A stretch of 64,000 nucleotides of DNA from Psychrobacillus sp. FSL K6-4046 (GTDB taxonomy: Bacteria > Bacillota > Bacilli > Bacillales_A > Planococcaceae). Position numbers and translations under genes: made by a program. Shown piece after piece: positions 1 to 64,000 of the stretch. The notes under the pieces are model-generated. The model was not told where the DNA came from. It saw only the letters and a list, made by a program, of their open reading frames with translations, and made no database searches. Location of the stretch: contig NZ_CP152020.1 in assembly GCF_038624605.1 (NCBI RefSeq), forward strand, positions 248,001 through 312,000. Reading direction: 5' to 3'. Within the stretch, counting starts at the first letter, position 1. Each line of letters starts with the position of its first letter.

Positions 1-105
1 TTCAGAAATACCATATTCGCTACTGAGATTACTCACAGGTGTACCAGATCTGTGGAGTTCGACAATTGTTTGTTTAAATTCTTGGTTATACCGTTTTTGT
101 TTCAT
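1..105 (-). CDS. IS3-family transposase OrfA, N-terminal part (partial)
   Basis: Only the first 35 residues are present; the gene continues beyond position 1. It starts MKQKRYNQEFKQTIVELH and goes on RSGTPVSNLSSEYGISE. That is the N-terminal helix-turn-helix of IS3-family OrfA proteins (transposase_8/HTH_21 type), which bind the element ends. In IS3 elements OrfA is usually fused to OrfB by programmed frameshifting; neither OrfB nor the slippery site is visible here. The ATG at 105 is the only plausible start. Confidence 0.75.
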   Translation of the reverse strand, partial: MKQKRYNQEFKQTIVELHRSGTPVSNLSSEYGISE

Positions 106-158
106 TCCGGACACGTCCTCTCTATTTATAGGATAGAGACTTAACTAACTTGTGTCCA
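1..158 (-). mobile_element. 5' end of an IS3-family insertion sequence, running off the window start
   Basis: The element enters from the left edge. It holds the first codons of an OrfA-type transposase, read leftward. Upstream of that ORF the minus strand reads a TGGACACAAG-like end near position 158, which resembles the TG...CA termini of IS3/IS150-group elements. The exact boundary is inferred because the other end lies outside the window. Confidence 0.6.
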
Positions 159-346
159 TACATCCATACTAGCATCAATTCAATACGAATGGATATCAAA
201 AATAAATGGAGACATACAAACATGAATTATTATTTCTATTAGAAGGGTAACTCTACATTGTTGCTCTTTTTTTATTTTGTAAAATAAATAGAAAAATTCA
301 GAAAATAAACTTTTGTTTTGGAGAAATTAATCATACAATAAAATTA

Positions 347-358
347 GAACGGTCGTTC
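347..358. promoter_or_regulatory. Candidate TetR-family operator (near-palindrome)
   Basis: The 12-mer GAACGGTCGTTC is an imperfect palindrome about 30 bp before the TetR-type reading frame. Its GTTC/GAAC arms and spacing are typical of autoregulatory TetR-family operators. The assignment rests on sequence form and position only. Confidence 0.45.
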
Positions 359-385
359 AAATTGACGAAAGGGGATTATTTTGTA

Positions 386-979
386 TTGAGTAGGCGTTAT
401 GACAGCTAAGAGGCAAAACGTATCATTAAGGAAAAGGCTTTTGAATTGTTTTCATTACATGGCTACAATCAGACCTCAATCGCAGATGTTTCTAAAGCTT
501 CTGGATTTAGTAAAGGTCACATTTACTATCATTTTGAAAACAAAGAGAAGTTGTTTGTTCTATTAGCACAGAATTCCATGCATGATTGGTATTCAAAATG
601 GACGGATGTTGAACAAAATTATTCATCAGCCACTGAAAAATGGTACGGAATGGCCAAGCATGTTTTGTACAATTATCAAACTCCATTGCTTAAAGCTGGA
701 GAGGAGTTAGCAGCTAATCCTAAATCATCATTGGAATCGGTCCAAAAGTTATATGAACTTGCGGTAGTGCCGATGAGCTCTTATCGTTCAATCTTTATAG
801 AAGGAATTGAATGTGATGAGTTCGAAAACGGCAATGTTGATGAATGGACTGCTCTGTTAGGAACTTGGCTCGGGGGATTATGTCAATTGACCAATACACA
901 GCCATTACAGTCACTTGAGCCTTTATTTGAACAAGCAATCACTATATTTTTAAGTTCAATCAAGAAAAGGGGAAACTGA
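386..979 (+). pseudogene. TetR/AcrR-family regulator with broken N-terminus
   Basis: From the TTG at 446 the frame runs 177 residues and contains most of a TetR DNA-binding domain (TSIADVSKASGFSKGHIYYHF) and a ligand-domain-like C-terminus. Reading back from 446 in the same frame gives EAKRIIKEKAFE, the expected first helix. A TAA at 407-409 then cuts this off from TTG 386, which follows the GAAAGGGG site at 367-374. Either a sense codon mutated to TAA, or one base was lost so that ATG 399 (MTAK) no longer joins EAKR. Starting at 446 would lose much of helix 1, so function is doubtful. The gene ends 1 base before the SGNH hydrolase start, suggesting one operon with it and the downstream SDR. 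Confidence 0.65.
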
Positions 980-980
980 T

Positions 981-1190
981 ATGAAAGTTGCATTAATTGG
1001 TGACAGCTTAACTGAGGGACGACCTGGCGTTTCGTTTGTAAATATTTTAAAAGAGAAGTTTCCGAGCGATTCGTTTGTGAATCTTGGAAAACCAGGGGAG
1101 ACTGTAAAAAGTCTATATAGTCGTCTGATAAAAACTGGTTTAGATGCTGATTTTGATGGGTCATTTGGGAATGTAAAATATTTTGTGTAA
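981..1190 (+). pseudogene. SGNH/GDSL-family hydrolase, 5' fragment (split by IS256-family insertion)
   Basis: The fragment begins MKVALIGDSLTEGRPG, the block I GDS-L motif with the nucleophile Ser of SGNH esterases/lipases. It is preceded by a good ribosome site (AAAAGGGG, just before ATG 981). Native sequence ends at 1166 after ...DADFDGSF; the last eight codons (GNVKYFV and stop) are read from the IS end. Removing the IS and one target copy joins this in frame to the fragment at 2671-3183. The joined protein would be about 232 residues, normal for the family. The interrupted protein lacks the Asn and His blocks and should be inactive. Confidence 0.85.
1159..1166. repeat. Left target-site duplication of the IS256-family element
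   Basis: GGTCATTT directly abuts the left end of the element and is repeated exactly at 2663-2670. Eight to nine bp is the usual duplication length for IS256-family elements. Confidence 0.9.
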
Positions 1191-2662
1191 ATGTATTACT
1201 ATCTTTATTCTAAACACATACTTACTTTATCCGTTAAGGGGATAAGGCTCTGCTGAAGAGCAACCTGAGCACTTAACCGATGGCCAAAAAGGAGAGGGTT
1301 TTTCTCTCTCTTTTTCTTATCTTTTTGGTCTAAATAAAGCGTAAAACTTTTGGGTGTAGCGTAGCGGAGCCCAACACGACTGTACATGAACAAGGGATAA
1401 TCCTACTAAATCCGCCCCTCAAAAATAATTTTGAATTGTCCCTCACACTCTAGCCATCCTGGAATAGGCTTATTCCATTTTTTTATGGCATCCATCGTGG
1501 CCAAATAAAGAATCTTCTTTAGTGAATTGTCCGTAGGATAGGCTGTTTTTGTCTTTGTTACCTTTCTCAGTTGGCGATGGAATCCTTCCACTGTATTGGT
1601 CGTATAAATGATTTTCCGTATCTCCGTCGGGTAGGAAAAGTAAGCTGTAAGCTCCAACCAATGTTCCTCCCAAGAACCAATAACCTTCGGATATTTATCT
1701 TTCCATGATGCCTTTACTTTTCCAAACTCAAGTTCAGCTTGCTCCAAAGTAGAAGCCTTGTATACCTTCTTTAAATCGGTCATAAACGGGTTTCGTTCCC
1801 TTGAAGGCACATACTTCATGGTATTTCGTAATTGATGGATCACACACAACTGAATATGCGTCTTTGGAAAGGTGCTCTGGATCGCTTCTGTAAAGCCAGA
1901 AAGTCCGTCCTTACACGCAATAAAGATATCTTCTACACCACGACTTTTAAGGTCTGTACAGACACCTAGCCAAAAGCTCGCGCTTTCATTTTCACCTACC
2001 CATATACCAAGGATATCCTTAATTCCATCGGAATTAATGCCGAGAACAGTATAAGCAGCTTTATTAATAATACGGTTCTCGTGCTTCACCTTGAAGTGGA
2101 CCGCATCCAAATAAACAATTGGATACACACGGTCTAAAGGGCGGGAGTGCCATTCGAAAATCTGAGGTAAAATTTTATCTGTTACCTTACTAACCAAGCT
2201 AGGAGATACTTCGACACCATATATATCTTTCATATGTGACTCGATATCTCTTGTGGACATTCCTTTGGAATACAAAGCTAAAATCTGTTCTTCTAAGCCA
2301 TTGATGGACGACTCGTAATTCTTCACGATTTGCGGTTCATATTCACCATTGCGGTCTCTAGGTATATTTAATTCTGTATTTCCAAACTTTGTTCGAATCA
2401 CCTTTGAACGATAGCCATTTCTACTGTTTCCGGTATTATTTCCTGTCGGGCTATGTTTGGAGTAGCCAAGGTGGTCTTCGATTTCGGCCTCAAATACAAG
2501 CTGTAATGTTTCTTTAAAAAGATTTTTCATCATCTCGATGATGTCATCAACAGATTGACACTCTCTAGCTAAATCCTTGATTCTCATATTTTCGTAATTT
2601 TGCATAATGATCATCTCCTATAGGAAAGTTATGGTCATTTACACAAAATTTTATACGTTCTC
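1167..2662. mobile_element. Complete IS256-family insertion sequence (about 1.5 kb)
   Basis: The ends are 27-bp imperfect inverted repeats (1167-1193 and 2636-2662, four mismatches), sharing a TTTTGTGTAAATG core. They are flanked by exact 8-bp duplications. One transposase gene lies on the minus strand. The roughly 210 bp between the left repeat and the transposase stop is non-coding or holds only weak reading frames. The element looks intact and recently inserted, because the duplication and the host gene reading frame are both preserved. Confidence 0.93.
1406..2605 (-). CDS. IS256-family (mutator-type) transposase
   Basis: About 399 residues, normal length for the family. The DDE residues are visible, numbered from the longer upstream start: Asp170 in YLDAVHFK, Asp236 in CKDGLSGF and Glu343 in TTNTVEGFHRQLRK. 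The protein cuts and joins the IS ends through a circular or figure-eight intermediate, as known for the family. The start at 2605 was chosen because the AGGAGA ribosome site overlaps the upstream ATG at 2614 but sits 9 bases before this one. No frameshift or stop is seen, so the gene appears active. Confidence 0.93.
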   Translation of the reverse strand: MQNYENMRIKDLARECQSVDDIIEMMKNLFKETLQLVFEAEIEDHLGYSKHSPTGNNTGNSRNGYRSKVIRTKFGNTELNIPRDRNGEYEPQIVKNYESSINGLEEQILALYSKGMSTRDIESHMKDIYGVEVSPSLVSKVTDKILPQIFEWHSRPLDRVYPIVYLDAVHFKVKHENRIINKAAYTVLGINSDGIKDILGIWVGENESASFWLGVCTDLKSRGVEDIFIACKDGLSGFTEAIQSTFPKTHIQLCVIHQLRNTMKYVPSRERNPFMTDLKKVYKASTLEQAELEFGKVKASWKDKYPKVIGSWEEHWLELTAYFSYPTEIRKIIYTTNTVEGFHRQLRKVTKTKTAYPTDNSLKKILYLATMDAIKKWNKPIPGWLECEGQFKIIFEGRI

Positions 2663-2670
2663 GGTCATTT
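2663..2670. repeat. Right target-site duplication of the IS256-family element
   Basis: GGTCATTT, identical to 1159-1166. Fusing across one copy restores the codons GGG TCA TTT CTT TGG of the hydrolase gene. Confidence 0.9.
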
Positions 2671-3183
2671 CTTTGGATTGGTACGAATGACGTGTATTCA
2701 AAGCTTTTGAAGGTTCAAGCGCAGCCAGTAGCTGAAAATCATGATGAATTTATAGAGCTTTATGAGCAAGTTTTAAAAATAGTGATGCCTTCTACCAAGA
2801 AGGTGGTGACGGTTTCACCCTCTATAGTAGGTGAACATATTGAAAATCAGACTAACAAGGAAATTAAAGAATTATCTGTTCTTATCCAGTCTTTAAGTGA
2901 AAAAGAGCTAATAGATTATATGAATCTCCAAACGATTTTTGAGAAAGAATTGGCTAACAGGAACAGCTCCACTTATATTTCAACTAATCCATTTCGAGTT
3001 ATGTTCGATGTATTTTTCTACAAAAGTGAAGCAAGGATTGATCGATTATCAAACGAGCGCGGTTTAAAACTTACCTTAGACGGAATACATTTGAACAGCA
3101 CTGGAGCAAGAATTGTTGCAGATGAGTATGCCACTGTGATCAGAAGTACACTTGGTGATAGTTCAATTATGGAAGTTTCTTAA
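2671..3183 (+). pseudogene. SGNH/GDSL-family hydrolase, 3' fragment
   Basis: This is the remainder of the gene that starts at 981. Immediately after the duplication the frame reads LWIGTNDVYSKLLK, containing the block III GTND motif. Near the end it reads LDGIHLNSTGARIVADEY, the block V motif with the catalytic Asp and His. A GTG at 2692 could serve as a start but has no convincing ribosome site. The next gene (SDR) begins 11 bases after the stop, so the insertion may also affect its expression. Confidence 0.85.
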
Positions 3184-3194
3184 GGGGGGAATCT

Positions 3195-4013
3195 ATGGAC
3201 ACAAAAAGAAAAGTTGCGATTGTTACTGGTGGAGCTTCCGGAATTGGTAAAGCAATTTGTGAAGAACTCATCACTCAACAGGTATTTGTCATAATAGCAG
3301 ATGTAAATAAGATAGAAGGTAAAGTTGTGGAGGATGAGCTTAATCGACAACAGAACTGTGCGCGGTATGAGTATGTGGATGTAGCTGATCATGTAAGTAT
3401 GGAAGAGTTGGTTCGGGATACTTTTAACGAACATGGTAGACTGGATTATCTGTTCAATAACGCTGGAATTACTATGTATGGTGAGTTGTATGATGTTTCA
3501 ATAGAAGACTGGAACCATATTATAGATATCAATCTATGGGGAGTCATTCATGGGACACAGATTGGCTACAAGCTCATGAAAGAGCAAGGCTTTGGTCATA
3601 TCGTAAATACTTCCTCGGCAGCAGGATTAGGCCCCTCTCCTCTGACTGCACCATATTCTGCAACGAAACATGCGATAGTAGGTCTCACGACTTCCTTGCA
3701 TTACGAGGCAAAAGAACATGGTGTGAAAGTAAGTGTACTTTGTCCCACGTTTGTAGATACGCCCATCTTTTCAAATGCTATAGCTATTAATATAGATAAG
3801 CATAAAATGATTCAACAGATGAAAAAGCAAAAGTTAATGACTCCTGAAAAGCTAGCTAAGATTACCATAAATGGTGTTCATCACAATAACCCTATTATTT
3901 GTCCGATGCCAATGCGACGAACAATGGATATCTTTTTTTCTTTGTTTCCACTAGCACATAGTAAGCTAATGGACTATGTTTGCAAAGTTGGAAGGAGAGC
4001 TCGAATATCATAA
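3195..4013 (+). CDS. SDR-family NAD(P)-dependent oxidoreductase
   Basis: A 272-residue classical short-chain dehydrogenase, predicted cytosolic. The Rossmann cofactor motif TGGASGIG is near residues 11-18, NNAG near 93, and the catalytic Ser and YSATK (Tyr-x-x-x-Lys) in the middle. Asp in the IIADVNK stretch favours NAD over NADP (inference). It has a ribosome site (AAGGGGG) 11 bases after the SGNH hydrolase stop, so it was probably the last gene of a TetR-esterase-SDR operon acting on one lipophilic or xenobiotic substrate. The substrate cannot be read from the sequence. Confidence 0.88.
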   Translation: MDTKRKVAIVTGGASGIGKAICEELITQQVFVIIADVNKIEGKVVEDELNRQQNCARYEYVDVADHVSMEELVRDTFNEHGRLDYLFNNAGITMYGELYDVSIEDWNHIIDINLWGVIHGTQIGYKLMKEQGFGHIVNTSSAAGLGPSPLTAPYSATKHAIVGLTTSLHYEAKEHGVKVSVLCPTFVDTPIFSNAIAINIDKHKMIQQMKKQKLMTPEKLAKITINGVHHNNPIICPMPMRRTMDIFFSLFPLAHSKLMDYVCKVGRRARIS

Positions 4014-4029
4014 TGTTAAAGACTTCAAG

Positions 4030-4058
4030 AAGCCCTTCCTCGTCATGAAGAAGGGCTT
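4030..4058. terminator. Rho-independent terminator after the SDR gene
   Basis: A perfect 9-bp stem, AAGCCCTTC / GAAGGGCTT, is followed by a T-containing stretch. It lies between convergent genes and could serve both strands. Confidence 0.75.
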
Positions 4059-4073
4059 TGTGGTTTATAGCTA

Positions 4074-4253
4074 TTATAGAAGCGGATAATAGGCTTCAAA
4101 GCTTGGATGGCAATAAAATGGGGGTCTTGCTCCAATTTCGGGTAGTTCAAAGGGCTTGGAGTTAGAGTTATATTGTACATTTACCTTTGCATCGGAGTAA
4201 TTTGTGAGTAGTGTTTCTGCCCCTTGGTTAAGTATTAACAAATGATTGTTCAA
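4074..4253 (-). CDS. Small hypothetical protein (59 aa)
   Basis: The protein reads MNNHLLILNQGAETLLTNYS... and ends in a Pro/Tyr/Phe-rich tail (ARPPFYCHPSFEAYYPLL). It is not recognised. A very strong ribosome site (AAAAGGAGG) lies upstream. It is too close to the ATG at 4259 but ideally spaced (7 bases) for the TTG at 4253, so TTG is preferred. There is no signal peptide or membrane segment. It converges on the SDR terminator. The strong ribosome site is the main reason to believe it is translated. Confidence 0.5.
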   Translation of the reverse strand: MNNHLLILNQGAETLLTNYSDAKVNVQYNSNSKPFELPEIGARPPFYCHPSFEAYYPLL

Positions 4254-4382
4254 CTGCATTCCTCCTTTTAATTAATAATTTATTCTTTTATCGAAAAGTA
4301 GGCACAGCACGTAGATTATTATCACCGATACAGGTAAGTTCACATAAAGTAGTTCGAAGATTAAACAAGAAGGGAGATATTA

Positions 4383-5303
4383 TTGTCCGAACAACATGAG
4401 CACAATCAAAAGTACCCTATGAATCCAAACTACGGCAAAATAACAAAGTTTCAGGAAGTTCCAATTACGGTGCCGGAGCAGCGTCAGTTAAGGCAGCCTG
4501 GTCTGGAAAGTCTGATGCATCCAAGGCCAATTATAGAGAATCCTAACTATACTGGAACGGGTAAGTTACTTGGCAAGGCGGTCTTAATAACAGGAGGAGA
4601 CAGTGGGATGGGAGCGGCTGCAGCTATAGCCTTTGCTAAGGAAGGAGCAGACGTCGCCATTGCTTATCTTGATGAGCACGAAGATGCCTATCGTACAAAA
4701 AATAGAATAGAGGAACTTGGTCAACGTTGTTTACTGTTGCCGGGAGATTTGCGAGACAAGGAGCATTGTAAGTATATAGTAGATGCAACTGTTCAAGCTT
4801 TTGGGCAGTTAAATGTTTTATGTAATCATGTAGGAATTCAATTCCAGCAGCTAAGTCTTTTAGATATTACAGATGAGCAATTTGACGATACGTTTAAAGT
4901 TAATATTTATTCCCATTTCTACACAACGCGAGCAGCTTTACCACATCTTAAGCCCGGGAGCTCTATTATTAATACTGCTTCAGTCGTTGCATATGAAGGA
5001 CATAAGCATTTAATGGATTATACGGCTACTAAAGCCGCAAATGTAGGGTTTACTCGCGCCCTTGCAAATAACCTAGTGAGCCAAGGTATTCGAGTAAATG
5101 CAATTGCACCAGGCAGAATATGGACACCGTTGATCCCTGCTAGCTTTTCAGCAGATGAGGTTACGCAAGCAGGCAATCCGATGGAACGACAAGGTCAACC
5201 TTTCGAGCTAGCACCTACCTTTGTTTATCTAGCCTCAGATGATTCACGTTTTGTCACTGGTCAAACCCTTCATGTTAATGGCGGACAAATCACTTCTTCT
5301 TAA
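4383..5303 (+). CDS. SDR-family oxidoreductase, YhdF/YdaD general-stress type
   Basis: A 306-residue SDR with the N-terminal extension (about 60 residues, Pro- and Gln-rich) typical of the Bacillus YhdF/YdaD/YhxD group. The cofactor motif is TGGDSGMG near residue 70, then Ser in NTASVV and YTATKAA (Tyr-x-x-x-Lys). The usual NNAG is replaced by NHVG, an uncommon variant. The Bacillus relatives include sigma-B-linked stress proteins; no sigma-B promoter was confirmed here. The start is a TTG preceded by GAAGGGAG. The substrate is unknown. Confidence 0.87.
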
Positions 5304-5313
5304 AAGTTCTATT

Positions 5314-5342
5314 AAGACCATGTCCTTGTGATTTGGTCTTTT
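5314..5342 (+). terminator. Rho-independent terminator after the second SDR
   Basis: The stem AAGACCA / TGGTCTT is followed by TTT, directly after the SDR stop. Confidence 0.65.
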
Positions 5343-5474
5343 GAGTTTGTATATAGAAATACTAATTTTTCCTTTACTGAGTTTATCATCCATGTGTTTA
5401 GGTTATATAGATAAAATGAATGTCGAATTTTGTAATAGTCTTAGGGGCATTCAGTTTTAAAGGAGGTATTTGTT

Positions 5475-6101
5475 ATGAAAAAGAGAATTTTAGGTGTCAC
5501 TGCTCTTACTCTGTTGCTTGCAGCCTGCTCTGATGAGGAGACGACAGTGAAGGAAAAAGACCAAACTGAAGAAAACAAGCAAGAAGAAGTCGTAGAAGAT
5601 GAGGAATTTTCACTCGAGGTGACGGATGAAGAATGGCTAGCATTATCTAACCAAAGTAAGTGGTGGGAGGAAAATGACTTAACGGAGCCAGAATTTGGAC
5701 AAGCTGTAATCGTCCAATTTGATGAGGATACAATCCCCGAGGTAGTTATTCCTTATACTCAAGCTAAAGAGGAGCCTCAAGGTTTGCTTATTGGAAAGTA
5801 CAATGAGGGCGAAGAAAAATGGGCTATCTCTCAAAATATACCGGTTGATAATAGCTTGAAAATAGAAATATTAGAAGACAAACTAACTTTCAGTAACGGT
5901 ACTGAAGTACTTGTTACTCAAGAAAGTGACGATCAAAACAAAACATTAGCAACCTATAAATACTCCAAAGAAGATGATGAAGTAATAGCTACAAGAATTG
6001 ATGTAGATGTGGACCAACCTATCGAGGTAGATCCAGCAGAAAATACAATTAGCTATTTTGTTGATGGAGAAGAGAAGAAAGAGACGGTAGAAGAGGAGTA
6101 A
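5475..6101 (+). CDS. Hypothetical acidic lipoprotein
   Basis: 208 residues. It has a short lipoprotein signal peptide (MKKRILGVTALTLLLAAC, predicted lipidated Cys18), then a Glu/Asp/Lys-rich linker and a mature domain without recognisable motifs. It is predicted to be anchored to the outer face of the membrane. The ribosome site is AAAGGAGG, 8 bases before ATG. It forms a single-gene unit closed by a shared terminator. No family was recognised. Confidence 0.78.
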   Translation: MKKRILGVTALTLLLAACSDEETTVKEKDQTEENKQEEVVEDEEFSLEVTDEEWLALSNQSKWWEENDLTEPEFGQAVIVQFDEDTIPEVVIPYTQAKEEPQGLLIGKYNEGEEKWAISQNIPVDNSLKIEILEDKLTFSNGTEVLVTQESDDQNKTLATYKYSKEDDEVIATRIDVDVDQPIEVDPAENTISYFVDGEEKKETVEEE

Positions 6102-6146
6102 TCATCTTCTTCTCTATCTTGACTCTTACAGGATTATAGTGCACAA

Positions 6147-6182
6147 AAAAACAGTCCCTAATTCAGACTAGGGGCTGTTTTT
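6147..6182. terminator. Bidirectional terminator between convergent lipoprotein genes
   Basis: A stem of AAAAACAGTCCCTA pairs with TAGGGGCTGTTTTT (one G-U). There is an A-run on the left and a T-run on the right, so it can terminate both strands. Confidence 0.85.
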
Positions 6183-6519
6183 ATATGACCTCATTGTAAA
6201 GAATTCCTTCTCCATCCTCTAGCTCTATAACTTTTAAGTAACTCTCGTTTTTGACGAAAACACTTTTATATACTTTATTGCCATCTTTATCTTCAAAAAA
6301 GATAACTCGAGTTTCTTCGTTATCAGTTTCAATATTTGCTAAGTATACTTGCAAATCAATAATATTATTTAAAATAGGATACTCGGGTAAATCATTGAGG
6401 ACTTGATTTTCTTCTGGTAACTCTTCTATTAATTCAACGGGTACTACCTCTTCCTCTTGAGGACTGGAACAACCCGTTATTATAACAGATCCTACTATAG
6501 CTATTAATAATTTCTTCAC
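6181..6519 (-). CDS. Small hypothetical lipoprotein
   Basis: 112 residues from GTG 6519, chosen because AAAGGAG lies 8 bases upstream; a longer frame to 6555 would put extra residues before the signal peptide. The signal is KKLLIAIVGSVIITGC, with lipidated Cys in the ITGC lipobox. The mature part is acidic with no known motif. It converges on the 5475-6101 lipoprotein and shares its terminator. Function unknown. Confidence 0.7.
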   Translation of the reverse strand: MKKLLIAIVGSVIITGCSSPQEEEVVPVELIEELPEENQVLNDLPEYPILNNIIDLQVYLANIETDNEETRVIFFEDKDGNKVYKSVFVKNESYLKVIELEDGEGILYNEVI

Positions 6520-6709
6520 TTTGCAGGCTCCTTTATAAATTTTTATATGATGCATTTTTGGAATAAAAGTTATCCCTTAAATAATTATCCTAAAATACTG
6601 AATATATGAAGTCAAATGATAGCTCTTCCCAAACTGTCACCTTTCAAGAAAAATCGTAATAGTATAAGCTGATAAGAATTATTATGAAGCATCATTTAGG
6701 AGAGTGCCT

Positions 6710-8143
6710 ATGCCTGCTATTACAGGAAAACAATATATAGATCGGATAGATCAGTTGAACTCGGAAATTTGGGTTGACGGAAAAAGAGTAACGGGGAAGA
6801 TCTCCGAACACCCCGCTTTCAAAGGGGTCATGAAGAGCCAAGCAGCATTATTTGATATGCAGCATGACCCAAATTTAAAAGATATATTAACCTATCCTTC
6901 TCCAACTACTGGAGATTCTGTTGGGCTTTCTTTTCTAGAACCAAAAACAAAAGAAGATTTAGTGAAAAAAAGGATGATGGTTCAGGAATGGGCTCGAGCG
7001 ACCAATGGTCTAATGGGAAGAAGTCCAGATTATATGAATACAACTTTAATGGCTTATGCGTCTTCCGCAAAATTACTGGAAGGTAAAAATAGCTGTTTTC
7101 CTCAGTATCTCCAATCTTACTTTGAATATGTACGAGAAAATGATTTAACTTTAACTCACAGTTTCATTGAGCCACAGGTAAATCGAACTTTCTACTATTT
7201 AGAAGATGAAAAAGAACCAATTGCAGCTAAGGTCATCGGTGAAAATGAGGAAGGAATTATTATAAAGGGTGCTCGTCTGCTTGCAACGCAAGGAGGTATG
7301 ACGGATGAAATATTAGTATACTCCATGGGACCAATTATAGATGAAGGGAAGGGCTATTTTTTCTCTATCCCAAGTAACACGAAGGGCGTAAAATTTATAT
7401 GTCGGGAGTCATTAGTTGGAGGAGATTCTTCCTTTAATTATCCGCTGAGCTCCAAATATGATGAAATGGATACCATTGTGGTTTTTGATGATGCGGTAGT
7501 CCCGTGGGACCGTGTATTTATTTATGATGACCCAATGACGGCCAATGATTTTATGATTAGTAGCTCCTTCCAACCGTTCACCCTACACCAGGTAATATCT
7601 AGACAGATTGTTAAAACTGAATTTGTCTTAGGAATTGTCCAGTCTATTATTAAAACTATTAATATAGCAGAATACCAGCATGTTCAGGAAAAGGCGGCAG
7701 AGGTAATTGTAGCATTAGAATCTTTAAAAGCGTTGTTAATGAAATCAGAGATAGATGCGAAAATAAATCGATTTGGTTTAATGGAGCCAGATAGAGCTAC
7801 ATTGCATGCTGCTATCACTGTTTATCCGAAGGTCTACCCAAGACTAGCGGAAATCGTACAGTTATTAGGTGCTAGTGGTTTAATGACCATTCCAACAGAA
7901 AATGATTTTAACTCACCGATTAGAAGGGACCTCGACCAATACTTGCAGGCAAAGGCAGCCCCAGCTGAAGAACGTGTAAAGCTATTCCGCCTTGCTTGGG
8001 ATCTTACGATGAGTCCCTTCGGAACAAGACAAACCATTTATGAGCGTTTTTTCTTTGGAGATCCAATTCGCGTAGCAAGCCAGCTCTACTTTGCCTATGA
8101 TAAAGAGCCTTATGTTCAACGTATTAAAGATATATTGAAGTGA
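6710..8143 (+). CDS. HpaB-family flavin-dependent hydroxylase (4-hydroxyphenylacetate 3-monooxygenase large component-like)
   Basis: 477 residues, the usual length for the HpaB/PvcC/4-hydroxybutyryl-CoA dehydratase superfamily. An acyl-CoA-dehydrogenase-like fold is suggested by segments such as GRSPDYMN near the N-terminus, ATQGGMTDE mid-protein and FDDAVVPWDRVF. Known members use FADH2 supplied by a separate HpaC-type reductase to ortho-hydroxylate phenols. No reductase gene is next to it, so a partner must lie elsewhere. The ATG at 6710 is preferred over GTG 6704, which overlaps the AGGAG site. The true substrate may not be 4-hydroxyphenylacetate. Confidence 0.85.
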   Translation: MPAITGKQYIDRIDQLNSEIWVDGKRVTGKISEHPAFKGVMKSQAALFDMQHDPNLKDILTYPSPTTGDSVGLSFLEPKTKEDLVKKRMMVQEWARATNGLMGRSPDYMNTTLMAYASSAKLLEGKNSCFPQYLQSYFEYVRENDLTLTHSFIEPQVNRTFYYLEDEKEPIAAKVIGENEEGIIIKGARLLATQGGMTDEILVYSMGPIIDEGKGYFFSIPSNTKGVKFICRESLVGGDSSFNYPLSSKYDEMDTIVVFDDAVVPWDRVFIYDDPMTANDFMISSSFQPFTLHQVISRQIVKTEFVLGIVQSIIKTINIAEYQHVQEKAAEVIVALESLKALLMKSEIDAKINRFGLMEPDRATLHAAITVYPKVYPRLAEIVQLLGASGLMTIPTENDFNSPIRRDLDQYLQAKAAPAEERVKLFRLAWDLTMSPFGTRQTIYERFFFGDPIRVASQLYFAYDKEPYVQRIKDILK

Positions 8144-8192
8144 TAGGGGAATGAATCTAGAAACAGACTTGTAGTAATACCGAACAAAAAGA

Positions 8193-8311
8193 GAATCGGT
8201 CGGTTATGGTGCATAATAGGTCGGTCCAGTGAGAAAATCGGTCGGTCGCCGCGAATAATCGGTCGGTTCGCACAGAAAACCGGTCGGTTCAGGCAAATAA
8301 TCGGTCGGTTC
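8193..8311. repeat. Array of six 21-bp-period TCGGTCGGT repeats (array 1)
   Basis: Core copies start at 8196, 8217, 8238, 8259, 8280 and 8301, exactly 21 bp apart. Cores are TCGGTCGGT in four copies, TAGGTCGGT and CCGGTCGGT in the others. The 12-bp spacers vary but end A-rich (AATAA, GAAAA). Because 21 is divisible by 3, the minus strand reads as an open frame with a repeating NRPI-like heptad. It lies between convergent gene ends, just before a terminator. A second six-copy array of the same design is at 45.0 kb. Confidence 0.9.
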
Positions 8312-8331
8312 CACTCACTCATCACATAATT

Positions 8332-8365
8332 AAGGCAAGGATGCTTATTTCTGCATCCTTGCCTT
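8332..8365. terminator. Rho-independent terminator between hpaB-like gene and 2-hydroxyacid oxidase gene
   Basis: A perfect 13-bp stem, AAGGCAAGGATGC / GCATCCTTGCCTT, with a short loop and a T-rich right flank. It is probably shared by the convergent genes. Confidence 0.9.
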
Positions 8366-8371
8366 TTCTCT

Positions 8372-9496
8372 TTATTTCTTTCTTCTAATAAGCGATGAAT
8401 TAACCTCGTTCATCGATGCACAACCAGATAATGCTAAAGTAACATCAATATCATTAATCATGTTACGTAATACATGTTCTACTCCTTGCTCGCCGGCAGT
8501 GGCCAAACCATAGATAAAAGGTCTGCCAAGTAAAACTACATCTGCCCCAAGAGCCTTTGCTTTAATGACATCAGAGCCCCGTCTGATACCACTATCCAAT
8601 AACACTGGAATATTCCCCTGAATAACTTCCGCGACGGAGGGGAGTGCCTCTAATGACGAAATACAGCCATCCAGCTGCCTTCCTCCATGATTGGAGACTA
8701 TAATTCCATCGACTCCGTGGAGTAAAGCTTTTCTTGCATCTTCCTCATGAAGGATGCCTTTCAGTAAAATGGGAAGCTTCGTATGCTCCTTAATGGTTTT
8801 AAGATTTTCCCAGGTTAATGAAGGATTAAAGATAATATCAACAATACTTTTAATGACCTCCGGATCGTCAGCGGAAGGGGGGCTAGTAAATCGACCTTGA
8901 AAGACAGGGTCGTATAAGTAGTTAGCAGCCCCTTTTCCCAGTTTTAAAGGAGAATAGCGATTGTTCAAATCACGCTCTCTATTTCCAAGAAGGGAGGTGT
9001 CAATCGTAATGACGATAGCAGAATAACCTGCTTTTTCTGCGCGACGAACCATACTTATCGCCATTTCCTCATCATTGGACCAATACAACTGATACCAGCG
9101 AGGGGTGTCTCCTAGATTAGCGGCAATTTCCTCTAAAGGATAAGAGGATAATGTACTAGCTATAAAAGGGACTCCACATGCTGCAGCAGCACGTGCGGAA
9201 GCCAGTTCACCTTCAGGATGGAAAATACTTTGAACCCCGATTGGTGCTAGTGCAAAAGAGGAAGGGAAGGTAGTTCCCAGCAAAGTAGTGGAGGTGTCTC
9301 GACTGCTCACATCATTTAAATATTGAGGGACGATACACCAATCCTCAAAGGCTGCCTCATTGGCACGAAGGGTGCTTTCATTACCAGCACCACTATGGAC
9401 GTATGTAAACGGTCCTTTTTCAATAGATTTAGAGGCCAATTCTTCTAAAAGAGAAATTGAATGTGGTAACTCCAGCTGTGAAATAGAACGGGTCAT
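8372..9496 (-). CDS. FMN-dependent alpha-hydroxy-acid oxidizing protein (lactate oxidase/2-monooxygenase family)
   Basis: 374 residues with the FMN-dependent 2-hydroxyacid dehydrogenase TIM barrel. Visible landmarks are WYQLYWS, VITIDT, the catalytic-His segment SNHGGRQLDG, and DSGIRRGSDVIKAKALGA followed by GRPFIYG. The family oxidises an L-2-hydroxy acid (lactate, glycolate, mandelate) to the 2-keto acid, or oxidatively decarboxylates it. The start has an ideal AAGGAGG site. It lies 19 bp after livF on the same strand, making it the last gene of the liv-type operon. The imported solute may therefore be, or yield, a 2-hydroxy acid. Confidence 0.9.
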   Translation of the reverse strand: MTRSISQLELPHSISLLEELASKSIEKGPFTYVHSGAGNESTLRANEAAFEDWCIVPQYLNDVSSRDTSTTLLGTTFPSSFALAPIGVQSIFHPEGELASARAAAACGVPFIASTLSSYPLEEIAANLGDTPRWYQLYWSNDEEMAISMVRRAEKAGYSAIVITIDTSLLGNRERDLNNRYSPLKLGKGAANYLYDPVFQGRFTSPPSADDPEVIKSIVDIIFNPSLTWENLKTIKEHTKLPILLKGILHEEDARKALLHGVDGIIVSNHGGRQLDGCISSLEALPSVAEVIQGNIPVLLDSGIRRGSDVIKAKALGADVVLLGRPFIYGLATAGEQGVEHVLRNMINDIDVTLALSGCASMNEVNSSLIRRKK

Positions 9497-9515
9497 ATAA
9501 GCTCCTCCTTAAATA

Positions 9516-10226
9516 CTAACTCGTTTTCTTACCTAAATATGCCTCAACAACTCTTGGGTCTTCTAGTAAGCTATTTGCTTCTCCGTTAATAATGATTTTT
9601 CCGGTTTCCATGACATAGCCATAATCCGCAACCTTGAGTGCCTGCTTTGCATTTTGTTCCACCAACAATACAGTCGTACCGCTAGCTTTAATTTCACGAA
9701 TCATTTTAAAGATATCGGCAACTATTAATGGTGCTAGCCCCATAGAAGGTTCATCTAGCAATAGCAACTTCGGTTTGGATAGCAGTGCTCTTGCGATGGC
9801 AAGCATTTGCTGCTGCCCACCGGATAAGGTACCGCCTAACTGATCCTCCCGTTCTTTTAAAATAGGGAACTGTTCCATAACATTTTCCAAATCTTTTTTT
9901 ATGTCCTTATCATTCCTGTGATAAGCTCCCATTTCCAGGTTCTCTAGAACGGTCATGCTAGAAAGGATAGCCCTTCCCTCAGGGACAAGGGCAATACCTT
10001 TTCTGACAAGCTGGTCAGGTCTCATGCCAGTAATGTTCTCACCTAAAAACTCAACAGTTCCTTTTTGAGGCTTTAGTAGGCCAGTAATTGTTTTCATCGT
10101 TGTCGTTTTCCCAGCACCGTTTGCACCGAGGAGGGTGACAACCTGACCCTGCTCTACGACAAGGTTTACATTTTTAAGAGCTTGTATTTTTCCATAAAAT
10201 GTTTCAATTCCTGTTACCTTAAGCAA
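9516..10226 (-). CDS. livF: Branched-chain-type ABC transporter ATP-binding protein LivF
   Basis: About 236 residues. It has Walker A GANGAGKTT, signature LSGGQQQML and Walker B LLLLDEPSMGLAP, with the short size and PSMGLAPL wording typical of LivF. It energises import together with LivG. TTG 10226 is preferred because AGGAGG overlaps the ATG at 10235 but is well spaced for the TTG, giving an MLKVTGIETFYGK start like other LivF proteins. It overlaps the end of livG by 8 bp. Confidence 0.92.
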   Translation of the reverse strand: MLKVTGIETFYGKIQALKNVNLVVEQGQVVTLLGANGAGKTTTMKTITGLLKPQKGTVEFLGENITGMRPDQLVRKGIALVPEGRAILSSMTVLENLEMGAYHRNDKDIKKDLENVMEQFPILKEREDQLGGTLSGGQQQMLAIARALLSKPKLLLLDEPSMGLAPLIVADIFKMIREIKASGTTVLLVEQNAKQALKVADYGYVMETGKIIINGEANSLLEDPRVVEAYLGKKTS

Positions 10227-10992
10227 TTTCTTCATCCTCCTCTGATCCGAGGTAAGCTTCTATTACATCCTGATTATTTTGAATTTCAATAGGAGTACCT
10301 TCCGCAAGCTTCTTCCCAAAATTTAAAACTGCAATTCGGTCGCAAAGCTTCATCACAAAAGGCATGTCATGCTCAATCAGTAAAACAGTAACTCCACGCT
10401 TTTGAACTTTTTTTATCAACTCAAATAGGTTCTCTGTTTCTGTTTCATTCATACCGGCTGCAGGCTCATCTAATAATAATAGCTTTGGATTACTTGCCAG
10501 GGCACGGGCTATTTCTAATCTTCGCTGTTGACCGTAAGCTAAGTTCTCTGCAATTGTTTCTTCGTATGGGGAGAGACCCACTAACTCTAACAGCTCCAAA
10601 GCCGCCTCATAATTCCCTTTCTCTTCTTGTTTTTGTGACTTTGTTCTAAGTACACTTTTTAAAACCCCGGATTTATTTCGACAATGGGCACCTACCAATA
10701 CATTTTCCAAAACGGACATTTGAGAAAACAACCTGATGTTTTGAAACGTACGACAGATTCCCTTATCTGTGATTTTATGAGGTTTCATACCTGAAATATT
10801 TTTCCCTAGAAATAAGATTTCTCCAGAGGTAGGGGCGAACATATTAGTTATTATATTGAACATGGTTGTTTTACCAGCCCCATTAGGTCCGATTAATCCG
10901 AAAATTTCTCCTTCGTTGATTTGGAATGAAACGTCCGTTAAGGCTGAGATTCCACCAAAGTTTTTAGTTATATTTTTTAACTCTAATACCAT
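10219..10992 (-). CDS. livG: Branched-chain-type ABC transporter ATP-binding protein LivG
   Basis: 257 residues. It has Walker A GPNGAGKTT, signature LAYGQQRRLEIARAL (the LivG variant of LSGGQ), Walker B LLLLDEPAAGMNETE, and the C-terminal LNFGKKLAEGTP stretch typical of LivG. It overlaps the 3' end of livM by 29 bp and is followed by livF, so translation is probably coupled. The AAAAGGAGGG site lies inside livM. Confidence 0.93.
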   Translation of the reverse strand: MVLELKNITKNFGGISALTDVSFQINEGEIFGLIGPNGAGKTTMFNIITNMFAPTSGEILFLGKNISGMKPHKITDKGICRTFQNIRLFSQMSVLENVLVGAHCRNKSGVLKSVLRTKSQKQEEKGNYEAALELLELVGLSPYEETIAENLAYGQQRRLEIARALASNPKLLLLDEPAAGMNETETENLFELIKKVQKRGVTVLLIEHDMPFVMKLCDRIAVLNFGKKLAEGTPIEIQNNQDVIEAYLGSEEDEEIA

Positions 10993-11944
10993 TGGAATCC
11001 CTCCTTTTAAATGTAAATGTTCGTTTTAGCCAATTTAATACGGGAACATCTATAATTCCTTGTGGGCGGAAAGCCATCAATACAATTAGAATAATCCCGT
11101 AAATCATATATCGATATTCACTAATAAATCGTAATGCCTCTGGAAGCAATGTCATAAAGGTTGCTCCGAATATTGCTCCCCATATAACCTCGCTTCCACC
11201 AAAAATGGAGAAGATTAAAATATCAATGGCACGGTGATAAGCAAAGTCTGCAGGACTGATATAAGCTAATACATGTGCGTAAAGAGCACCAGCAAAGCCA
11301 GCCAAAATTGCACCTTGTGTAAAGGACAATACTTTGTAATAAGTGATATTAATACCCATTGCTTCTGCCGCTTTTTCATCCATTTTAATGGCAGCGTATG
11401 CTCTACCAACACGTGACTTGTTCTGCCTGATAAAAAACCAAACGATAAATATAGTAATGATCAGTAAAACAAGTACTACTATTAAATAAATAGCTTGATT
11501 GTTTTTAAGTCCAAGCATATCGGGATCAAATCCTAAATCTCTTAAAAATTGAAACAGCTCTCTACCAAGATGAGGTATACCAGACAAGCCAATCGAGCCC
11601 TTGGTCACGGAGTCCCAGTTCACAAAAATTACTCGAAGTACTTCTCCAAAACCGAGTGTTGCAATAGCTAGATAAACTCCACTCAATCTTAATGCAGGAA
11701 TACCAATTAAAATTCCGAAAGCTCCTGCAACTACTGCTCCCAAAACAATACTTAAATAAAGAGGGACCTCAAAGTTGATCGTTAGGAGTGCAGAAGTATA
11801 GGCTCCGATACCCATGAAACCTGCATTTCCTAAAGATAATTGCCCGGAGGAAAGCGTTATGTAAATGCTTATCCCTAAGATAATATTGATAAGAATAAAA
11901 GAGATAATCTGTAAATAGTATGGGTTTAAAATTTCTCCTAGCAT
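10964..11944 (-). CDS. livM: Branched-chain-type ABC transporter permease LivM
   Basis: 326 residues, strongly hydrophobic, with about eight or nine predicted membrane segments. The segment GINITYYKVLSFTQGAILAGFAGALYAH is the permease loop that contacts the ATPase. The family pairs with LivH to form the channel. It is 7 bp after livH. Its charged C-terminus overlaps livG. Confidence 0.93.
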   Translation of the reverse strand: MLGEILNPYYLQIISFILINIILGISIYITLSSGQLSLGNAGFMGIGAYTSALLTINFEVPLYLSIVLGAVVAGAFGILIGIPALRLSGVYLAIATLGFGEVLRVIFVNWDSVTKGSIGLSGIPHLGRELFQFLRDLGFDPDMLGLKNNQAIYLIVVLVLLIITIFIVWFFIRQNKSRVGRAYAAIKMDEKAAEAMGINITYYKVLSFTQGAILAGFAGALYAHVLAYISPADFAYHRAIDILIFSIFGGSEVIWGAIFGATFMTLLPEALRFISEYRYMIYGIILIVLMAFRPQGIIDVPVLNWLKRTFTFKRRDSNGIRVKKYN

Positions 11945-11951
11945 ATGATCA

Positions 11952-12836
11952 TCACCTTCCTACCTCAGCAGTTTTCTTGCCGAAAATACCCTGTGGACGT
12001 ATGAGAAGGATAAAGATAATAGCAACGAAGGCAACGGCATCTCTATACCCAGAATCTCCGTAGGCAACAATCATTGTTTCAGAAAGACCAAGGAGTAATC
12101 CTCCAACCATCGCACCTTTTACATTTCCCATACCGCCTAATATGATAATGGCTAAGCCTTTTAAGCCCATGGACAAGCCCATCTGTGGATTAACGGAGTT
12201 AAAGGCCATACCTACTAGAATTCCTGCTATTCCACCCAGGGCAGAGGCAAGTATGACAGTTGTTGTAATAGTACGTTTCGTGTTTACACCAAGTAGACTA
12301 GCAGTCTCTAAGTTTTCGGCAGTAGCGCGCAGTGCCTTTCCAGCTTTCGTTTTAGAGAGCCAATACGAAAGTACGATCATAAGGGTAATAGAAATCGCAA
12401 AGATTAAAATCTGTACTAAATAAATAGTGATGGAACCAACTTGGATTTGAATTTGTGCAAAAGAATGTCGAAACGGATGATTACCGGCTCCAAACAAATG
12501 ATGCGAAAGGTTCTCCAACAAAATGGAAACCCCAATAGTGCTGATTAAAGGGGCTAGATGTGAAACACCCTGCTTCCCTCGAAGCGGTCGAAGTGCAATC
12601 TTTTCTAACAAATAGCCCAAGATTGCGGTAACGATTACTGCAGAAAGAAATGCTACCCAAAGTGGTAATCCTAATACGCTAGTTACCAACACCCCTATAA
12701 AAGCACCTATCATGAAAATTTCTCCATGAGCCATGTTAATAATGCCGAGTACACCAAAGACAAGTGTAAATCCAAGGGCAACAATAGCATAAATGCTTCC
12801 AAGTGTTATACCGTTAATAATTTGTTCTAAAAGCAT
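11952..12836 (-). CDS. livH: Branched-chain-type ABC transporter permease LivH
   Basis: 294 residues, multi-spanning. The N-terminal GSIYAIVALGFTLVFGVLGIINMAHGE is the hallmark of LivH-type permeases, and the loop EN-L-ETASLLGVNTKR is the ATPase contact. It is separated from the binding-protein gene by a hairpin that probably lowers its expression relative to that gene. The ribosome site is GAAAGGGTGAG. Confidence 0.93.
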   Translation of the reverse strand: MLLEQIINGITLGSIYAIVALGFTLVFGVLGIINMAHGEIFMIGAFIGVLVTSVLGLPLWVAFLSAVIVTAILGYLLEKIALRPLRGKQGVSHLAPLISTIGVSILLENLSHHLFGAGNHPFRHSFAQIQIQVGSITIYLVQILIFAISITLMIVLSYWLSKTKAGKALRATAENLETASLLGVNTKRTITTTVILASALGGIAGILVGMAFNSVNPQMGLSMGLKGLAIIILGGMGNVKGAMVGGLLLGLSETMIVAYGDSGYRDAVAFVAIIFILLIRPQGIFGKKTAEVGR

Positions 12837-12857
12837 GAAAGCTCACCCTTTCAAAAT

Positions 12858-12884
12858 AAGGTAAGGGCTATTCACCCTTACCTT
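12858..12884 (-). terminator. Intra-operon hairpin (partial terminator) between binding protein and livH
   Basis: A perfect 10-bp stem AAGGTAAGGG / CCCTTACCTT with a 7-base loop, followed on the minus strand by TTATTTTG. Such sites usually let only part of the transcripts through, or protect the upstream mRNA, giving more binding protein than permease. Confidence 0.65.
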
Positions 12885-12905
12885 TCATCGTTAGATTTTA
12901 TTTAC

Positions 12906-14060
12906 TTACTCAAATAATTTAAATTCCCCATCCTGAATGATCAGTACAGTAGGGTCCATGATTACATCGCCATCTTCGTCAAAAGAGATCTTACCAAGAA
13001 TACCTTCTAAATCTTTTATTTCAGCTAGAGCATCACGGAGTGCATCACGATCTGCTTCCCCAGCATTTTTTAGTGCCTCTGCGTAAATATAAAGAGCATC
13101 ATAGGCCTGTGCAGCAAATTGGTCTGGCTTGTGCCCATACGCTGTCTCATATTTCTCTACAAAAGCCTTTACTTTTTCATCGGGTTTATCAGCAAACCAA
13201 GGAGTTGCAACGATTAATCCGTTAGCTGCTTCCCCAGCAATCTCAATTACTTGAGGTGAGTTGAAACCATTCCCTCCTACAAAAGGAACTTCAATTCCCA
13301 TTTTTCTCGCTTGATCCATAATAACGGCCCCCTCATTGTAGAGAGCAGAAGCCAAAATTAAATCTGGCTGAAGATCTTTAATCTTAGTAAGCTGCGCATT
13401 ATAGTCAGACTGTCCTTTTTGGAATGTCTCGATTGTTAATATTTCTAGTCCCATGTTTTCAGCCTCAGCCTTCATCGTATCGAATCCAGATTGAGTGAAT
13501 AAGTCATCGTTTCCATATAAAATGGCCACTTTTTTAGCGCCGTATTTGTCTACTGCCTTCTCTAATGCTGCTGGAATAGCCAAAGATTCCGGTATAGAGT
13601 TACGGAATACATAATCCCCAATTTGAGGAATACCAGCGGCTGTAGTCGATGTTCCCATAATTGGAATACCATTAATATCAGCCTCAGGGCCAACAACGTT
13701 CATTTCCGTACTTAACGTTGGTCCTATAATGGCAACAATGTCATCCTGACTCATTAATTTTTGGCCAACTGATAATGCCTGCTCTTGTTTTCCGACAGAA
13801 TCCTCGATAACAAGCTCAATCTTTACGTCGCCCTTTTCATTAATTTCTTCTAAAGCTAGCTTTAATCCATTTGTAATCGCTTCCCCATAAGCTGCGCCTG
13901 GACCTGTCATGTAAGAAATAACCCCTATTTTGGCTGAAATCGTGCCATTAGCGTCCTTACTGCCTTCTCCATTTGTAGACTCCCCAGTTCCACAAGCTGC
14001 CAGGAAAACTAACATCGTAACGGTAAAAATAATAGATAACTTTTTAAAAACATTTCCCAT
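12906..14060 (-). CDS. ABC transporter substrate-binding lipoprotein, LivJ/LivK (amide/branched-chain) type
   Basis: 384 residues with a lipoprotein signal ending LVFLAAC, then a type I periplasmic-binding fold. Landmarks are IGVISYMTGPGAAYG, IIGPTLSTEMNVV, and FVGGNGFNSPQVIEIAG. It captures the solute outside the membrane and feeds LivHMGF. It is the first gene of the operon. The solute is not determined: this fold binds Leu/Ile/Val, amides, urea or aromatic acids. The downstream hydroxyacid oxidase hints at an organic acid. Confidence 0.9.
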   Translation of the reverse strand: MGNVFKKLSIIFTVTMLVFLAACGTGESTNGEGSKDANGTISAKIGVISYMTGPGAAYGEAITNGLKLALEEINEKGDVKIELVIEDSVGKQEQALSVGQKLMSQDDIVAIIGPTLSTEMNVVGPEADINGIPIMGTSTTAAGIPQIGDYVFRNSIPESLAIPAALEKAVDKYGAKKVAILYGNDDLFTQSGFDTMKAEAENMGLEILTIETFQKGQSDYNAQLTKIKDLQPDLILASALYNEGAVIMDQARKMGIEVPFVGGNGFNSPQVIEIAGEAANGLIVATPWFADKPDEKVKAFVEKYETAYGHKPDQFAAQAYDALYIYAEALKNAGEADRDALRDALAEIKDLEGILGKISFDEDGDVIMDPTVLIIQDGEFKLFE

Positions 14061-14578
14061 ACCCCAAACCCCCTAAAAAAGATTTATAAAACATATATCT
14101 ATATTAAAACTATTAACTCCATAATGTAAAGTTAATATTTTGAATAATTGAAATAATAAAATAATAATATATTGATATATGAAATATAGAACTAGTCATG
14201 TAAATAGAGGTTTCAAAGAAAAGATTAATAAGATTAAATTATTTAAAAATAAAGCTATTACGTATAAAACTAGTAGGGTGTATCTTACATAAATTCAAGT
14301 TTGCTTCTGACTTTGCTGTCCAAAAGATCAAGATTGGCCCAAACGCTTTTATTTACAAAGATCAACTTCTTCGTGAGCCTTTTATCACAATATAACTTAA
14401 AATTCAATTACTTTGGAATTATTTGTTGTTTATAATAGAGTTCTGACTTTACCTCTATATACAAAAATGGAATATTATAACTAATATTAATTTTTAAAAG
14501 GAGGAGTTTTATGTGCAGAGGCAAGCAAACAGGGGATGGTTGTAAGGTCGTTAGAAGAGCTAAAAGGAAAAGCATACT
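14061..14578. other. Non-coding interval upstream of the LXG toxin operon
   Basis: A 518-bp, very AT-rich interval. It holds the divergent promoter areas of the liv operon and the toxin genes and a short leader ORF (14511-14582). An orphan open stretch at 14279-14395 (38 codons, ending DQLLREPFITI) has no start or ribosome site and could be a gene remnant. Nothing else is supported. Confidence 0.4.
14408..14436 (+). promoter_or_regulatory. Candidate promoter of the LXG toxin operon
   Basis: TTACTT and a perfect TATAAT (14431-14436) are separated by 17 bp, about 75 bp before the AGGAGG site at 14500. The -35 match is weak (3 of 6). Confidence 0.45.
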
Positions 14579-14582
14579 ATGA
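14511..14582 (+). CDS. Short leader ORF (23 aa) overlapping the LXG toxin start
   Basis: ATG 14511 follows an ideal site (AAAAGGAGG, 6-base spacing). It encodes MCRGKQTGDGCKVVRRAKRK plus three residues, very basic. Its TGA overlaps the toxin ATG as ATGA, a translational-coupling arrangement. The toxin itself has no good ribosome site of its own, so the leader may decide toxin translation. Another frame through the same bases reads SLEELKGKAYYEN, so a frameshifted remnant of a small LXG-accessory gene is the alternative. Confidence 0.4.
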   Translation: MCRGKQTGDGCKVVRRAKRKSIL

Positions 14583-16096
14583 AAATATTAGATGTAGACT
14601 TATTAGAAAATGGACTTCAGCGGATTGGGAATCAACAGGAGAGATTAAGAGCTGAAATGACTGCTATACAGCAATCGATCGAGGTATTAATTGCTATGGA
14701 CGAAGTACTGAAAGGGAAAGGAGGAACAGCGATAAGGTCCTTCTATGAAGAGTGTCACCTCCCTCTTCATCAAACCTTTCAATTGTTTTCTCAACATTTT
14801 TCAGAAACCTTAGTGAATATAAATAATGCTTTAGAATCACTGGAGTCAAGCACAGAAGGCTATATAGTGGAAACGTATTTGGAGGGTGAAATAGAGACAG
14901 GGCTGACGAGTATCTCACAACTCACTAGTGATTTAACTAACCAATCAAATGACATTATGAATCAAGTTAGCGATATTGTACCCCTTCCTCACTTAGATGA
15001 TAGTCTGGTGCAAGAAGGAGTAAGTAATGCAAGAAAAAGTAAAGATGAAACGATAGACAAGCTTCATGAGTTTGATTCCTCTCAAAAAAATGCATTATCC
15101 TCTATAGAGGAAGGTATTAATTTAATGAATCAATGGGTTTCTATGATTGAATCATTATTTTTATCCGGACGTACAGATATGAGATTTGAGACGAACCAAT
15201 GGAAAGCATTGACGTTGAACAGTGAATTAAAAGATATAGTAGATTCGAAGACCTATCCAATGATTACTTGTACTGCAGGAGACAATGTAGACGAATTAAT
15301 AGGGACAGAGATTGATCCGGAGATACTGAGCATTATGGAAAATGGTAGAATTAAATCAGTTGAAGGGGAACCGGATGAAACTATGTTGTTTGTCAGGTAT
15401 CATGCTTATGACAATGGACTTATCGTAAAAGAGTTTCAAAAAATTGAATCCGATCAAATTCAATATGAAATAGTATCCAAGGTAGAAGAAGCACAGGAGT
15501 CAGAGGATAAAAACGGTTTTGAAATGGTCGCTGATTTTCTGATTATGGATGATATCAGAACATTAACAGATCCAAATGCATCTTTTTTAGATAAAGGAAT
15601 AGCTGCCGCCTCTGTTATCCCTATTCCTGTTGGAAAACTTGTAAAAGGCGGTTCGGCAGCAGTCAAAGCTATAGACAACGCTGCTGATGCTTCAAAGGCA
15701 GCAGATAAGGTTAGAGATGCTTCTAAAATTGTAGATGAGTTACCTCCTATAGAAAATGGACCATATATAAAAAATGGAAAACCACGTGGAAGACCACAAT
15801 TATCAGGTGACAAAAAATTAGAATTTGAACGGAAGGTATATGACGACAATGTTGGACCTGATGGCATTTTACGTGATCCAAATACAATGGAGGTCCTTGA
15901 CTGGAAGCCTGGTCAACCAAGAAGAGGTGCAGTAGACTTTGGACATCGCCAAGGTTATGAGTATCATCCTATGTTTGAAAAATATAGAAATCGTGAAATA
16001 ACTTTAGACGAGTTGAAAGAGTTCCAATTTAATCCCGAAAACTTTAGGATAGAGAGTCCTGGAGCAAATAGGAGTCGTAAATTCGAAGGGAAATGA
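14579..16096 (+). CDS. LXG-domain polymorphic toxin with GH-E/HNH-type nuclease C-terminus
   Basis: 505 residues. Residues 1-210 form the helical LXG-type N-terminus (MKILDVDLLENGL..., coiled-coil rich), which targets proteins to the type VIIb (Ess/Yuk) secretion machine. A spacer with an Ala-rich DxGIAAASVIPIPVGK segment follows near 340-360, as in many pre-toxin regions. The C-terminal 110 residues read RGRPQL...GILRDPNTMEVLDWKPGQPRR, then GAVDFGHRQGYEYHP and ESPGANRSRKFEG. This matches the HNH/Endonuclease VII GH-E toxin style, predicted to cut nucleic acid in a competing cell. Two immunity-like genes follow at once. Confidence 0.85.
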   Translation: MKILDVDLLENGLQRIGNQQERLRAEMTAIQQSIEVLIAMDEVLKGKGGTAIRSFYEECHLPLHQTFQLFSQHFSETLVNINNALESLESSTEGYIVETYLEGEIETGLTSISQLTSDLTNQSNDIMNQVSDIVPLPHLDDSLVQEGVSNARKSKDETIDKLHEFDSSQKNALSSIEEGINLMNQWVSMIESLFLSGRTDMRFETNQWKALTLNSELKDIVDSKTYPMITCTAGDNVDELIGTEIDPEILSIMENGRIKSVEGEPDETMLFVRYHAYDNGLIVKEFQKIESDQIQYEIVSKVEEAQESEDKNGFEMVADFLIMDDIRTLTDPNASFLDKGIAAASVIPIPVGKLVKGGSAAVKAIDNAADASKAADKVRDASKIVDELPPIENGPYIKNGKPRGRPQLSGDKKLEFERKVYDDNVGPDGILRDPNTMEVLDWKPGQPRRGAVDFGHRQGYEYHPMFEKYRNREITLDELKEFQFNPENFRIESPGANRSRKFEGK

Positions 16097-16103
16097 TAAC
16101 GAT

Positions 16104-16640
16104 ATGAAAATAACAAATGTGTTTGATGCAGTACTAAAAGGAACCTTTGAGGATTTTAAAAGTTTCTATAATGGAGAAGTAAATCAGATAAATCCACATA
16201 GCAAGTTAAATTTATTGTCTACCGCAATGCTTAATTATGAGAAACCCAATGATAAGCTGGAGATTATTCAGTATCTATTAGAAAATAGTGTAGATATTTC
16301 TTTTACAGATTCTCTATATAAAAGGAATGCTCTACATACTTTCTTTTTTAACGTTATGAAAGGCCCACAAGAATATATGGAACAAGTTGTGAGACTGCTA
16401 GTGGAAAATGGTGTAGAAGTAAACGGTTTAGATAAGTTCAATTCGATTCCCTTAAAGTATGCGATAACAGTTAATAAAAATACTACAGAGGATATGAAAG
16501 GGATTTATTCTTATTTAGTGGAAAAGGGATCTGATGTGAACATTAAGGATACCTTTAATAAATCAATAGTAGACTACGCAAAAGAGTTTCCTTGGAGAAA
16601 TGAATTTTTGGAAATAGTAAAGGAGTATGAGCATGGATAA
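16104..16640 (+). CDS. Ankyrin-repeat-like putative immunity protein
   Basis: 178 residues, 7 bp after the toxin stop. Repeated helical units of ankyrin form are visible: IQYLLENSVDISFTDS, VRLLVENGVEVNGLDKFNSIPLKYAI and YLVEKGSDVNIKDTFNKSIVDYAKEF. Ankyrin immunity proteins are common beside LXG and other polymorphic nuclease toxins and bind the toxin domain in the producer cytosol. No signal peptide is present. Its role is inferred from position and fold. Confidence 0.72.
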   Translation: MKITNVFDAVLKGTFEDFKSFYNGEVNQINPHSKLNLLSTAMLNYEKPNDKLEIIQYLLENSVDISFTDSLYKRNALHTFFFNVMKGPQEYMEQVVRLLVENGVEVNGLDKFNSIPLKYAITVNKNTTEDMKGIYSYLVEKGSDVNIKDTFNKSIVDYAKEFPWRNEFLEIVKEYEHG

Positions 16641-16971
16641 TAAAAATGATGCATATGGCGGCTTCATGGTTTCTAAAAACGTCTTGAATGGAGTGCCAAT
16701 CAGATATAGCTTTAGAGAACCGAGTTCTATACCTCAGTTAAACGGCTGGAATCTTTTCTCGGAGTTAGACGATGATGAATATGTAAACAATCCGGATAAC
16801 TTTGTCATTGTGAATGCTGAAACTATTTATTCTTTAGCACCACAGATGCTAGAAATTTTTGATGCTCCTTACGGGACCGATTTGTTTTGGGTTTATGAAG
16901 AAAACGTACACATCGGTTTTTATGATTTGGTGGCAGATAAGATAACGTCAATTGAACAGATTCTAGCGTAG
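16633..16971 (+). CDS. DUF2185 (Imm33-like) protein, probable immunity protein
   Basis: 112 residues. The wording GGFMVSKNVLNGVPIRYSFRE, then LNGWNLFSELDDDEYVNNPDNFVIVNAETI, is characteristic of the DUF2185/immunity-33 family. ATG 16633 is chosen over 16627 because AAGGAG is 7 bases before it. It overlaps the ankyrin gene by 8 bp, so the two are co-translated. A second immunity gene beside one toxin may be a remnant from another toxin cassette, or protect against a different family member. Confidence 0.78.
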   Translation: MDNKNDAYGGFMVSKNVLNGVPIRYSFREPSSIPQLNGWNLFSELDDDEYVNNPDNFVIVNAETIYSLAPQMLEIFDAPYGTDLFWVYEENVHIGFYDLVADKITSIEQILA

Positions 16972-17033
16972 GCTTAGATGCTCCTAGTTTTGGAGTTTAC
17001 AAAGTTTAAAAATGGATAGGCACAACCATATAG

Positions 17034-17070
17034 GAGGGTGGTCATGACGTGTGTCTTGATCACCCTCTTA
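17034..17070 (+). terminator. Terminator of the toxin-immunity operon
   Basis: The stem GAGGGTGGTCA pairs with TGATCACCCTC (one G-U), with a 12-base loop and TTATT after it. Confidence 0.7.
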
Positions 17071-17135
17071 TTCCTTATATTTCCTACACTTATCTGTCAT
17101 TGACTTTAAAGTAAGTTGTCTATATCGTTAAATGA

Positions 17136-17150
17136 TGATAATGGTTATCA
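17136..17150. promoter_or_regulatory. Fur box upstream of the siderophore ABC operon
   Basis: TGATAATGGTTATCA matches the 7-1-7 Fur operator of Bacillales (TGATAATnATTATCA) with one difference. It is centred about 35 bp before the ATPase gene. It predicts iron-repressed transcription. Confidence 0.8.
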
Positions 17151-17176
17151 ATAAAATTCAGTGAGATAGGATACAT

Positions 17177-17974
17177 ATGATAAATAACTTTCAAACAAAA
17201 GATCTATCAATAGCCTACGATAAAAAAATAATTGTAGATGATTTAAATATTTCTATTCCAATCGGAAAAGTTACTGCATTGGTAGGAGCGAATGGCTCTG
17301 GGAAATCAACGATATTAAAAACGATTGCTCGTTTACTAGAGCCTCAGAGTGGCCAAGTTTTGCTGGATGGGGAAGCCATCCATACCTTCTCTACTAAAGA
17401 GATCGCAAAGAGATTAGCAATATTACCACAGAACCCAATTGCACCAGACGGATTGACGGTCAGTGAGCTAGTTGCTTATGGAAGATATCCACATCAGAAG
17501 GCATTCAGTACAAATACAAAGCAAGACTTTGAAATTATCCAATGGTCAATGGAAGCTACAGGTTTAATAGAATTTCAAAATCGTCCAGTAGATGAGCTGT
17601 CGGGCGGTCAAAGGCAGCGAGCATGGATCGCCCTGGCGCTAGCTCAAAAAACAAATATTTTATTGTTAGACGAACCCACGACTTTTTTAGATATGGGTCA
17701 TCAGTTAGAGGTTCTAAAGCTTATCCAAAAACTAAATCGAGAAGAGCAATGTACTATTGTGATGGTTGTACATGACTTAAACCATGCCACTCGTTTTGCA
17801 GATCATATTATATGTATTAAAGAAGGTAAAGTGGTCAGTAAAGGAAATCCCCACGAGGTTGTGACAGAGGAAGTTATGAAGGACGTGTTTCAAATTGAAG
17901 CTACTATTTGGATTGAACCAAAAACAGGGGTTCCGATATGTATTCCAATGGATGTGATAGGTGAAGAGAAGTGA
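17177..17974 (+). CDS. Iron-siderophore ABC transporter ATP-binding protein (FecE/FhuC/YusV type)
   Basis: 265 residues. It has Walker A GANGSGKST, signature LSGGQRQRAW, Walker B ILLLDEPTTFLD, and the H-loop VVHDLNHATRFADH. The segment LTVSELVAYGRYPHQ is typical of FhuC/YusV ATPases. It powers uptake through the two permeases that follow. Its stop overlaps the next GTG start (GTGA). Control is by the Fur box directly upstream. Confidence 0.92.
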   Translation: MINNFQTKDLSIAYDKKIIVDDLNISIPIGKVTALVGANGSGKSTILKTIARLLEPQSGQVLLDGEAIHTFSTKEIAKRLAILPQNPIAPDGLTVSELVAYGRYPHQKAFSTNTKQDFEIIQWSMEATGLIEFQNRPVDELSGGQRQRAWIALALAQKTNILLLDEPTTFLDMGHQLEVLKLIQKLNREEQCTIVMVVHDLNHATRFADHIICIKEGKVVSKGNPHEVVTEEVMKDVFQIEATIWIEPKTGVPICIPMDVIGEEK

Positions 17975-19002
17975 TAGATGATAAAACAACGGATCTTTAT
18001 TGTAAGGAAAGCAATAGAAGGTTTTATGTGACCTTTTTTATAAGTGTATTGTTGTTACTCGTTAGCATGCTGTTTGCATTTTCCTTTGGTGCAAAAAGCT
18101 TGCCCTTGGAAACGGTTTGGAATGCTCTTTGGAAAGGTAGTCAAGACAATATAGATTATCAAGTTCTTCAGTTTGTTCGGTTTCCTCGAGTATTAGCTGC
18201 TGCGTTAGTAGGGGCTGCCTTTGCAGTGGCAGGCGCTTTAATGCAAGGAGTAACTAGAAACCCTTTAGCTGATGTCGGAGTTCTAGGTATTAACGCTGGA
18301 GCAGCCTTTGTTGTTGCCCTTACGTTTGTCTTCTTTCCGCAGCTTCCATTCTCTGCCCTTATGGTTCTTTCGTTCCTAGGGGCAGCCTGTACGACCATGC
18401 TCATTTTTTTACTTGGTATGAACTCCCCAGGTGGGCTAACGCCAATTAAGCTCACACTGGCTGGCACCGTGATCGCCTCTATGCTTCATTCTTTAACTTC
18501 TGGTATAGCTATTTACTTTGAGCTTAGTCAAGACTTGGCATTTTGGTATGCAGGTGGAGTTGCAGGAGTGGAGTGGGCGCAGTTTTTATTAATCGCACCT
18601 ATTTTGCTTATTGTTTTAATGTTCTCTATGCTGCTTGGTAAGCCTTTATCATTGATGGCTATGGGAGAAGAAATAGCTACTAATTTAGGCTTAAATACAA
18701 AGAGAATACGATTGCTTGCTGTGTTATGTGCCTTGTTGTTGGCTGGAGTCTCTGTTTCCGCAGTTGGTTCCATCGCTTTCGTAGGATTAGTCATTCCACA
18801 TATTTCTCGGAAGCTAGTAGGGGTAGATTATCGATTTGTCCTTCCGATGAGCGCAGTACTTGGAGCTTTTTTGTTAGTAGTTGCTGATTTGGTTGCACGA
18901 ACCATTGATCCACCGAAGGAATTTGCTATAGGTGTTATCGTTGCCATGATTGGTGTTCCTTTCTTTTTATTTATTGCTAGAAGGGAAAAGAGACGACTAT
19001 GA
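17971..19002 (+). CDS. Iron-siderophore ABC permease, FecCD family (first)
   Basis: 343 residues, FecCD/BtuC-like with about nine or ten membrane segments. It has ALMQGVTRNPLADVGVLGINAGAA near the N-terminal third and VGSIAFVGLVIPHISRKLVG near the C-terminus, the family hallmarks. The GTG start overlaps the ATPase stop by 4 bp, and its end overlaps the second permease by 4 bp. It forms a heterodimeric channel with that protein. Confidence 0.92.
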   Translation: MIDDKTTDLYCKESNRRFYVTFFISVLLLLVSMLFAFSFGAKSLPLETVWNALWKGSQDNIDYQVLQFVRFPRVLAAALVGAAFAVAGALMQGVTRNPLADVGVLGINAGAAFVVALTFVFFPQLPFSALMVLSFLGAACTTMLIFLLGMNSPGGLTPIKLTLAGTVIASMLHSLTSGIAIYFELSQDLAFWYAGGVAGVEWAQFLLIAPILLIVLMFSMLLGKPLSLMAMGEEIATNLGLNTKRIRLLAVLCALLLAGVSVSAVGSIAFVGLVIPHISRKLVGVDYRFVLPMSAVLGAFLLVVADLVARTIDPPKEFAIGVIVAMIGVPFFLFIARREKRRL

Positions 19003-20018
19003 ATATGTTTCAGAAAAGAAAACAAAAGATGAGAAAAGTTGGATTTGTTCTATTGATAGTGGTTCTGATCACCATATTATATGGGTTGAATACAGGCTCT
19101 TTAAAAATAGCTCCTTTTGATGTTATAAAAACATTGCTTGGACAAGGTACGGATATATGGGAAATGATTTTATTCGACTATCGTTTACCGAGAATCTGTA
19201 TAACAGTATTAGCGGGCTTTGGGCTTGGCGTTGCAGGTGCAATTTTTCAAGGCATTACCCGAAACCCATTAGCTGACCCAGGTGTTTTAGGTATCCATGC
19301 AGGAGCAGGCGTCGGCTTAATGATTTATATGACATATTTTACTTCCTTAAATACACTACCTGCTCTTACGATTCCTTTGTTTACATTTGCAGGGGGTATA
19401 GTGGCAGCCACGTTGATCATGTTGTTTGCTTATGAAAAAGGGAAAGGCCTTTTGCCTAATAGATTATTGCTAGTAGGTATAGCAATTGCAGCAGGATTTA
19501 ATGCAGTTACCTTATATTTATCCCTCCAGTTAGATGAAAAAACTTATTCATTCGCAGCTAGCTGGCTACTAGGTAATATTTGGGGGAGAGACTGGATTCA
19601 TGTGTATGCGCTGTTGCCGTGGATTCTATTGCTTATACCTATTGTATATATGAAAAGTAAGACGTTAAATAGCTTTTCTCTAGGTGACTCCTTAGCTATG
19701 AGTATTGGGACAAGAGTGAATGATGAACGGATTAAATTGTTAGGACTTGCGGTTGCCTTATCTTGTGCAAGTGTGGCGATGACTGGAGGAATTGGATTCA
19801 TAGGTCTTGTGGCACCTCATATTGCAAGAAGATTAGTAGGCCCAGCTCACGAATATTTATTGCCAATTTCGGGATTGGTAGGGGTAGTAATTTTAGTGTT
19901 ATCCGATACGATAGCCCGCTCTATATTTGAACCTAGCGCAATTCCTGCAGGAGTGATTGTCTCGGCGATTGGAGCTCCATACTTTCTATACTTGCTATTC
20001 AAAGCAAAAAAATACTAA
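18999..20018 (+). CDS. Iron-siderophore ABC permease, FecCD family (second)
   Basis: 339 residues with the same fold as its neighbour. It has IFQGITRNPLADPGVLGIHAGAG, the coupling loop and GGIGFIGLVAPHIARRLVG. ATGA overlap with the first permease indicates tight coupling. The basic N-terminus MNMFQKRKQKMRK faces the cytosol. Confidence 0.92.
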   Translation: MNMFQKRKQKMRKVGFVLLIVVLITILYGLNTGSLKIAPFDVIKTLLGQGTDIWEMILFDYRLPRICITVLAGFGLGVAGAIFQGITRNPLADPGVLGIHAGAGVGLMIYMTYFTSLNTLPALTIPLFTFAGGIVAATLIMLFAYEKGKGLLPNRLLLVGIAIAAGFNAVTLYLSLQLDEKTYSFAASWLLGNIWGRDWIHVYALLPWILLLIPIVYMKSKTLNSFSLGDSLAMSIGTRVNDERIKLLGLAVALSCASVAMTGGIGFIGLVAPHIARRLVGPAHEYLLPISGLVGVVILVLSDTIARSIFEPSAIPAGVIVSAIGAPYFLYLLFKAKKY

Positions 20019-20052
20019 AAAACGTTGTGTTTCAGCATTTTCTAATTTATAA

Positions 20053-20067
20053 TGATAATCGTTATCA
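20053..20067. promoter_or_regulatory. Fur box upstream of the siderophore-binding protein gene
   Basis: TGATAATCGTTATCA is a near-perfect 7-1-7 Fur operator. It lies 20 bp before the binding-protein start, in the 70-bp gap after the second permease. The binding protein therefore has its own iron-repressed promoter. Confidence 0.85.
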
Positions 20068-20088
20068 ATTAAAGATTAGGAGAGAACA

Positions 20089-21012
20089 ATGAAAAAAATA
20101 TTAGTTATAATGACAGCATTGCTGCTATTGTTGTTAGCTGCATGTGGTTCAGAGACAAAAGATGATACAACGACAGATAAAAAAAGTGAGTCAGCAGTTG
20201 ATGAAACAGTAACAACTGATGAATATGATAAAAAAGTAGCCTCTATCTCCATCTTTTTAACGGGAGATTTAATGGCTTTAGGAATTACTCCAGATGGAAC
20301 GACAACGAGTGATTACTTACCACTTGATCCGGAGCGTTTCCCTTCTACAGAATATCTAGGTTTCACAAAAGAGCCAGATATGGAAGCTTTGATTGCCATG
20401 CAACCTGATGAAATCTTTATCGATGCAGAGTTTGCAGAGAAGCATGGTTTAGATAAATACGAAGCAATTGCAACGACACATGTGATTAACCTAGACGAAG
20501 GTCGATGGAAGGATCATCTGCTAAATATCGCTGAAATTGCGGACCGTAAAGAAACAGCAGAGGAATTTATCGCTGACTATGATGCTCAAGTAGAGAAGGT
20601 CGCTACTCTAGCTAAAGAAAAAATTGGTGATGGCACTGTAATGGCAGTGCGAGTATCTGCTAAAGGTATTCGTGTCTATGGGATGGAACGACCACTTGGT
20701 CCAATCCTATTTGAAGACTTGAAATTTACTCCTGCCAACGGTGTAAATCAAATAGATGGCAATTGGGAAAATATTTCGAAGGAAGTACTCCCTGATTTCA
20801 ATGCGGACACAATGTTTGTCCTAGTTTCTTCTGTTGATGAAGGTAGTGAGGAAGTTTTTGAAGAGCTACAAAACGATCCTATCTGGCAAAGTCTAAATGC
20901 TGTTAAAAATGACCAAGTATTTGTTATAGGTGAAAATCCATGGTTAGATTATTCAGCTTATGGAAACAAATTGGCATTAGAAAATTTACAAGATATTTTA
21001 GAGTCTAAATAA
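20089..21012 (+). CDS. Iron-siderophore ABC substrate-binding lipoprotein (FecB/FatB/YhfQ-like)
   Basis: 307 residues. It has a lipoprotein signal ending LLLLAAC, a Thr/Lys/Asp linker, then a class III helical-backbone binding fold. Landmarks are LMALGITPDGTT, YLGFTKEPDMEALIAMQPDEIF, and a C-terminal LENLQDILESK. It captures a ferric siderophore at the membrane face. The ligand (citrate, hydroxamate or other) cannot be told from sequence. Separate Fur control allows more binding protein than permease. Confidence 0.9.
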   Translation: MKKILVIMTALLLLLLAACGSETKDDTTTDKKSESAVDETVTTDEYDKKVASISIFLTGDLMALGITPDGTTTSDYLPLDPERFPSTEYLGFTKEPDMEALIAMQPDEIFIDAEFAEKHGLDKYEAIATTHVINLDEGRWKDHLLNIAEIADRKETAEEFIADYDAQVEKVATLAKEKIGDGTVMAVRVSAKGIRVYGMERPLGPILFEDLKFTPANGVNQIDGNWENISKEVLPDFNADTMFVLVSSVDEGSEEVFEELQNDPIWQSLNAVKNDQVFVIGENPWLDYSAYGNKLALENLQDILESK

Positions 21013-21022
21013 TAGGAGAGAT

Positions 21023-21054
21023 GGACGTCCAACAATGGGCGTCCTTTTCTTTTT
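21023..21054 (+). terminator. Terminator after the siderophore-binding protein gene
   Basis: The 8-bp stem GGACGTCC / GGGCGTCC has a 6-base loop and is followed by TTTTCTTTTTG. Confidence 0.85.
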
Positions 21055-21153
21055 GTCTATGCTGTTAATCGTAAAGAATGCACAAGGCGCACAAACATTC
21101 CTATCATGCTAAAATAGAGCTAACTAGAAACAGAAACAGAGAAAGGGTTTTAG

Positions 21154-24100
21154 ATGATGAATAGTACGATAAACGAAAAGAAAATTAAAGAACTATGTGG
21201 CATTACTGCTTTTAAAAAGGGTAAGGCTTATTTTCTTGCGGATAAGGTGCATCTTCATCCTAGCCCTAAAGATGAAAAGGTGATGAAAGCTACTGTAAAG
21301 GCAGGAGAGAATTTTATTGTCACTATAAAAGCTGACTCCGTTGGAGAGATTGTGGCCACTTGTACATGTCCCCCTGTCGGTTTTGTTTCCACCTATTGTC
21401 AGCATATTGCGGCTGCTCTCATCTCACTCGATGAAAAGCAACGAATGGATGGTTATTTGGCAGAAAGAATGCTAAATCTATTTGAAAAAAAGACCTCACC
21501 ACCTACAGGAAAGCAGCTGCACTTTGATGAAAGAAAGATACTGGAGATGGAGTTCACGTGCTGTACAGTTCCTTTGGAGGGAGGGGCTTACGGATTCGGT
21601 ATACAGTTAACTGTTGGCCCCGAACCATTTCAAGAAATAAAGCAGGTAGCAAAATTTCTCTATGAAATGGAAAGAAGAAGACCTTTCGAATATTCGCCAG
21701 GCTACTTCTATGCACCGGAGGTCTTTAGCTTTACAAGGGAAACGGATGACGTACTTCAAATATTAATGAAAAGTCAGCGCGTAAATAGTAAGGCATTAAT
21801 ACAGGACGATATTTTGCTTATGTCGGCCACCGATTGGGATAGACTTCTCCCTTTACTCATAAAAGCACCGAGAGTTAAGTTTCTACATGATGATTTTTAC
21901 TATGAAGGTATTCAACTTGGTCAAGAGCTGCCGATACGTTTTGAATTTGATGAAGCGAAGAAGCCTGACTATCAGTTGAACGTAAAAGGTCTCGATATGG
22001 TGACCGTATACAGATCCTATGGCTACGCATTTTCTAAAGGGGTGCTATACAAGCTACAGCCGGAGGAGACAAGCAGACTGGCAGAACTAAAAAGCATGCT
22101 GGACCAATCTGGTAAGCATGAGCTAATCATTCTAGAGAACAATATCGACCAATTCATGAAAACAGTTCTACCAGGCTTGATGAAGCTAGGTCAGGTCTAC
22201 ATAGCGGAGCCTATCTCTAAAAGGATGGGAGAAACTCCTCTAAAGGCGAAGCTGTTTCTCGATAGGGTGAAAAATCGCCTGCTTGCTGGCTTAGAGTTCC
22301 ATTACGGCCATCTGCTAGTCAATCCCTGTGAGGAAACAGAGGAGTCATTCACCCATTTTCCTGGTATACGGCGTCAAAGAGAGAAGGAGCTCGAAATCAT
22401 GAAGCTCTTGTTGGACTGCGGGTTCACCCAAACGCCAGGGGGATTTTACTTAATGGATGAGGAAGAAGAATATAACTTCCTGTATTATGTATTGCCAAAT
22501 GTTGAAAAGTGGGTGCAGGTATACGCTTCTACTGCTGTGAAATTACGGGTAGTGAAGGAATATACAGGTCCAAAGATAAGGATTGAGATGAAGGAAAGAA
22601 CCGAGTGGCTAGAGTTTCGCTTTGAGCTAGACGGTATAAAGGAAAAAGAAATTCAACAGCTGATGACAGCCATTGAAGAAAAAAGAAGATTTTATCGGAT
22701 ACCAAACGGGAATCTAGTGTCGCTTGAAACACCTGAATTTGTAGACCTTGCAAGATTCATGGAGGACATGGAGGTAAGCAGTGAACATTTTCGGGACGGG
22801 ATGCAGGTTCCTGTTCTAAAGGGGATGCAGATTGCACAGACACTAAGTCGAGGGGATCTACTTGAGCCAGGACAAAGATTTGCTAAGCTCCTTAGGAATC
22901 TAAATGAGCCGGAGAACCTGGAAGAGGATGTACCATTAGGGTTAGAAAATGTATTACGAGACTACCAAAAGGCGGGCTTCAGATGGTTTAAACTGATGGC
23001 ATCATATGGTTTTGGAGGTATACTCGCAGACGATATGGGGCTAGGGAAAACACTTCAAAGCATTGCCTTTATTGAATCGGTGCTATCAGAATCTCGTGTT
23101 CGAAAACAGCCCATATTGGTCGTTACGCCTGCATCACTCCTCTATAATTGGAAAAACGAGCTAGGCAAGTTTACTCCACATATAGATGTACAAATCATCG
23201 ATGGCAGTAAGGCAGACAGAAATGTGGCATGGAAAGCTGGGATAGAGGCTGATGTCCTCGTCACCTCCTATCCTTCCCTACGAATGGACACAGAGTGTTA
23301 TAGAGATCTTTTCTTTCATACTGTATTTTTTGATGAGGCACAGGCTTTTAAAAATCCAATGACAAAAACAGCTCGGGCAGTGAAGATGCTACAGGCCAAG
23401 CATCGATTTGCACTTACCGGGACACCAATAGAAAACTCTTTAGACGAGCTTTGGTCTATTTTCTATGTTGTATTTCCTGGTCTATTGCCAAACAGAAGAG
23501 AATTCAGTGAGATGAGAAGAGAGCATATCGCCAAACAAGTTCGCCCATTTATATTGCGGCGTATGAAAACGGATGTTTTACAAGAGCTGCCTAAGAAAAC
23601 GGAAATGGTCATCTATTCCGAACTGCAGGTCGAGCAAAAGAAACTATATGCCGCACACCTAGCAGAGCTTAAGCATGATGCCCTTAAACATTTAAAGAAA
23701 AAAACCTTCCGGAAGAATCGCATTAAATTTCTCGCTGGGCTAACTAGATTACGACAATTGTGCTGTCACCCAGCCCTCTTTGTAGAAGGCTATGAAGGGA
23801 GCTCCGCTAAATATGAGCAGTTAATGGAGATTTTAGAGGATTGCCGAATGACAGGTAGACGAGTGCTTGTTTTTTCTCAGTTTACTCAAATGCTAGCCAT
23901 TATCCGTAGACAGCTCATTAAGCAGGGGGCACCATACTTTTATATAGATGGACAAACCCCTCCAGTGGATCGTGTCAGTCTATGCGAACGATTTAACAAC
24001 GGAGAGGGAGACTTGTTCCTCGTGTCATTGAAGGCAGGGGGAACAGGGCTTAATCTCACCGGAGCAGATACCGTGATATTATATGACCTTTGGTGGAATC

Positions 24101-24318
24101 CAGCAGTGGAGCAGCAAGCAGCAGATCGTGCTCACCGCATGGGCCAAACAAATGAGGTTCAAGTCATTCGATTGGTAGCAAAAGGCACCATTGAAGAAAA
24201 AATTACACAGCTCCAGCATAGAAAACAAAATCTAATAGAAGAAGTAATCCATTCCGGACAAGATATATTAGCTGGAATGAATGAAGAAGACATTTTAGAG
24301 GTTTTGATGGGGGAGTGA
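21154..24318 (+). CDS. SWIM zinc-finger SNF2-family DEAD/DEAH helicase
   Basis: 1054 residues. The N-terminus has a SWIM zinc finger (TCTCPPVGFVSTYCQHIAAAL, C-x-C...C-x-H). A bacterial SNF2 N-domain follows, then the SNF2 ATPase (ILADDMGLGKTLQS, FFDEAQAFKN, LTGTPIENSLDELW) and helicase C domain (VFSQFTQM, SLKAGGTGLNLTGADTVI, QAADRAHRMGQT). It is an ATP-driven DNA translocase. Members of this type are widespread in Firmicutes, some in defence contexts, but the specific role is unknown. A small gene follows 1 bp later. Confidence 0.9.
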   Translation: MMNSTINEKKIKELCGITAFKKGKAYFLADKVHLHPSPKDEKVMKATVKAGENFIVTIKADSVGEIVATCTCPPVGFVSTYCQHIAAALISLDEKQRMDGYLAERMLNLFEKKTSPPTGKQLHFDERKILEMEFTCCTVPLEGGAYGFGIQLTVGPEPFQEIKQVAKFLYEMERRRPFEYSPGYFYAPEVFSFTRETDDVLQILMKSQRVNSKALIQDDILLMSATDWDRLLPLLIKAPRVKFLHDDFYYEGIQLGQELPIRFEFDEAKKPDYQLNVKGLDMVTVYRSYGYAFSKGVLYKLQPEETSRLAELKSMLDQSGKHELIILENNIDQFMKTVLPGLMKLGQVYIAEPISKRMGETPLKAKLFLDRVKNRLLAGLEFHYGHLLVNPCEETEESFTHFPGIRRQREKELEIMKLLLDCGFTQTPGGFYLMDEEEEYNFLYYVLPNVEKWVQVYASTAVKLRVVKEYTGPKIRIEMKERTEWLEFRFELDGIKEKEIQQLMTAIEEKRRFYRIPNGNLVSLETPEFVDLARFMEDMEVSSEHFRDGMQVPVLKGMQIAQTLSRGDLLEPGQRFAKLLRNLNEPENLEEDVPLGLENVLRDYQKAGFRWFKLMASYGFGGILADDMGLGKTLQSIAFIESVLSESRVRKQPILVVTPASLLYNWKNELGKFTPHIDVQIIDGSKADRNVAWKAGIEADVLVTSYPSLRMDTECYRDLFFHTVFFDEAQAFKNPMTKTARAVKMLQAKHRFALTGTPIENSLDELWSIFYVVFPGLLPNRREFSEMRREHIAKQVRPFILRRMKTDVLQELPKKTEMVIYSELQVEQKKLYAAHLAELKHDALKHLKKKTFRKNRIKFLAGLTRLRQLCCHPALFVEGYEGSSAKYEQLMEILEDCRMTGRRVLVFSQFTQMLAIIRRQLIKQGAPYFYIDGQTPPVDRVSLCERFNNGEGDLFLVSLKAGGTGLNLTGADTVILYDLWWNPAVEQQAADRAHRMGQTNEVQVIRLVAKGTIEEKITQLQHRKQNLIEEVIHSGQDILAGMNEEDILEVLMGE

Positions 24319-24371
24319 GATGACTGAAGAAAGAAAATGCAAAAGACACAGCAAAAAGCTTCACTAAAGCA

Positions 24372-24665
24372 TTGAAAGAATACTTTGGAGACCGAGTAGA
24401 TAATTTTTCAATTTACAACTTAACAGATACACCACAAGAAATGTTCTCGATAGACTTCCAAGCATATAAATACTTCATAGTTACGTTAGGTTATGATAGA
24501 GGCAGTTTTGGATGTGCTATTAACTACGGGAAATCTAATGTGAGTTTAGAAAACAGTCAGAAATGGTTTGATGAAGCAGATATGAATATCTTCTTAAAGG
24601 AATTGGAGCAACAGTTAAAATTAAGAATACCGGATAAATTTTTAGATTTTTATGGGTGGAAATAA
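24372..24665 (+). CDS. Small hypothetical protein; N-terminus apparently frameshifted
   Basis: The open frame from TTG 24372 gives 97 residues, MKEYFGDRVDNFSIYNLTD... . Reading further back in frame gives KKENAKDTAKSFTKAL, clearly coding, but it meets a TGA and has no start. ATG 24320, with a GGGGGAG site, reads MTEE in another frame. Skipping one A in the run at about 24331-24334 joins MTEE to ENAKDTAKS. The gene was therefore probably 24320-24664 with a +1 indel near its start (mutation or sequencing error). The family is not recognised; size and acidic helix-plus-sheet look resemble immunity-type proteins, which is only a guess. Confidence 0.55.
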   Translation: MKEYFGDRVDNFSIYNLTDTPQEMFSIDFQAYKYFIVTLGYDRGSFGCAINYGKSNVSLENSQKWFDEADMNIFLKELEQQLKLRIPDKFLDFYGWK

Positions 24666-24696
24666 AGGATAAGAGATTAGTAAAGAATTATTAATG

Positions 24697-24740
24697 AAAA
24701 AAGAGCATCTTTAACATAAGAGTTAGAGATACTCTTTTTT
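24697..24740. terminator. Bidirectional terminator between convergent genes
   Basis: A long stem AAAAAGAGCATCTTTAAC pairs with GTTAGAGATACTCTTTTT (two G-U pairs), with A- and T-runs outside. Confidence 0.85.
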
Positions 24741-24741
24741 A

Positions 24742-27639
24742 TTATTCTTCTACTAAATAGTGGTATATATCATACTGAACGGGTTGTTCTAAAATCATGT
24801 TCATAGTAGCTACACTGTATTCTTTTCCTTTGTCGATAAGGGTGTCATTTTGTGCACTTTTTGGGTCCACTTCAACTTCTCCAAGGTAGTAAAAATCTTT
24901 ACCTTCACCGTTATGTTTTTTGACAAACAGATGAACCTTTATATTAGAGTCGGTAGAATTAACAATGGGAGAGATGTCCTTAGCTGTAATTTTTCTATTC
25001 TTGGTTGAACACCACTTAAAAACATCTGCTGATAAGAACTCGTCCATGTATTTAACTTCTGATTCATCATCGTCAGCTTTGTGGTAATTCACAAAAATAG
25101 GACATTTATTCATTTTAACTCGTCCCCCGTTTAACGTGCCTTCTTCATTAGCAGGCCAGTTTAAAAGTCTACATACATCTTTTCTAGAGTATTTCTCATA
25201 TAAAGTAAATGGATTCAATTTTTTGTATTTTTTATTTTTTTCAAAACTACATAAAATTATATCCTCTAGCAACGATCTAAATGAATCTTTTTCAATACTT
25301 TTTTGTAGTTTCTCATTTAGTTTATATATACCATTCTCTATAAAAATAATTGGTATTGAACCATAGTTTTTCTGTGCTGTTGTAACAAAAAAGTCTAAAG
25401 ATAGTAAATTTTCTACTGAAAAAATAGTCTCATCATCAATATATGTTCCGTAATCTTGTAATAATTTTAGGTAATCTATTTTAGAAATTTCCTTTTGATC
25501 CAGCAAACATTGGATTAATAAAACTTCATGGATTCTTTTTCCGTTTATTAATTCTTGAGAAAACATTGTTAATACTGCTTGTTCATATGCGTCTATTTCT
25601 ACAACAGGTTCATTAATACTAGATAAAAAATCAAAGTAATTTTTCTTATTCATAAAAATTACTTCTGGATCTATTGAATTGTTTTTAATAAAATCTATTA
25701 GCTTAGGAACCCTACCTAAACGATTTTTTAGCTCATAGTATGGAGCTTTTAGAAACTCCATATTAGACAATTTCAATTTTTTATTATCAATAGCATCAAA
25801 GATACGCTTCTTAGCAATTTCTTCGAAGTTAATTGTTGAAACTCCTTGAATGTAATTGGTGTTAACTGTTCTTCGACGAACATTATCCTTGTTCATAGAC
25901 TGATCACCAGAAAGAGCAATGGGGATAAGATAGTTATTTTTATAGTTGCCTATAAAATCAATAATAGTAACGTATTCTTTTTCGTCATGTTTGCGTAGAC
26001 CACGACCTAGTTGTTGAATAAAAATAATGCTAGATTGTGTTTGTCGAAGCATGATAATTTGGTTTAAAAATGGAATATCAATACCCTCGTTAAAAATGTC
26101 CACGGTTAAAATATAATCGAGTTCATAGCGTTCCAATTTACTAATAGCATCTTCTCTTTCGGATTGTTTATTATCACCTGTAAGAGCAACTGTTCTTATA
26201 TGATGAGTTTTTAACACTTTTGAAAGCTCATGTGCTTCTTGCTTTGAACTACAAAAAATTAAACCTCGTACTCCCTTTCCAGAATAACCGTAGTAATTAA
26301 TCTTCTCTAAGATATGCTGGACACGTTCCTCAGAAACTAAGCGCTGTAAAGAAGAAGTATCATCAATTATCTCTCCATCTCTTTCATAGTCTGTTACCCC
26401 AAAATAATGAAATGGACAAAGCATTTCTTCTTCCAAAGCGGCCTGTAGTCTAATTTCATATGCTACTTTGTAGTCAAAAAGTTCAAATATATTGAAGTTG
26501 TCTGTACGTTCGGGAGTGGCTGTCATTCCTAACAGAAATTCTGGTTCGAAATAATTTATGATGCTTTGATAAGAACTTGCCCCTGCACGATGAACTTCGT
26601 CTATTAGAATGTAATCAAAATCGTCTTTAGAAAATTGTTGTAAATGACGTGTTGATGACAAAGTTTGAACAGTGGCAAATAAGTATCTTGCATTCGTTTG
26701 TTTTGTATTACCTGAAAGGATTCCATAGTCATCTTCGTGACCACCTAATATCTTTCTATAGTCTTGTAGTGCTTTTTTTAAAATTTGCTCTCTATGCACG
26801 ATAAACAGCATTTTCTTTGGAGCAAAGTTTCGAACATCAAAAGCAGATAGGTAGGTTTTCCCTGTACCAGTAGCAGAAATAATTAACCCTTTATTAGCCC
26901 CTTTTTCACGAAGATTTCTTAATTGGCCAAGTGCTTCTACTTGCATTTTATTAGGCTGGATTGCAAGGCTATCGGCTAGTTGGTTTGATAAATATTGAGT
27001 GTTAACTTGAAGTACATTCGTAGTTTGATGGTTAATAAAAGGCTGGTTAACATAAGTCAGATTGTAGTTGTTTATCCACTCTAAGGTTAAAGGTATTGAT
27101 TCATTCCAAGCATCTTCGAATTGATTACGAAAGTGATGAATTATTTCGCCCTCTTCAAGAGATGTTAAATAGACATTCCACTCATAGTTAGCTTTTAAAG
27201 CACTATCGGTTAAATTAGAGCTTCCAACTATTAGAGAGGAATATTCTTTATGTTCAAATATGTACCCCTTTGAGTGAAAACCTTTTACGCCAGTCAACCG
27301 AACTTCTACATTTTCTAGTTTTAATAACTCTTTAAACATTTTAGGCTGATTAAAATTTAAAAAGGTAGAAGTTAAAATTCGACCTTGAATACCTTTTAGC
27401 TGTAAATCATAAAGCATAGTTTTTAAAGTAGCTAAACCACCCTCAGTAATAAAAGCTATAGAAAAGATAAAAGTTTCGCATGTCTTCATTTCTTGAAGAA
27501 GTGTAGACAAGACATTTTCATGAGATTTATTTGAAAGTAACTTAGGTTTAAATTGTCCGGTTACGGGGCTATTCTTATCTATAAAACCTTTGTGCAATGA
27601 GTTCTTCATCTTACGAATCAATGGTTCTATTATAATCAC
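24742..27639 (-). CDS. PLD-like nuclease / DEAD-DEAH helicase with DUF3427-like C-terminus
   Basis: 965 residues. Residues about 40-190 form a phospholipase-D-like domain (HSKGYIFEHKEYSSLIVGSSNLTDSA, H-x-K and the S-N pair). A type III restriction/SF2 helicase follows (SATGTGKTYL, DYILIDEVHRAGA, GMTATPERTD, VTVDIFNEGIDIPFLNQII, QQLGRGLRK). The last 350 residues match the DUF3427 style (NYHKADDDESEVKYMDEFLS, YYLGEVEVDP). Such proteins act on DNA and occur in restriction and defence loci. It starts with GTG overlapping the Nudix stop (GTGA), so it is translationally coupled to it. Confidence 0.88.
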   Translation of the reverse strand: MIIIEPLIRKMKNSLHKGFIDKNSPVTGQFKPKLLSNKSHENVLSTLLQEMKTCETFIFSIAFITEGGLATLKTMLYDLQLKGIQGRILTSTFLNFNQPKMFKELLKLENVEVRLTGVKGFHSKGYIFEHKEYSSLIVGSSNLTDSALKANYEWNVYLTSLEEGEIIHHFRNQFEDAWNESIPLTLEWINNYNLTYVNQPFINHQTTNVLQVNTQYLSNQLADSLAIQPNKMQVEALGQLRNLREKGANKGLIISATGTGKTYLSAFDVRNFAPKKMLFIVHREQILKKALQDYRKILGGHEDDYGILSGNTKQTNARYLFATVQTLSSTRHLQQFSKDDFDYILIDEVHRAGASSYQSIINYFEPEFLLGMTATPERTDNFNIFELFDYKVAYEIRLQAALEEEMLCPFHYFGVTDYERDGEIIDDTSSLQRLVSEERVQHILEKINYYGYSGKGVRGLIFCSSKQEAHELSKVLKTHHIRTVALTGDNKQSEREDAISKLERYELDYILTVDIFNEGIDIPFLNQIIMLRQTQSSIIFIQQLGRGLRKHDEKEYVTIIDFIGNYKNNYLIPIALSGDQSMNKDNVRRRTVNTNYIQGVSTINFEEIAKKRIFDAIDNKKLKLSNMEFLKAPYYELKNRLGRVPKLIDFIKNNSIDPEVIFMNKKNYFDFLSSINEPVVEIDAYEQAVLTMFSQELINGKRIHEVLLIQCLLDQKEISKIDYLKLLQDYGTYIDDETIFSVENLLSLDFFVTTAQKNYGSIPIIFIENGIYKLNEKLQKSIEKDSFRSLLEDIILCSFEKNKKYKKLNPFTLYEKYSRKDVCRLLNWPANEEGTLNGGRVKMNKCPIFVNYHKADDDESEVKYMDEFLSADVFKWCSTKNRKITAKDISPIVNSTDSNIKVHLFVKKHNGEGKDFYYLGEVEVDPKSAQNDTLIDKGKEYSVATMNMILEQPVQYDIYHYLVEE

Positions 27640-28046
27640 ATCATTTCATTTAATTTTTCACTAATAATTTTATTCACCGCAGGAATATCAGCAGGCGCAA
27701 AATTAAGTGTATGCAAATATTCCCTTTTGATCCATTTTGCATCCGCATGCTCAGATAAAACTGGAAAACCATCTAATAATTTTGCTTTATACGTTTCTAA
27801 TCTAACTATAAAATTTTCATACTCATATGTAGTATCTTCAACTTTTTGACCTACCTGAATAGTGCAATTAAATTCTTCATGTATCTCTCGATATAATGCT
27901 TGTGTTGGTGTCTCGTCTTTCTCAATTTTACCTCCAGGAAACTCCCAAAGATTGGGAAGTGTCATTTTGGAACTTCTTAATGCACAAAAAATTTCATTGT
28001 TTTCATTCTCAATAATTGCTCCTACGACATGAATTAATTTTTTCAT
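27636..28046 (-). CDS. Nudix hydrolase (MutT/NTP pyrophosphohydrolase type)
   Basis: 136 residues. The Nudix box begins GGKIEKDETPTQALYREIHEE and continues FN, matching G-x5-E-x7-R-E-U-x-E-E with Asn in place of the usual Gly. The opening VVGAIIENENNEIFCALRS and WEFPGGK are typical of 8-oxo-dGTP/5-methyl-dCTP-type (deoxy)nucleotide pyrophosphohydrolases. It is the first gene of a two-gene unit with the PLD-helicase, overlapping by 4 bp. That pairing suggests nucleotide sensing or removal linked to the helicase. The substrate is unknown. Confidence 0.9.
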   Translation of the reverse strand: MKKLIHVVGAIIENENNEIFCALRSSKMTLPNLWEFPGGKIEKDETPTQALYREIHEEFNCTIQVGQKVEDTTYEYENFIVRLETYKAKLLDGFPVLSEHADAKWIKREYLHTLNFAPADIPAVNKIISEKLNEMM

Positions 28047-28477
28047 AAAATATCCATCCTAAATTTTAATTTTATTTAAATTCATAGCTAATTATAAAAT
28101 ATAAAACAAAAAATTACTTCAAATGATTGGGAATTTATTTATTCTAGTCATTTAGCTAATGTAGATAATTACATCAGGAATAATGAAGAAATAAGAACAG
28201 CTAAGTTTTTTTAGCACTATGAATTTTAATTGAGTCAACTTATTACTTATGATTTAATGTTTAGCCCGATTAATGTATAGACTATAACAAGTCAACGACT
28301 CGGGGATCAACAAAACAGGTAAGTTAACAGCACTGTGATTTATTTAGGTTTACCTATAAAAGCAGGAATTATGAATTAGGTTCAATCGTAATGAATTTAC
28401 ACCTAAAATGGTACTCTTTGTTATTTTTAAGTAGAATAGGGTAGTAAGTAATAGATGTAATTAGGAGGAATTTTAAA
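28047..28477. other. Intergenic interval with a possible gene remnant
   Basis: A 431-bp AT-rich gap. It contains the divergent promoter areas of the Nudix operon and the next lipoprotein. At 28130-28216 an orphan stretch reads like protein (WEFIYSSHLANVDNYIRNNE, ending AKFF and stop) but has no start or ribosome site, suggesting the tail of a lost gene. No RNA gene or repeat is recognised. Confidence 0.35.
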
Positions 28478-29056
28478 TTGAGAAAGTTAACTGTAGTTCT
28501 TATGATCTTTGTTTTGTTTTTATCAGCCTGTAGTAATGAGACTGATAAAAAGGAAGGAAAGTCAAAAGATGAAAAATCAAAAGATGAAATGGTTCAGGTA
28601 ACAATTCCTTTTCGTTTTTATGATGGCGTAAGTGAGGAACAGGTACTTGAACAGGCGGACAAACTTGGGATAAGCAAAACTACAATAAATAAGGAAGATC
28701 GACTAGTTGAATATGAGATGACTAGAGGAACACAGGAGGAAATCAGTGCAGATTTAAAGAGCAACCTGAAATCGTTTGTAGAAGAAATAGAAGCGAATGA
28801 AGATATTAGCTCGATAAAGGGAATTGAATATAACAAGGAATACAATGACTACACCGCTACTGTAAACCGAGAGCTTTATGAAGCAGATGGCAATGCCCAG
28901 GGCTATGCTCTTTTAGGTCTTTTATTGAGAACACTTTATTACCATTATTTTAATGGGGAAGATTATGAAACGTATGAAGTAAAGATTGATGTAAAGGACG
29001 AGGATACGAACAAAGTATTTGATACAGTAGATTTCCCTGAGGATGGCGGAATTTAG
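28478..29056 (+). CDS. Hypothetical lipoprotein
   Basis: 192 residues from a TTG with TAGGAGG upstream. The signal peptide ends FVLFLSAC; a Lys/Asp/Glu-rich linker with a repeated SKDEKSKDE follows. The mature domain (about 150 residues) has no recognised motif. It is probably membrane-anchored outside the cell. Its single-gene setting gives no functional clue. Confidence 0.75.
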   Translation: MRKLTVVLMIFVLFLSACSNETDKKEGKSKDEKSKDEMVQVTIPFRFYDGVSEEQVLEQADKLGISKTTINKEDRLVEYEMTRGTQEEISADLKSNLKSFVEEIEANEDISSIKGIEYNKEYNDYTATVNRELYEADGNAQGYALLGLLLRTLYYHYFNGEDYETYEVKIDVKDEDTNKVFDTVDFPEDGGI

Positions 29057-29188
29057 AAATTAGAGATTCAATTGTAATGGGAAAATAAGGATGGGTTGAG
29101 TTAATTATATAAATTAGGAAGTTGGTTATACTTCTGTACACAGAGATTTTACAATGCTGTAATTTGTAGCTAAGCGAGAGGTGTTTAA

Positions 29189-29551
29189 ATGCGAAAATCA
29201 TGGGTAGTTTTATTGATATGCTGTATTTTACCAATCATTACTGGCTGTACAGAGTATGACCAAATGACCGTACAAAGTGAAATAATACAAGTTCATGCAG
29301 ATAGCCCTTCCATCCTAATAGCAAATGGTAATAGATTCACGGAAGTGAGAGAAACAACAGGTAGTGAATTCACTATTGGAGAGAAGGTTGGGGAGGTACA
29401 AGAAAATGTCGGTCGAGATATTGTACCAAGCAATAATCTTTCCTCCAATGCATTAGCGCCTGGGACGGAAATCTATTCCATTAACGAGGATCCGGATATT
29501 TACCTTGCCAAGATCTCTAGCAGTAGCTATATGATTTATATTAGTGAGTAG
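29189..29551 (+). CDS. Small hypothetical lipoprotein
   Basis: 120 residues with signal MRKSWVVLLICCILPIITGC and lipidated Cys20. The mature part is short and probably beta-rich. GAGAGGTG precedes the ATG. It lies 132 bp after the preceding lipoprotein gene and is closed by the terminator at 29587. Not recognised. Confidence 0.7.
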   Translation: MRKSWVVLLICCILPIITGCTEYDQMTVQSEIIQVHADSPSILIANGNRFTEVRETTGSEFTIGEKVGEVQENVGRDIVPSNNLSSNALAPGTEIYSINEDPDIYLAKISSSSYMIYISE

Positions 29552-29586
29552 TTTGTGTGGATGAGTTGTTAAAATATAAAAAAAGT

Positions 29587-29648
29587 AAAGGTAAAAGTGA
29601 CAAAAGCTAAGAGAGAATTTTCGCTTAACAGGTCTCTTTTACCTTTTT
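29587..29648 (+). terminator. Terminator after the small lipoprotein gene
   Basis: AAAGGTAAAAGTGAC pairs with GTCTCTTTTACCTTT (one mismatch). The loop is about 30 bases and a TTTTT end follows. Confidence 0.7.
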
Positions 29649-29653
29649 ATAAA

Positions 29654-29682
29654 ACGAAAATAGAACATATGTGTGGTATAAT
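29654..29682 (+). promoter_or_regulatory. Promoter of the type I toxin mRNA (extended -10)
   Basis: A perfect TATAAT at 29677-29682 is preceded by TGG, giving an extended -10. The -35 at 29654-29659 is weak. It predicts a transcript starting near 29690 with a roughly 60-base leader before the toxin codon. Confidence 0.65.
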
Positions 29683-29747
29683 AGAGAGATAATAGTGTGG
29701 TAGCTCAAGGGTGGTTGGTTCACTCCCGTTAGAGAGGGGGTGGTGCC

Positions 29748-29831
29748 TTGTCAGTATTCGAAGCATTGATGTTTGCGGTAGCATTTGCAACATTGGTCGT
29801 TGTAATATTGTCGTTTAACCATAAAAAATAA
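29748..29831 (+). CDS. Holin-like type I toxin peptide (TxpA/Hol-Tox family), 27 aa
   Basis: The peptide is MSVFEALMFAVAFATLVVVI followed by LSFNHKK. It is a single hydrophobic helix starting with the (S/T)-x-x-E-A-L-M signature of the Firmicute holin-like toxin family (TxpA, BsrG and relatives), with a basic tail. The start is TTG after a purine-rich GAGAGGGGGTGG site. It should insert in the cell membrane and depolarise it. Its stop codon lies inside the terminator of the antisense RNA, the family arrangement for RNA antitoxin control. Confidence 0.85.
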   Translation: MSVFEALMFAVAFATLVVVILSFNHKK

Positions 29832-29959
29832 CCCATCCTTGAGTTGAGAGCTCAGATGGGTTAATCCTAATGAAAGCCAATCCCCTTTGGGACCAACTAT
29901 TACAATGGACTGGTTGATGCACTAACATCAATCAGTCTTTTTTAATGTACGCAGTTGTT
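29822..29959 (-). ncRNA. Antisense antitoxin RNA of the type I toxin-antitoxin locus
   Basis: A minus-strand RNA of about 138 bases is predicted to begin about 7 bases after the -10 at 29966-29971. It should end at the hairpin 29829-29863 (TAACCCATC / GATGGGTTA arms plus an inner TGAG/CTCA), which is followed on that strand by TTTTTT. It would pair with the whole 3' part of the toxin mRNA, as RatA does with txpA and SR4 with bsrG. Ends are predictions from promoter and terminator. Confidence 0.75.
29908..29943 (+). terminator. Terminator of the toxin mRNA
   Basis: A 12-bp stem GACTGGTTGATG / CATCAATCAGTC (one G-U) has a 6-base loop, then TTTTTT. It lies inside the antisense RNA gene, so the two RNAs overlap tail to tail. 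Confidence 0.85.
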
Positions 29960-29965
29960 ACTTTT

Positions 29966-29994
29966 AGTATACGTTTGGAAAAAAATCTTTTCAA
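29966..29994 (-). promoter_or_regulatory. Sigma-A promoter of the antisense RNA
   Basis: On the minus strand TTGAAA and TATACT are separated by exactly 17 bp, close to consensus. It points into the toxin 3' region and is stronger in form than the toxin promoter, as expected for a labile antisense antitoxin. Confidence 0.82.
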
Positions 29995-30127
29995 GTAGTT
30001 CATCTTTTTTTAGTGACTGCTAATTACCCAAAGTGCGCTCTATCTAGATAAGATAAGGTATTAAGCGAGTAAGTATAAATCTTAAGAGCATTTTTTACAG
30101 TGAGTTTTTCCAATATCTTTTTTTAAA

Positions 30128-31003
30128 TCAGACCCCAAACCGCTGTCTATACCCACATTTTCTACACATTTCCTCAACAGCTTCTCTTCTAGTGAAACCA
30201 TCGTAAAGCGCATTTGCTCGTTCACCTTCAATTATTTCAGAGAAGGGGGTTTTGTTGATATTACCTAGGTTTATGACTCCTTCACCGTCTAAACAGCAGG
30301 GCACTACAGTTCCGTCTACCAGGATAGCAGCTTGACTTCGAAGAGCATGGCAGAAACCTTTCCCGTCGTCCTCTGGAGCCTGTAGACTTGGCCACTGGAA
30401 TTCGTGATCTTGGTTTAAGAAGACATTTGGAGCGATTTTAATCCCTTTACCTGGTTGTACCTTTTCTTCAATTCTGAAGTCTAGGTTATATTCATTCTCT
30501 AAAATTTCTAATGTTTCTCTATTTCTCCGCTGTACTAGGTCTGACACCTGGTCTTGCTGGAGGTTCCATAAGCGGTAAGAAATAATTGTGTTATGCTCTC
30601 TCGAATCACGTACGAATTCAAGAATATCTCCTAAGTACTTTTCACGATTCTCAGATCCTTCATGACCATCAAAGCTGTGAAGAGAGAAGTTGATTTGACG
30701 AAGTGCTGGTTTACCTAATAATTTCTCTCTATTCTTTTTGATTAACGTTCCGTTAGTAGTGATATTAACCTTAAAACCCTTTGCATGAGAAGCATCTAGA
30801 AGCTGATCGATACGAGCGTGGAGTAGTGGCTCTCCTTTTACATGCAGGTAAATATATCTCGTATGGTCCTTTATTTGGTCAAGGATATTATTAAATGCAT
30901 CTAATTTAATAATGTTAGCCTTACGAGCAGTGGGTGGACAAAAACTACAAGCAAGATTACAGACACTTGTAATTTCTATATACATCTTTTTAAAAGTTTT
31001 CAA
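30128..31003 (-). CDS. Radical SAM/SPASM-domain protein
   Basis: 291 residues. The radical SAM cluster motif C-x3-C-x2-C is at residues 15-22 (CNLACSFC) and a glycine-rich TTNGT segment follows. The C-terminus has a SPASM-like region (GFCHALRSQA, VPCCLDGEG, MCRKCGYRQRF) with five Cys for an auxiliary iron-sulfur cluster. It should use SAM cleavage for a radical reaction. SPASM members often modify peptides or proteins, but no precursor peptide is seen nearby. The start is TTG 31003; an ATG seven codons in is possible. Confidence 0.87.
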   Translation of the reverse strand: MKTFKKMYIEITSVCNLACSFCPPTARKANIIKLDAFNNILDQIKDHTRYIYLHVKGEPLLHARIDQLLDASHAKGFKVNITTNGTLIKKNREKLLGKPALRQINFSLHSFDGHEGSENREKYLGDILEFVRDSREHNTIISYRLWNLQQDQVSDLVQRRNRETLEILENEYNLDFRIEEKVQPGKGIKIAPNVFLNQDHEFQWPSLQAPEDDGKGFCHALRSQAAILVDGTVVPCCLDGEGVINLGNINKTPFSEIIEGERANALYDGFTRREAVEEMCRKCGYRQRFGV

Positions 31004-31167
31004 GTTTTCTTCACCGTTCCAGTTCTATTTGATAAACAACTATACTCATTTTAACAGAAAAATATTTTAGGGGGAGAGCTTTCTAAAAGTATATTTTACG
31101 GTAGAAGGAAAACCTTCAGATTTTGCCGAATGAAGCATGAGAGATAATTTTAAAGGAGGCGTGTCTA

Positions 31168-32166
31168 TTGGAAAAAAAGATTCGATGGGGAGTTTTAAGC
31201 AAGGCGAGAATTGCAAGAGAACAGCTTATCCCGGCAATCCAAAGAGCTGGAAATGCTGAGTTAGTGGCTATTGCAAGTAGAGGAAGTAAAGTGCATGAGG
31301 TTGCAAAGGAATTAGAAATTAATATCGCTTATGAAAGCTATGAAGAGCTTCTCGCCAATCCAACTATTGATGCAATCTATATTCCCTTACCTAATCATTT
31401 ACATAAGGAATGGGTGATTAAAGCAGCCAAGGCAGGAAAGCACGTACTTTGTGAAAAGCCAATTTCGCTTACGTCCCAAGAAGCAATCGAGATTATTGAA
31501 GTCTGTAAGGAACAAAATGTGAAGTTTATGGAGGCTTTCATGTATCAGCTCCACCCACAGCATACACGTGTAAAAGAACTCATCTCTTCCGGTGTTATAG
31601 GAGAGATCAAACTGGTTACTGCTAGCCACTCGTTCTATATGGAAAATAGACAAAACGAGTTTAGAATGAATCTAGAGATGGGTGGGGGTAGTCTATTCGA
31701 TGTAGGCTGTTATTGCATCCATGCCATTCGATATATGACCGGAGCAGAACCTGTTAGGGTGCATTGTATGGCAGATCTAGATAAGGAAACTAACGTTGAC
31801 ATAAGTGCATTCGGTACTTTACAGCTAGACAATGGTATTCATGCTACGTTTAATTGTAGCTTTGACATGGCTGGGAGAAATGAATATGAAATAGTGGGTT
31901 CTAAAGGAACGATTAAAGTGCTGTATGCATTTCGTCCTGACCAAAACGGCGGCTTAGGTAAAATAATGATTCAACAAGATGACATGACAAGTGAAGAAAA
32001 TATTCCTGGTGATCTTTATCGAATAGAGGTCGAACATTTCTCCAATGCTATTTTAACGAATACAAATCCCGAGGTGACAGGCGAATTTAGTATTGGAAAC
32101 ATGCGTGTAATGGAGGCCTGCCTGGAGTCGATTAAAACGGGAAAAATTATGCAGATGGTAAATTAA
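31168..32166 (+). CDS. Gfo/Idh/MocA-family NAD(P)-dependent oxidoreductase
   Basis: 332 residues from TTG, with AAAGGAGG upstream. The N-terminal Rossmann domain has GVLSKARIAREQLIPAI, IYIPLPNHLHKEWVIKA and the catalytic-lysine motif HVLCEKP. The C-terminal beta-sheet domain includes GGGSLFDVGCYCIHAIRYM. It is closest in style to the D-xylose 1-dehydrogenase/dihydrodiol dehydrogenase branch. With xynB immediately convergent and the xyl genes beyond, a role in oxidising xylose or a xylose-derived sugar is plausible but inferred. Confidence 0.87.
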   Translation: MEKKIRWGVLSKARIAREQLIPAIQRAGNAELVAIASRGSKVHEVAKELEINIAYESYEELLANPTIDAIYIPLPNHLHKEWVIKAAKAGKHVLCEKPISLTSQEAIEIIEVCKEQNVKFMEAFMYQLHPQHTRVKELISSGVIGEIKLVTASHSFYMENRQNEFRMNLEMGGGSLFDVGCYCIHAIRYMTGAEPVRVHCMADLDKETNVDISAFGTLQLDNGIHATFNCSFDMAGRNEYEIVGSKGTIKVLYAFRPDQNGGLGKIMIQQDDMTSEENIPGDLYRIEVEHFSNAILTNTNPEVTGEFSIGNMRVMEACLESIKTGKIMQMVN

Positions 32167-32183
32167 CAAAATACAGAAAGAAA

Positions 32184-32230
32184 AGCTAAACTCTTACTAG
32201 AACAGTTGTAAGAGTTTAGCTCTTCTTTTT
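32184..32230. terminator. Terminator between the Gfo/Idh/MocA gene and xynB
   Basis: A perfect 14-bp stem AGCTAAACTCTTAC / GTAAGAGTTTAGCT, then TCTTCTTTTTTT. An A-rich left flank allows use by xynB too. Confidence 0.9.
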
Positions 32231-32238
32231 TTAAAGAC

Positions 32239-33849
32239 TCATTCTGTTTCCTTATAAACAAAGTAATCAAAATCAGCAGGGATGCTTTGACCAGATGTAT
32301 CCTGACATTGCATACCAACAAATGCCCCCGTAAAAAATCCTCCGCCACGAATATAGTCATCGGATAATTTATGGGAAGCAAAAGAAAGAGGAATCGTTGT
32401 CCAATGATCACCATCCAATGAATACGAGTATTCATAAATAGATGTCTTAACCTCTACACGTAGATATACATACTCTGCATCTTCAGGTAGGACAATCTCT
32501 TTTCCTTGGAGTGGCTGGTCAAATACAAAGTTATCACATGTACTTATCTCCAGAATCCGTCCTTTTTCCTCGTGCCAGGAAATCTGTAGCGCTGTCCAAT
32601 TTTCTGTGTTGTAATAGTTCACGAGACCCGCTGATTGCTGGAAGGTATTTGGGTGGAAGGCAACTTTAGTTTCTGCAATGAAGTTAAAATGCTGCCAACG
32701 TCTTGCTATAAACGCCTGTGTAAACTTAGAAGTTAAAGATTCCTTTCCATAAAGACGCAAATGACCAGGATTGTCTTTTAGTGAAACAACGTGTTCCCCT
32801 AGTGGAATTCTCAATGATTGAAAATGAGCATTCAATGATTGTTCGTTAAAATCATCCTTTTCCTCAAAGTCCTTTTCCCATACAACTTCTTCAATCGCTG
32901 GTCCTTCAATTTCTAGTGAGGGACCATTTCCATTTACGACATATGGCCAGTCATTTTTCCATTCTAAACGTTGAATGGCAGTCTCTCTTCCAAGTGGACA
33001 AAATCCTCGTGGATCCAGTAAAGGCTGGTTGTCTCTTGGTAGTGGACGACCGGTTAAGTGTACTAAAAACCATTCATCAGTATGGGTATGGACGATGGAA
33101 GCATGACCTGACTTTTGTAATGGGTTTCGTGGATACGGGAAAGATGTTATCAATGGATTTTCTGGATGGACCTCATAAGGACCCTCTAGGTTTTTCGAAC
33201 GCGCCATAGTAGCTGCATGGTCATATTTTGTGCCCCCCTCAGCAGTTAACAAGTAGTAATAATCATTAATCTTGTATAGGTGAGGAGCTTCTACGAGCTT
33301 AATATCTGTTCCTTTAAAGATAATAGTAGATTCACCGACTAATTTTTGCTGCTCCACATCATATTCCTGAAGCGCAATACCATAGAAATTATGATGATGG
33401 AGGCGGTGATCCCACTTCATATTCACTAAATACTTCTTGCCGGATTCATCATGATATAGGGAAGGGTCAAAGCCAGAACTATTTAAATAGATAGGATCAG
33501 ACCATTCACCGTCGATTGTGTCACAAGTGACAAGATAGTTATGGCAATCTTTCCACTGTCCTTCTGTAACTTTTACATCTGTGAAAATGAGCCAAAAATG
33601 TCCATCACTGTAGGATAATGCAGGTGCCCAAACCCCACCAGAATTAGGGTTTCCCATCATATTCAATTGACTAAGACGATTAAGAGGTCGAGAAGCTAAA
33701 CGCCAATTTTTTAAATCCTTGGAATGATAAATTCCAACGCCGGGGAACCATTCAAAAGTAGAAACAGCGATATAATAGTCTTCTCCAACTCTACAAATAC
33801 TTGGATCTGGATTAAAGCCTGGTAATATAGGATTGCGAATAGTTGTCAT
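32239..33849 (-). CDS. xynB: Beta-xylosidase, glycoside hydrolase family 43
   Basis: 536 residues, the usual two-domain GH43 subfamily 11 size. The five-bladed propeller carries the three acidic residues: Asp15 (base, NPDPS), Asp128 (FDPS) and Glu187 (acid, VEAPH). The C-terminal beta-sandwich (DUF1349-like) closes the pocket. There is no signal peptide, so it acts in the cytosol on imported xylobiose and xylo-oligosaccharides, releasing xylose. It is on the same strand as and downstream of xylR, 240 bp away with its own leader. Confidence 0.93.
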
Positions 33850-34089
33850 TTGTCATCATCCTTTTTATGAGTGATTTTTGTCCATTTCAAGCACATAAAC
33901 TGTAAGCCGTTATTTATTTCACTGAACGGTTATAAATCTAAAAAATTGCTGTCCATTAAACCATTTATTATCAGAAGATATAAAATCGTAATTTTCGGAT
34001 AATTAAATTTACTAATCATCACGATGTGTAAGGGAGGGAAATTAATCATTTTTTAGTCTTTAAAAAAGTAAATTGACTCCAGAAAACGT

Positions 34090-35286
34090 TTATTCTAGCA
34101 AAACATCCTGTTGGATACTGACACTTAAAAAATTTTCAATGGAAAAAGCAGCAACCCCTAATGCTGTAGACCTCGTGGATAGCTCTGAAAAATCAATTTG
34201 CAAATCGTTTTGTTGAAACCATAGAGCCTGATTTGTAATTCTTTTATTTAAAGAGTCCTTTAACCATTTTTTGGAGTAAGCTAAACGGTTCCCAATGATA
34301 ACTTGTTGCGGGTTAAAGATATTGATAATGTTATTGATGCCGATGCCTAAATAGTCTCCCGTCTGATGAAATAATTGAATGACTTCCTCATTTCCACTTT
34401 GCGCAAGTGAGACTAAGCCTTCTAAATCCTGTGAATCAAAGGGTATATCTAATTTCTCTGCATGTCTCATTAGCGCTTGTTCAGATGCATAAAGCTCCCA
34501 ACAGCCTTCGTTTCCACAACGACATAACAGATCTCCTGCTTGAATAGTCATATGACCAAGTTCACCAGAGAATCCATTAGAGCCTTTGTAAAGAGAACCA
34601 TTCAATATTAATCCGACGCCGATACCTATTCCTGCACTTACGTAGATGACATTCTCAAAGTCCTTGCCAGCTCCAAAATGCTTTTCGCCATAAGCACCTG
34701 CGTTTGCTTCGTTTTCTATTATGATGGGTAGATTATATTTTTCTTCTAAAACCTCCTTTAAGTTAATATTTCTCCAATTTAAATTTGGTGCTAATAGAAT
34801 ATTTCCATCCTTCTCTACAATCCCTGGTACACCTACCCCAATTCCTACTACTCCATGCGGACAATCGGGAGTAGAGATAAGAAGGAAGTCTATCGTTTCA
34901 AATAATCTCAACTCTATTTCTTCATAAGAGAGATTCTTAAAAGCTATACGCTTCTCGGTGTGAATATTTCCGTTAAGATCGGTTAGCACGCCGAGAAGAT
35001 AGTTAACTCCAATGTCTATACCGATGGAGTAGCCAGCTTTTTCATTGAAGAGCAGCATAACTGGTCTTCTACCACCACTAGATTCCCCTGGTCCAGATTC
35101 ATAGATAAGGTGTTCTTCCAGCAAGTCATTAACTAAAGAGGAAACAGTTCCTTTGTTTAATCCGATTTGACTAGCAACAGTCGCTCTCGAGATAGGGGAA
35201 TTATATTTTATCTTATCTAGAACTAGTGATTTGTTTCCTTTTTTGACCACATGGTGATTCCATGTTTGGTTAGCATTCAGCTTCAT
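34090..35286 (-). CDS. xylR: Xylose-responsive ROK-family repressor XylR
   Basis: 398 residues. The N-terminal winged helix reads NSPISRATVASQIGLNKGTVSSLVNDLL. The ROK domain follows, with GIDIGVNYLLGVL and a zinc/ROK signature GELGHMTIQAGDLLCRCGNEGCWE. XylR represses xyl genes and is released by xylose. It is divergent from the sugar ABC importer. The intergenic region holds an operator-like palindrome (35346-35370), so it probably controls both directions. Confidence 0.92.
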   Translation of the reverse strand: MKLNANQTWNHHVVKKGNKSLVLDKIKYNSPISRATVASQIGLNKGTVSSLVNDLLEEHLIYESGPGESSGGRRPVMLLFNEKAGYSIGIDIGVNYLLGVLTDLNGNIHTEKRIAFKNLSYEEIELRLFETIDFLLISTPDCPHGVVGIGVGVPGIVEKDGNILLAPNLNWRNINLKEVLEEKYNLPIIIENEANAGAYGEKHFGAGKDFENVIYVSAGIGIGVGLILNGSLYKGSNGFSGELGHMTIQAGDLLCRCGNEGCWELYASEQALMRHAEKLDIPFDSQDLEGLVSLAQSGNEEVIQLFHQTGDYLGIGINNIINIFNPQQVIIGNRLAYSKKWLKDSLNKRITNQALWFQQNDLQIDFSELSTRSTALGVAAFSIENFLSVSIQQDVLLE

Positions 35287-35345
35287 TCACTTCAGCTCTT
35301 TCTTTATCATTTTTCATCATTCTAACATAAAACTGAAAAATAAAA

Positions 35346-35370
35346 AAACTTTGTTTATCCACTAGACTAA
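35346..35370. promoter_or_regulatory. Candidate XylR operator (xylO) in the xylR-importer intergenic region
   Basis: On the minus strand TTAGTCTAGT, GGATA, AACAAAGTTT gives the 10-5-10 layout of Bacillus xylO (TTAGTTTGTT-N5-AACAAACTAA), with several mismatches per arm. Its right arm covers the TAGACT -35 of the importer promoter, whose extended -10 is TGCTACAAT (35384-35391). Confidence 0.65.
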
Positions 35371-35390
35371 CATAGTGTTATTTGCTACAA

Positions 35391-35404
35391 TGAAAACGCA
35401 TACA
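35391..35404 (+). promoter_or_regulatory. Catabolite-responsive element (cre)
   Basis: TGAAAACGCATACA differs from the cre consensus TGAAARCGNTTWCA at one position. It begins at the last base of the -10 of the importer promoter, where CcpA binding represses in glucose. Confidence 0.75.
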
Positions 35405-35450
35405 ATATTCAGAATATTGTTGTAAAAACTTTGGGGTGGGGGAAATAAGA

Positions 35451-36743
35451 ATGAAAATCAACAAAATGATTAAAATTCTATTATTTGCTTCTTTATTTTA
35501 TTTATTAGCAGGTTGTTCAGACGCAGACGAAACATCTTCAAGTAAAAATGGGGACAAAGAAATTAAGTTTATGCATTTATGGCCAGAAGGAAGTTCCAAG
35601 CAACATTATGATGTTGTAAATGAAATTATTGCAGATTATGAAAAAGAGAATGATGGTGTCAAAGTGGATTTGGAAGTGTTAAGTAATGAACAATACAAGG
35701 ATAAGTTAAGAGTATTATCCACCTCTAAAGAGCTTCCAGATGTAGGGATGACTTGGGCTGCAGGCTTCTTAGAGCCTTATGTTGGCGGAAATATGTTCGC
35801 TCCATTAGACGATGTTATTAAAGACCAGCTAAGTGATAGCTTTGTTCCGGGAACTGCAGAGGCATATGCCCTAGACGGGAAAACATATGGCTTACCGCTA
35901 GAGCTGAATATTGTCACACTATACTATAACAGTGCAATGTTTGAGGAATATAACTTAGAAGCACCAAAGACTTTTGAAGAATTAGAGAATGTGATAAAAG
36001 TATTTAAAGAAAAGGGAATAGATCCAATTGCTTTAGGAAATAAGGATGCTTGGACAGGGTCACTTTGGTATATGTATTTAGCTGATCGTCTTGGAGGAGC
36101 AGAGGTTCTTAACAAGGCAATCGATCGTTCTGGTTCTTTTGAAGATCCTGCATTAGTGGAGGCAGCTCAAAAGGTTCAAGATCTTGTTGATATGGGTGCA
36201 TTCGTCAAAGGATTTAATGGACTGGCGGATGAAGAAGCAAAAAGTATGTTCATGAGTGAGCAAGCTCCGATGTATTTAATCGCTACTTGGGATTTACCGA
36301 ACTATACAACAAATGAAACGGTACCTCAGGAATTTAGAGATTCAGTTCAATATTTGAAATTCCCAACTGTTAATGGAAACGGGGATATGGATAGCTTTGT
36401 TGGAGGACCTGGAGTCGGGTTATTCGTAGCTGAGGACTCAGATGTAAAGGAAGAGGCGAAGGACTTTGCAGCTTACTTTGTAAAAGCATGGGGAGAAAAA
36501 GCTGTTACAAAAGCAGGTGTAATCCCTGCTACCAAAGTAGATGCAGGATCGTTGGATCTGCCAGAGATGTATATTGATATATTAAATGAGTTAAACGAGG
36601 CAAGTAATATCACGCTATTTGCAGATGTTCAGATGAGCCCTGATGTTGCACAAGTACATTTAGATTCGATTCAGGCTCTATTTGGTAAGGAAATGACTCC
36701 AGAAGATTTTGGGAAGGCGCATGAGGATGCTCTTTCTAAATAA
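35451..36743 (+). CDS. Sugar ABC transporter substrate-binding lipoprotein (xylose/xylo-oligosaccharide, inferred)
   Basis: 430 residues from ATG 35451, chosen because GTGGGGG lies 8 bases before it. The lipoprotein signal ends FYLLAGC. The mature part is a family 1 (MalE-like) binding protein: KFMHLWPEGSS, GMTWAAGFLEPYVGGNMFAPL, YGLPLELNIVTLYYN, and VGGPGVGLFVAEDSD. Context with xynB, xylR, xylA and xylB points to xylose-containing oligosaccharides rather than maltose. It is regulated by the operator and cre site just upstream. Confidence 0.88.
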   Translation: MKINKMIKILLFASLFYLLAGCSDADETSSSKNGDKEIKFMHLWPEGSSKQHYDVVNEIIADYEKENDGVKVDLEVLSNEQYKDKLRVLSTSKELPDVGMTWAAGFLEPYVGGNMFAPLDDVIKDQLSDSFVPGTAEAYALDGKTYGLPLELNIVTLYYNSAMFEEYNLEAPKTFEELENVIKVFKEKGIDPIALGNKDAWTGSLWYMYLADRLGGAEVLNKAIDRSGSFEDPALVEAAQKVQDLVDMGAFVKGFNGLADEEAKSMFMSEQAPMYLIATWDLPNYTTNETVPQEFRDSVQYLKFPTVNGNGDMDSFVGGPGVGLFVAEDSDVKEEAKDFAAYFVKAWGEKAVTKAGVIPATKVDAGSLDLPEMYIDILNELNEASNITLFADVQMSPDVAQVHLDSIQALFGKEMTPEDFGKAHEDALSK

Positions 36744-36777
36744 TAGATAATTAGCTAGAGGATTTGTCGATGGACGT

Positions 36778-36808
36778 AAGGGTTATTCCTTTAACTGGAG
36801 TAACCCTT
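36778..36808 (+). terminator. Hairpin between binding-protein and permease genes
   Basis: A 12-bp stem AAGGGTTATTCC / GGAGTAACCCTT (one G-U) has a 7-base loop and TGTCT after it. The poor T-run suggests partial termination or mRNA stabilisation, favouring the binding protein over the permeases. Confidence 0.6.
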
Positions 36809-36837
36809 GTCTATCTGATAGGGAAGGAGTTACTTGT

Positions 36838-37716
36838 ATGAACAAGGTAATGTCTAACAAATTGTTGATAGCATTGTATATTTCACCTGCACTTTTACTC
36901 GTCCTGGTGTTAATATTCATTCCGCTAATGTTGTCTGGATATTATGGCTTAATGCAATGGGATGGTATAGGAGAAAAAACGTTCATTGGCTTAGAGAATT
37001 ATATTAAAGGTCTTCAGGATATGAAATTTTGGAGTAGTGCCTATCATTCCTTTTTGTTGGCAATATTCTCTACCTTGAGCTTAGCCATTTACTTAACCAT
37101 CTCCTTTATATTGGCGTCCAAGATAAAAGGATCTGATTTGCTCAGAAAAATATATTTAATACCAATGTTGTTATCCTCTGTAGCTATAGCCCAGCTTTGG
37201 ATTAAAGTATATAATCCTTCGAATGGTATTTTAAATGTGTTTCTTAAGCAAATAGGAGTGGAAAATCCTCCAGCTTGGCTTGCAGAGCCATCGTTAGTGT
37301 TGTTTGCTATCTTCATCCCGATATTATGGCAATATGCTGGGTTTTATATTTTGATTTATTATGCTGCGTTGAAGAACATTCCGGAGTCCTTAATAGAGGC
37401 TGCAAGAATGGATGGGGCCTCTGCATTTCAAATTGCTACAAAGATTAAGCTTCCGTTGATCAAAGAAGTGGTGAGTGTAACCATTGTATTGGCGATAATT
37501 GGGTCATTAAAGTATTTTGACTTAATCTATGTCATGACTTCTGGTGGACCGAATGGAGCTAGTGAAGTAATGGCTTCTTATATGTATAAGCTTGCATTTT
37601 CAAGCTATAACTTCGGTTATGGAAGTGCGATTGGTTTCTTACTGCTTATTATTACATTAATCGTAACCTTTATTGTTCGTAAGTTAACGGCGACAAAAGA
37701 GAGAATAGAATATTAA
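36838..37716 (+). CDS. Sugar ABC transporter permease (MalF/LacF type)
   Basis: 292 residues with six predicted membrane segments. The EAA loop reads IPESLIEAARMDGASAFQIATKIKLPLIKEV, the ATPase docking site. It pairs with the following permease. No ATPase gene is in the operon, so a shared MsmX-type ATPase elsewhere is expected, as in Bacillus. The ribosome site is GGAAGGAG. Confidence 0.9.
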   Translation: MNKVMSNKLLIALYISPALLLVLVLIFIPLMLSGYYGLMQWDGIGEKTFIGLENYIKGLQDMKFWSSAYHSFLLAIFSTLSLAIYLTISFILASKIKGSDLLRKIYLIPMLLSSVAIAQLWIKVYNPSNGILNVFLKQIGVENPPAWLAEPSLVLFAIFIPILWQYAGFYILIYYAALKNIPESLIEAARMDGASAFQIATKIKLPLIKEVVSVTIVLAIIGSLKYFDLIYVMTSGGPNGASEVMASYMYKLAFSSYNFGYGSAIGFLLLIITLIVTFIVRKLTATKERIEY

Positions 37717-37729
37717 AAGGAGGTTGTAT

Positions 37730-38551
37730 ATGAGACGTGTTGGATACTTTTTTCTGTATTTCAGTCTAATTGTTGTAGCATTGTTTCAAATCATCCCGCT
37801 AATATGGTTATTTATTTTCTCATTAAAAGATAATCGAGAAATATTTGCGGGCTCGCCCTTTGCGTTGCCATCAGAGTTTAGATGGGAAAACTATCTAAAA
37901 GTTTGGGATGGCGGTATTGGAGTTTATTTTTTTAACAGTGTGTGGATCACAGCACTTTCTATCGTATTAACTGTGCTTTTCGCAAGTATGGCTACTTTTG
38001 CAATTACTCGGATGAGATGGAAGCTAAGTGGAGCAGTACTCAGTCTGTTCATCATTGGTTTAATGATTCCCATTCATTCGGCGTTGATTCCACTCTATAG
38101 CATGTTTTTAAGCGTGAATTTAATAGATAACCCACTCGGAGTTGTTATTACATATACAGCCTATAACTTACCAATAACGATGATGATTTTACTTGGATTC
38201 TATTATACTTTGCCAAAAGAAATAGAGGAGGCAGCCATAATAGATGGTTGCTCCGTTAATCGAATGTTTTTCCAAGTGATTCTCCCGATGACAACGCCAG
38301 TAATGGCTACAACGGTAGTGATTAATATGATTTATAACTGGAATGAGTTTGTTTTCGTGAATACATTTATTAGCTCAGACAAATATAAAACATTAACGGT
38401 CGGAATACAAAACTTTATTGGTCAATATATGACAGACTGGGGAGCAATAGGGGCTACCCTGATTATAAGCGTATTGCCAATCATTATAGCTTTTATCTTC
38501 TTTAGCAATAAAGTAGTCGAAGGGATTTCTGCAAGCGCAGTAAAAGGTTAA
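37730..38551 (+). CDS. Sugar ABC transporter permease (MalG/LacG type)
   Basis: 273 residues from ATG 37730 (AAAGGAGG at 6 bases). It has six membrane segments and the EAA loop LPKEIEEAAIIDGCSVNRMFFQVILPMTTP. It completes the transmembrane dimer of the importer, 13 bp after its partner. Confidence 0.9.
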   Translation: MRRVGYFFLYFSLIVVALFQIIPLIWLFIFSLKDNREIFAGSPFALPSEFRWENYLKVWDGGIGVYFFNSVWITALSIVLTVLFASMATFAITRMRWKLSGAVLSLFIIGLMIPIHSALIPLYSMFLSVNLIDNPLGVVITYTAYNLPITMMILLGFYYTLPKEIEEAAIIDGCSVNRMFFQVILPMTTPVMATTVVINMIYNWNEFVFVNTFISSDKYKTLTVGIQNFIGQYMTDWGAIGATLIISVLPIIIAFIFFSNKVVEGISASAVKG

Positions 38552-38583
38552 GTAATGGCTTTCACTTAGGAGTGGCTATTACT
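38552..38583. terminator. Weak convergent terminator
   Basis: TAATGGCT pairs with GGCTATTA (two G-U) between the convergent permease and YesL-like genes. There is no strong T-run. Confidence 0.35.
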
Positions 38584-39211
38584 GAGAAGATCCCAATGTT
38601 TCCTTCTTTTCATGCACTTTTTGAAAGGCATGCAGGCTAAATCGCATAGATATAAAAGCGTATACGCTCCCACCAAATATAAATCCGATAGCTGGAAGAA
38701 TACTAATTAAGTAGATGAAAGGTATTAAGCAAAGAAAGATTAATAGAGTCGTCAACGGATTGATGAGCATGATAAAAAAAGCATTCTTAATTACCTGTCC
38801 TAACTTTGTGTCAAAGTGTACAAAGGCTGGGAAAAGATAAAATAGAAACATAACAAACAATAGCATAAATGCAAATAGTGGTAGGTAAGTCCAGTGTAAC
38901 AGGTTGCTTTCGGAAGACTGTATGTAAAAAATGTCTAAAGCAATAAAGACTATAAGGACGGCAACAAATACTCCTAACCTATTACTTTTTAAAAATTCAT
39001 CTCGATAATGTTTCCAAAATGTACGAAATACGGATATATCAGTGTCACCTTTTAACCATGCCCTTACTACAGCGAACATGGAAATAGTAGAGGGGAACAG
39101 TCCTAAAAAGACACCACCCAGAAGTGTGAAAAGTATCCATAGCAAGTTTAAATAAGCAAATTTAGTGATCCATTCAGCTAGGTTATAAATAAAGCTACTG
39201 GTTGCATTCAT
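38579..39211 (-). CDS. DUF624 (YesL-like) membrane protein
   Basis: 210 residues with about five hydrophobic segments. It opens NLAEWITKFAYLNLLWILFTLLGGVFLGLFPS, typical of the YesL/DUF624 family found beside carbohydrate ABC importers in Firmicutes. The molecular function is unknown. It is divergent from xylA and may share its control region. AAAGGTGG precedes the ATG. Confidence 0.85.
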   Translation of the reverse strand: MNATSSFIYNLAEWITKFAYLNLLWILFTLLGGVFLGLFPSTISMFAVVRAWLKGDTDISVFRTFWKHYRDEFLKSNRLGVFVAVLIVFIALDIFYIQSSESNLLHWTYLPLFAFMLLFVMFLFYLFPAFVHFDTKLGQVIKNAFFIMLINPLTTLLIFLCLIPFIYLISILPAIGFIFGGSVYAFISMRFSLHAFQKVHEKKETLGSSQ

Positions 39212-39302
39212 AGGAATCCACCTTTATCAATTTTATATTTTTGTAAAATTCGATATTTATTTATAGCATACACTCTATTTTTGAAGAATGGCACTATTTT
39301 TA

Positions 39303-39331
39303 AAACTTTGTTCAGATAATTAACAAACTAA
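39303..39331. promoter_or_regulatory. Candidate XylR operator upstream of xylA
   Basis: The right arm AACAAACTAA (39322-39331) matches the xylO half-site perfectly. The left arm AACTTTGTT repeats the arm seen at 35346, but with a 9-bp centre rather than 5. It sits 32 bp before xylA and on the divergent yesL-like side. Confidence 0.6.
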
Positions 39332-39363
39332 AAAGTGAGAGTAAAAATCAGGAGGTATAAATA

Positions 39364-40683
39364 ATGGTCTATTTCCAAAATGTACAGAAAGTTACGTTTG
39401 AAGGTGCTGCATCACAAAACCCTTATGCATTTAAGTTTTATAATCCACAAGAGAAAATTGGCGACAAAACAATGGAAGAGATTTTAAGATACGCGGTGTC
39501 TTACTGGCATACGTTTACGATGGACGGGTCAGACCCTTTTGGCGCAGGTAGCATGAACCGTCCTTGGGACAAACTAAGTGGATTGGACTTAGCAAAGGCA
39601 CGGGTAGAAGCATCTTTCGAGTTCTACGAGAAGATGGATGTGCCGTTTTTCTGTTTCCATGATGTTGATATTGCTCCAGAGGGAAGTAACTTAAGAGAAA
39701 GTAATCAAAATTTAGACGTGATTGTCAGCATGATCAAGGACTATATGAAAACTAGTAAAGCAAAGCTACTTTGGAATACGGCAAATAACTTCACACATCC
39801 TCGCTTCGTTCATGGAGCAGCTACATCGAGTAATGCAGATGTGTTTGCTTACTCCGCTGCTAAGGTGAAAAAAGGATTAGAAATTGGTAAGGAGCTTGGG
39901 GCACAAAATTACGTGTTCTGGGGAGGCCGCGAGGGTTACGATACTTTATTGAATACAAATATGAAGTTAGAATTGGATAATCTAGCTCGCTTTTATCATA
40001 TGGCTGTTGACTACGCCAAGGAAATTGGCTTTGAGGCACAATTTCTAATAGAGCCAAAGCCAAAGGAGCCATCCACTCACCAATATGATTATGATGTAGC
40101 GACTGCCCATGCGTTTTTACAAAGCTATGGCCTAGAAAAATCATTTAAATTCAATATTGAAGCGAACCATGCCACACTTGCTGGTCATACTTTTGAGCAT
40201 GAGCTTCATTATGCACGGATTAATAATATGCTCGGTTCTGTTGATGCCAACCAAGGTAATCCACTTCTTGGCTGGGATACAGATGAATTCCCGACAGACC
40301 TATGGACTACAACCCTTGCGATGTATGAGATTTTACAAAATGGTGGTCTGGGTAAGGGCGGTTTAAACTTTGATGCAAAAGTAAGAAGAGCATCATTTGA
40401 ACCGGAGGACTTGTTCCATGCACATATCGCTGGGATGGATGCCTTTGCTGTAGGATTACGAGTGGCTCAAAATCTAATAGATGATAGAGTACTAGAAAAT
40501 GTAGTGAAAGATCGCTATAAAACGTATCAAGACGGTATTGGCTTAGAAATAGTGGAAGGGAAAACTAACTTTCATAAGCTCGAAGAATATGCTTTAGGAC
40601 TACAAGAAATTAAACAGACTTCCGGTCGCTTAGAGCAGATTAAAGCCACGATCAATCAGTATTTGTTACAGGCGTATAAATAA
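39364..40683 (+). CDS. xylA: Xylose isomerase
   Basis: 439 residues, the class II length. It converts D-xylose to D-xylulose with two divalent metals in a TIM barrel. Visible are the catalytic [12 protein letters not shown] (His99, Asp102), the metal site [22 protein letters not shown], and [20 protein letters not shown], and [11 protein letters not shown]. It has AGGAGG 8 bases before the ATG. It is the first gene of xylA-xylB-galM, downstream of a XylR-like operator. Confidence 0.97.
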
Positions 40684-40714
40684 TAACCCTGCAAATGGTA
40701 GGAGGGCTGAGACT

Positions 40715-42214
40715 ATGAAATATGTTATTGGAATAGATTTAGGAACAAGTGCGGTTAAAATACTACTCGTCGATCAGAATGGGTTAGTTGTTCAAAGTGT
40801 ATCTAAATCGTATCCGTTAATACAAGAGAAAACGGGTTATAGCGAACAAAACCCTCAGCACTGGGTGGATCAGACACTGCTCGGATTAGAGGAGCTGTTG
40901 AAGAGCTTCTCCGGTGATGTCGATGACATAGAAGGAATCAGTTTTTCCGGTCAGATGCACGGGCTCGTTCTGTTAGATGAGGTTAACGAAGTATTGCGTC
41001 CTGCAATTCTATGGAATGATACTCGTACTACAGCACAATGTGAACAAATCTATGATTTGGTTGGCAAGGAAAAGTTGCTTGAAATAACTAAAAACCCTGC
41101 ATTAGAAGGCTTTACTCTTCCTAAAATATTATGGATTAAAGCTCATGAGCCAACCATCTATAAGAAAGCGAAGACGTTTTTGCTTCCGAAGGACTACCTA
41201 AGATATAAACTAACTGGTCAACTTCACATGGATTACTCAGATGCTGCGGGAACACTTCTCTTGGATGTAAGTAAGAAGGAATGGAGCTTGGAGATATGTG
41301 CCTTACTAGACTTAGATCCTAGCATGTGTCCGCCACTTGTGGAGTCATATCAGGAAGTTGGTACGGTATCCTTTGAGATAGCGAAGGCTACTGGTCTTTC
41401 CAACACTACTCGTGTTTTCGCAGGAGGAGCTGATAATGCCTGTGGAGCAATTGGTTCAGGGATATTAAAGGACGGTGAGACCCTTTGCAGTATAGGCACG
41501 TCTGGTGTTGTTTTATCCTACGAATCCACACCGAACAAGGATTTTGCAGGAAAGGTTCATTACTTTAATCACGGTGCACCAGATGCCTTTTATACAATGG
41601 GTGTAACTCTTTCAGCTGGCCATAGCTTGAGTTGGTTTAAAGAGGTTTTTGCGAAGGAAGAAACGTTCGAAGAATTATTGTCTGAGGTAGGCTCTGTTCC
41701 AGTTGGTTCTAATGGATTGTTATTTACCCCATACTTAGTTGGAGAAAGAACTCCTTATGCCGATGCAACTGTTCGTGCTAGTTTCATTGGGATGGACAGT
41801 TCACATGAACGTAAGGATTTTACCCGTGCTGTACTAGAGGGAATAACATTTTCGTTGCACGAATCCATTGAAATATTTCGCCGAAATGGGAAGTCGATAG
41901 ATACTGTGGTGTCCATTGGTGGCGGTGCTCAAAATGATGAGTGGCTTCAAATCCAAGCAGACATTTTTGATGCTAAGATTGTTCGGTTAACTAGTGAACA
42001 GGGTCCTGGAATGGGAGCTGCTATGTTGGCTGCTTATGGATGTGGATGGTTTAATTCGTTAAACGATTGTGCAGATAAGTTTTTGAAGGAGGATAAAGAG
42101 TTTACTCCTAATAAAGAAAATGTGGAAAAATATAAGAAATTATTTGCTATTTATCAAAAGGTTTATGTTCAAACGAAGGATCTGAATAGAGAGCTATTAG
42201 AGTTTCGTCATTAA
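40715..42214 (+). CDS. xylB: Xylulokinase
   Basis: 499 residues, FGGY-family kinase. It phosphorylates D-xylulose to xylulose 5-phosphate for the pentose phosphate pathway. It begins YVIGIDLGTSAVKILLVDQ; further motifs are GISFSGQMHGLVLLD, ILWNDTRT, and the C-terminal SIGGGAQNDEWLQIQAD. It is 31 bp after xylA. Confidence 0.96.
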   Translation: MKYVIGIDLGTSAVKILLVDQNGLVVQSVSKSYPLIQEKTGYSEQNPQHWVDQTLLGLEELLKSFSGDVDDIEGISFSGQMHGLVLLDEVNEVLRPAILWNDTRTTAQCEQIYDLVGKEKLLEITKNPALEGFTLPKILWIKAHEPTIYKKAKTFLLPKDYLRYKLTGQLHMDYSDAAGTLLLDVSKKEWSLEICALLDLDPSMCPPLVESYQEVGTVSFEIAKATGLSNTTRVFAGGADNACGAIGSGILKDGETLCSIGTSGVVLSYESTPNKDFAGKVHYFNHGAPDAFYTMGVTLSAGHSLSWFKEVFAKEETFEELLSEVGSVPVGSNGLLFTPYLVGERTPYADATVRASFIGMDSSHERKDFTRAVLEGITFSLHESIEIFRRNGKSIDTVVSIGGGAQNDEWLQIQADIFDAKIVRLTSEQGPGMGAAMLAAYGCGWFNSLNDCADKFLKEDKEFTPNKENVEKYKKLFAIYQKVYVQTKDLNRELLEFRH

Positions 42215-42229
42215 AGGATGTCATATCCC

Positions 42230-42255
42230 GAGTCTCAACTATCTAGTTGGGGCTC
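42230..42255 (+). terminator. Hairpin between xylB and galM
   Basis: An 11-bp stem GAGTCTCAACT / AGTTGGGGCTC (three G-U) with tetraloop ATCT, then TTATAAATTATT. It is a likely partial terminator that lowers galM expression. Confidence 0.6.
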
Positions 42256-42287
42256 TTATAAATTATTGTGTGAAAGGGGATAAGGAA

Positions 42288-43337
42288 TTGCTAGTCAAAG
42301 AGAGAAAGTTTGGAGTTATAGATGACAAGCAAGTTACGTTATTTACAGTAAAAAATAAAAATGGTTTTGAAGTGTCTTGTATGAATTATGGGTGTGTGAT
42401 TACTGAAGTATTAGCGGCCGACAGAAGAGGCCAGTATGAAAATGTAGTATTAGGGTACGATTCCTTAGAAGAATACGGTAAGAATAGCATATACTTAGGA
42501 GCTGTTGTCGGTCGAGCTGCTGGCCGTATTAAAGGAGGAGCCTTTCGCTTAGGGGAGAATGTCTACCATGTTACAACGAATGAAAAAAGCAATCACTTAC
42601 ATGGAGGACACAAAGGGTTCAGTCATGTATTATGGGATGCTACTGTGTTGGAAGGCGCAGAGGAAACAACAATTGAGTTTACTTACTTAAGCAAGGACGG
42701 GGAAGAAGGTTACCCAGGGAATTTGAGCATGAAGGTAGCCTATACAATTTCTAATAATAGAGACGAGATATCTATTAGTTATAGCGGTATTTCTGACAAG
42801 GATACTTTAGTAAATGTAACAAATCATTCCTACTTTAACCTTAGTGGTAATCTGAGAAGAGATATATTAAACCATGAATTAACTTTGGATAGTCCTACAT
42901 ACTTGGAGCTAAATAAAGAGTTTCTACCAACGGGAAAGTTAGTACCTGTAGATGGCTCTGTATTTGATTTTCGGGAGAGCCGTAAAATTGCGGATGGGGT
43001 ACATTCCGGACACCCTCAAAATGTACTTGTTGGTTATGGATATGATCACCCCTTTTTATTGGATGAAAATAAAAATAACAGAATCGTTTTAATGGAAGAG
43101 AAAAGTGGTCGAAAGCTAACAGTGGAGACAACGGAATCGTCCGTCATCGTCTATACAGGAAATAATTTAAACAGCACGGAAAATATGAGAGGAAAGAGGT
43201 TAAGAAATCATTTAGGTGTATGCTTAGAAACACAAGGTCCCCCAGACTCAATCCATCACCCTCATTTGCGTTCTGTAATTCTACAAGCAGGGAAAACGTA
43301 CACATCTAAAACTGTTTATTCCTTTGGGGTTATTTAG
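42288..43337 (+). CDS. galM: Aldose 1-epimerase (mutarotase)
   Basis: 349 residues from TTG 42288, preferred because AAGGGG is 8 bases upstream whereas GTG 42270 has no ribosome site. It interconverts alpha and beta anomers, here probably of xylose released by XynB. Conserved stretches are YGCVITEVL, LGAVVGRAAGRIKGGAF, NHLHGGHKGFSHVLWDA (catalytic His), and NVTNHSYFNLSG (second His). The catalytic Glu lies in GVCLETQGPPDSIHHP. Confidence 0.93.
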   Translation: MLVKERKFGVIDDKQVTLFTVKNKNGFEVSCMNYGCVITEVLAADRRGQYENVVLGYDSLEEYGKNSIYLGAVVGRAAGRIKGGAFRLGENVYHVTTNEKSNHLHGGHKGFSHVLWDATVLEGAEETTIEFTYLSKDGEEGYPGNLSMKVAYTISNNRDEISISYSGISDKDTLVNVTNHSYFNLSGNLRRDILNHELTLDSPTYLELNKEFLPTGKLVPVDGSVFDFRESRKIADGVHSGHPQNVLVGYGYDHPFLLDENKNNRIVLMEEKSGRKLTVETTESSVIVYTGNNLNSTENMRGKRLRNHLGVCLETQGPPDSIHHPHLRSVILQAGKTYTSKTVYSFGVI

Positions 43338-43355
43338 CAGACTAAAATAAAAATA

Positions 43356-43392
43356 ATACATCTTCAATGGGATTGCTCCATTGAAGATGTAT
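43356..43392. terminator. Terminator between galM and the Asp-rich protein gene
   Basis: A perfect 15-bp stem ATACATCTTCAATGG / CCATTGAAGATGTAT. The minus-strand side has the better T-run. Confidence 0.85.
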
Positions 43393-43399
43393 ATAAAAT

Positions 43400-44083
43400 T
43401 TAGATATCTATAATATCATCGTATCCGACCATTTTATCCATATGACTGGCAATCATAGCTATAATAGTACTTGCCTCATCCTTAGTAAATGTAAAAGTAC
43501 TCTCGTCCACTAGCTCTTGTTCAGTATCAGTCCAGCTGCGGTTTCTTCTACGAAGAACACCATCACCATTGGCACTGTCTATTCCGAATTGATATGTTAC
43601 TTCCATTTTATCATCTATTAAAAATGCAGTGATTTCAGGAGTTTCCCATTCTACATCAATTTCCTCTAACATAATTTCGTCGTCATCGTCATCGTCATCA
43701 TCATCATCGATAACGTAATCGTCAAGTCCATCTTCATCATCCATATAGACCCACTCAATATCACTATCGTCTTCAAGAAACTCGTGGAAGCTTTCATGAA
43801 CTGCTTCTATTATATCCGTAATATCATCTAACATTATTCTGGTTGGCTGGTTCAACTGGACGTCAAAGCTTTCCACATAAAATTCTTCATTATAAGGGTC
43901 AAAAAGTATAGTGCAAAAATAGTCTCGTTCTTCCTCATCCGTACTAGCAACAAAAAATTCAATTCTAGGATGCTTAGAGGCACGATTAATATTCATATGG
44001 CCGACTTGGTCATATTGCTCGCAGATCGAATTCAAATGATCCTGTAGTTCCTCTGTTACTCTGTCAAACCATTCTGTAGTCAT
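43400..44083 (-). CDS. Hypothetical acidic protein with a poly-Asp tract
   Basis: 227 residues from ATG 44083 (GAGGCGG at 8 bases). A central run of about ten Asp (around residue 134) comes from a GAT/GAC trinucleotide repeat. The flanking domains look globular: a C-terminal part includes ITAFLIDDKMEVTYQFGIDSANGDGVLRRRNRSWTD. No motif is recognised. The repeat could vary in length by replication slippage. Cytosolic, function unknown. Confidence 0.72.
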   Translation of the reverse strand: MTTEWFDRVTEELQDHLNSICEQYDQVGHMNINRASKHPRIEFFVASTDEEERDYFCTILFDPYNEEFYVESFDVQLNQPTRIMLDDITDIIEAVHESFHEFLEDDSDIEWVYMDDEDGLDDYVIDDDDDDDDDDEIMLEEIDVEWETPEITAFLIDDKMEVTYQFGIDSANGDGVLRRRNRSWTDTEQELVDESTFTFTKDEASTIIAMIASHMDKMVGYDDIIDI

Positions 44084-44174
44084 AGTCATTACCGCCTCTC
44101 ATCATTTTCTTCTACTATCTTATCCCAATCTGGTCTTTTTATTCCTAAGATGAATAGAGAATAAAAATGCGCAA

Positions 44175-44212
44175 AAAAAGACCTATTAATCTTTGCATCA
44201 ATAGGTCTTTTT
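44175..44212. terminator. Terminator of the tRNA cluster
   Basis: A perfect 13-bp stem AAAAAGACCTATT / AATAGGTCTTTTT, with T-run on the minus strand side, 8 bp beyond the last tRNA. Confidence 0.9.
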
Positions 44213-44219
44213 CATATGA

Positions 44220-44290
44220 AGCGGGTGAAGAGAATCGAACTCTCATCATCAGCTTGGAAGGCTGAGGTTTTACCACTAAACTACACCCGC
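44220..44290 (-). tRNA. tRNA-Gly (anticodon TCC)
   Basis: A 71-nt cloverleaf. The 7-bp acceptor stem is GCGGGTG/CACCCGC, the anticodon loop is CTTCCAA, the T-loop TTCGATT, and the discriminator T. CCA is not encoded. It is the last gene of the cluster. Confidence 0.95.
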
Positions 44291-44303
44291 ATATTAATAT
44301 AAA

Positions 44304-44379
44304 TGGTGGCTCAGGACGGAATCGAACCGCCGACACAAGGATTTTCAGTCCTTTGCTCTACCGACTGAGCTACTGAGCC
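44304..44379 (-). tRNA. tRNA-Phe (anticodon GAA)
   Basis: 76 nt including encoded CCA. The acceptor stem is GGCTCAG/CTGAGCC, the anticodon loop CTGAAAA, and the T-loop TTCGATT. Confidence 0.96.
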
Positions 44380-44489
44380 TAAATCTCATTAAGTAAATCA
44401 AGCTTAGTGTCTCATAGTCAGTTAAGTATAACACAAAATATGTTTGTTATATCACTTAGTTGCATAGGAACTGCTTGCTTACAAAAAAA

Positions 44490-44565
44490 TGGCGGTCCCG
44501 ACCGGGATCGAACCGGCGATCTCCTGCGTGACAGGCAGGCATGTTAACCGCTACACCACGGGACC
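44490..44565 (-). tRNA. tRNA-Asp (anticodon GTC)
   Basis: 76 nt including encoded CCA. The acceptor stem is GGTCCCG/CGGGACC, the anticodon loop CTGTCAC, and discriminator G. Confidence 0.96.
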
Positions 44566-44568
44566 ATT

Positions 44569-44645
<77 letters not shown>

Positions 44646-44704
44646 ACAATAATATATAAACTAGTTTACTATATTTTATATTTACAAACAATCTAAATAT
44701 AAAA

Positions 44705-44797
44705 TGGAGGAGGAAGAGGGATTCGAACCCCCGCGCGGTATGACCCGCCTGTCGGTTTTCAAGACCGATCCCTTCAGCCGAACTTGGGTATTCCTCC
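44705..44797 (-). tRNA. tRNA-Ser (anticodon TGA)
   Basis: 93 nt including encoded CCA. It is a class II tRNA with a long variable arm. The acceptor is GGAGGA... and the anticodon loop CTTGAAA. It is the first gene transcribed in the five-tRNA cluster. Confidence 0.95.
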
Positions 44798-44833
44798 GTA
44801 AAATGTTACTTCTAAAGCAACAAGACAAGATAT

Positions 44834-44862
44834 AATATACCATGTCTAAAAAAAATATGCAA
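44834..44862 (-). promoter_or_regulatory. Promoter of the tRNA cluster
   Basis: On the minus strand TTGCAT and TATATT are separated by 17 bp, with a TGG extended -10. It lies 37 bp before tRNA-Ser. No rRNA gene is upstream in the window, so the cluster is transcribed on its own. Confidence 0.75.
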
Positions 44863-45018
44863 CCTCTTTTTTCTGATAGAAGACATTTTAACCTATCTTT
44901 GGTTGTGTTCCTCTATGAAACATTCTTCTACAACAAGCAAATTAGAAAGTCAGGTAGCAATCTTTACGAAAAGTCATTTTAACGTTCCATTAATATCGAG
45001 CAAACGATTAAATCTAAT

Positions 45019-45136
45019 AATCGGTCGGTTTTCGACGGAAATCGGTCGGTCAGCACAAATAATCGGACGGTTCTGGTCAATAATCGGTCGGTCGGCACAA
45101 ATATGCGGTCGGTTTCAGACAATAATCGGACGGTCC
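45019..45136. repeat. Array of six 21-bp-period TCGGTCGGT repeats (array 2)
   Basis: Core copies start at 45021, 45042, 45063, 45084, 45105 and 45126, exactly 21 bp apart. Cores are TCGGTCGGT in three copies, TCGGACGGT in two and GCGGTCGGT in one. Spacers are 12 bp and A-rich at their right end (CACAAATAA, CAATAA). The plus strand reads as an IGRS/IGRF heptad, but there is no ribosome site. It lies between the tRNA promoter and yqhH. It matches array 1 in core, period, copy number and orientation on the plus strand. Confidence 0.9.
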
Positions 45137-45230
45137 CACTACACATTTATGAGGAATTACGAAGACTTGTATACTTTAAAGGTTCATTGGAAAATTCTTT
45201 TTATAGTAATATTCTTCAAAAAAATCATAC

Positions 45231-45284
45231 ACACCTCACATTTGGGCAATCTAAGAAAAATGATTTGCTGTGAGGTGTTTTTTT
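45231..45284 (+). promoter_or_regulatory. Terminator-like hairpin that sequesters the yqhH ribosome site
   Basis: A perfect 10-bp stem ACACCTCACA / TGTGAGGTGT has a 28-base loop and is followed by T-run (45278-45284) ending at the ATG. The GAGGTG ribosome site lies inside the right arm. If transcription starts upstream, this would act as an intrinsic terminator, or hide the ribosome site. Confidence 0.65.
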
Positions 45285-46817
45285 ATGTTGATTGAAAGAT
45301 CGTCTTCCTGGAAGGAAGGCTTTACAAAAAGATTAGAAAATGAAGAGCCATGGGATAATTGGAATCTTTATAATATGAGTTATGACATAGTAAAAAATAA
45401 TTTGATTACAGAGTTTACGGGACTTCAGTCTCCAAAGTATTTACCAAATCTTCAAGCATTAAACCACCAATTAGAGGTTGCTCGGACAGTGATCGAGCGG
45501 ATGAATGGAAAGGCAATCTTAGCGGATGAGGTAGGTCTTGGTAAAACGATTGAAGCAGGCTTGATATTAAAAGAGTATATGGTGCGAGGACTAGTAAAAA
45601 AAGCTTTGATACTTGCCCCTGCTTCCTTGATTAATCAATGGGTGGAGGAAATGAATTTTAAATTTCATATACCTGCCATTCCATACAAAAAGAGTTACTC
45701 CCTTGACCACAATGACATTGTCATCATGAGCATGGATACAGCTAAAAAAAGTCCGCATAAAGAGCTTATATATGCTCAAAATTATGACATGATCATCATT
45801 GATGAGGCACATAAGCTGAAAAACCATAAAACGAAAATATATGAATTCGTCCAGGGGTTGAAAAAGAAATTCTGCTTGTTGTTAACAGCTACACCTGTTC
45901 AAAATGATGTATTTGAATTATTCTATCTTGTTTCTTTATTGAAGCCAGGTCATTTGGGTAATTACGAGACATTTCAGGAGTCGTTTTCTGCAAGTAAGCA
46001 TAGCTTAGAGCATGATGAGTATTTAAGAGAGCTCGTCAATCAGGTAATGGTAAGAAATAGAAGGCAGGATACTGGGATTGAGTGGACAACTCGTCAGGTG
46101 AAAATCATTCCAATTGAATTTACGAAAGAGGAAAAGGAAGTCTATGAAATGATTTCTGATTTAAAAAATATTTCCTCCGTCTTTTCTGGTGCTTTTTCTA
46201 TGATTACACTTCAAAAAGAAATGTGTAGCAGCAAGGAAGCAACTTGTTTGACGCTTAACAACATGGTTGAAAAGTGTACGAATCAAGAAGAAATTACTTA
46301 TGTACAAAACTTGATGGAAAAGCTCATGTCTTTAGAGGTAAACTCGAAGGCGGAGAAGGCTTACGAGATTATTGCTGAGGCAGATGACAAGGTCATTATT
46401 TTTACAGAATATCGTGCAAGCCAAATTTATCTGCAATGGTATTTAAGTACAAAAGGAATTACGAGCGTTTTATTCAACGGGAAGTTCAATAAGAACAAGC
46501 GTGATTGGATGAAGCACTTGTTCAAGGAGCAGGCACAGGTGTTAATAGCTACTGAATCGGGTGGAGAAGGGATTAACCTTCAGTTTTGTCACCATGTAAT
46601 TAACTACGATCTTCCGTGGAACCCGATGAAGCTGGAGCAACGAATAGGGCGTGTCCATAGGTTAGGGCAGGAGCATGATGTCCATATTTATAATTTAGCT
46701 ATTCAGGAAACTATTGAGCAGCATATTCTAGATCTGCTGTACACGAAAATCGATGTATTTGAAAAAGTAGTCGGTGAACTGGACGATATATTAACGACCT
46801 ATAAAAAAACAATATAG
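45285..46817 (+). CDS. yqhH: SNF2-family helicase YqhH
   Basis: 510 residues from ATG 45285. It is a compact Swi2/Snf2 ATPase: ILADEVGLGKTIEAGLIL (Walker A), LAPASLINQW, MIIIDEAHKLKN (DEAH), LLTATPVQND, and the C-domain IFTEYRASQIYLQWYL, ATESGGEGINLQFCHHVINYDLPWNP and QRIGRVHRLGQ. Length and pairing with yqhG match the Bacillus YqhH protein. Its role is unknown; it probably remodels nucleic-acid-protein complexes. In B. subtilis it is next to the glycine cleavage genes; here it is not. Confidence 0.9.
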   Translation: MLIERSSSWKEGFTKRLENEEPWDNWNLYNMSYDIVKNNLITEFTGLQSPKYLPNLQALNHQLEVARTVIERMNGKAILADEVGLGKTIEAGLILKEYMVRGLVKKALILAPASLINQWVEEMNFKFHIPAIPYKKSYSLDHNDIVIMSMDTAKKSPHKELIYAQNYDMIIIDEAHKLKNHKTKIYEFVQGLKKKFCLLLTATPVQNDVFELFYLVSLLKPGHLGNYETFQESFSASKHSLEHDEYLRELVNQVMVRNRRQDTGIEWTTRQVKIIPIEFTKEEKEVYEMISDLKNISSVFSGAFSMITLQKEMCSSKEATCLTLNNMVEKCTNQEEITYVQNLMEKLMSLEVNSKAEKAYEIIAEADDKVIIFTEYRASQIYLQWYLSTKGITSVLFNGKFNKNKRDWMKHLFKEQAQVLIATESGGEGINLQFCHHVINYDLPWNPMKLEQRIGRVHRLGQEHDVHIYNLAIQETIEQHILDLLYTKIDVFEKVVGELDDILTTYKKTI

Positions 46818-46846
46818 TACAAACAGGGTAGGGAAGGAGGGTATGC

Positions 46847-47623
46847 ATGTACCCAAAACAAGTTCACGACTTTTTACTTCAATTTTTTAAAGAAAATAAT
46901 TGTCCTATTCTAAGCGAAAACGACCATTACGTTGTTGTCCAATTGACAGAAGAGATGGATAAAAAGCTGATGAACCGTCCGTATTATTGGCAGTATGTAG
47001 AAGCAACTGGCACTGAGCCAAGTCCAATGCAGCTTACCTTTATAACAGATAAAACAAAGCTAAAGGAAGACGTCAAGGGAGAGGTTATTCACTTTGGCTC
47101 CAACAGGCTTAGTCAAATGTTCAAGGCTGTGCAAGACCTTGGCTCCTTCGTCCATATGTACGAAAAAGTTAAAAGTGATACGCAAGTGATCTTTACTCCA
47201 TGGCTTGGGGTCAACTACAAGGTGACCTATTATAGTGATCAAACGAAGGAAATGTTCTATTCTCTAGGGATAAACCTAATGACAGGAATTGTTCGAGAGG
47301 ATTTCCATGAATCGATAAAAGAGATTAGCTTCGATGTGGCTATGCCTGACAATGTTTTTAACCTGCCTTATATTATAAAGCCTTTACGTGGCTTAGAGCG
47401 TCTAGATGCTCTAATTGATGGAGTAATTGCTAATGACGATCATACTTGGGCTGAAGAGGCAAAGGAACGTTTACGGAGGAGTCTGGAAGTTCTGGAGTAT
47501 TTCTACGACGGTGTGGATGACAAGCCTGAATGCTATGAGATGGAAAAAAAGGCTCTTGAGGAACAGTATGCAGCTCGTGTGGGAATAGAAATTATCAATG
47601 GCGGTCTGTTTTATATGAAGTGA
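46847..47623 (+). CDS. yqhG: YqhG family protein
   Basis: 258 residues. It is recognised as YqhG by its opening MYPKQVHDFLLQFFKENNC and segments such as RPYYWQYVEATGTEPSPMQLTFITD and FTPWLGVNYKVTYYSDQTKE. It is always found beside YqhH in Bacillales, so the two probably act together. There is no signal or membrane segment. It lies 29 bp after yqhH, with GGAAGGAGGG upstream. Biochemical function unknown. Confidence 0.9.
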   Translation: MYPKQVHDFLLQFFKENNCPILSENDHYVVVQLTEEMDKKLMNRPYYWQYVEATGTEPSPMQLTFITDKTKLKEDVKGEVIHFGSNRLSQMFKAVQDLGSFVHMYEKVKSDTQVIFTPWLGVNYKVTYYSDQTKEMFYSLGINLMTGIVREDFHESIKEISFDVAMPDNVFNLPYIIKPLRGLERLDALIDGVIANDDHTWAEEAKERLRRSLEVLEYFYDGVDDKPECYEMEKKALEEQYAARVGIEIINGGLFYMK

Positions 47624-47625
47624 AA

Positions 47626-47661
47626 AATGGCTCCAGAGATTTAATCTCCGGAGCCATTTTT
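47626..47661. terminator. Bidirectional terminator between yqhG and the flavin oxidoreductase gene
   Basis: AAATGGCTCC-A-GAGAT pairs with ATCTC-CGGAGCCATTT, with A- and T-runs on the two sides. Confidence 0.88.
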
Positions 47662-47668
47662 ATATATA

Positions 47669-48787
47669 TTAGTCGGCTACTTTAAACCAACCCTTCACTT
47701 GCATGATTTTATCCCATAATGGATTAGGGATATCTAACTCCTCTTTTTTGCTTACATAAACAGCTGGAAAGATGGAGTCGTCCTCTCCTTTTTCCATTTT
47801 AGAAAACCACTCGGGGTCAGTTACTAATGCGCGCCCAATTGCAACAAGAGGTGTAACGTGTAATGCTTTTTCAATGTCTTCTCTAGATTCCAAAGTTCCA
47901 ACACCAATCACAGGTACCTTGTCGCCGACCGCCTCCTGAATAAGTTCAATACGTGGTGTAGTATCACTTTCGTCTCTATTAGAAGATCCAAAGAAGTGCC
48001 CGAGAGACACGTGAAGATAATCAAGGTCTTTCTCAGCCAATACACGTAAAAGCTTTAATGTATCATCCATTGTGAATCCTGGATCCTGATATTCCTCTGG
48101 AGAAAAGCGATAGCCTATTATAAATGGCTCCTTTGTATACTGCTTAGCAGCAGTTTGAACCGCATCTACAATTGCCAACGGAAATGTCATACGCTTCTCT
48201 AGGTTCCCACCCCATTTGTCAGTTCTACGATTGGAATGTGGAGAGAAGAACTGGTGAATTAAGTAAGTGTTCGCCCCATGTATTTCTACTCCGTCGAAGC
48301 CTGCTTCAATGGCTCTACGGGTTGCTTCTTTAAAAGAGGCAATAGTCTTTTCAATCTCTTCCTCTGTCATTTCTCGTGGTACTTCTGCATTGTCGCGAGG
48401 TGCTGCAACAGCACTTGCAGATACTGGTTGTTCGCCGTTTAACACCCTCGAATTCGATTGTCGTCCAGCGTGAAAAATCTGAAGGATGGCTTTTGCTCCA
48501 TTATCTTTAATAGCACTAGCCAGTTTCTTGAGGCTAGGTATTCTCTCATCCGATTCAGCACCTATTGAATACTCAAACCCAGCACCAAGTGGCTCTGCAT
48601 AAGCGCAAGCGGTGATAACTGCACCAATCCCACTCTTAGCACGTCGAGCATAGTATATCAGTTCATCTTCTGAGACATCACCATTTTTCTCTGAAGAATA
48701 AGTAGTCATGGGAGCCATTAAAATTCGATTTTTTAATGTAACCCCTGATGGTAAAGTGTATGCATCGAACATAGAAGTATTTTCCAT
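47669..48787 (-). CDS. NADH:flavin oxidoreductase, old yellow enzyme family (YqiG-like)
   Basis: 372 residues, FMN TIM barrel. Landmarks are LKNRILMAPMTTYSS, ILQIFHAGRQS, GFDGVEIHGANTYLIHQFFSPHSN and NLEKRMTFPLAIVDAV, and the phosphate-binding IGVGTLES...AIGRALVTDPEW. It reduces activated C=C bonds with NAD(P)H. It resembles Bacillus YqiG in length and in GYRFSPEE. It is a single-gene unit. The physiological substrate is unknown. Confidence 0.9.
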   Translation of the reverse strand: MENTSMFDAYTLPSGVTLKNRILMAPMTTYSSEKNGDVSEDELIYYARRAKSGIGAVITACAYAEPLGAGFEYSIGAESDERIPSLKKLASAIKDNGAKAILQIFHAGRQSNSRVLNGEQPVSASAVAAPRDNAEVPREMTEEEIEKTIASFKEATRRAIEAGFDGVEIHGANTYLIHQFFSPHSNRRTDKWGGNLEKRMTFPLAIVDAVQTAAKQYTKEPFIIGYRFSPEEYQDPGFTMDDTLKLLRVLAEKDLDYLHVSLGHFFGSSNRDESDTTPRIELIQEAVGDKVPVIGVGTLESREDIEKALHVTPLVAIGRALVTDPEWFSKMEKGEDDSIFPAVYVSKKEELDIPNPLWDKIMQVKGWFKVAD

Positions 48788-48943
48788 TAAATAACATCTC
48801 CCTTATATTAAGTCACCTATACATATACCCTAAAGGAATGCTCTTCAAAATCAAAATAATTGGCTTGAAATCTCATCAAAGGAAGGTTTTTACTTGTTAA
48901 TTGTAGAAGATTATCTATGACGCATTAGGGGGAGGAAAGCTAT

Positions 48944-49645
48944 GTGATTCAGGCTGTGTTATTTGATTTGTATGAGACACTGATCACGGAATGGGAAATG
49001 GGAAAAAGGAAAGCAAGTTATTCTGTAGAACCACTTGGTTTGAAGGAGTCGATTTATAAAAGGGGATGGCATGCGAGAGTTAATGACAGAATGGATGGAA
49101 CTTATCCTGATCACCCAAGCGTTTTGAGAGAGATATTGAAGGAGGCAGGTTTACCTATTGATGAACAGGCCATCCAACTAATACATAATGACAGGGCATT
49201 CGTTAAGTCGGTAGCCTTTAAGCATATCGATGAAACTATTATAGGCATGCTAGAAAATCTGAAAGCTATGAATATAAAAATTGGTCTTATAAGTAACTGT
49301 ACATCAGAGGAGATAGAAGGTTGGTTTAATTGTGTGTTGCCCTCTTATTTTGACGACGTGGTGTTCTCTTATCAAGTCAAAGAGCGTAAGCCGAATCAAG
49401 CAATTTATCTAACTGCCTGCAACAACTTGAATGTAAATCCTAAGCAATGTTTATTTATCGGAGATGGCGGCTCCGAGGAACTGAGGGGAGCAAGTGAGGT
49501 AGGAATGAGGCCATACCAGGCTACATGGTTTTTGCCTTCAAGTGCCCCTAAAGAAATTTCAGAATTTCCAAAGTTAAGAAAACCTATGGAGGTAATAGAA
49601 GTTTTACGAAAAGAGGAGGAGAGCTATGGAAGCCAAAAAAGATAA
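48944..49645 (+). CDS. HAD-superfamily hydrolase
   Basis: 233 residues from GTG 48944 (GGGGGAGG upstream). The motifs are DLYETL (motif I with nucleophile Asp; the second Asp is replaced by Glu), LISNCTSEE (motif II), the Lys in KERKPNQAIY (motif III) and FIGDGGSEEL (motif IV). DLYET rather than DxDxT suggests a phosphatase or dehalogenase-like relative with altered catalysis. It overlaps the DUF2071 gene by 20 bp, so the two are co-translated. Confidence 0.85.
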   Translation: MIQAVLFDLYETLITEWEMGKRKASYSVEPLGLKESIYKRGWHARVNDRMDGTYPDHPSVLREILKEAGLPIDEQAIQLIHNDRAFVKSVAFKHIDETIIGMLENLKAMNIKIGLISNCTSEEIEGWFNCVLPSYFDDVVFSYQVKERKPNQAIYLTACNNLNVNPKQCLFIGDGGSEELRGASEVGMRPYQATWFLPSSAPKEISEFPKLRKPMEVIEVLRKEEESYGSQKR

Positions 49646-50378
49646 GTGGGATGCTAGTCACAGGTCTTGGCCATTACCTAAACTGCCATGGACAATGACT
49701 CAGACATGGAATGATCTGTTATTTGCACATTACCCTATCGATATAAAAGTGTTAAGAGAAATTGTACCAAAAGCACTTCCTTTGGATACGTATAATGGAA
49801 AAGGATGGATTGGTATCGTTCCCTTCCATATGACAAATATTAGGCTACGAGGGACGCCGAGGGTACCAGGCACAGACAGTTTTGCAGAATTGAATGTTCG
49901 AACTTATGTCACAATCAATGGGAAACCAGGGGTATTCTTCTTTAGTCTGGATGCGGAAAATTTATTTGCGGTAAAGGTAGCTCAAACTGTATACCGTTTA
50001 CCATACGTGCATGCTGAGATGAATGTATCAAAAAGTGAATCATTTATCGATTATAAAAGTAAGCGTCGACAAGGAGTGGATGCCAGATTGGAATGTAGAT
50101 ACCGTCCTACATCAGAAATATTCTATGCAGAGAGAGGAAGCTTTGAAGAATGGCTCACAGAGCGCTACTGCTTATATACGTTAAGCAAAAAAGGGGATCC
50201 GCTCCGTTGTGATATTCTTCATCCCCAATGGCCGTTGCAACAAGCAGAGGCAGAGTTTCAGGTAAATACTATGCTGTCCGAGCAGGGGATACAAGTAGAG
50301 GATAATTTGCCAATCTTGCATTTTTCCAAAAGTATAGAGGTTCGGATGTGGCCATTAGTATCCGCGATGAATGACTGA
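49626..50378 (+). CDS. DUF2071 family protein (YqjF-like)
   Basis: 250 residues. The DUF2071 pattern is seen in PWTMTQTWNDLLFAHYPIDIKVLREIVPKALPLDTYNGKGWIGIVPF and in the paired-strand segment FAELNVRTYVTINGKPGVFFFSLDAENLFAV. It is related to acetoacetate-decarboxylase-like folds and to Bacillus YqjF. Function unknown. It is the second gene of a HAD-DUF2071-MBL cluster. Confidence 0.85.
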   Translation: MEAKKDKWDASHRSWPLPKLPWTMTQTWNDLLFAHYPIDIKVLREIVPKALPLDTYNGKGWIGIVPFHMTNIRLRGTPRVPGTDSFAELNVRTYVTINGKPGVFFFSLDAENLFAVKVAQTVYRLPYVHAEMNVSKSESFIDYKSKRRQGVDARLECRYRPTSEIFYAERGSFEEWLTERYCLYTLSKKGDPLRCDILHPQWPLQQAEAEFQVNTMLSEQGIQVEDNLPILHFSKSIEVRMWPLVSAMND

Positions 50379-50399
50379 TAGAAAAAAGGAGGTAATAAA

Positions 50400-51335
50400 A
50401 TGAATAAATATCCACTTCGGTTAAACGAGAGAATATCTTTAATAGACATTTTGGATATGGGGTTAAATGAAAGAACAGGTACATATGTAATTCAGGAAGA
50501 TGAATTGACTATAGTAGAGACTGGACCAAGCCCCTCTGTAAAACATGTGAAAGAAGGCTTACAAAAACTTGGCTTCTCCTTAGCAGATGTTAAATACATT
50601 ATTTTGACCCATATCCATTTAGACCATGCCGGTGGAGCAGGTCTGCTTCTCCAGCAATGCCCTAATGCAACAGTAGTGGTACATCCTAAGGGTGCTAGAC
50701 ATTTAGCAAATCCAGAGCGTCTTATAGCAGGTGCAATAGCTGTATACGGCTCAAATTTTGATGACTTGTTTGATCCTATCGTAGCGATACCAGAGGAAAG
50801 ACTCTTAACAAAGGCTGATGGAGAAACATTAAAAATTGGAGAAGCTTGTACTTTGACCTTTTTAGATACACCTGGTCATGCCAATCATCATTTTGGTATT
50901 CATGATCCAATTAGTAACGGGATGTTTGCTGGGGATACGGTGGGGGTCCGCTACGAGCAGTTGGCCAAAGATGGCGTAGATTTAGTGCTGCCTTCCACCT
51001 CCCCTAACCAATTCGATCCAAAGGCAATGCAAAAAGCTATAGAGCGATTCCAACAGATGGGCCTAAGTTACATTTACTATGGTCACTTTGGAGTGACTGA
51101 TAATGCCGCTGCAGCTCTAGCACAGGTTTCAGAATGGCTTCCGCTTTTCGTTGAAACGGCTAAAGACGTCCAAAGAGAGCATAAAGACCATAGGGAACTA
51201 GCCAATAGACTCGAGGCATTAGTGAAGGATCATTTAAGAGGGCAAGAGATTCCAGATAATCATGAAGTCTATCCATATATCCATGGTGATTTAAGGGTTT
51301 GCGCTATGGGGTTGATGGATTATTTAGGTAAGTAA
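50400..51335 (+). CDS. MBL-fold metallo-hydrolase
   Basis: 311 residues. The metal motif is THIHLDHAGGAG (His71, His73, Asp75, His76). Further ligands are in DTPGHANHHFGI, GMFAGDTVG and IYYGHFGVTD. The C-terminal 60 residues are a helical extension. Probably a hydrolase of a small metabolite or thioester such as in the glyoxalase II fold; the substrate cannot be assigned. It follows DUF2071 by 21 bp with AAAGGAGG, in the same operon. Confidence 0.87.
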   Translation: MNKYPLRLNERISLIDILDMGLNERTGTYVIQEDELTIVETGPSPSVKHVKEGLQKLGFSLADVKYIILTHIHLDHAGGAGLLLQQCPNATVVVHPKGARHLANPERLIAGAIAVYGSNFDDLFDPIVAIPEERLLTKADGETLKIGEACTLTFLDTPGHANHHFGIHDPISNGMFAGDTVGVRYEQLAKDGVDLVLPSTSPNQFDPKAMQKAIERFQQMGLSYIYYGHFGVTDNAAAALAQVSEWLPLFVETAKDVQREHKDHRELANRLEALVKDHLRGQEIPDNHEVYPYIHGDLRVCAMGLMDYLGK

Positions 51336-51425
51336 TATCAAAAAAATTATGATTGAGTTTGAAATAGGGATAGAACAATGTAAATGAGATATACAGAGAT
51401 AGATTACTATTTTAGGGGAGATAAT

Positions 51426-51575
51426 ATGTTTAGCATATTCAAAACTAAATGTTCCATTTGTCATAGAAAAGCAGGTCCTTATCGTTTGTTTCAAAGTCCA
51501 GAGGGAAAGAAAATGAAGCTTTGTTATGGCTGCTCGGAATATGCTGCAAGACGTGCATATAAAAAGTTGTCATGA
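51426..51575 (+). CDS. Small zinc-ribbon-like protein (49 aa)
   Basis: Two CxxC pairs, CSIC and CYGC, separated by about 23 residues suggest one bound zinc. The start ATG 51426 is chosen because GGGGAG lies 7 bases upstream; a longer frame from 51384 lacks a site. The tail AARRAYKKLS is basic, so nucleic-acid or protein binding is possible. Function unknown. Confidence 0.62.
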   Translation: MFSIFKTKCSICHRKAGPYRLFQSPEGKKMKLCYGCSEYAARRAYKKLS

Positions 51576-51867
51576 ATTAACTTATTATTTTACAGTAGTG
51601 CCACAGGATTTGGGTAGAATTTCAAGTCTAGCTCCAGGAGAAAGTGAAATTTTATACACTCCGCGAATCAAAGAAACGGGAAATGACCGAAGTTTATACT
51701 TTGAATATCCTTTAAATAATTCCTCGTTAGTAGAAGAGTCTTTGCTTTACTTAGGCTCCTTCAACACTAAAAAGGTAGTAATTGAATTAGAAATAACAGA
51801 CGTAGACGAGAAGGGTAGCATGTCATATTATGTAAAGGGTTACGAGGATCTGTTTGGTCCATTTTGA
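51576..51867 (+). pseudogene. 5'-truncated coding remnant or misread small gene
   Basis: The frame ending at 51867 reads like real protein (ELTYYFTVVPQDLGRISSLA..., ending YYVKGYEDLFGPF), about 97 residues. It has no ATG and no ribosome site at its head. Its open frame extends back only by overlapping the zinc-ribbon gene in another frame (from 51526). The likeliest reading is the C-terminal part of a gene whose 5' end was lost by deletion. A GTG near 51599 is an unlikely start. Confidence 0.45.
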
Positions 51868-51906
51868 TGCTCTTAAGCGTCTATCGATAGGAGTTTTGAT
51901 TAAAAA

Positions 51907-51953
51907 ATAACGCTATTTAAACTTTACGCTGGGTAAGGTTTAAATAGCGTTAT
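51907..51953. terminator. Strong bidirectional terminator
   Basis: ATAACGCTATTTAAACTTTA pairs with TAAGGTTTAAATAGCGTTAT (one mismatch) and has flanking A/T runs, between convergent genes. Confidence 0.9.
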
Positions 51954-51957
51954 ATTT

Positions 51958-52350
51958 TCAAGTGGATTTTGGTCCTTCTATACGTAGATTTCCTTCTAGT
52001 GAAGGTATTTCTTCAACATAATTATGAGTTGGAAATATAAAGGTCCAAGGCATACTTGTTTCAGGAGGAAGTGTAAGCGCTGGTACCGTAAATACATGTT
52101 CAGCCACTAGCTCATTCTCCATCGTATAGACTAATCTAGTGTTGTTAAAGGCTAGCTCCTGGCTGGTGAAATTATGGATCAGGACAGTGGCGAGAAATTC
52201 TTTTTTATGATTAATTGCAACTCGGATAGGAGAGAAAAGAATATCTTTGTTTACATGGTTTTTGGTTGTTCGAAAAATATGTTCAATTTGTTCTCTATCC
52301 TTGGCTGCCACTGCTTTATTCCAAGATGGTTCAAATTTTAGCTGCTGCAT
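51958..52350 (-). CDS. SLAP-domain protein
   Basis: 130 residues, almost entirely the SLAP domain: ILFSPIRVAINHKKEFLATVLIHNFTSQELAFNNTRL, then VFTVPALTLPPETSMPWTFIFP. The domain is known from accessory S-layer assembly proteins of Bacillales. Here it is free-standing, without a signal peptide or SecA2 neighbour, so the role is unclear. AGAGGGGG precedes the ATG. Confidence 0.75.
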   Translation of the reverse strand: MQQLKFEPSWNKAVAAKDREQIEHIFRTTKNHVNKDILFSPIRVAINHKKEFLATVLIHNFTSQELAFNNTRLVYTMENELVAEHVFTVPALTLPPETSMPWTFIFPTHNYVEEIPSLEGNLRIEGPKST

Positions 52351-52486
52351 GTTATAAACCCCCTCTTGTGTAATTTTAACATAAGAGACAGGCTCATTAT
52401 GGAAATGGACTACTGTTCAATCTGCCAAGTATTGTCTATTATTTAAGTTAATAGATATTAAGTGCGAGGGGAAGGGGATAAGTAGA

Positions 52487-53461
52487 ATGCCTTTAGAAAT
52501 TGTTCGAAATGATATTACGAAAATGCAGGTAGATGCTATTGTAAATGCCGCTAACCGAGATCTTCAAAGGGGAGGCGGTGTGTGTGGAGCAATCTTTCAA
52601 GGTGCGGGATCCGGTGAGCTACAAGAGGCGTGTAATAAGATTGGCAATTGTCCCACAGGTGAAGCTGTCATAACGGACGCGTATCAACTAAGGGCAAAAT
52701 ATATTATTCATACAGTAGGACCGGTATGGAGAGGGGGTTCTCATAAAGAAGAGGAGCAGTTGAAGGATTGCTATAAAAACTCGTTAAATTTGGCGTTATC
52801 TCATGGCTGTGAGACAGTAGCGTTTCCATTAATCTCTTCTGGTATTTATGGATATCCAAAGGAGCAAGCTCTACAGGTAGCTATTTCTACGATAAGTTCG
52901 TTCCTCTTGATTCATGAAATGCTTGTTTATATTGTTGTGTATGATAAAAAAGCCTTTAAACTAAGTGAGAAACTGTTTAGGTCTATTCAGGAATTTATTG
53001 ATGAGCACTATGTCGAGGAAATGGACATAAGTTTCGGCACAAATAGAAGAGAGGCATATGAGCTAGAGGATTCGATGGTGTTGCAATCTAGCCAGGATTT
53101 ACAGGAAATGATAGAACATATGGATGAATCATTCTCTGAAAGGCTTCTACGCCTTATAGATGAAAAGGGAATGACGGATGTAGAAGTTTACAAAAGGTCT
53201 AATATGGACCGTCGACTTTTTTCGAAAATAAGAAATAACAAGGACTATACTCCGTTAAAAAAAACGGTAGTAGCCTTCGCTATTGGTCTACAGTTAAATT
53301 TACAGGAAACAAACGAGTTACTAGAAAAGGCGGGTTATACCTTGTCTAGAAGCCATAAATTTGATGTGATTATTGAATATTTTATCCAACAGGAAAACTA
53401 TAATATATTCGAGATAAATGAGGCTTTGTTTAGCTTTGGCCAAGCATTATTAGGTGCATAG
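52487..53461 (+). CDS. Macro-domain protein fused to a C-terminal HTH-like helical domain
   Basis: 324 residues. Residues 1-165 are an Appr-1-p processing macro domain (IVNAANRDLQRGGGVCGAIF, HTVGPVW, FPLISSGIYGYPKEQA), which binds or hydrolyses ADP-ribose and related nucleotides. Residues 215-320 form a helical region resembling an XRE-type HTH followed by more helices: LLRLIDEKGMTDVEVYKRSNMDRRLFSKIRNNKDYTP. This fused form is seen in Firmicutes. It suggests a regulator or effector sensing ADP-ribose signals. It stands alone, closed by a terminator. Confidence 0.87.
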   Translation: MPLEIVRNDITKMQVDAIVNAANRDLQRGGGVCGAIFQGAGSGELQEACNKIGNCPTGEAVITDAYQLRAKYIIHTVGPVWRGGSHKEEEQLKDCYKNSLNLALSHGCETVAFPLISSGIYGYPKEQALQVAISTISSFLLIHEMLVYIVVYDKKAFKLSEKLFRSIQEFIDEHYVEEMDISFGTNRREAYELEDSMVLQSSQDLQEMIEHMDESFSERLLRLIDEKGMTDVEVYKRSNMDRRLFSKIRNNKDYTPLKKTVVAFAIGLQLNLQETNELLEKAGYTLSRSHKFDVIIEYFIQQENYNIFEINEALFSFGQALLGA

Positions 53462-53469
53462 ACAAAGAA

Positions 53470-53501
53470 GGGACGACCCTGACTGATGTCTGGATCGTCC
53501 C
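53470..53501. terminator. Terminator between the macro-domain gene and tusA-like gene
   Basis: GGGACGA / TCGTCCC with an inner CC..GG extension, convergent genes on both sides. Confidence 0.7.
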
Positions 53502-53507
53502 ATTTCA

Positions 53508-53732
53508 TTATTTCTTTTGAACAGTAATTGTCCAAGCCGCATCACTTAGCTGCTCGTAGTTCGTGATTGTATGACCCTCTTCTGCTGCCCAGCGAGGGAT
53601 GCTTTCAGTTGCTTGCGTACAGTCAAATTCAATTACAAGCTCGTCACCTGAGCTCATTTCTGCGATAGCCTCTTTTGCTTCTACTAAAGGGAACGGACAA
53701 ACCATACCCATAACTTCTAATACTTGTTTCAT
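53508..53732 (-). CDS. TusA/SirA-family sulfur carrier protein
   Basis: 74 residues. The motif MVCPFPLVEAKEAI contains the conserved CPxP with Cys12 as the persulfide carrier. It passes sulfane sulfur between enzymes in the cytosol. It is the second gene after a YeeE/YedE transporter, 18 bp apart with AAAGGAGAG, a pairing known for thiosulfate uptake and sulfur trafficking. Confidence 0.92.
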   Translation of the reverse strand: MKQVLEVMGMVCPFPLVEAKEAIAEMSSGDELVIEFDCTQATESIPRWAAEEGHTITNYEQLSDAAWTITVQKK

Positions 53733-53750
53733 TTCAAAATCTCTCCTTTT

Positions 53751-54815
53751 TTATGCAGTTTTGACACTTGCTTTCATTGCTTTATTCTTTTTACGTCCAC
53801 GGACAAAAACGAAGTATACAGCCGTCCATGTACCTAAAATCATAAATGCTAGAGCAATCCAGCCCTGCCAAGTCATCATGGCAGTCATTACTAAACCATT
53901 CCCAATTGAGCATCCGCCTGCTAAACTAGCACCGAAGCCCATTAAATTACCACCAACAAAGCTATTAATACCAGTTTTAACATCTGGCATTCTGAAACGG
54001 AACTCACGGCTAGCTTTTGCTGCGATAAATGATCCAATGAAAATACCAAGGACTAAAAATACACCCCAATTGATAAATGCTGTGTCTCCTGTTGTTAAGT
54101 ATTGAAGGATATTAGCTGATGGAGTGGTAATTCCTAGACCACCAATACGTCCTGTAGCAACGCTTAACGGCCAAGCTAACACTGCAATAGCCCCGATTAA
54201 AACTGCAGTTACAAATGGGTGCCAGCGTTTTTCAAATAAAATATGTGCCAATCCAGTTCTTTTTGGCTTTAAAGATGGGATAAAAACTTTTGGTTTTGTA
54301 ACTTCTTTATAAACGATCCATCCTACTACTGCTACTAGAATACCTATTAAAATCCATACGTTAATTCCAAGTGTTTCTGGAATGGAGTTAGATGGTAGCT
54401 GAGAAGAACTTATTTTATTGTTTAAAGGTACTAATACCCCAGTTTTCATAATAGCAGCCATTAGCATATATCCTGCTAAGGCAATCCAGCTCCCGATTAA
54501 GCCTTCACCTGCACGGTACCACGTCCCTGTCGCACAACCACCTGCTAACACAATACCAATACCAAAAATAAATGATCCTATAATTATTGCAACTAATGGT
54601 AGAGTACCGGCATTAAATTCAAACACGCCTAACTCTATTAATGTATACACACCGACACTTTGTACGGCAATTGCTATTAATAACGCATAAAACATGCGAT
54701 TGTCTTTTGTTAAGTACATATCACGGAAACCGCCAGTCAAACAAAATCTTCCTCGTTGCATGACGAATCCTAATAACGCCCCACAAAATAAACCTGTAAT
54801 GAGCATTTGTATCAC
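53751..54815 (-). CDS. YeeE/YedE-family (TsuA-like) thiosulfate transporter
   Basis: 354 residues with about nine membrane segments. The family Cys motifs are visible: RGRFCLTGGFRDM near the N-terminus, LAGGCATGTWYRAGEG mid-protein and SLAGGCSIGNGLVMT near the end. In TsuA these Cys relay thiosulfate through the membrane. It starts at GTG with AAGGCGGG upstream and is followed directly by tusA. It probably imports thiosulfate for cysteine or thiocofactor synthesis. Confidence 0.9.
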   Translation of the reverse strand: MIQMLITGLFCGALLGFVMQRGRFCLTGGFRDMYLTKDNRMFYALLIAIAVQSVGVYTLIELGVFEFNAGTLPLVAIIIGSFIFGIGIVLAGGCATGTWYRAGEGLIGSWIALAGYMLMAAIMKTGVLVPLNNKISSSQLPSNSIPETLGINVWILIGILVAVVGWIVYKEVTKPKVFIPSLKPKRTGLAHILFEKRWHPFVTAVLIGAIAVLAWPLSVATGRIGGLGITTPSANILQYLTTGDTAFINWGVFLVLGIFIGSFIAAKASREFRFRMPDVKTGINSFVGGNLMGFGASLAGGCSIGNGLVMTAMMTWQGWIALAFMILGTWTAVYFVFVRGRKKNKAMKASVKTA

Positions 54816-55014
54816 GTTTATCCCGCCTTCTCTTTAATTCTTACTAAACTGATAGGATTATATTACATTGGAAAAGTAAATATGACAATTATTTTGCTTA
54901 AAAAAATAATAGCCAATATGTGGAATAGATAATTGTCGCTTTTCAAGCGACCTTTTACATTGTCTCAATTGATATTATTCATTTGTAAACAAAAAACAAA
55001 TGGGGGTTAACCTA

Positions 55015-55671
55015 ATGCAGAAGAATGTAACGGAGTTAGTATTTATCTTGGATAAGAGCGGTTCAATGGCTGGATTAGAGACAGATACGATAGGAGGATT
55101 TAATGCGATGCTTGATAAACAGAAAAAGGAGAAGGGAGAGGCTATAGTTACAACGGTGTTATTTAGTGATGACTATGAATTATTACATGACCGGATAAAT
55201 ATAAAGGGTGTTTCGTTCATGACGGATAGAGACTATCAAGTTGGTGGAATGACTGCGTTACTTGATGCCATTGGATCATCTATACAGAAAATAGGAAATA
55301 CACAAAAGAGAACAAGCTACGAAGAGCGTGCCAATAGAGTGCTCTTTGTTATTACAACAGATGGGATGGAAAATTCAAGCTGTGAGTACAATTATGAAAA
55401 AATTCGCTCAATGATTTCACGTCAGAAGGAGAAATACGGTTGGGAATTCATATTCCTCGGTGCTAATATTGATGCAATTGCAACTGCTGCTAACTTTGGA
55501 ATTGCAGAGGAGTTTGCTGTTAAATACTACGCGGATAAAGAAGGAACGCGCTTAAATTATGAATCAGTTAGTGATGTGGTTTCCTCCTATCGTAATGGAG
55601 CAAAAATAAATAAATCTTGGAAAAAGGGAATAGAAAGCGATTATGCGAGTCACAAACAACATCGAAAATGA
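55015..55671 (+). CDS. von Willebrand factor A-domain protein
   Basis: 218 residues from ATG 55015, chosen for the GGGGG site 8 bases upstream; an in-frame ATG at 55000 lacks one. The MIDAS motif DKSGSM, T in VGGMTAL and D in TTDGMENSS indicate metal-dependent protein binding. No signal peptide, so cytosolic. It lacks the AAA (MoxR) partner usually beside bacterial vWA genes, so the partner is unknown. Its C-terminus is basic (KQHRK). Confidence 0.85.
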   Translation: MQKNVTELVFILDKSGSMAGLETDTIGGFNAMLDKQKKEKGEAIVTTVLFSDDYELLHDRINIKGVSFMTDRDYQVGGMTALLDAIGSSIQKIGNTQKRTSYEERANRVLFVITTDGMENSSCEYNYEKIRSMISRQKEKYGWEFIFLGANIDAIATAANFGIAEEFAVKYYADKEGTRLNYESVSDVVSSYRNGAKINKSWKKGIESDYASHKQHRK

Positions 55672-55681
55672 TTCATATAAT

Positions 55682-55717
55682 AAGGTTAGCCAAAAGCGAC
55701 TAGCCTTTTCTTTTTTT
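55682..55717 (+). terminator. Terminator after the vWA gene
   Basis: AAGGTTAG pairs with CTAGCCTT (one G-U), loop 10 bases, then TTCTTTTTTT. Confidence 0.75.
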
Positions 55718-55763
55718 GGTTAGTGGATTTCTGGCGTGTAGTTTGCCAAGGGTGTTGAATTAG

Positions 55764-56711
55764 ATGGGAGTTGATAGCACAATGATTGGTATTATTTTTT
55801 ATGCGTATGGAGCTCCAAAATCGATAGATGATTTGCCTGAATTTTTTGCCCACCTCATACATGGGAAAGAAGTAACCACAAAGATGATTGAGGACTTTGT
55901 AAAAAGATATCGTGCGTTTGGATCGAATGACCCATTAGGTGCACATACCGCGCGGATTGCTCAAGGTCTAGAAAAATTATTGAACAGCCCCTTAAAAGCA
56001 ATCAAAGTATACAATGCCTACAAGCACACTTCTCCATTTTTAGAAGAGACACTCCAAAGAATGTTAGATGACCAAGTGGAGACAATTGTTACTTTTTCAG
56101 TTAACCCTATATTTTCACCAACTGGCGCCGGAGTGTACCAAAAAGAGGTAGAGGATATTCTTGCAAAATCAGGAGTTAATAAAGAACTTATTCATATAAA
56201 AAATTGGAACACGCATCCAGCTATTATTTCCGTGTATGGCGATCGAGTGAGACGTGCCTTTAGATGGCTTCCCACACATGTGCAAGAAAGTGCATTTGTA
56301 TTATTTACGGTTCATAGCCAGCCGCTTAATCCTGAAGGAAATGAGAAATATATTGAACAATTTCAAGCAATGGCTCAGGCAGTTGCGAGTGAAGCAGGTA
56401 TATCTAACTGGATGTTGTCTTATCGCAGTGCCAGTAATAAGGTCGGATGGCTTGGCCCAGATGTGAAGGATATCATTCGATCACTAGTAGAGCAGGGAGC
56501 TCGCGGATTCGTAACATGTGAGCTTTTATCTGTGGTGGCAGACATGGAGTCATATTTTGAAATCGGGAGAGATGCCCAACTTGTTAGTGAGGAGCTAAAG
56601 GTAGATTTTGTCCGTGCAGAGTTTCCAGGTGATTCATTTGATACCGTAAATGCATTAGGGGAGATAGTGAGGGAGCAACTAACTATGAAAATTAAGAGAA
56701 TAAAAGATTAG
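55764..56711 (+). CDS. Divergent ferrochelatase-family protein (HemH/CpfC paralogue)
   Basis: 315 residues, normal ferrochelatase length. The family fold is clear: IGIIFYAYGAPKSIDDLPEFFAHL, YNAYKHTSPFLEETLQRM, FTVHSQPL with the conserved catalytic His184, and GARGFVTCELLSVVADMESYFE. In standard enzymes the last segment reads HLEVLYD with a catalytic Glu; here the equivalent position is Leu or Ser. The enzyme may therefore have altered metal handling or a non-catalytic role. It stands alone, without other heme genes, unlike the main hemEHY operon copy of Bacillales. Confidence 0.82.
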   Translation: MGVDSTMIGIIFYAYGAPKSIDDLPEFFAHLIHGKEVTTKMIEDFVKRYRAFGSNDPLGAHTARIAQGLEKLLNSPLKAIKVYNAYKHTSPFLEETLQRMLDDQVETIVTFSVNPIFSPTGAGVYQKEVEDILAKSGVNKELIHIKNWNTHPAIISVYGDRVRRAFRWLPTHVQESAFVLFTVHSQPLNPEGNEKYIEQFQAMAQAVASEAGISNWMLSYRSASNKVGWLGPDVKDIIRSLVEQGARGFVTCELLSVVADMESYFEIGRDAQLVSEELKVDFVRAEFPGDSFDTVNALGEIVREQLTMKIKRIKD

Positions 56712-56719
56712 TGATAATC

Positions 56720-56803
56720 TGGCGCTTTCCGTGTGGTGAGCGATAAGCCACTACCATCGCTTCCGTGCGTTAGTGTTGTCTTATCTGTCTCACTCATCTC
56801 CCT
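56720..56803. repeat. Degenerate copy of a Bacillaceae-type intergenic repeat
   Basis: The segment has the order GGCGCTTTCC ... GTGAG ... AAGCCAC ... ATCGCTTCC ... TCTCACTCATCTCCC. It is much richer in GC than its surroundings and resembles from memory the imperfect-palindromic intergenic repeats common in Bacillaceae and Planococcaceae. Only one copy is in the window, so repeat status is inferred. Confidence 0.4.
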
Positions 56804-57097
56804 AAAATAGCCCTTTTTAAATCAATAAATCAATAAAACAAAAACCATTAAGGTAAAAGTAATAATGAAGAAGGATGTTCAAAGTTTATAATTGCTATTG
56901 GATTAATAGTAATTAATAAAATTTTTTATCAGTATATATTTCCAAAGTATCGTCCGATAAGACTTTCTGTTTATTGCGTTTGTTGTGATTTCTCCATCTA
57001 CCACAAAATATTGAAATAAAGGTTTGTTGTTTTATTTGGCTAATCGGTTATAAATAAATAGCTAAATATAATAATTCATTTAACGCTAAAAAATATA

Positions 57098-57126
57098 TTG
57101 ACTATTTAAAGTTTTTTGATTATTCT
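57098..57126 (+). promoter_or_regulatory. Promoter of the GntR/CoA-transferase/TRAP operon
   Basis: TTGACT and TATTCT separated by 17 bp, about 50 bp before the regulator start. Confidence 0.6.
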
Positions 57127-57140
57127 TTAAAATATGTAAG

Positions 57141-57157
57141 TTGTATACAGTCTACAA
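57141..57157. promoter_or_regulatory. Candidate GntR-family operator
   Basis: The inverted repeat TTGTA-N7-TACAA sits just downstream of the -10, overlapping the expected transcript start. This is a typical position for FCD-type GntR autorepression. Confidence 0.5.
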
Positions 57158-57174
57158 TTAAAACGGGAGGGGTA

Positions 57175-57843
57175 ATGTTGTCGACAGGTATAAAAAAAAA
57201 TCCGAATTTAAAGACCCAAGTTTATAACTACTTGAAAAATCAAATAATGACGGGAAAGTTAAGACCGGGTGAAAGATTAATAGAAGAGAAGATATCTAAC
57301 GATTTAGAAGTTAGTAGGAGCCCAATTAGAGAATCAATTAGAATGCTTGAGAAAGATGGACTTCTGAAAGTAAAAAAAACAGGAGGAGTTACAGTAGTAA
57401 AACCCACTATGCAAGATTTTCAACATATGTATGAATGTCGCGTAGAAATGGAACCGCTTTCATCTTTTTATGCCGCGAAGAGAAGGTCATCAGAACAATT
57501 AGAGACGATAAGGGCTGCGTTGCTTAAAGGTAAAAATCTTGAAGCCGGTTCAACTAGTAAAGACGATGAGCTTTTGAATTTTCACGAGGCAATTGTTCAA
57601 GCTAGCAATAACCAATGGCTGATTAGTATGGTTTCTCACCTAAGAGGTATTAATGGTTTTTATAGAAAGTCCATAATAGAGGAAAATCCTTTTCATGTTG
57701 AACAAGCTTATATAGAACATCAAAAAATATTTCAAGCCATTGTAGATCAAGATAGCGAAGGTGCTCGTAAGTATATGAAAATCCATATTGAAAGCGATTA
57801 CAATTTATTTATGGAATTATGTAGAAAAAAAGAGGTGAAATAA
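57175..57843 (+). CDS. GntR-family regulator, FadR/FCD subfamily
   Basis: 222 residues. The winged helix at residues 10-78 reads YLKNQIMTGKLRPGERLIEEKISNDLEVSRSPIRESIRMLEKDGLLKV. The all-helical FCD ligand domain follows, with metal-binding candidates in FHEAIVQASNN and EHQKIFQAI. FCD regulators usually bind a carboxylic acid related to the pathway. It is the first gene of the operon, 0 bp from the CoA-transferase gene, so it probably represses the whole unit until the imported acid is present. Confidence 0.9.
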   Translation: MLSTGIKKNPNLKTQVYNYLKNQIMTGKLRPGERLIEEKISNDLEVSRSPIRESIRMLEKDGLLKVKKTGGVTVVKPTMQDFQHMYECRVEMEPLSSFYAAKRRSSEQLETIRAALLKGKNLEAGSTSKDDELLNFHEAIVQASNNQWLISMVSHLRGINGFYRKSIIEENPFHVEQAYIEHQKIFQAIVDQDSEGARKYMKIHIESDYNLFMELCRKKEVK

Positions 57844-59046
57844 TTGTCGTCAAAAAAACCGTTAGAAGGAATTAAAGTATTGGAATTAGGCAATTTAGTG
57901 GCTGCTCCATTTGCGGGGAAATTGTTTGCGGAGTTTGGTGCAGAAGTAATAAAAGTAGAAGAACCTAAAAATGGTGACCCTTTAAGAAGTTGGCGGGTGA
58001 TGCACGAGGATACTTCCGTTTGGTGGTACGTACAATCAAGAAATAAAAAGTCGATTACCGTAAATTTGCGTGAGTCTGAAGGACAGGATATAGTTCGGGA
58101 TCTTGTGGGCAAAGTGGATGTCGTTCTTGAGAACTTTAAACCAGGAACTCTAGAAAGATGGGGGTTAGGCTATGAAGACCTTAAAGAAATAAATAAATCA
58201 ATTATTATGACGCGAATCTCTGGGTACGGTCAGACCGGACCGTATAAAGAAAAGGCTGGATTTGGAAGTGTTGCCGAAGCAATTGGAGGTTTGAGGTACT
58301 TAACTGGTTATCCAGATTTACCTCCAGTCAGAGTAGGGATAGCTTTAGGGGACTTGATAGCTGGATTATATGCTGTAATTGGTACTCTTATGTCGCTCAG
58401 AGCTAGGGATAATCACCCTTTAAAGAATGGGCAACTAGTTGATGTAGCTCTCTATGAGTCTGTTTTTAGTTTACTAGAGGGAATTTTACCAGAATACGAT
58501 TTAACAGGCGTTGTTAGAGAGAGAACAGGTAGTACACTTCCGGGAATAGCACCTTCCAATACATACATGTGCAAAGATGGAAAGCACATAGTCATAGGGG
58601 GAAATGGGGACAAAATTTTTCAGAGATTAATGAAAGCTATTGGTAGAGAAGACATAGCAACCAACACTTTGTATTCAACTAATCAAGGACGCGCAGATAA
58701 TGTAGAGTTTATTGATGGTGCTATTGAAGAATGGACAAGGCAGCTTCCATTAAAAGAAGTGCAACATATTCTCGATAATGCATCTGTTCCGGTAGGACCG
58801 ATTTATGGAATCAAGGAGATTATTGAGGATGAGCAATACATTGCTCGCGATATGTTACAAAAAATTGAAATACAAAATGGCGCACAGGTTTTAATGCCTG
58901 GAATTGTACCCAAGCTCTCTGAAACTCCTGGGAAAATTGAGTGGAGTGGACCTAAACTAGGGGAGCATAACGAAGAAATTTATACTAAATTTTTAAATAT
59001 GTCAGTGGAAGAGTTCAAAACATTTAAAGAAAAGGGAGTGATTTAA
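57844..59046 (+). CDS. Class III (CaiB/BaiF) CoA-transferase
   Basis: 400 residues from TTG 57844. It is a family III interlocked-dimer CoA-transferase: LEGIKVLELGNLVAAPFAGKLFAEFGAEVIKVEEP, RISGYGQTGPY, and the catalytic Asp170 in ALGDLIAGLYA that forms a mixed anhydride. It moves CoA from a donor such as succinyl-CoA to a dicarboxylate. With HMG-CoA-lyase-like enzyme and TRAP genes next, the acceptor is predicted to be 3-hydroxy-3-methylglutarate or a close analogue, as for human SUGCT, which is in this family. Confidence 0.9.
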   Translation: MSSKKPLEGIKVLELGNLVAAPFAGKLFAEFGAEVIKVEEPKNGDPLRSWRVMHEDTSVWWYVQSRNKKSITVNLRESEGQDIVRDLVGKVDVVLENFKPGTLERWGLGYEDLKEINKSIIMTRISGYGQTGPYKEKAGFGSVAEAIGGLRYLTGYPDLPPVRVGIALGDLIAGLYAVIGTLMSLRARDNHPLKNGQLVDVALYESVFSLLEGILPEYDLTGVVRERTGSTLPGIAPSNTYMCKDGKHIVIGGNGDKIFQRLMKAIGREDIATNTLYSTNQGRADNVEFIDGAIEEWTRQLPLKEVQHILDNASVPVGPIYGIKEIIEDEQYIARDMLQKIEIQNGAQVLMPGIVPKLSETPGKIEWSGPKLGEHNEEIYTKFLNMSVEEFKTFKEKGVI

Positions 59047-59047
59047 T

Positions 59048-59956
59048 ATGACCGATGTGAAAATTATTGACGTCAGTCCTCGTGATGGACTACAAAACGA
59101 CTCTAAAATTATATCGGTTAAAGAAAAAGTTGAATTGATTAATAGATTACTAAAAGCAAGGGTTAGCTCTATTGAAATTACTTCATTTGTTCATCCTAAA
59201 AAAGTTCCCCAGATGGCGGATGCAGAATTGGTTGTCCAAGAATCAGCAAAATTAGGAAGTTTTGAAGCAATTGCATTGGTCCCGAACTATAAGGGATTTC
59301 AACGACTGAAAGAATTCAACCTCTCAGAAATAAACTGGGTCAGTTCAGCAACAGAGACATTTAATCAAAAAAATATTGGCTTCACGATTGAAGAGAGTTT
59401 GAAGCAATTTAAATTAATTAAACAGGAAGCTAAACAAGCGGGAATTAAGACTAATTTTTCAATTGCTGTTAGTTTTGGTTGTCCTTATGAAGGAGATGTG
59501 GATAAATCAAAAGTTGTTGAATTAGTGGAAAGAGTAAAGGAAATTGGTGTAGATCGGATTACTATTGCAGATACGATAGGTATTGCAACACCTAACCAGG
59601 TAAAAGCCCTAAGTGAGGAAGTCTTGGGTATTGTAGGTGATACAGCTGTAGCAATTCATTTACACGACACAAGGGGTCTTGGATTGGCAAACGCCTACAG
59701 TGCTTATGAAGCGGGTATTCGCATTTTTGAAACAGCGGTTTCTGGAATTGGTGGATGTCCCTTTGCCCCAGGCGCTGCAGGTAATTTAGCAACAGAAGAT
59801 TTAGTTTACTTATTTCATCGAATGAACATTAGTACAGGCTTAGATTTAAATGAATTAATAAATGCAGCAGATTTTGCTGCAAATTTATCTTCGAAGAACC
59901 CTTTGGGACGTATTAGGCATATTGAGAGAAATATTATTAGGGAGGAAATAAAATGA
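59048..59956 (+). CDS. Hydroxymethylglutaryl-CoA lyase family protein
   Basis: 302 residues, the right length for HMG-CoA lyase. The catalytic Arg12 is in DVSPRDGLQND, the metal His pair in IHLHDTRGLGLAN, and the active-site Cys in the SGIGGCPFAPGAAGN loop. The known reaction is HMG-CoA to acetyl-CoA plus acetoacetate; citramalyl-CoA cleavage is a related possibility. It starts 1 bp after the CoA-transferase stop and overlaps dctP by 4 bp. Confidence 0.9.
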   Translation: MTDVKIIDVSPRDGLQNDSKIISVKEKVELINRLLKARVSSIEITSFVHPKKVPQMADAELVVQESAKLGSFEAIALVPNYKGFQRLKEFNLSEINWVSSATETFNQKNIGFTIEESLKQFKLIKQEAKQAGIKTNFSIAVSFGCPYEGDVDKSKVVELVERVKEIGVDRITIADTIGIATPNQVKALSEEVLGIVGDTAVAIHLHDTRGLGLANAYSAYEAGIRIFETAVSGIGGCPFAPGAAGNLATEDLVYLFHRMNISTGLDLNELINAADFAANLSSKNPLGRIRHIERNIIREEIK

Positions 59957-60978
59957 AAAAACTGTGGAAAACTCTTTCTTTTATCACTATAGTAACTTTA
60001 CTATTATCGGCATGTAGTTCTAGTGATGGAGAAACTAAGGCAGTCAGTTCAGATGTAAAAGGATTTGAAGAAACTACAATTCGCTTAGCCTATAATTTGC
60101 CTGCAGATCATCATGTGGCAATAGGTATTGAACAATTTGCAAAAGATGTTATGGAAAAATCAGGTGGTGCTATAAAAATGCAAGTATATCCATCTGGTCA
60201 GTTATTAACTGATAAAGAGATGAACCAGTCTATATTAACTGGTGGTGTAGAGATGGGAGTAAATTCTTCAACTCTTTGGGCAAGTACAGTACCTGTAATG
60301 GGAGTATTTGACGTGCCTTATGTCTTTAATGACTATGAAAAAACAGGAGAGGCTCTAAATGGTGAATTTGGGGACAAGCTTCGTACTGCTATGGAAGATA
60401 AAGGTGCAAAGGTGCTCATGTTTGCTGACTATGGATTTGCTCAATTTGCAAATAATAAACGTCCTTTAAAATCTCCAGAAGATTTTAAAGGGCTAAAAAT
60501 TAGAAGCATAGGGGATATTCCTTCTGAAATGATAAAGGCTTATGGCGCTTCGCCGGTATTTATGGGTGGGGGAGAAGTGTACATGGCCTTACAACGTAAC
60601 ACAGTTGACGGAGCAACGTCTGGCACAACTGCCATGGTTCAAAGAAAATATGACGAGGTAACAAAATACTTAACTATTAACAATTACGCCTATCTTGAAT
60701 TTATTCTAGCTGTTAATAAAAAGTTTTGGGACGACCTTCCTGTAGAAACGCAAAACTTACTAACTGAAACTGCTCAGGAAACTGAAAAATGGATCCGTGA
60801 TAAAGCGAAATCTGAAGATGAAAAAACAGCTAAAGAACTTGAAGACAGAGGCATGGAGGTATATAAAGTTCCCGAAGAGGACTTAGAGGAATGGAAAGAA
60901 GCAGCTAAACCTGCTTGGGATGCATTTTTAAATAATACTGGTGAAGCAGGTAATGAACTTTTAGACTTGGTTCAATAA
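59953..60978 (+). CDS. dctP: TRAP transporter solute-binding lipoprotein DctP
   Basis: 341 residues. It has a lipoprotein signal ending TLLLSAC, then the DctP fold: IRLAYNLPADHHVAIGIEQFAKDV, MQVYPSGQLLTDKEM, and LKIRSIG with the conserved Arg that salt-bridges carboxylates. The Arg supports an organic acid ligand. ATGA overlap couples it to the lyase gene. Lipid anchoring is the Gram-positive version of the periplasmic protein. Confidence 0.92.
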   Translation: MKKLWKTLSFITIVTLLLSACSSSDGETKAVSSDVKGFEETTIRLAYNLPADHHVAIGIEQFAKDVMEKSGGAIKMQVYPSGQLLTDKEMNQSILTGGVEMGVNSSTLWASTVPVMGVFDVPYVFNDYEKTGEALNGEFGDKLRTAMEDKGAKVLMFADYGFAQFANNKRPLKSPEDFKGLKIRSIGDIPSEMIKAYGASPVFMGGGEVYMALQRNTVDGATSGTTAMVQRKYDEVTKYLTINNYAYLEFILAVNKKFWDDLPVETQNLLTETAQETEKWIRDKAKSEDEKTAKELEDRGMEVYKVPEEDLEEWKEAAKPAWDAFLNNTGEAGNELLDLVQ

Positions 60979-60990
60979 GGGGGGGAACTT

Positions 60991-61488
60991 ATGAAAGCAA
61001 TTTATGAACTCTCCGATAAGCTGATAAAAATAGGGGCATATACGGCAGGTTTGTTAATAGTGTTAACAACATTTATGACATTCTATGAAGTAATTTCTCG
61101 ATGGTTATTTAACAGTCCTACCATTTGGGCAACTGAACTATCCACATATTCTATTATTGGAAGTTGTTTCTTGGCGAGCGCTTATGCAGTGAGAACTTAT
61201 TCTCACATTACTGTAGACCTCTTGATTAATAATGTTAACGATAAGTTTAAGAAAGTACTTGCTTATCTATCAAATGCTATGGGCTTAGTATTTAGTATTA
61301 TTTTTACGTATTATGGATTCCATCATGTGCTGAATACTTTTGAATTAGGGATTACCTCTTCCTCTTTATTAAGGATACCAATGTACCTGCCGGAGTTGTT
61401 TTTACCTGTGGGAGGCGCCTTGATGTGCATAGCCTTTATCTTGCAGATAATAGATGGTGATATTCACAGGGGAGGGGAACATATTTGA
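60991..61488 (+). CDS. dctQ: TRAP transporter small permease DctQ
   Basis: 165 residues with four predicted membrane helices. It includes the family wording FYEVISRWLFNSPTIWATELSTYSIIGSCFLASAYAVRTYSHITVDLL. It partners with DctM. AAGGGGGG precedes it. Its end overlaps the dctM TTG start by 4 bp. Confidence 0.92.
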   Translation: MKAIYELSDKLIKIGAYTAGLLIVLTTFMTFYEVISRWLFNSPTIWATELSTYSIIGSCFLASAYAVRTYSHITVDLLINNVNDKFKKVLAYLSNAMGLVFSIIFTYYGFHHVLNTFELGITSSSLLRIPMYLPELFLPVGGALMCIAFILQIIDGDIHRGGEHI

Positions 61489-62759
61489 ACATTTTCTTTA
61501 TTGGTGGACTAGGAACATTTTTACTCTTGGGCTTACCTGTAGCATTTGCTCTTTCATTACTCGCTGTAGTGGGAATGTATATATTTAATGGTGGGACTTT
61601 TGCATTTATGCAAGTGCCAATTATCTCTTACAAAGCTCTCGATGATTTTTCCTTAACTGCTTTGCCTATGTATGTATTAATGAGTCAAGTTTTGCTAGTA
61701 AGTGGCGTAGGTAGAGACTTATATGAAATGGCCAGCAGATGGTTTCGTCACTTACCGGGAGGACTTGCAATTGCTACACTCTTTTGTTGTGCAATTTTTG
61801 CAGCTATATCAGGTTCGAGTGTTGCCACTGCAGTAACGGTAGGCTCGGTAGCTTTACCAGAGATGGTAAAGAGAGGATATAATAAGAGACACGTACTTGG
61901 TATGCTAGCTGCTGGTGGTACTCTGGGAATTTTAATACCACCCAGTGTTCCGATGATTATTTATGGCTCAGTAACTGGTGAGTCAATTGGTAAGCTGTTT
62001 ATAGCTGGAATTGTCCCGGGTATAATACTAACTATATCTTTTATGATTTTTGCTTCATATCAAACACGTCATATCAAAGATAAACCAGCTACTTGGGCCG
62101 AAAGAATGGAAGGTACTAAAACTGCTATTTGGGGCTTGTTATTACCAGCAATTGTAATAGGGGGAATTTACACTGGTATTTTTACTCCTACGGAAGCTGC
62201 AGCAGTAGGTGTAATGGTTAGTTTTGCAATTTCGTTGTTTATCTATAAAAATCTAACGCTTGCAAATTTCAAAAAAATAATAATTGAAACTGTAAAAACT
62301 AATGCAATGATTCTATTTATCATTGTTGGAGCTATGTTACTTGGCTACATAATGACAATTTTAAATATTCCTCAAACCATTACAAATTATGCTACAAGCC
62401 AAGAGATTTCGCCATGGATTATATTTATATTAATCAACATAGTTTTGCTAATATTAGGTATGTTTTTGGAGACAATATCTATTTTGGTAATCACTTTGCC
62501 TATCTTATATCCAATAATAATGGCATTAGGATTTGACCCAATTTGGTTTGCTATTATTATGGTTATAAACATGGAGCTTGCTCTTATTTCTCCTCCAGTT
62601 GGTTTGAATTTATTTGTTTTAAAGGGAATAGATAGAACTAATAGGATAGATGAAATTGTTAAAGGGGTAATTCCATATGCAATAATTATGATTTTGTTAA
62701 TAGTGGTGTTATCTGTTTTCCCGGAAATATCCACCTTTTTAATTAGTGATATAGAATAA
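61485..62759 (+). CDS. dctM: TRAP transporter large permease DctM
   Basis: 424 residues, about twelve helices. Hallmarks are FCCAIFAAISGSSVATAVTVGSVALPEM, AAGGTLGILIPPSVPMIIYG, and FTPTEAAAVGV. It carries the solute with sodium. Start TTG 61485 overlaps dctQ. It is the last gene of the operon, closed by a strong terminator. Confidence 0.93.
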   Translation: MNIFFIGGLGTFLLLGLPVAFALSLLAVVGMYIFNGGTFAFMQVPIISYKALDDFSLTALPMYVLMSQVLLVSGVGRDLYEMASRWFRHLPGGLAIATLFCCAIFAAISGSSVATAVTVGSVALPEMVKRGYNKRHVLGMLAAGGTLGILIPPSVPMIIYGSVTGESIGKLFIAGIVPGIILTISFMIFASYQTRHIKDKPATWAERMEGTKTAIWGLLLPAIVIGGIYTGIFTPTEAAAVGVMVSFAISLFIYKNLTLANFKKIIIETVKTNAMILFIIVGAMLLGYIMTILNIPQTITNYATSQEISPWIIFILINIVLLILGMFLETISILVITLPILYPIIMALGFDPIWFAIIMVINMELALISPPVGLNLFVLKGIDRTNRIDEIVKGVIPYAIIMILLIVVLSVFPEISTFLISDIE

Positions 62760-62794
62760 TATTTTTCTAAATTACAATGTAAATACAGGAGAGA

Positions 62795-62836
62795 AAGACA
62801 AAAAGTACTTCAGGTCCTTGAAGTTCTTTTTGTCTT
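62795..62836. terminator. Terminator of the TRAP operon (bidirectional)
   Basis: AAGACAAAAAGTACTTCA pairs with TGAAGTTCTTTTTGTCTT (one mismatch), between convergent genes. Confidence 0.85.
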
Positions 62837-62840
62837 CTTC

Positions 62841-63206
62841 CTATTCATATAAGGTACTGTCTAACTCCCCATCTTCCTGATATATAGAAAGAATTCCATT
62901 ATGGTCATTGACGTAAGGCTTTGCCTTTTCAAGCAAAGCATCTTTTGTACCCTCAGAGAAAATAGCTCTTTCCCCATTTTCTTTTAGCAGTACCCAATCT
63001 TCCGAACGAGCCTTTACTTCATATTTTGGGCGGTCATTATCGTCTCCATTTACTGCCTTTCTTGCCTGGGCTGTTGCAATAGCTATTGCTCTTCCTTCAT
63101 CAGTATCGTCTCTTAATAATGCATTCGCAATTTCAATTGCCTTTTCTCGAACATCCGGCTCAAGATTTTTCATTGAAGCTGGATAATCATTTTTACTCCA
63201 CGGCAT
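62841..63206 (-). CDS. DUF2188 protein with ChaB-like N-terminus (YdaT-like)
   Basis: 121 residues. The N-terminal half (MPWSKNDYPASMKNLEPDVREKAIEIANALL...EGRAIAIATAQA) is the ChaB/YdaT-like helical motif. The C-terminal half (DWVLLKENGERAIFSEGTKDALLEKAKPYVNDHNGILSIYQEDG) is a DUF2188 beta-alpha unit. In B. subtilis the relative YdaT is a stress-regulon protein of unknown function. AAGGAGG precedes the ATG. Confidence 0.85.
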   Translation of the reverse strand: MPWSKNDYPASMKNLEPDVREKAIEIANALLRDDTDEGRAIAIATAQARKAVNGDDNDRPKYEVKARSEDWVLLKENGERAIFSEGTKDALLEKAKPYVNDHNGILSIYQEDGELDSTLYE

Positions 63207-63369
63207 ATCTATCGCCTCCTTGGCTAAGAAATTCCCCGAAATAAATCAAAATAAACATCCCGTGCTGAAATAGTAAATTATTTTCAGGGAAAATCTTATT
63301 ATTCTTTTCTGGAAGATCTTCATTCGAGTATAATTATTTATATACTTTCCAATATTTGGAGTGATTTGA

Positions 63370-63990
63370 GTGGAGTTATTAATTATTAGACATGGAGAAT
63401 CGGAAGCTGATCTGTTAGGTGTGCATGAAGGTAGAGCGAACTTTCCTTTAACTGAGTTAGGTATTGAACAAGCTAGTAAGATGGCTACATACGTGAAGGG
63501 TCATTTTCCACCAAACGTTATATTGTGTAGTCCTCTAAGCCGTGCAAAGAGCACTGCGACTATTCTACAAAGTAATATAGGCTGTGAGCTGTATGAGGAG
63601 TCTGACTTAATGGAGTTTAATAACGGAGTGCTCGCGGGTTTACCTCGAGGAGAAGCAGCTATAAAATACCCTCTACCTAAAGAAGGAAGACCAATTTATA
63701 TACCAATTGAAGCTGGAGAATCCGAGTTAGCGTTTCGTTACAGAGCAGAATACATCCTTCACAAAATAATAGAAGAATACAAGGATTATCAAAGAGTAGC
63801 AATTGTGTCACACGGCGGCTTGATCTCTATCCTTATTAAGGCGTTTCTACAATTGCCAGTTAACAGTGACTATATTTTCCCTACGGGAGACACTGGAATT
63901 CATTTACTAACCATTGAAAAGGACAAGCGTATCATCAGGTTTTTAAATAGACTGGAGCATATAAATAACGAAGAAGAGGTGATTAAATGA
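63370..63990 (+). CDS. Histidine phosphatase (phosphoglycerate mutase-like) family protein
   Basis: 206 residues from GTG 63370 (TTGGAGTG site). The catalytic motif is LLIIRHGESEADLLG (phospho-His in RHGE), with LCSPLSRAKSTATIL and the second His in IVSHGGLI. The family removes phosphate from small metabolites or proteins. Its stop overlaps the next start by 4 bp (ATGA), so it is in an operon continuing past the window. Confidence 0.88.
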   Translation: MELLIIRHGESEADLLGVHEGRANFPLTELGIEQASKMATYVKGHFPPNVILCSPLSRAKSTATILQSNIGCELYEESDLMEFNNGVLAGLPRGEAAIKYPLPKEGRPIYIPIEAGESELAFRYRAEYILHKIIEEYKDYQRVAIVSHGGLISILIKAFLQLPVNSDYIFPTGDTGIHLLTIEKDKRIIRFLNRLEHINNEEEVIK

Positions 63991-64000
63991 TTTTACATAC
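63987..64000 (+). CDS. Start of a further gene (partial, 4 codons)
   Basis: ATG 63987 overlaps the phosphatase stop as ATGA and has AGAGGTG about 6 bases upstream. Only MILH is visible, so no function can be given. Confidence 0.45.

Follow-up and report, generated by a model that had tools for sequence, protein, structure and literature searches.

What keeps a short intergenic motif repeated at intervals of exactly 21 bp, with spacers that differ from copy to copy? This question is raised by two arrays in a window of 64,000 nucleotides, i.e., the whole stretch of DNA from Psychrobacillus sp. FSL K6-4046 that was analyzed. The initial annotation had described two arrays with six cores each at exact 21-bp intervals, and all ten core-to-core steps were indeed 21 bp (Table 1). 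The cores are of the AATCGGTCGGT type, and five of the twelve deviate at one or two positions (AATAGG, AACCGG, TCGGACGGT twice, and ATGCGG). Array 1 is situated between a gene of HpaB type and an FMN-dehydrogenase gene, which are convergent, and a terminator-like hairpin follows it, as had also been stated. Array 2 has a minus-strand tRNA on its left and a plus-strand SNF2 helicase gene on its right. Elsewhere in the window, Rfam detected a BsrG-type RNA (RF01412, 97.8 bits, positions 29689-29936, plus strand), which we take to be a toxin-antitoxin RNA.

Table 1. Positions of the two arrays, their neighbors and the insertion sequence copy in the window
Feature	Position	Strand	Remarks
Mutator-family insertion sequence copy	1167..2662	-	PF00872; lies in apparent coding sequence
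Flanking gene of array 1, 4-hydroxyphenylacetate 3-hydroxylase type	6704..8143	+	PF11794, PF03241
F1 array 1	8194..8309	+	Cores at 8194, 8215, 8236, 8257, 8278, 8299
Terminator-like hairpin and T-rich run, after array 1	8332..8370		Read in the sequence
Flanking gene of array 1, FMN-dependent dehydrogenase	8372..9496	-	PF01070
tRNA left of array 2	44708..44797	-	Rfam RF00005; nearest of five tRNA matches
F1 array 2	45019..45134	+	Cores at 45019, 45040, 45061, 45082, 45103, 45124
Flanking gene of array 2, SNF2-type helicase	45270..46817	+	PF00176, PF00271

A scan of the whole genome for the core repeated at 21 bp, which had been proposed as a check, revealed 36 exact matches of the two-core pattern and none of the reversed pattern; with up to three mismatches the numbers were 71 and 3. 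The arrays are thus not due to chance. The family, called F1 here, comprises 17 arrays with 3 to 7 units each and 89 units altogether, in agreement with the suspected dispersed repeat family. When named genomes were scanned, 26 stretches matched, and 16 of them are from Psychrobacillus sp. BL-248-WT-3, which belongs to the same species as the window's genome. The other ten were single-pair matches in unrelated taxa, namely eight actinobacteria (Lentzea, Saccharothrix, Pseudonocardia), one Tychonema, and one deltaproteobacterial MAG. No plasmid, phage or viral match was found for F1, array 1 being the query in the plasmid and phage search.

The F1 unit consists of a conserved 14-bp core, ATAATCGGTCGGTY, and about seven free bases. 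In 70 internal units the positions 20-21 and 1-12 were conserved, and the positions 13-19 were nearly uninformative. The internal spacers were mutually distinct in 68 of 70 cases, which bears out the earlier argument against a simple recent tandem duplication. Read directly, the core contains an imperfect dyad, AAtCGgtCGgTT.

The genomic context of the 17 arrays was inspected by eye. All except one are located downstream of at least one gene, eight are in convergent gaps, and one is between divergent transcripts. The share in convergent gaps was not above a background that is itself biased to array loci (p 0.36), and no rule was seen for the orientation of the 17 arrays relative to genes. Several arrays start directly past a terminator-like hairpin. 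The neighboring genes are unrelated and include odhB-, menA-, pgi-, hisA-, and trkH-like genes, names given by sequence resemblance except for the profile-matched genes of the window. Because F1 adjoins unrelated genes and is downstream of a gene in 16 of 17 cases, an operator for a single regulon does not fit. At two loci with similar flanks (by eye; L013:4327-5008 and L018:4950-5200) a compound element is present, in which CCCRTAAA or CACCTAAA units are followed by a terminator-like hairpin and then by an F1 array. In addition, a palindromic repeat like TTACAGGTGCCAGGCACCTGTAA occurs in intergenic DNA near arrays of both species (L014:480-570, L054, L076).

The arrays of the window's genome (G000) were compared with those of a second strain of the same species (G061). 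A partner of at least three units was found for 15 of the 17 arrays; for the other two the second strain has two-unit arrays only (C9:9867, C12:30817), which were left out of the comparison. Three arrays of the second strain had no partner; one of them continues an array that is cut in two by a contig boundary. The comparison was restricted to internal units of exactly 21 bp with no more than seven mismatches between partners, which left 61 unit pairs. Differences were found at 13 of 671 core sites (1.9%), at 118 of 2796 alignable near-flank sites (4.2%), and at 52 of 610 spacer sites (8.5%). Thus, the cores change less, and the spacers more, than the flanks. The frequency of changes was about 4.4-fold higher in spacers than in cores (p 1.3e-7 if unit pairs are taken as independent), and the 21-bp step was kept. 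The spacer changes were spread over the positions 13-19, and at most paired loci the spacers were mostly identical. At two loci, spacers and near flank were scrambled (15 of 50 spacer sites from five units at L016/L055, and 32 of 50 at L019/L069 with the terminal unit counted), and also in these cases the cores, the unit number and the step persisted.

The helical phase was conserved as well. The flanks of 11 loci had 38 gap events per 128 substitutions, and from this ratio about 20 indels other than whole units were expected in the aligned arrays; only one was observed (p 1e-5, and p 0.003 without L019/L069). Core and phase were therefore under constraint between the two strains, as the proposed selection for phased protein binding had predicted. 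Whole units, in turn, were gained or lost between the strains at several loci. One clear pair of paralogous F1 arrays in the second strain was copied together with its flanks (L061/L070). The two members of this pair are surrounded by tandem and dispersed repeats (L061:1-800 and L070), which presumably resemble the tails of 5S rRNA genes. Elsewhere in this strain an F1 array has grown to at least 16 and 8 units with a 42-bp higher-order repeat, and the assembly is broken inside it (L051 and L044, identical in place to L064 and L068; ends of contigs C34 and C59).

The sister species (G001) is roughly 77-90% identical to the window's genome in most aligned blocks. Eleven of the 12 fetched loci were compared by eye: in seven, between one and three degraded units remain at the corresponding position, three contain no unit, and one was not comparable because its flank differs. 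The exact 12-base unit occurs 58 and 79 times in the two strains with F1, and 0 to 2 times in 17 other species of the genus, where the reversed pattern also gave 0 to 2. F1 is dispensable, the sister species holding at most decayed remnants. A period and copy number not conserved in relatives had been named as the sign of chance or local duplication. Copy number indeed differs between strains, and the sister species has remnants at most, whereas the pitch is found again with other cores both in the genus and in the family, as described below.

Two explanations of the 21-bp period itself were examined. The period equals seven codons and single arrays are open in a frame, as the initial annotation had noted with NRPI-like heptads, and the arrays could thus encode heptad-repeat peptides. 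A coding role was not supported: the best frame was open in 13 of 17 arrays and no frame in all of them, so the open reading frames look incidental. The spread of spacer changes over the positions 13-19 and steps of 19 and 22 bp in another family also speak against coding, which is largely refuted and scarcely credible. Intrinsic curvature found no support either. Calculated with wedge parameters, its mean z was 1.97 against base shuffles for the 17 arrays, although in any repeat of 21 bp the bends add up in phase. Against a column-permuted control, in which every unit had its columns shuffled alike, the mean z was 0.47 for 13 of the 17 F1 arrays and -0.23 for ten other arrays, and single arrays exceeded a z of 2 (L011 and one of L105).

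F1 is not the only family of this kind. Arrays with the core CCCRTAAA were found with 112 pairs in the window's genome, 100 in the second strain, 23 in G011, 19 in G005, 4 in G009, and 0 to 2 in the remaining genomes of the genus. The core TTACKACAAT had 101 pairs in the window's genome, 85 in the second strain and 87 in the sister species; beyond the window's genome, these were the only two with this family among 200 genomes sampled from the taxonomic family. Additional cores in the two strains are CACCTAAA, GCAAGGTT, GCAACACTT, and GGTGATAAA. With up to two mismatches allowed, AGCAACYRATT was found in nine other species of the genus, in seven of them with 9 to 282 pairs and in two with a single pair each; the other ten genomes, both F1 strains included, have none. 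Under the same threshold TCTATCCRTC, a core of another genus that was met in the lag scan described below, was present in 26 of the 31 sampled genomes of that genus with up to 605 pairs and no reversed-pattern match. Three of these families (CCCRTAAA, TTACKACAAT, TCTATCCRTC) are looser than F1, in that their steps are not always 21 bp and higher-order periods of 82 to 105 bp are present; individual steps of 19 and 22 bp were seen in one family other than F1, and higher-order repeats of 42 bp and 103 bp occur among the arrays. The occurrence of several cores, each in some of the species, together with the F1 remnants fits one putative protein per core that is gained and lost.

Arrays with the core GGTGATAAA in the window's genome (L228:12458, L225:5974) and one with the core GGTCATAAA in the sister species (L196:968) had suggested a concerted core change between the species, which is unsupported, as 633 kb of the window's genome hold four CGGTGATAAA and four CGGTCATAAA. 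Seven viral stretches with TTACKACAAT pairs were set aside; by eye they are mostly unrelated tandem or coding repeats.

The pitch was also analyzed independently of any core, by local self-match at lags of 12 to 31 in stretches that had been chosen by coordinates; open frames of at least 110 codons were masked and AT-rich matches removed. In 38 stretches (760 kb) of genus relatives six matches were found at lag 21 and four at all other lags, and 35 stretches (665 kb) of other genera of the family gave three and two, respectively. In the own genome (20 stretches and the window, 464 kb) there were six matches at lag 21, the window's own array included, and one other. Lag 21 was the sole outstanding lag of the 20 tested, with 9 of 15 matches in the relatives and 6 of 7 in the own genome. 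One of the family matches is from three G018 stretches that were added after the first G018 stretch had shown an array; the G011 stretches L101 and L102, chosen for their CCCRTAAA arrays, were excluded from the counts. In 25 stretches (459 kb) of other families of the class no match was found at any lag, and with only 51 kb of unmasked DNA outside open frames this sample is too small to settle the limits of the 21-bp pitch. A looser first scan had given 13 segments at lag 21, nine at lag 24, nine at lag 42, and seven at lag 11, and 8, 4, 7, and 4 segments, respectively, at an AT content below 0.72. The lag-21 match at L122 was lost under strict masking, and that at L136 was excluded, because its heptad array looks like a coiled-coil coding sequence. 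A 41/42-bp repeat of CCGCAACTCTCAAGG type in another family (G038, L148:17457-17600) may be a further array of this type, beyond the limits of the family.

A mobile element turned out to distinguish the arrays from the rest of the genome. It is an insertion sequence of 1497 bp with a mutator-family transposase (PF00872, 1e-109), which we take to belong to the IS256 family. At least six copies are present in the window's genome (19 of 28 candidates scored), and five of the six found are inside arrays of about 21 bp, i.e., one in an F1, one in a TTACKACAAT, and three in CCCRTAAA arrays. Array DNA, for which the use of one repeat finder yields a lower bound, makes up 0.56% of the sampled genome and 4.3% of the DNA outside open frames, and at 4.3% the chance of five in six is 8.5e-7. 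In the second strain at least 19 end fragments of the element are present, as 19 of 46 candidates were scored, and one more lies at the end of contig C43. Eighteen of the 19 fragments whose flanks were read are in or beside arrays. The best lag was 21 or 22 for 14 of the 19; at L203, L205, L208, and L213 lag 21 was tied or second, and the array was called by eye on a repeated CACCTAAA motif. The best lag alone is a weak measure, as one flank of the window's copy also gives 21 with a low match. A fragment on C28, the flanks of which are outside the 19, abuts a CCCRTAAA array by coordinates. Five fragment pairs have a duplicated target in common, so that the number of events in this strain is 10 to 15.

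At L206 of the second strain the element seems to lie in the coding sequence that also harbors the window's copy. From the sequence, one gene, the start of which reads MKVALIGDSLTEGRPG, appears to have been hit at different places in the two strains, so the two copies look like independent insertions. In 17 other species of the genus no match to the element was found among the 14 to 19 candidates scored for each. Since several of these species have arrays, it is unlikely that the insertion sequence makes the arrays.

The most probable reading of these results, to which we assign a probability of roughly 55%, is that the arrays are predicted binding sites, lined up for proteins on the same side of the helix, with cores that change fast. 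A core and phase that are kept at many unrelated loci, while the spacers drift, are the signature of double-stranded DNA sites for proteins that face one side. Each array would offer recognition sites two helical turns apart, and copies of a putative sequence-specific DNA-binding protein would sit side by side on one helix face, possibly in a cooperative manner. The putative F1 binder is probably a dimer, because the core is an imperfect dyad. Several systems of this type would coexist in the genome, each with its own core but with about the same pitch, which makes an architectural role at gene ends likeliest, such as the shaping or anchoring of the chromosome by a nucleoprotein patch. The cores may turn over between species at many loci, each tracking a changing or exchangeable protein, and loss of the protein would let the arrays decay, as may have happened in the sister species. 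The target of the insertion sequence would then be the bound, phased patch and not the letters of the core. Against phased sites stand the gain and loss of whole units between strains, as in any minisatellite, the dispensability of F1 in the sister species, the looser steps of some other families, a mean curvature that does not exceed the column-permuted control, and the lack of an orientation rule by eye.

Among the alternatives, neutral or selfish minisatellites deserve the most attention, although we regard them as a doubtful explanation. Slippage or unequal exchange on protein-wrapped DNA would favor duplications of two turns, which would have no host function and would spread by copying with their flanks. 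The turnover of whole units between strains, the higher-order repeats of 42 bp and 103 bp, the array pair copied with its flanks, and the patchy occurrence among species are all explained in this way. What minisatellites do not predict is the conservation of the core beside randomized spacers and the shortage of indels that break the phase. An RNA-level role is improbable, in which transcription of the upstream gene would run on through the arrays and the core would act in the transcript, i.e., in 3' end processing, stability or termination. The position of 16 of the 17 F1 arrays downstream of a gene would agree with this, as would the plus-strand RNA core AAUCGGUCGGUU, which, read directly, is self-complementary with G-U pairs. 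However, the folding of the two window arrays was unremarkable (z -1.50 and -1.13 for the plus strand, -0.01 and +1.99 for the minus strand), several arrays start just past a terminator-like hairpin, the strand is inconsistent, the pitch resembles that of B-DNA, and an Rfam match at the arrays is absent.

The preference of the insertion sequence, five of six copies and 18 of 19 fragments in or beside array DNA that makes up 0.56% or 4.3%, could also mean that the arrays are chiefly safe targets that divert insertion sequences from genes. As selection for such a landing pad would be weak, and several of the 17 species in which the candidates scored gave no match to the element have arrays nevertheless, this is quite improbable. 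A system like CRISPR or TIGR, with the arrays as sources of short guides, is very improbable, even though a fixed repeat, a variable spacer and a fixed spacer length would suit it: guides of the CRISPR type need spacers longer than the 7 to 10 bp found here, the 17 loci are dispersed beside unrelated genes, and the spacers are mostly identical between the strains at most paired loci.

The two-turn pitch is a physical constant that recurs across genera while the sequence varies. With core and phase measurably constrained and an insertion sequence that discriminates arrays, the role of dispersed repeats becomes testable, and the arrays hint at an unrecognized set of putative chromosome-bound proteins. 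More speculatively, they could represent a family-wide class of satellite-like chromosomal patches, with dozens of intergenic arrays per genome as rows of sites for putative architectural proteins at two-turn pitch. Cores and proteins would turn over quickly, as in an arms race or drive, the pitch would be kept, and transposons would home on the nucleoprotein and not on the letters.

Several known systems share features with the arrays. Plasmid iterons are direct repeats of about two turns that are bound in phase by an initiator protein, and in-phase direct repeats of this length are also found in F1. Iterons sit at the origin beside the initiator gene, whereas F1 is chromosomal, occupies 17 dispersed loci, and has no replication gene recognized alongside by eye; unlike iterons, array 1 also gave no match in plasmids and phages. 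CRISPR arrays have repeats and spacers of roughly 20 bp or more each and cas genes, in contrast to the F1 spacers of 7-10 bp, and by eye no cas genes were recognized beside the 17 F1 arrays. REPs are palindromic stem-loop units. F1 differs from REP/BIME elements in being a direct array at 21-bp pitch, the core of which is only an imperfect dyad, and the RNA folds of the two window arrays (z -1.5 to +2.0) do not indicate stem-loops. Both are dispersed, extragenic, and clustered. REPs, like the arrays, are also targets of insertion sequences (PMC1525189).

Apart from the STAR elements of Staphylococcus, no description of such arrays was found among the literature matches listed, in which subscription journals are thinly covered, so that absence from print is unproven. 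The STAR elements of S. aureus (Purves et al. 2012, PMC3532100) are the closest in kind. They differ from F1 in having one GC-rich core, T(G/A/T)TGTTG(G/T)GGCCC(C/A), in contrast to ATAATCGGTCGGTY, spacers of 40-44 bp at the described locus and not about seven free bases in a 21-bp unit, mostly single motifs per locus and not 3-7 units at exact two-turn pitch, and no locus common to species, whereas F1 has remnants at orthologous loci of the sister species (PMC3532100). Several cores per genome and the targeting by an insertion sequence likewise set the Psychrobacillus arrays apart from STAR as described there (PMC3532100). Both are interspersed intergenic direct repeats with a 14-bp core and variable spacers, the spacers are locus-specific and stable within a lineage while the copy number varies between strains, and both are uneven among related species and have no function assigned, which for STAR still applied in 2012 (PMC3532100).
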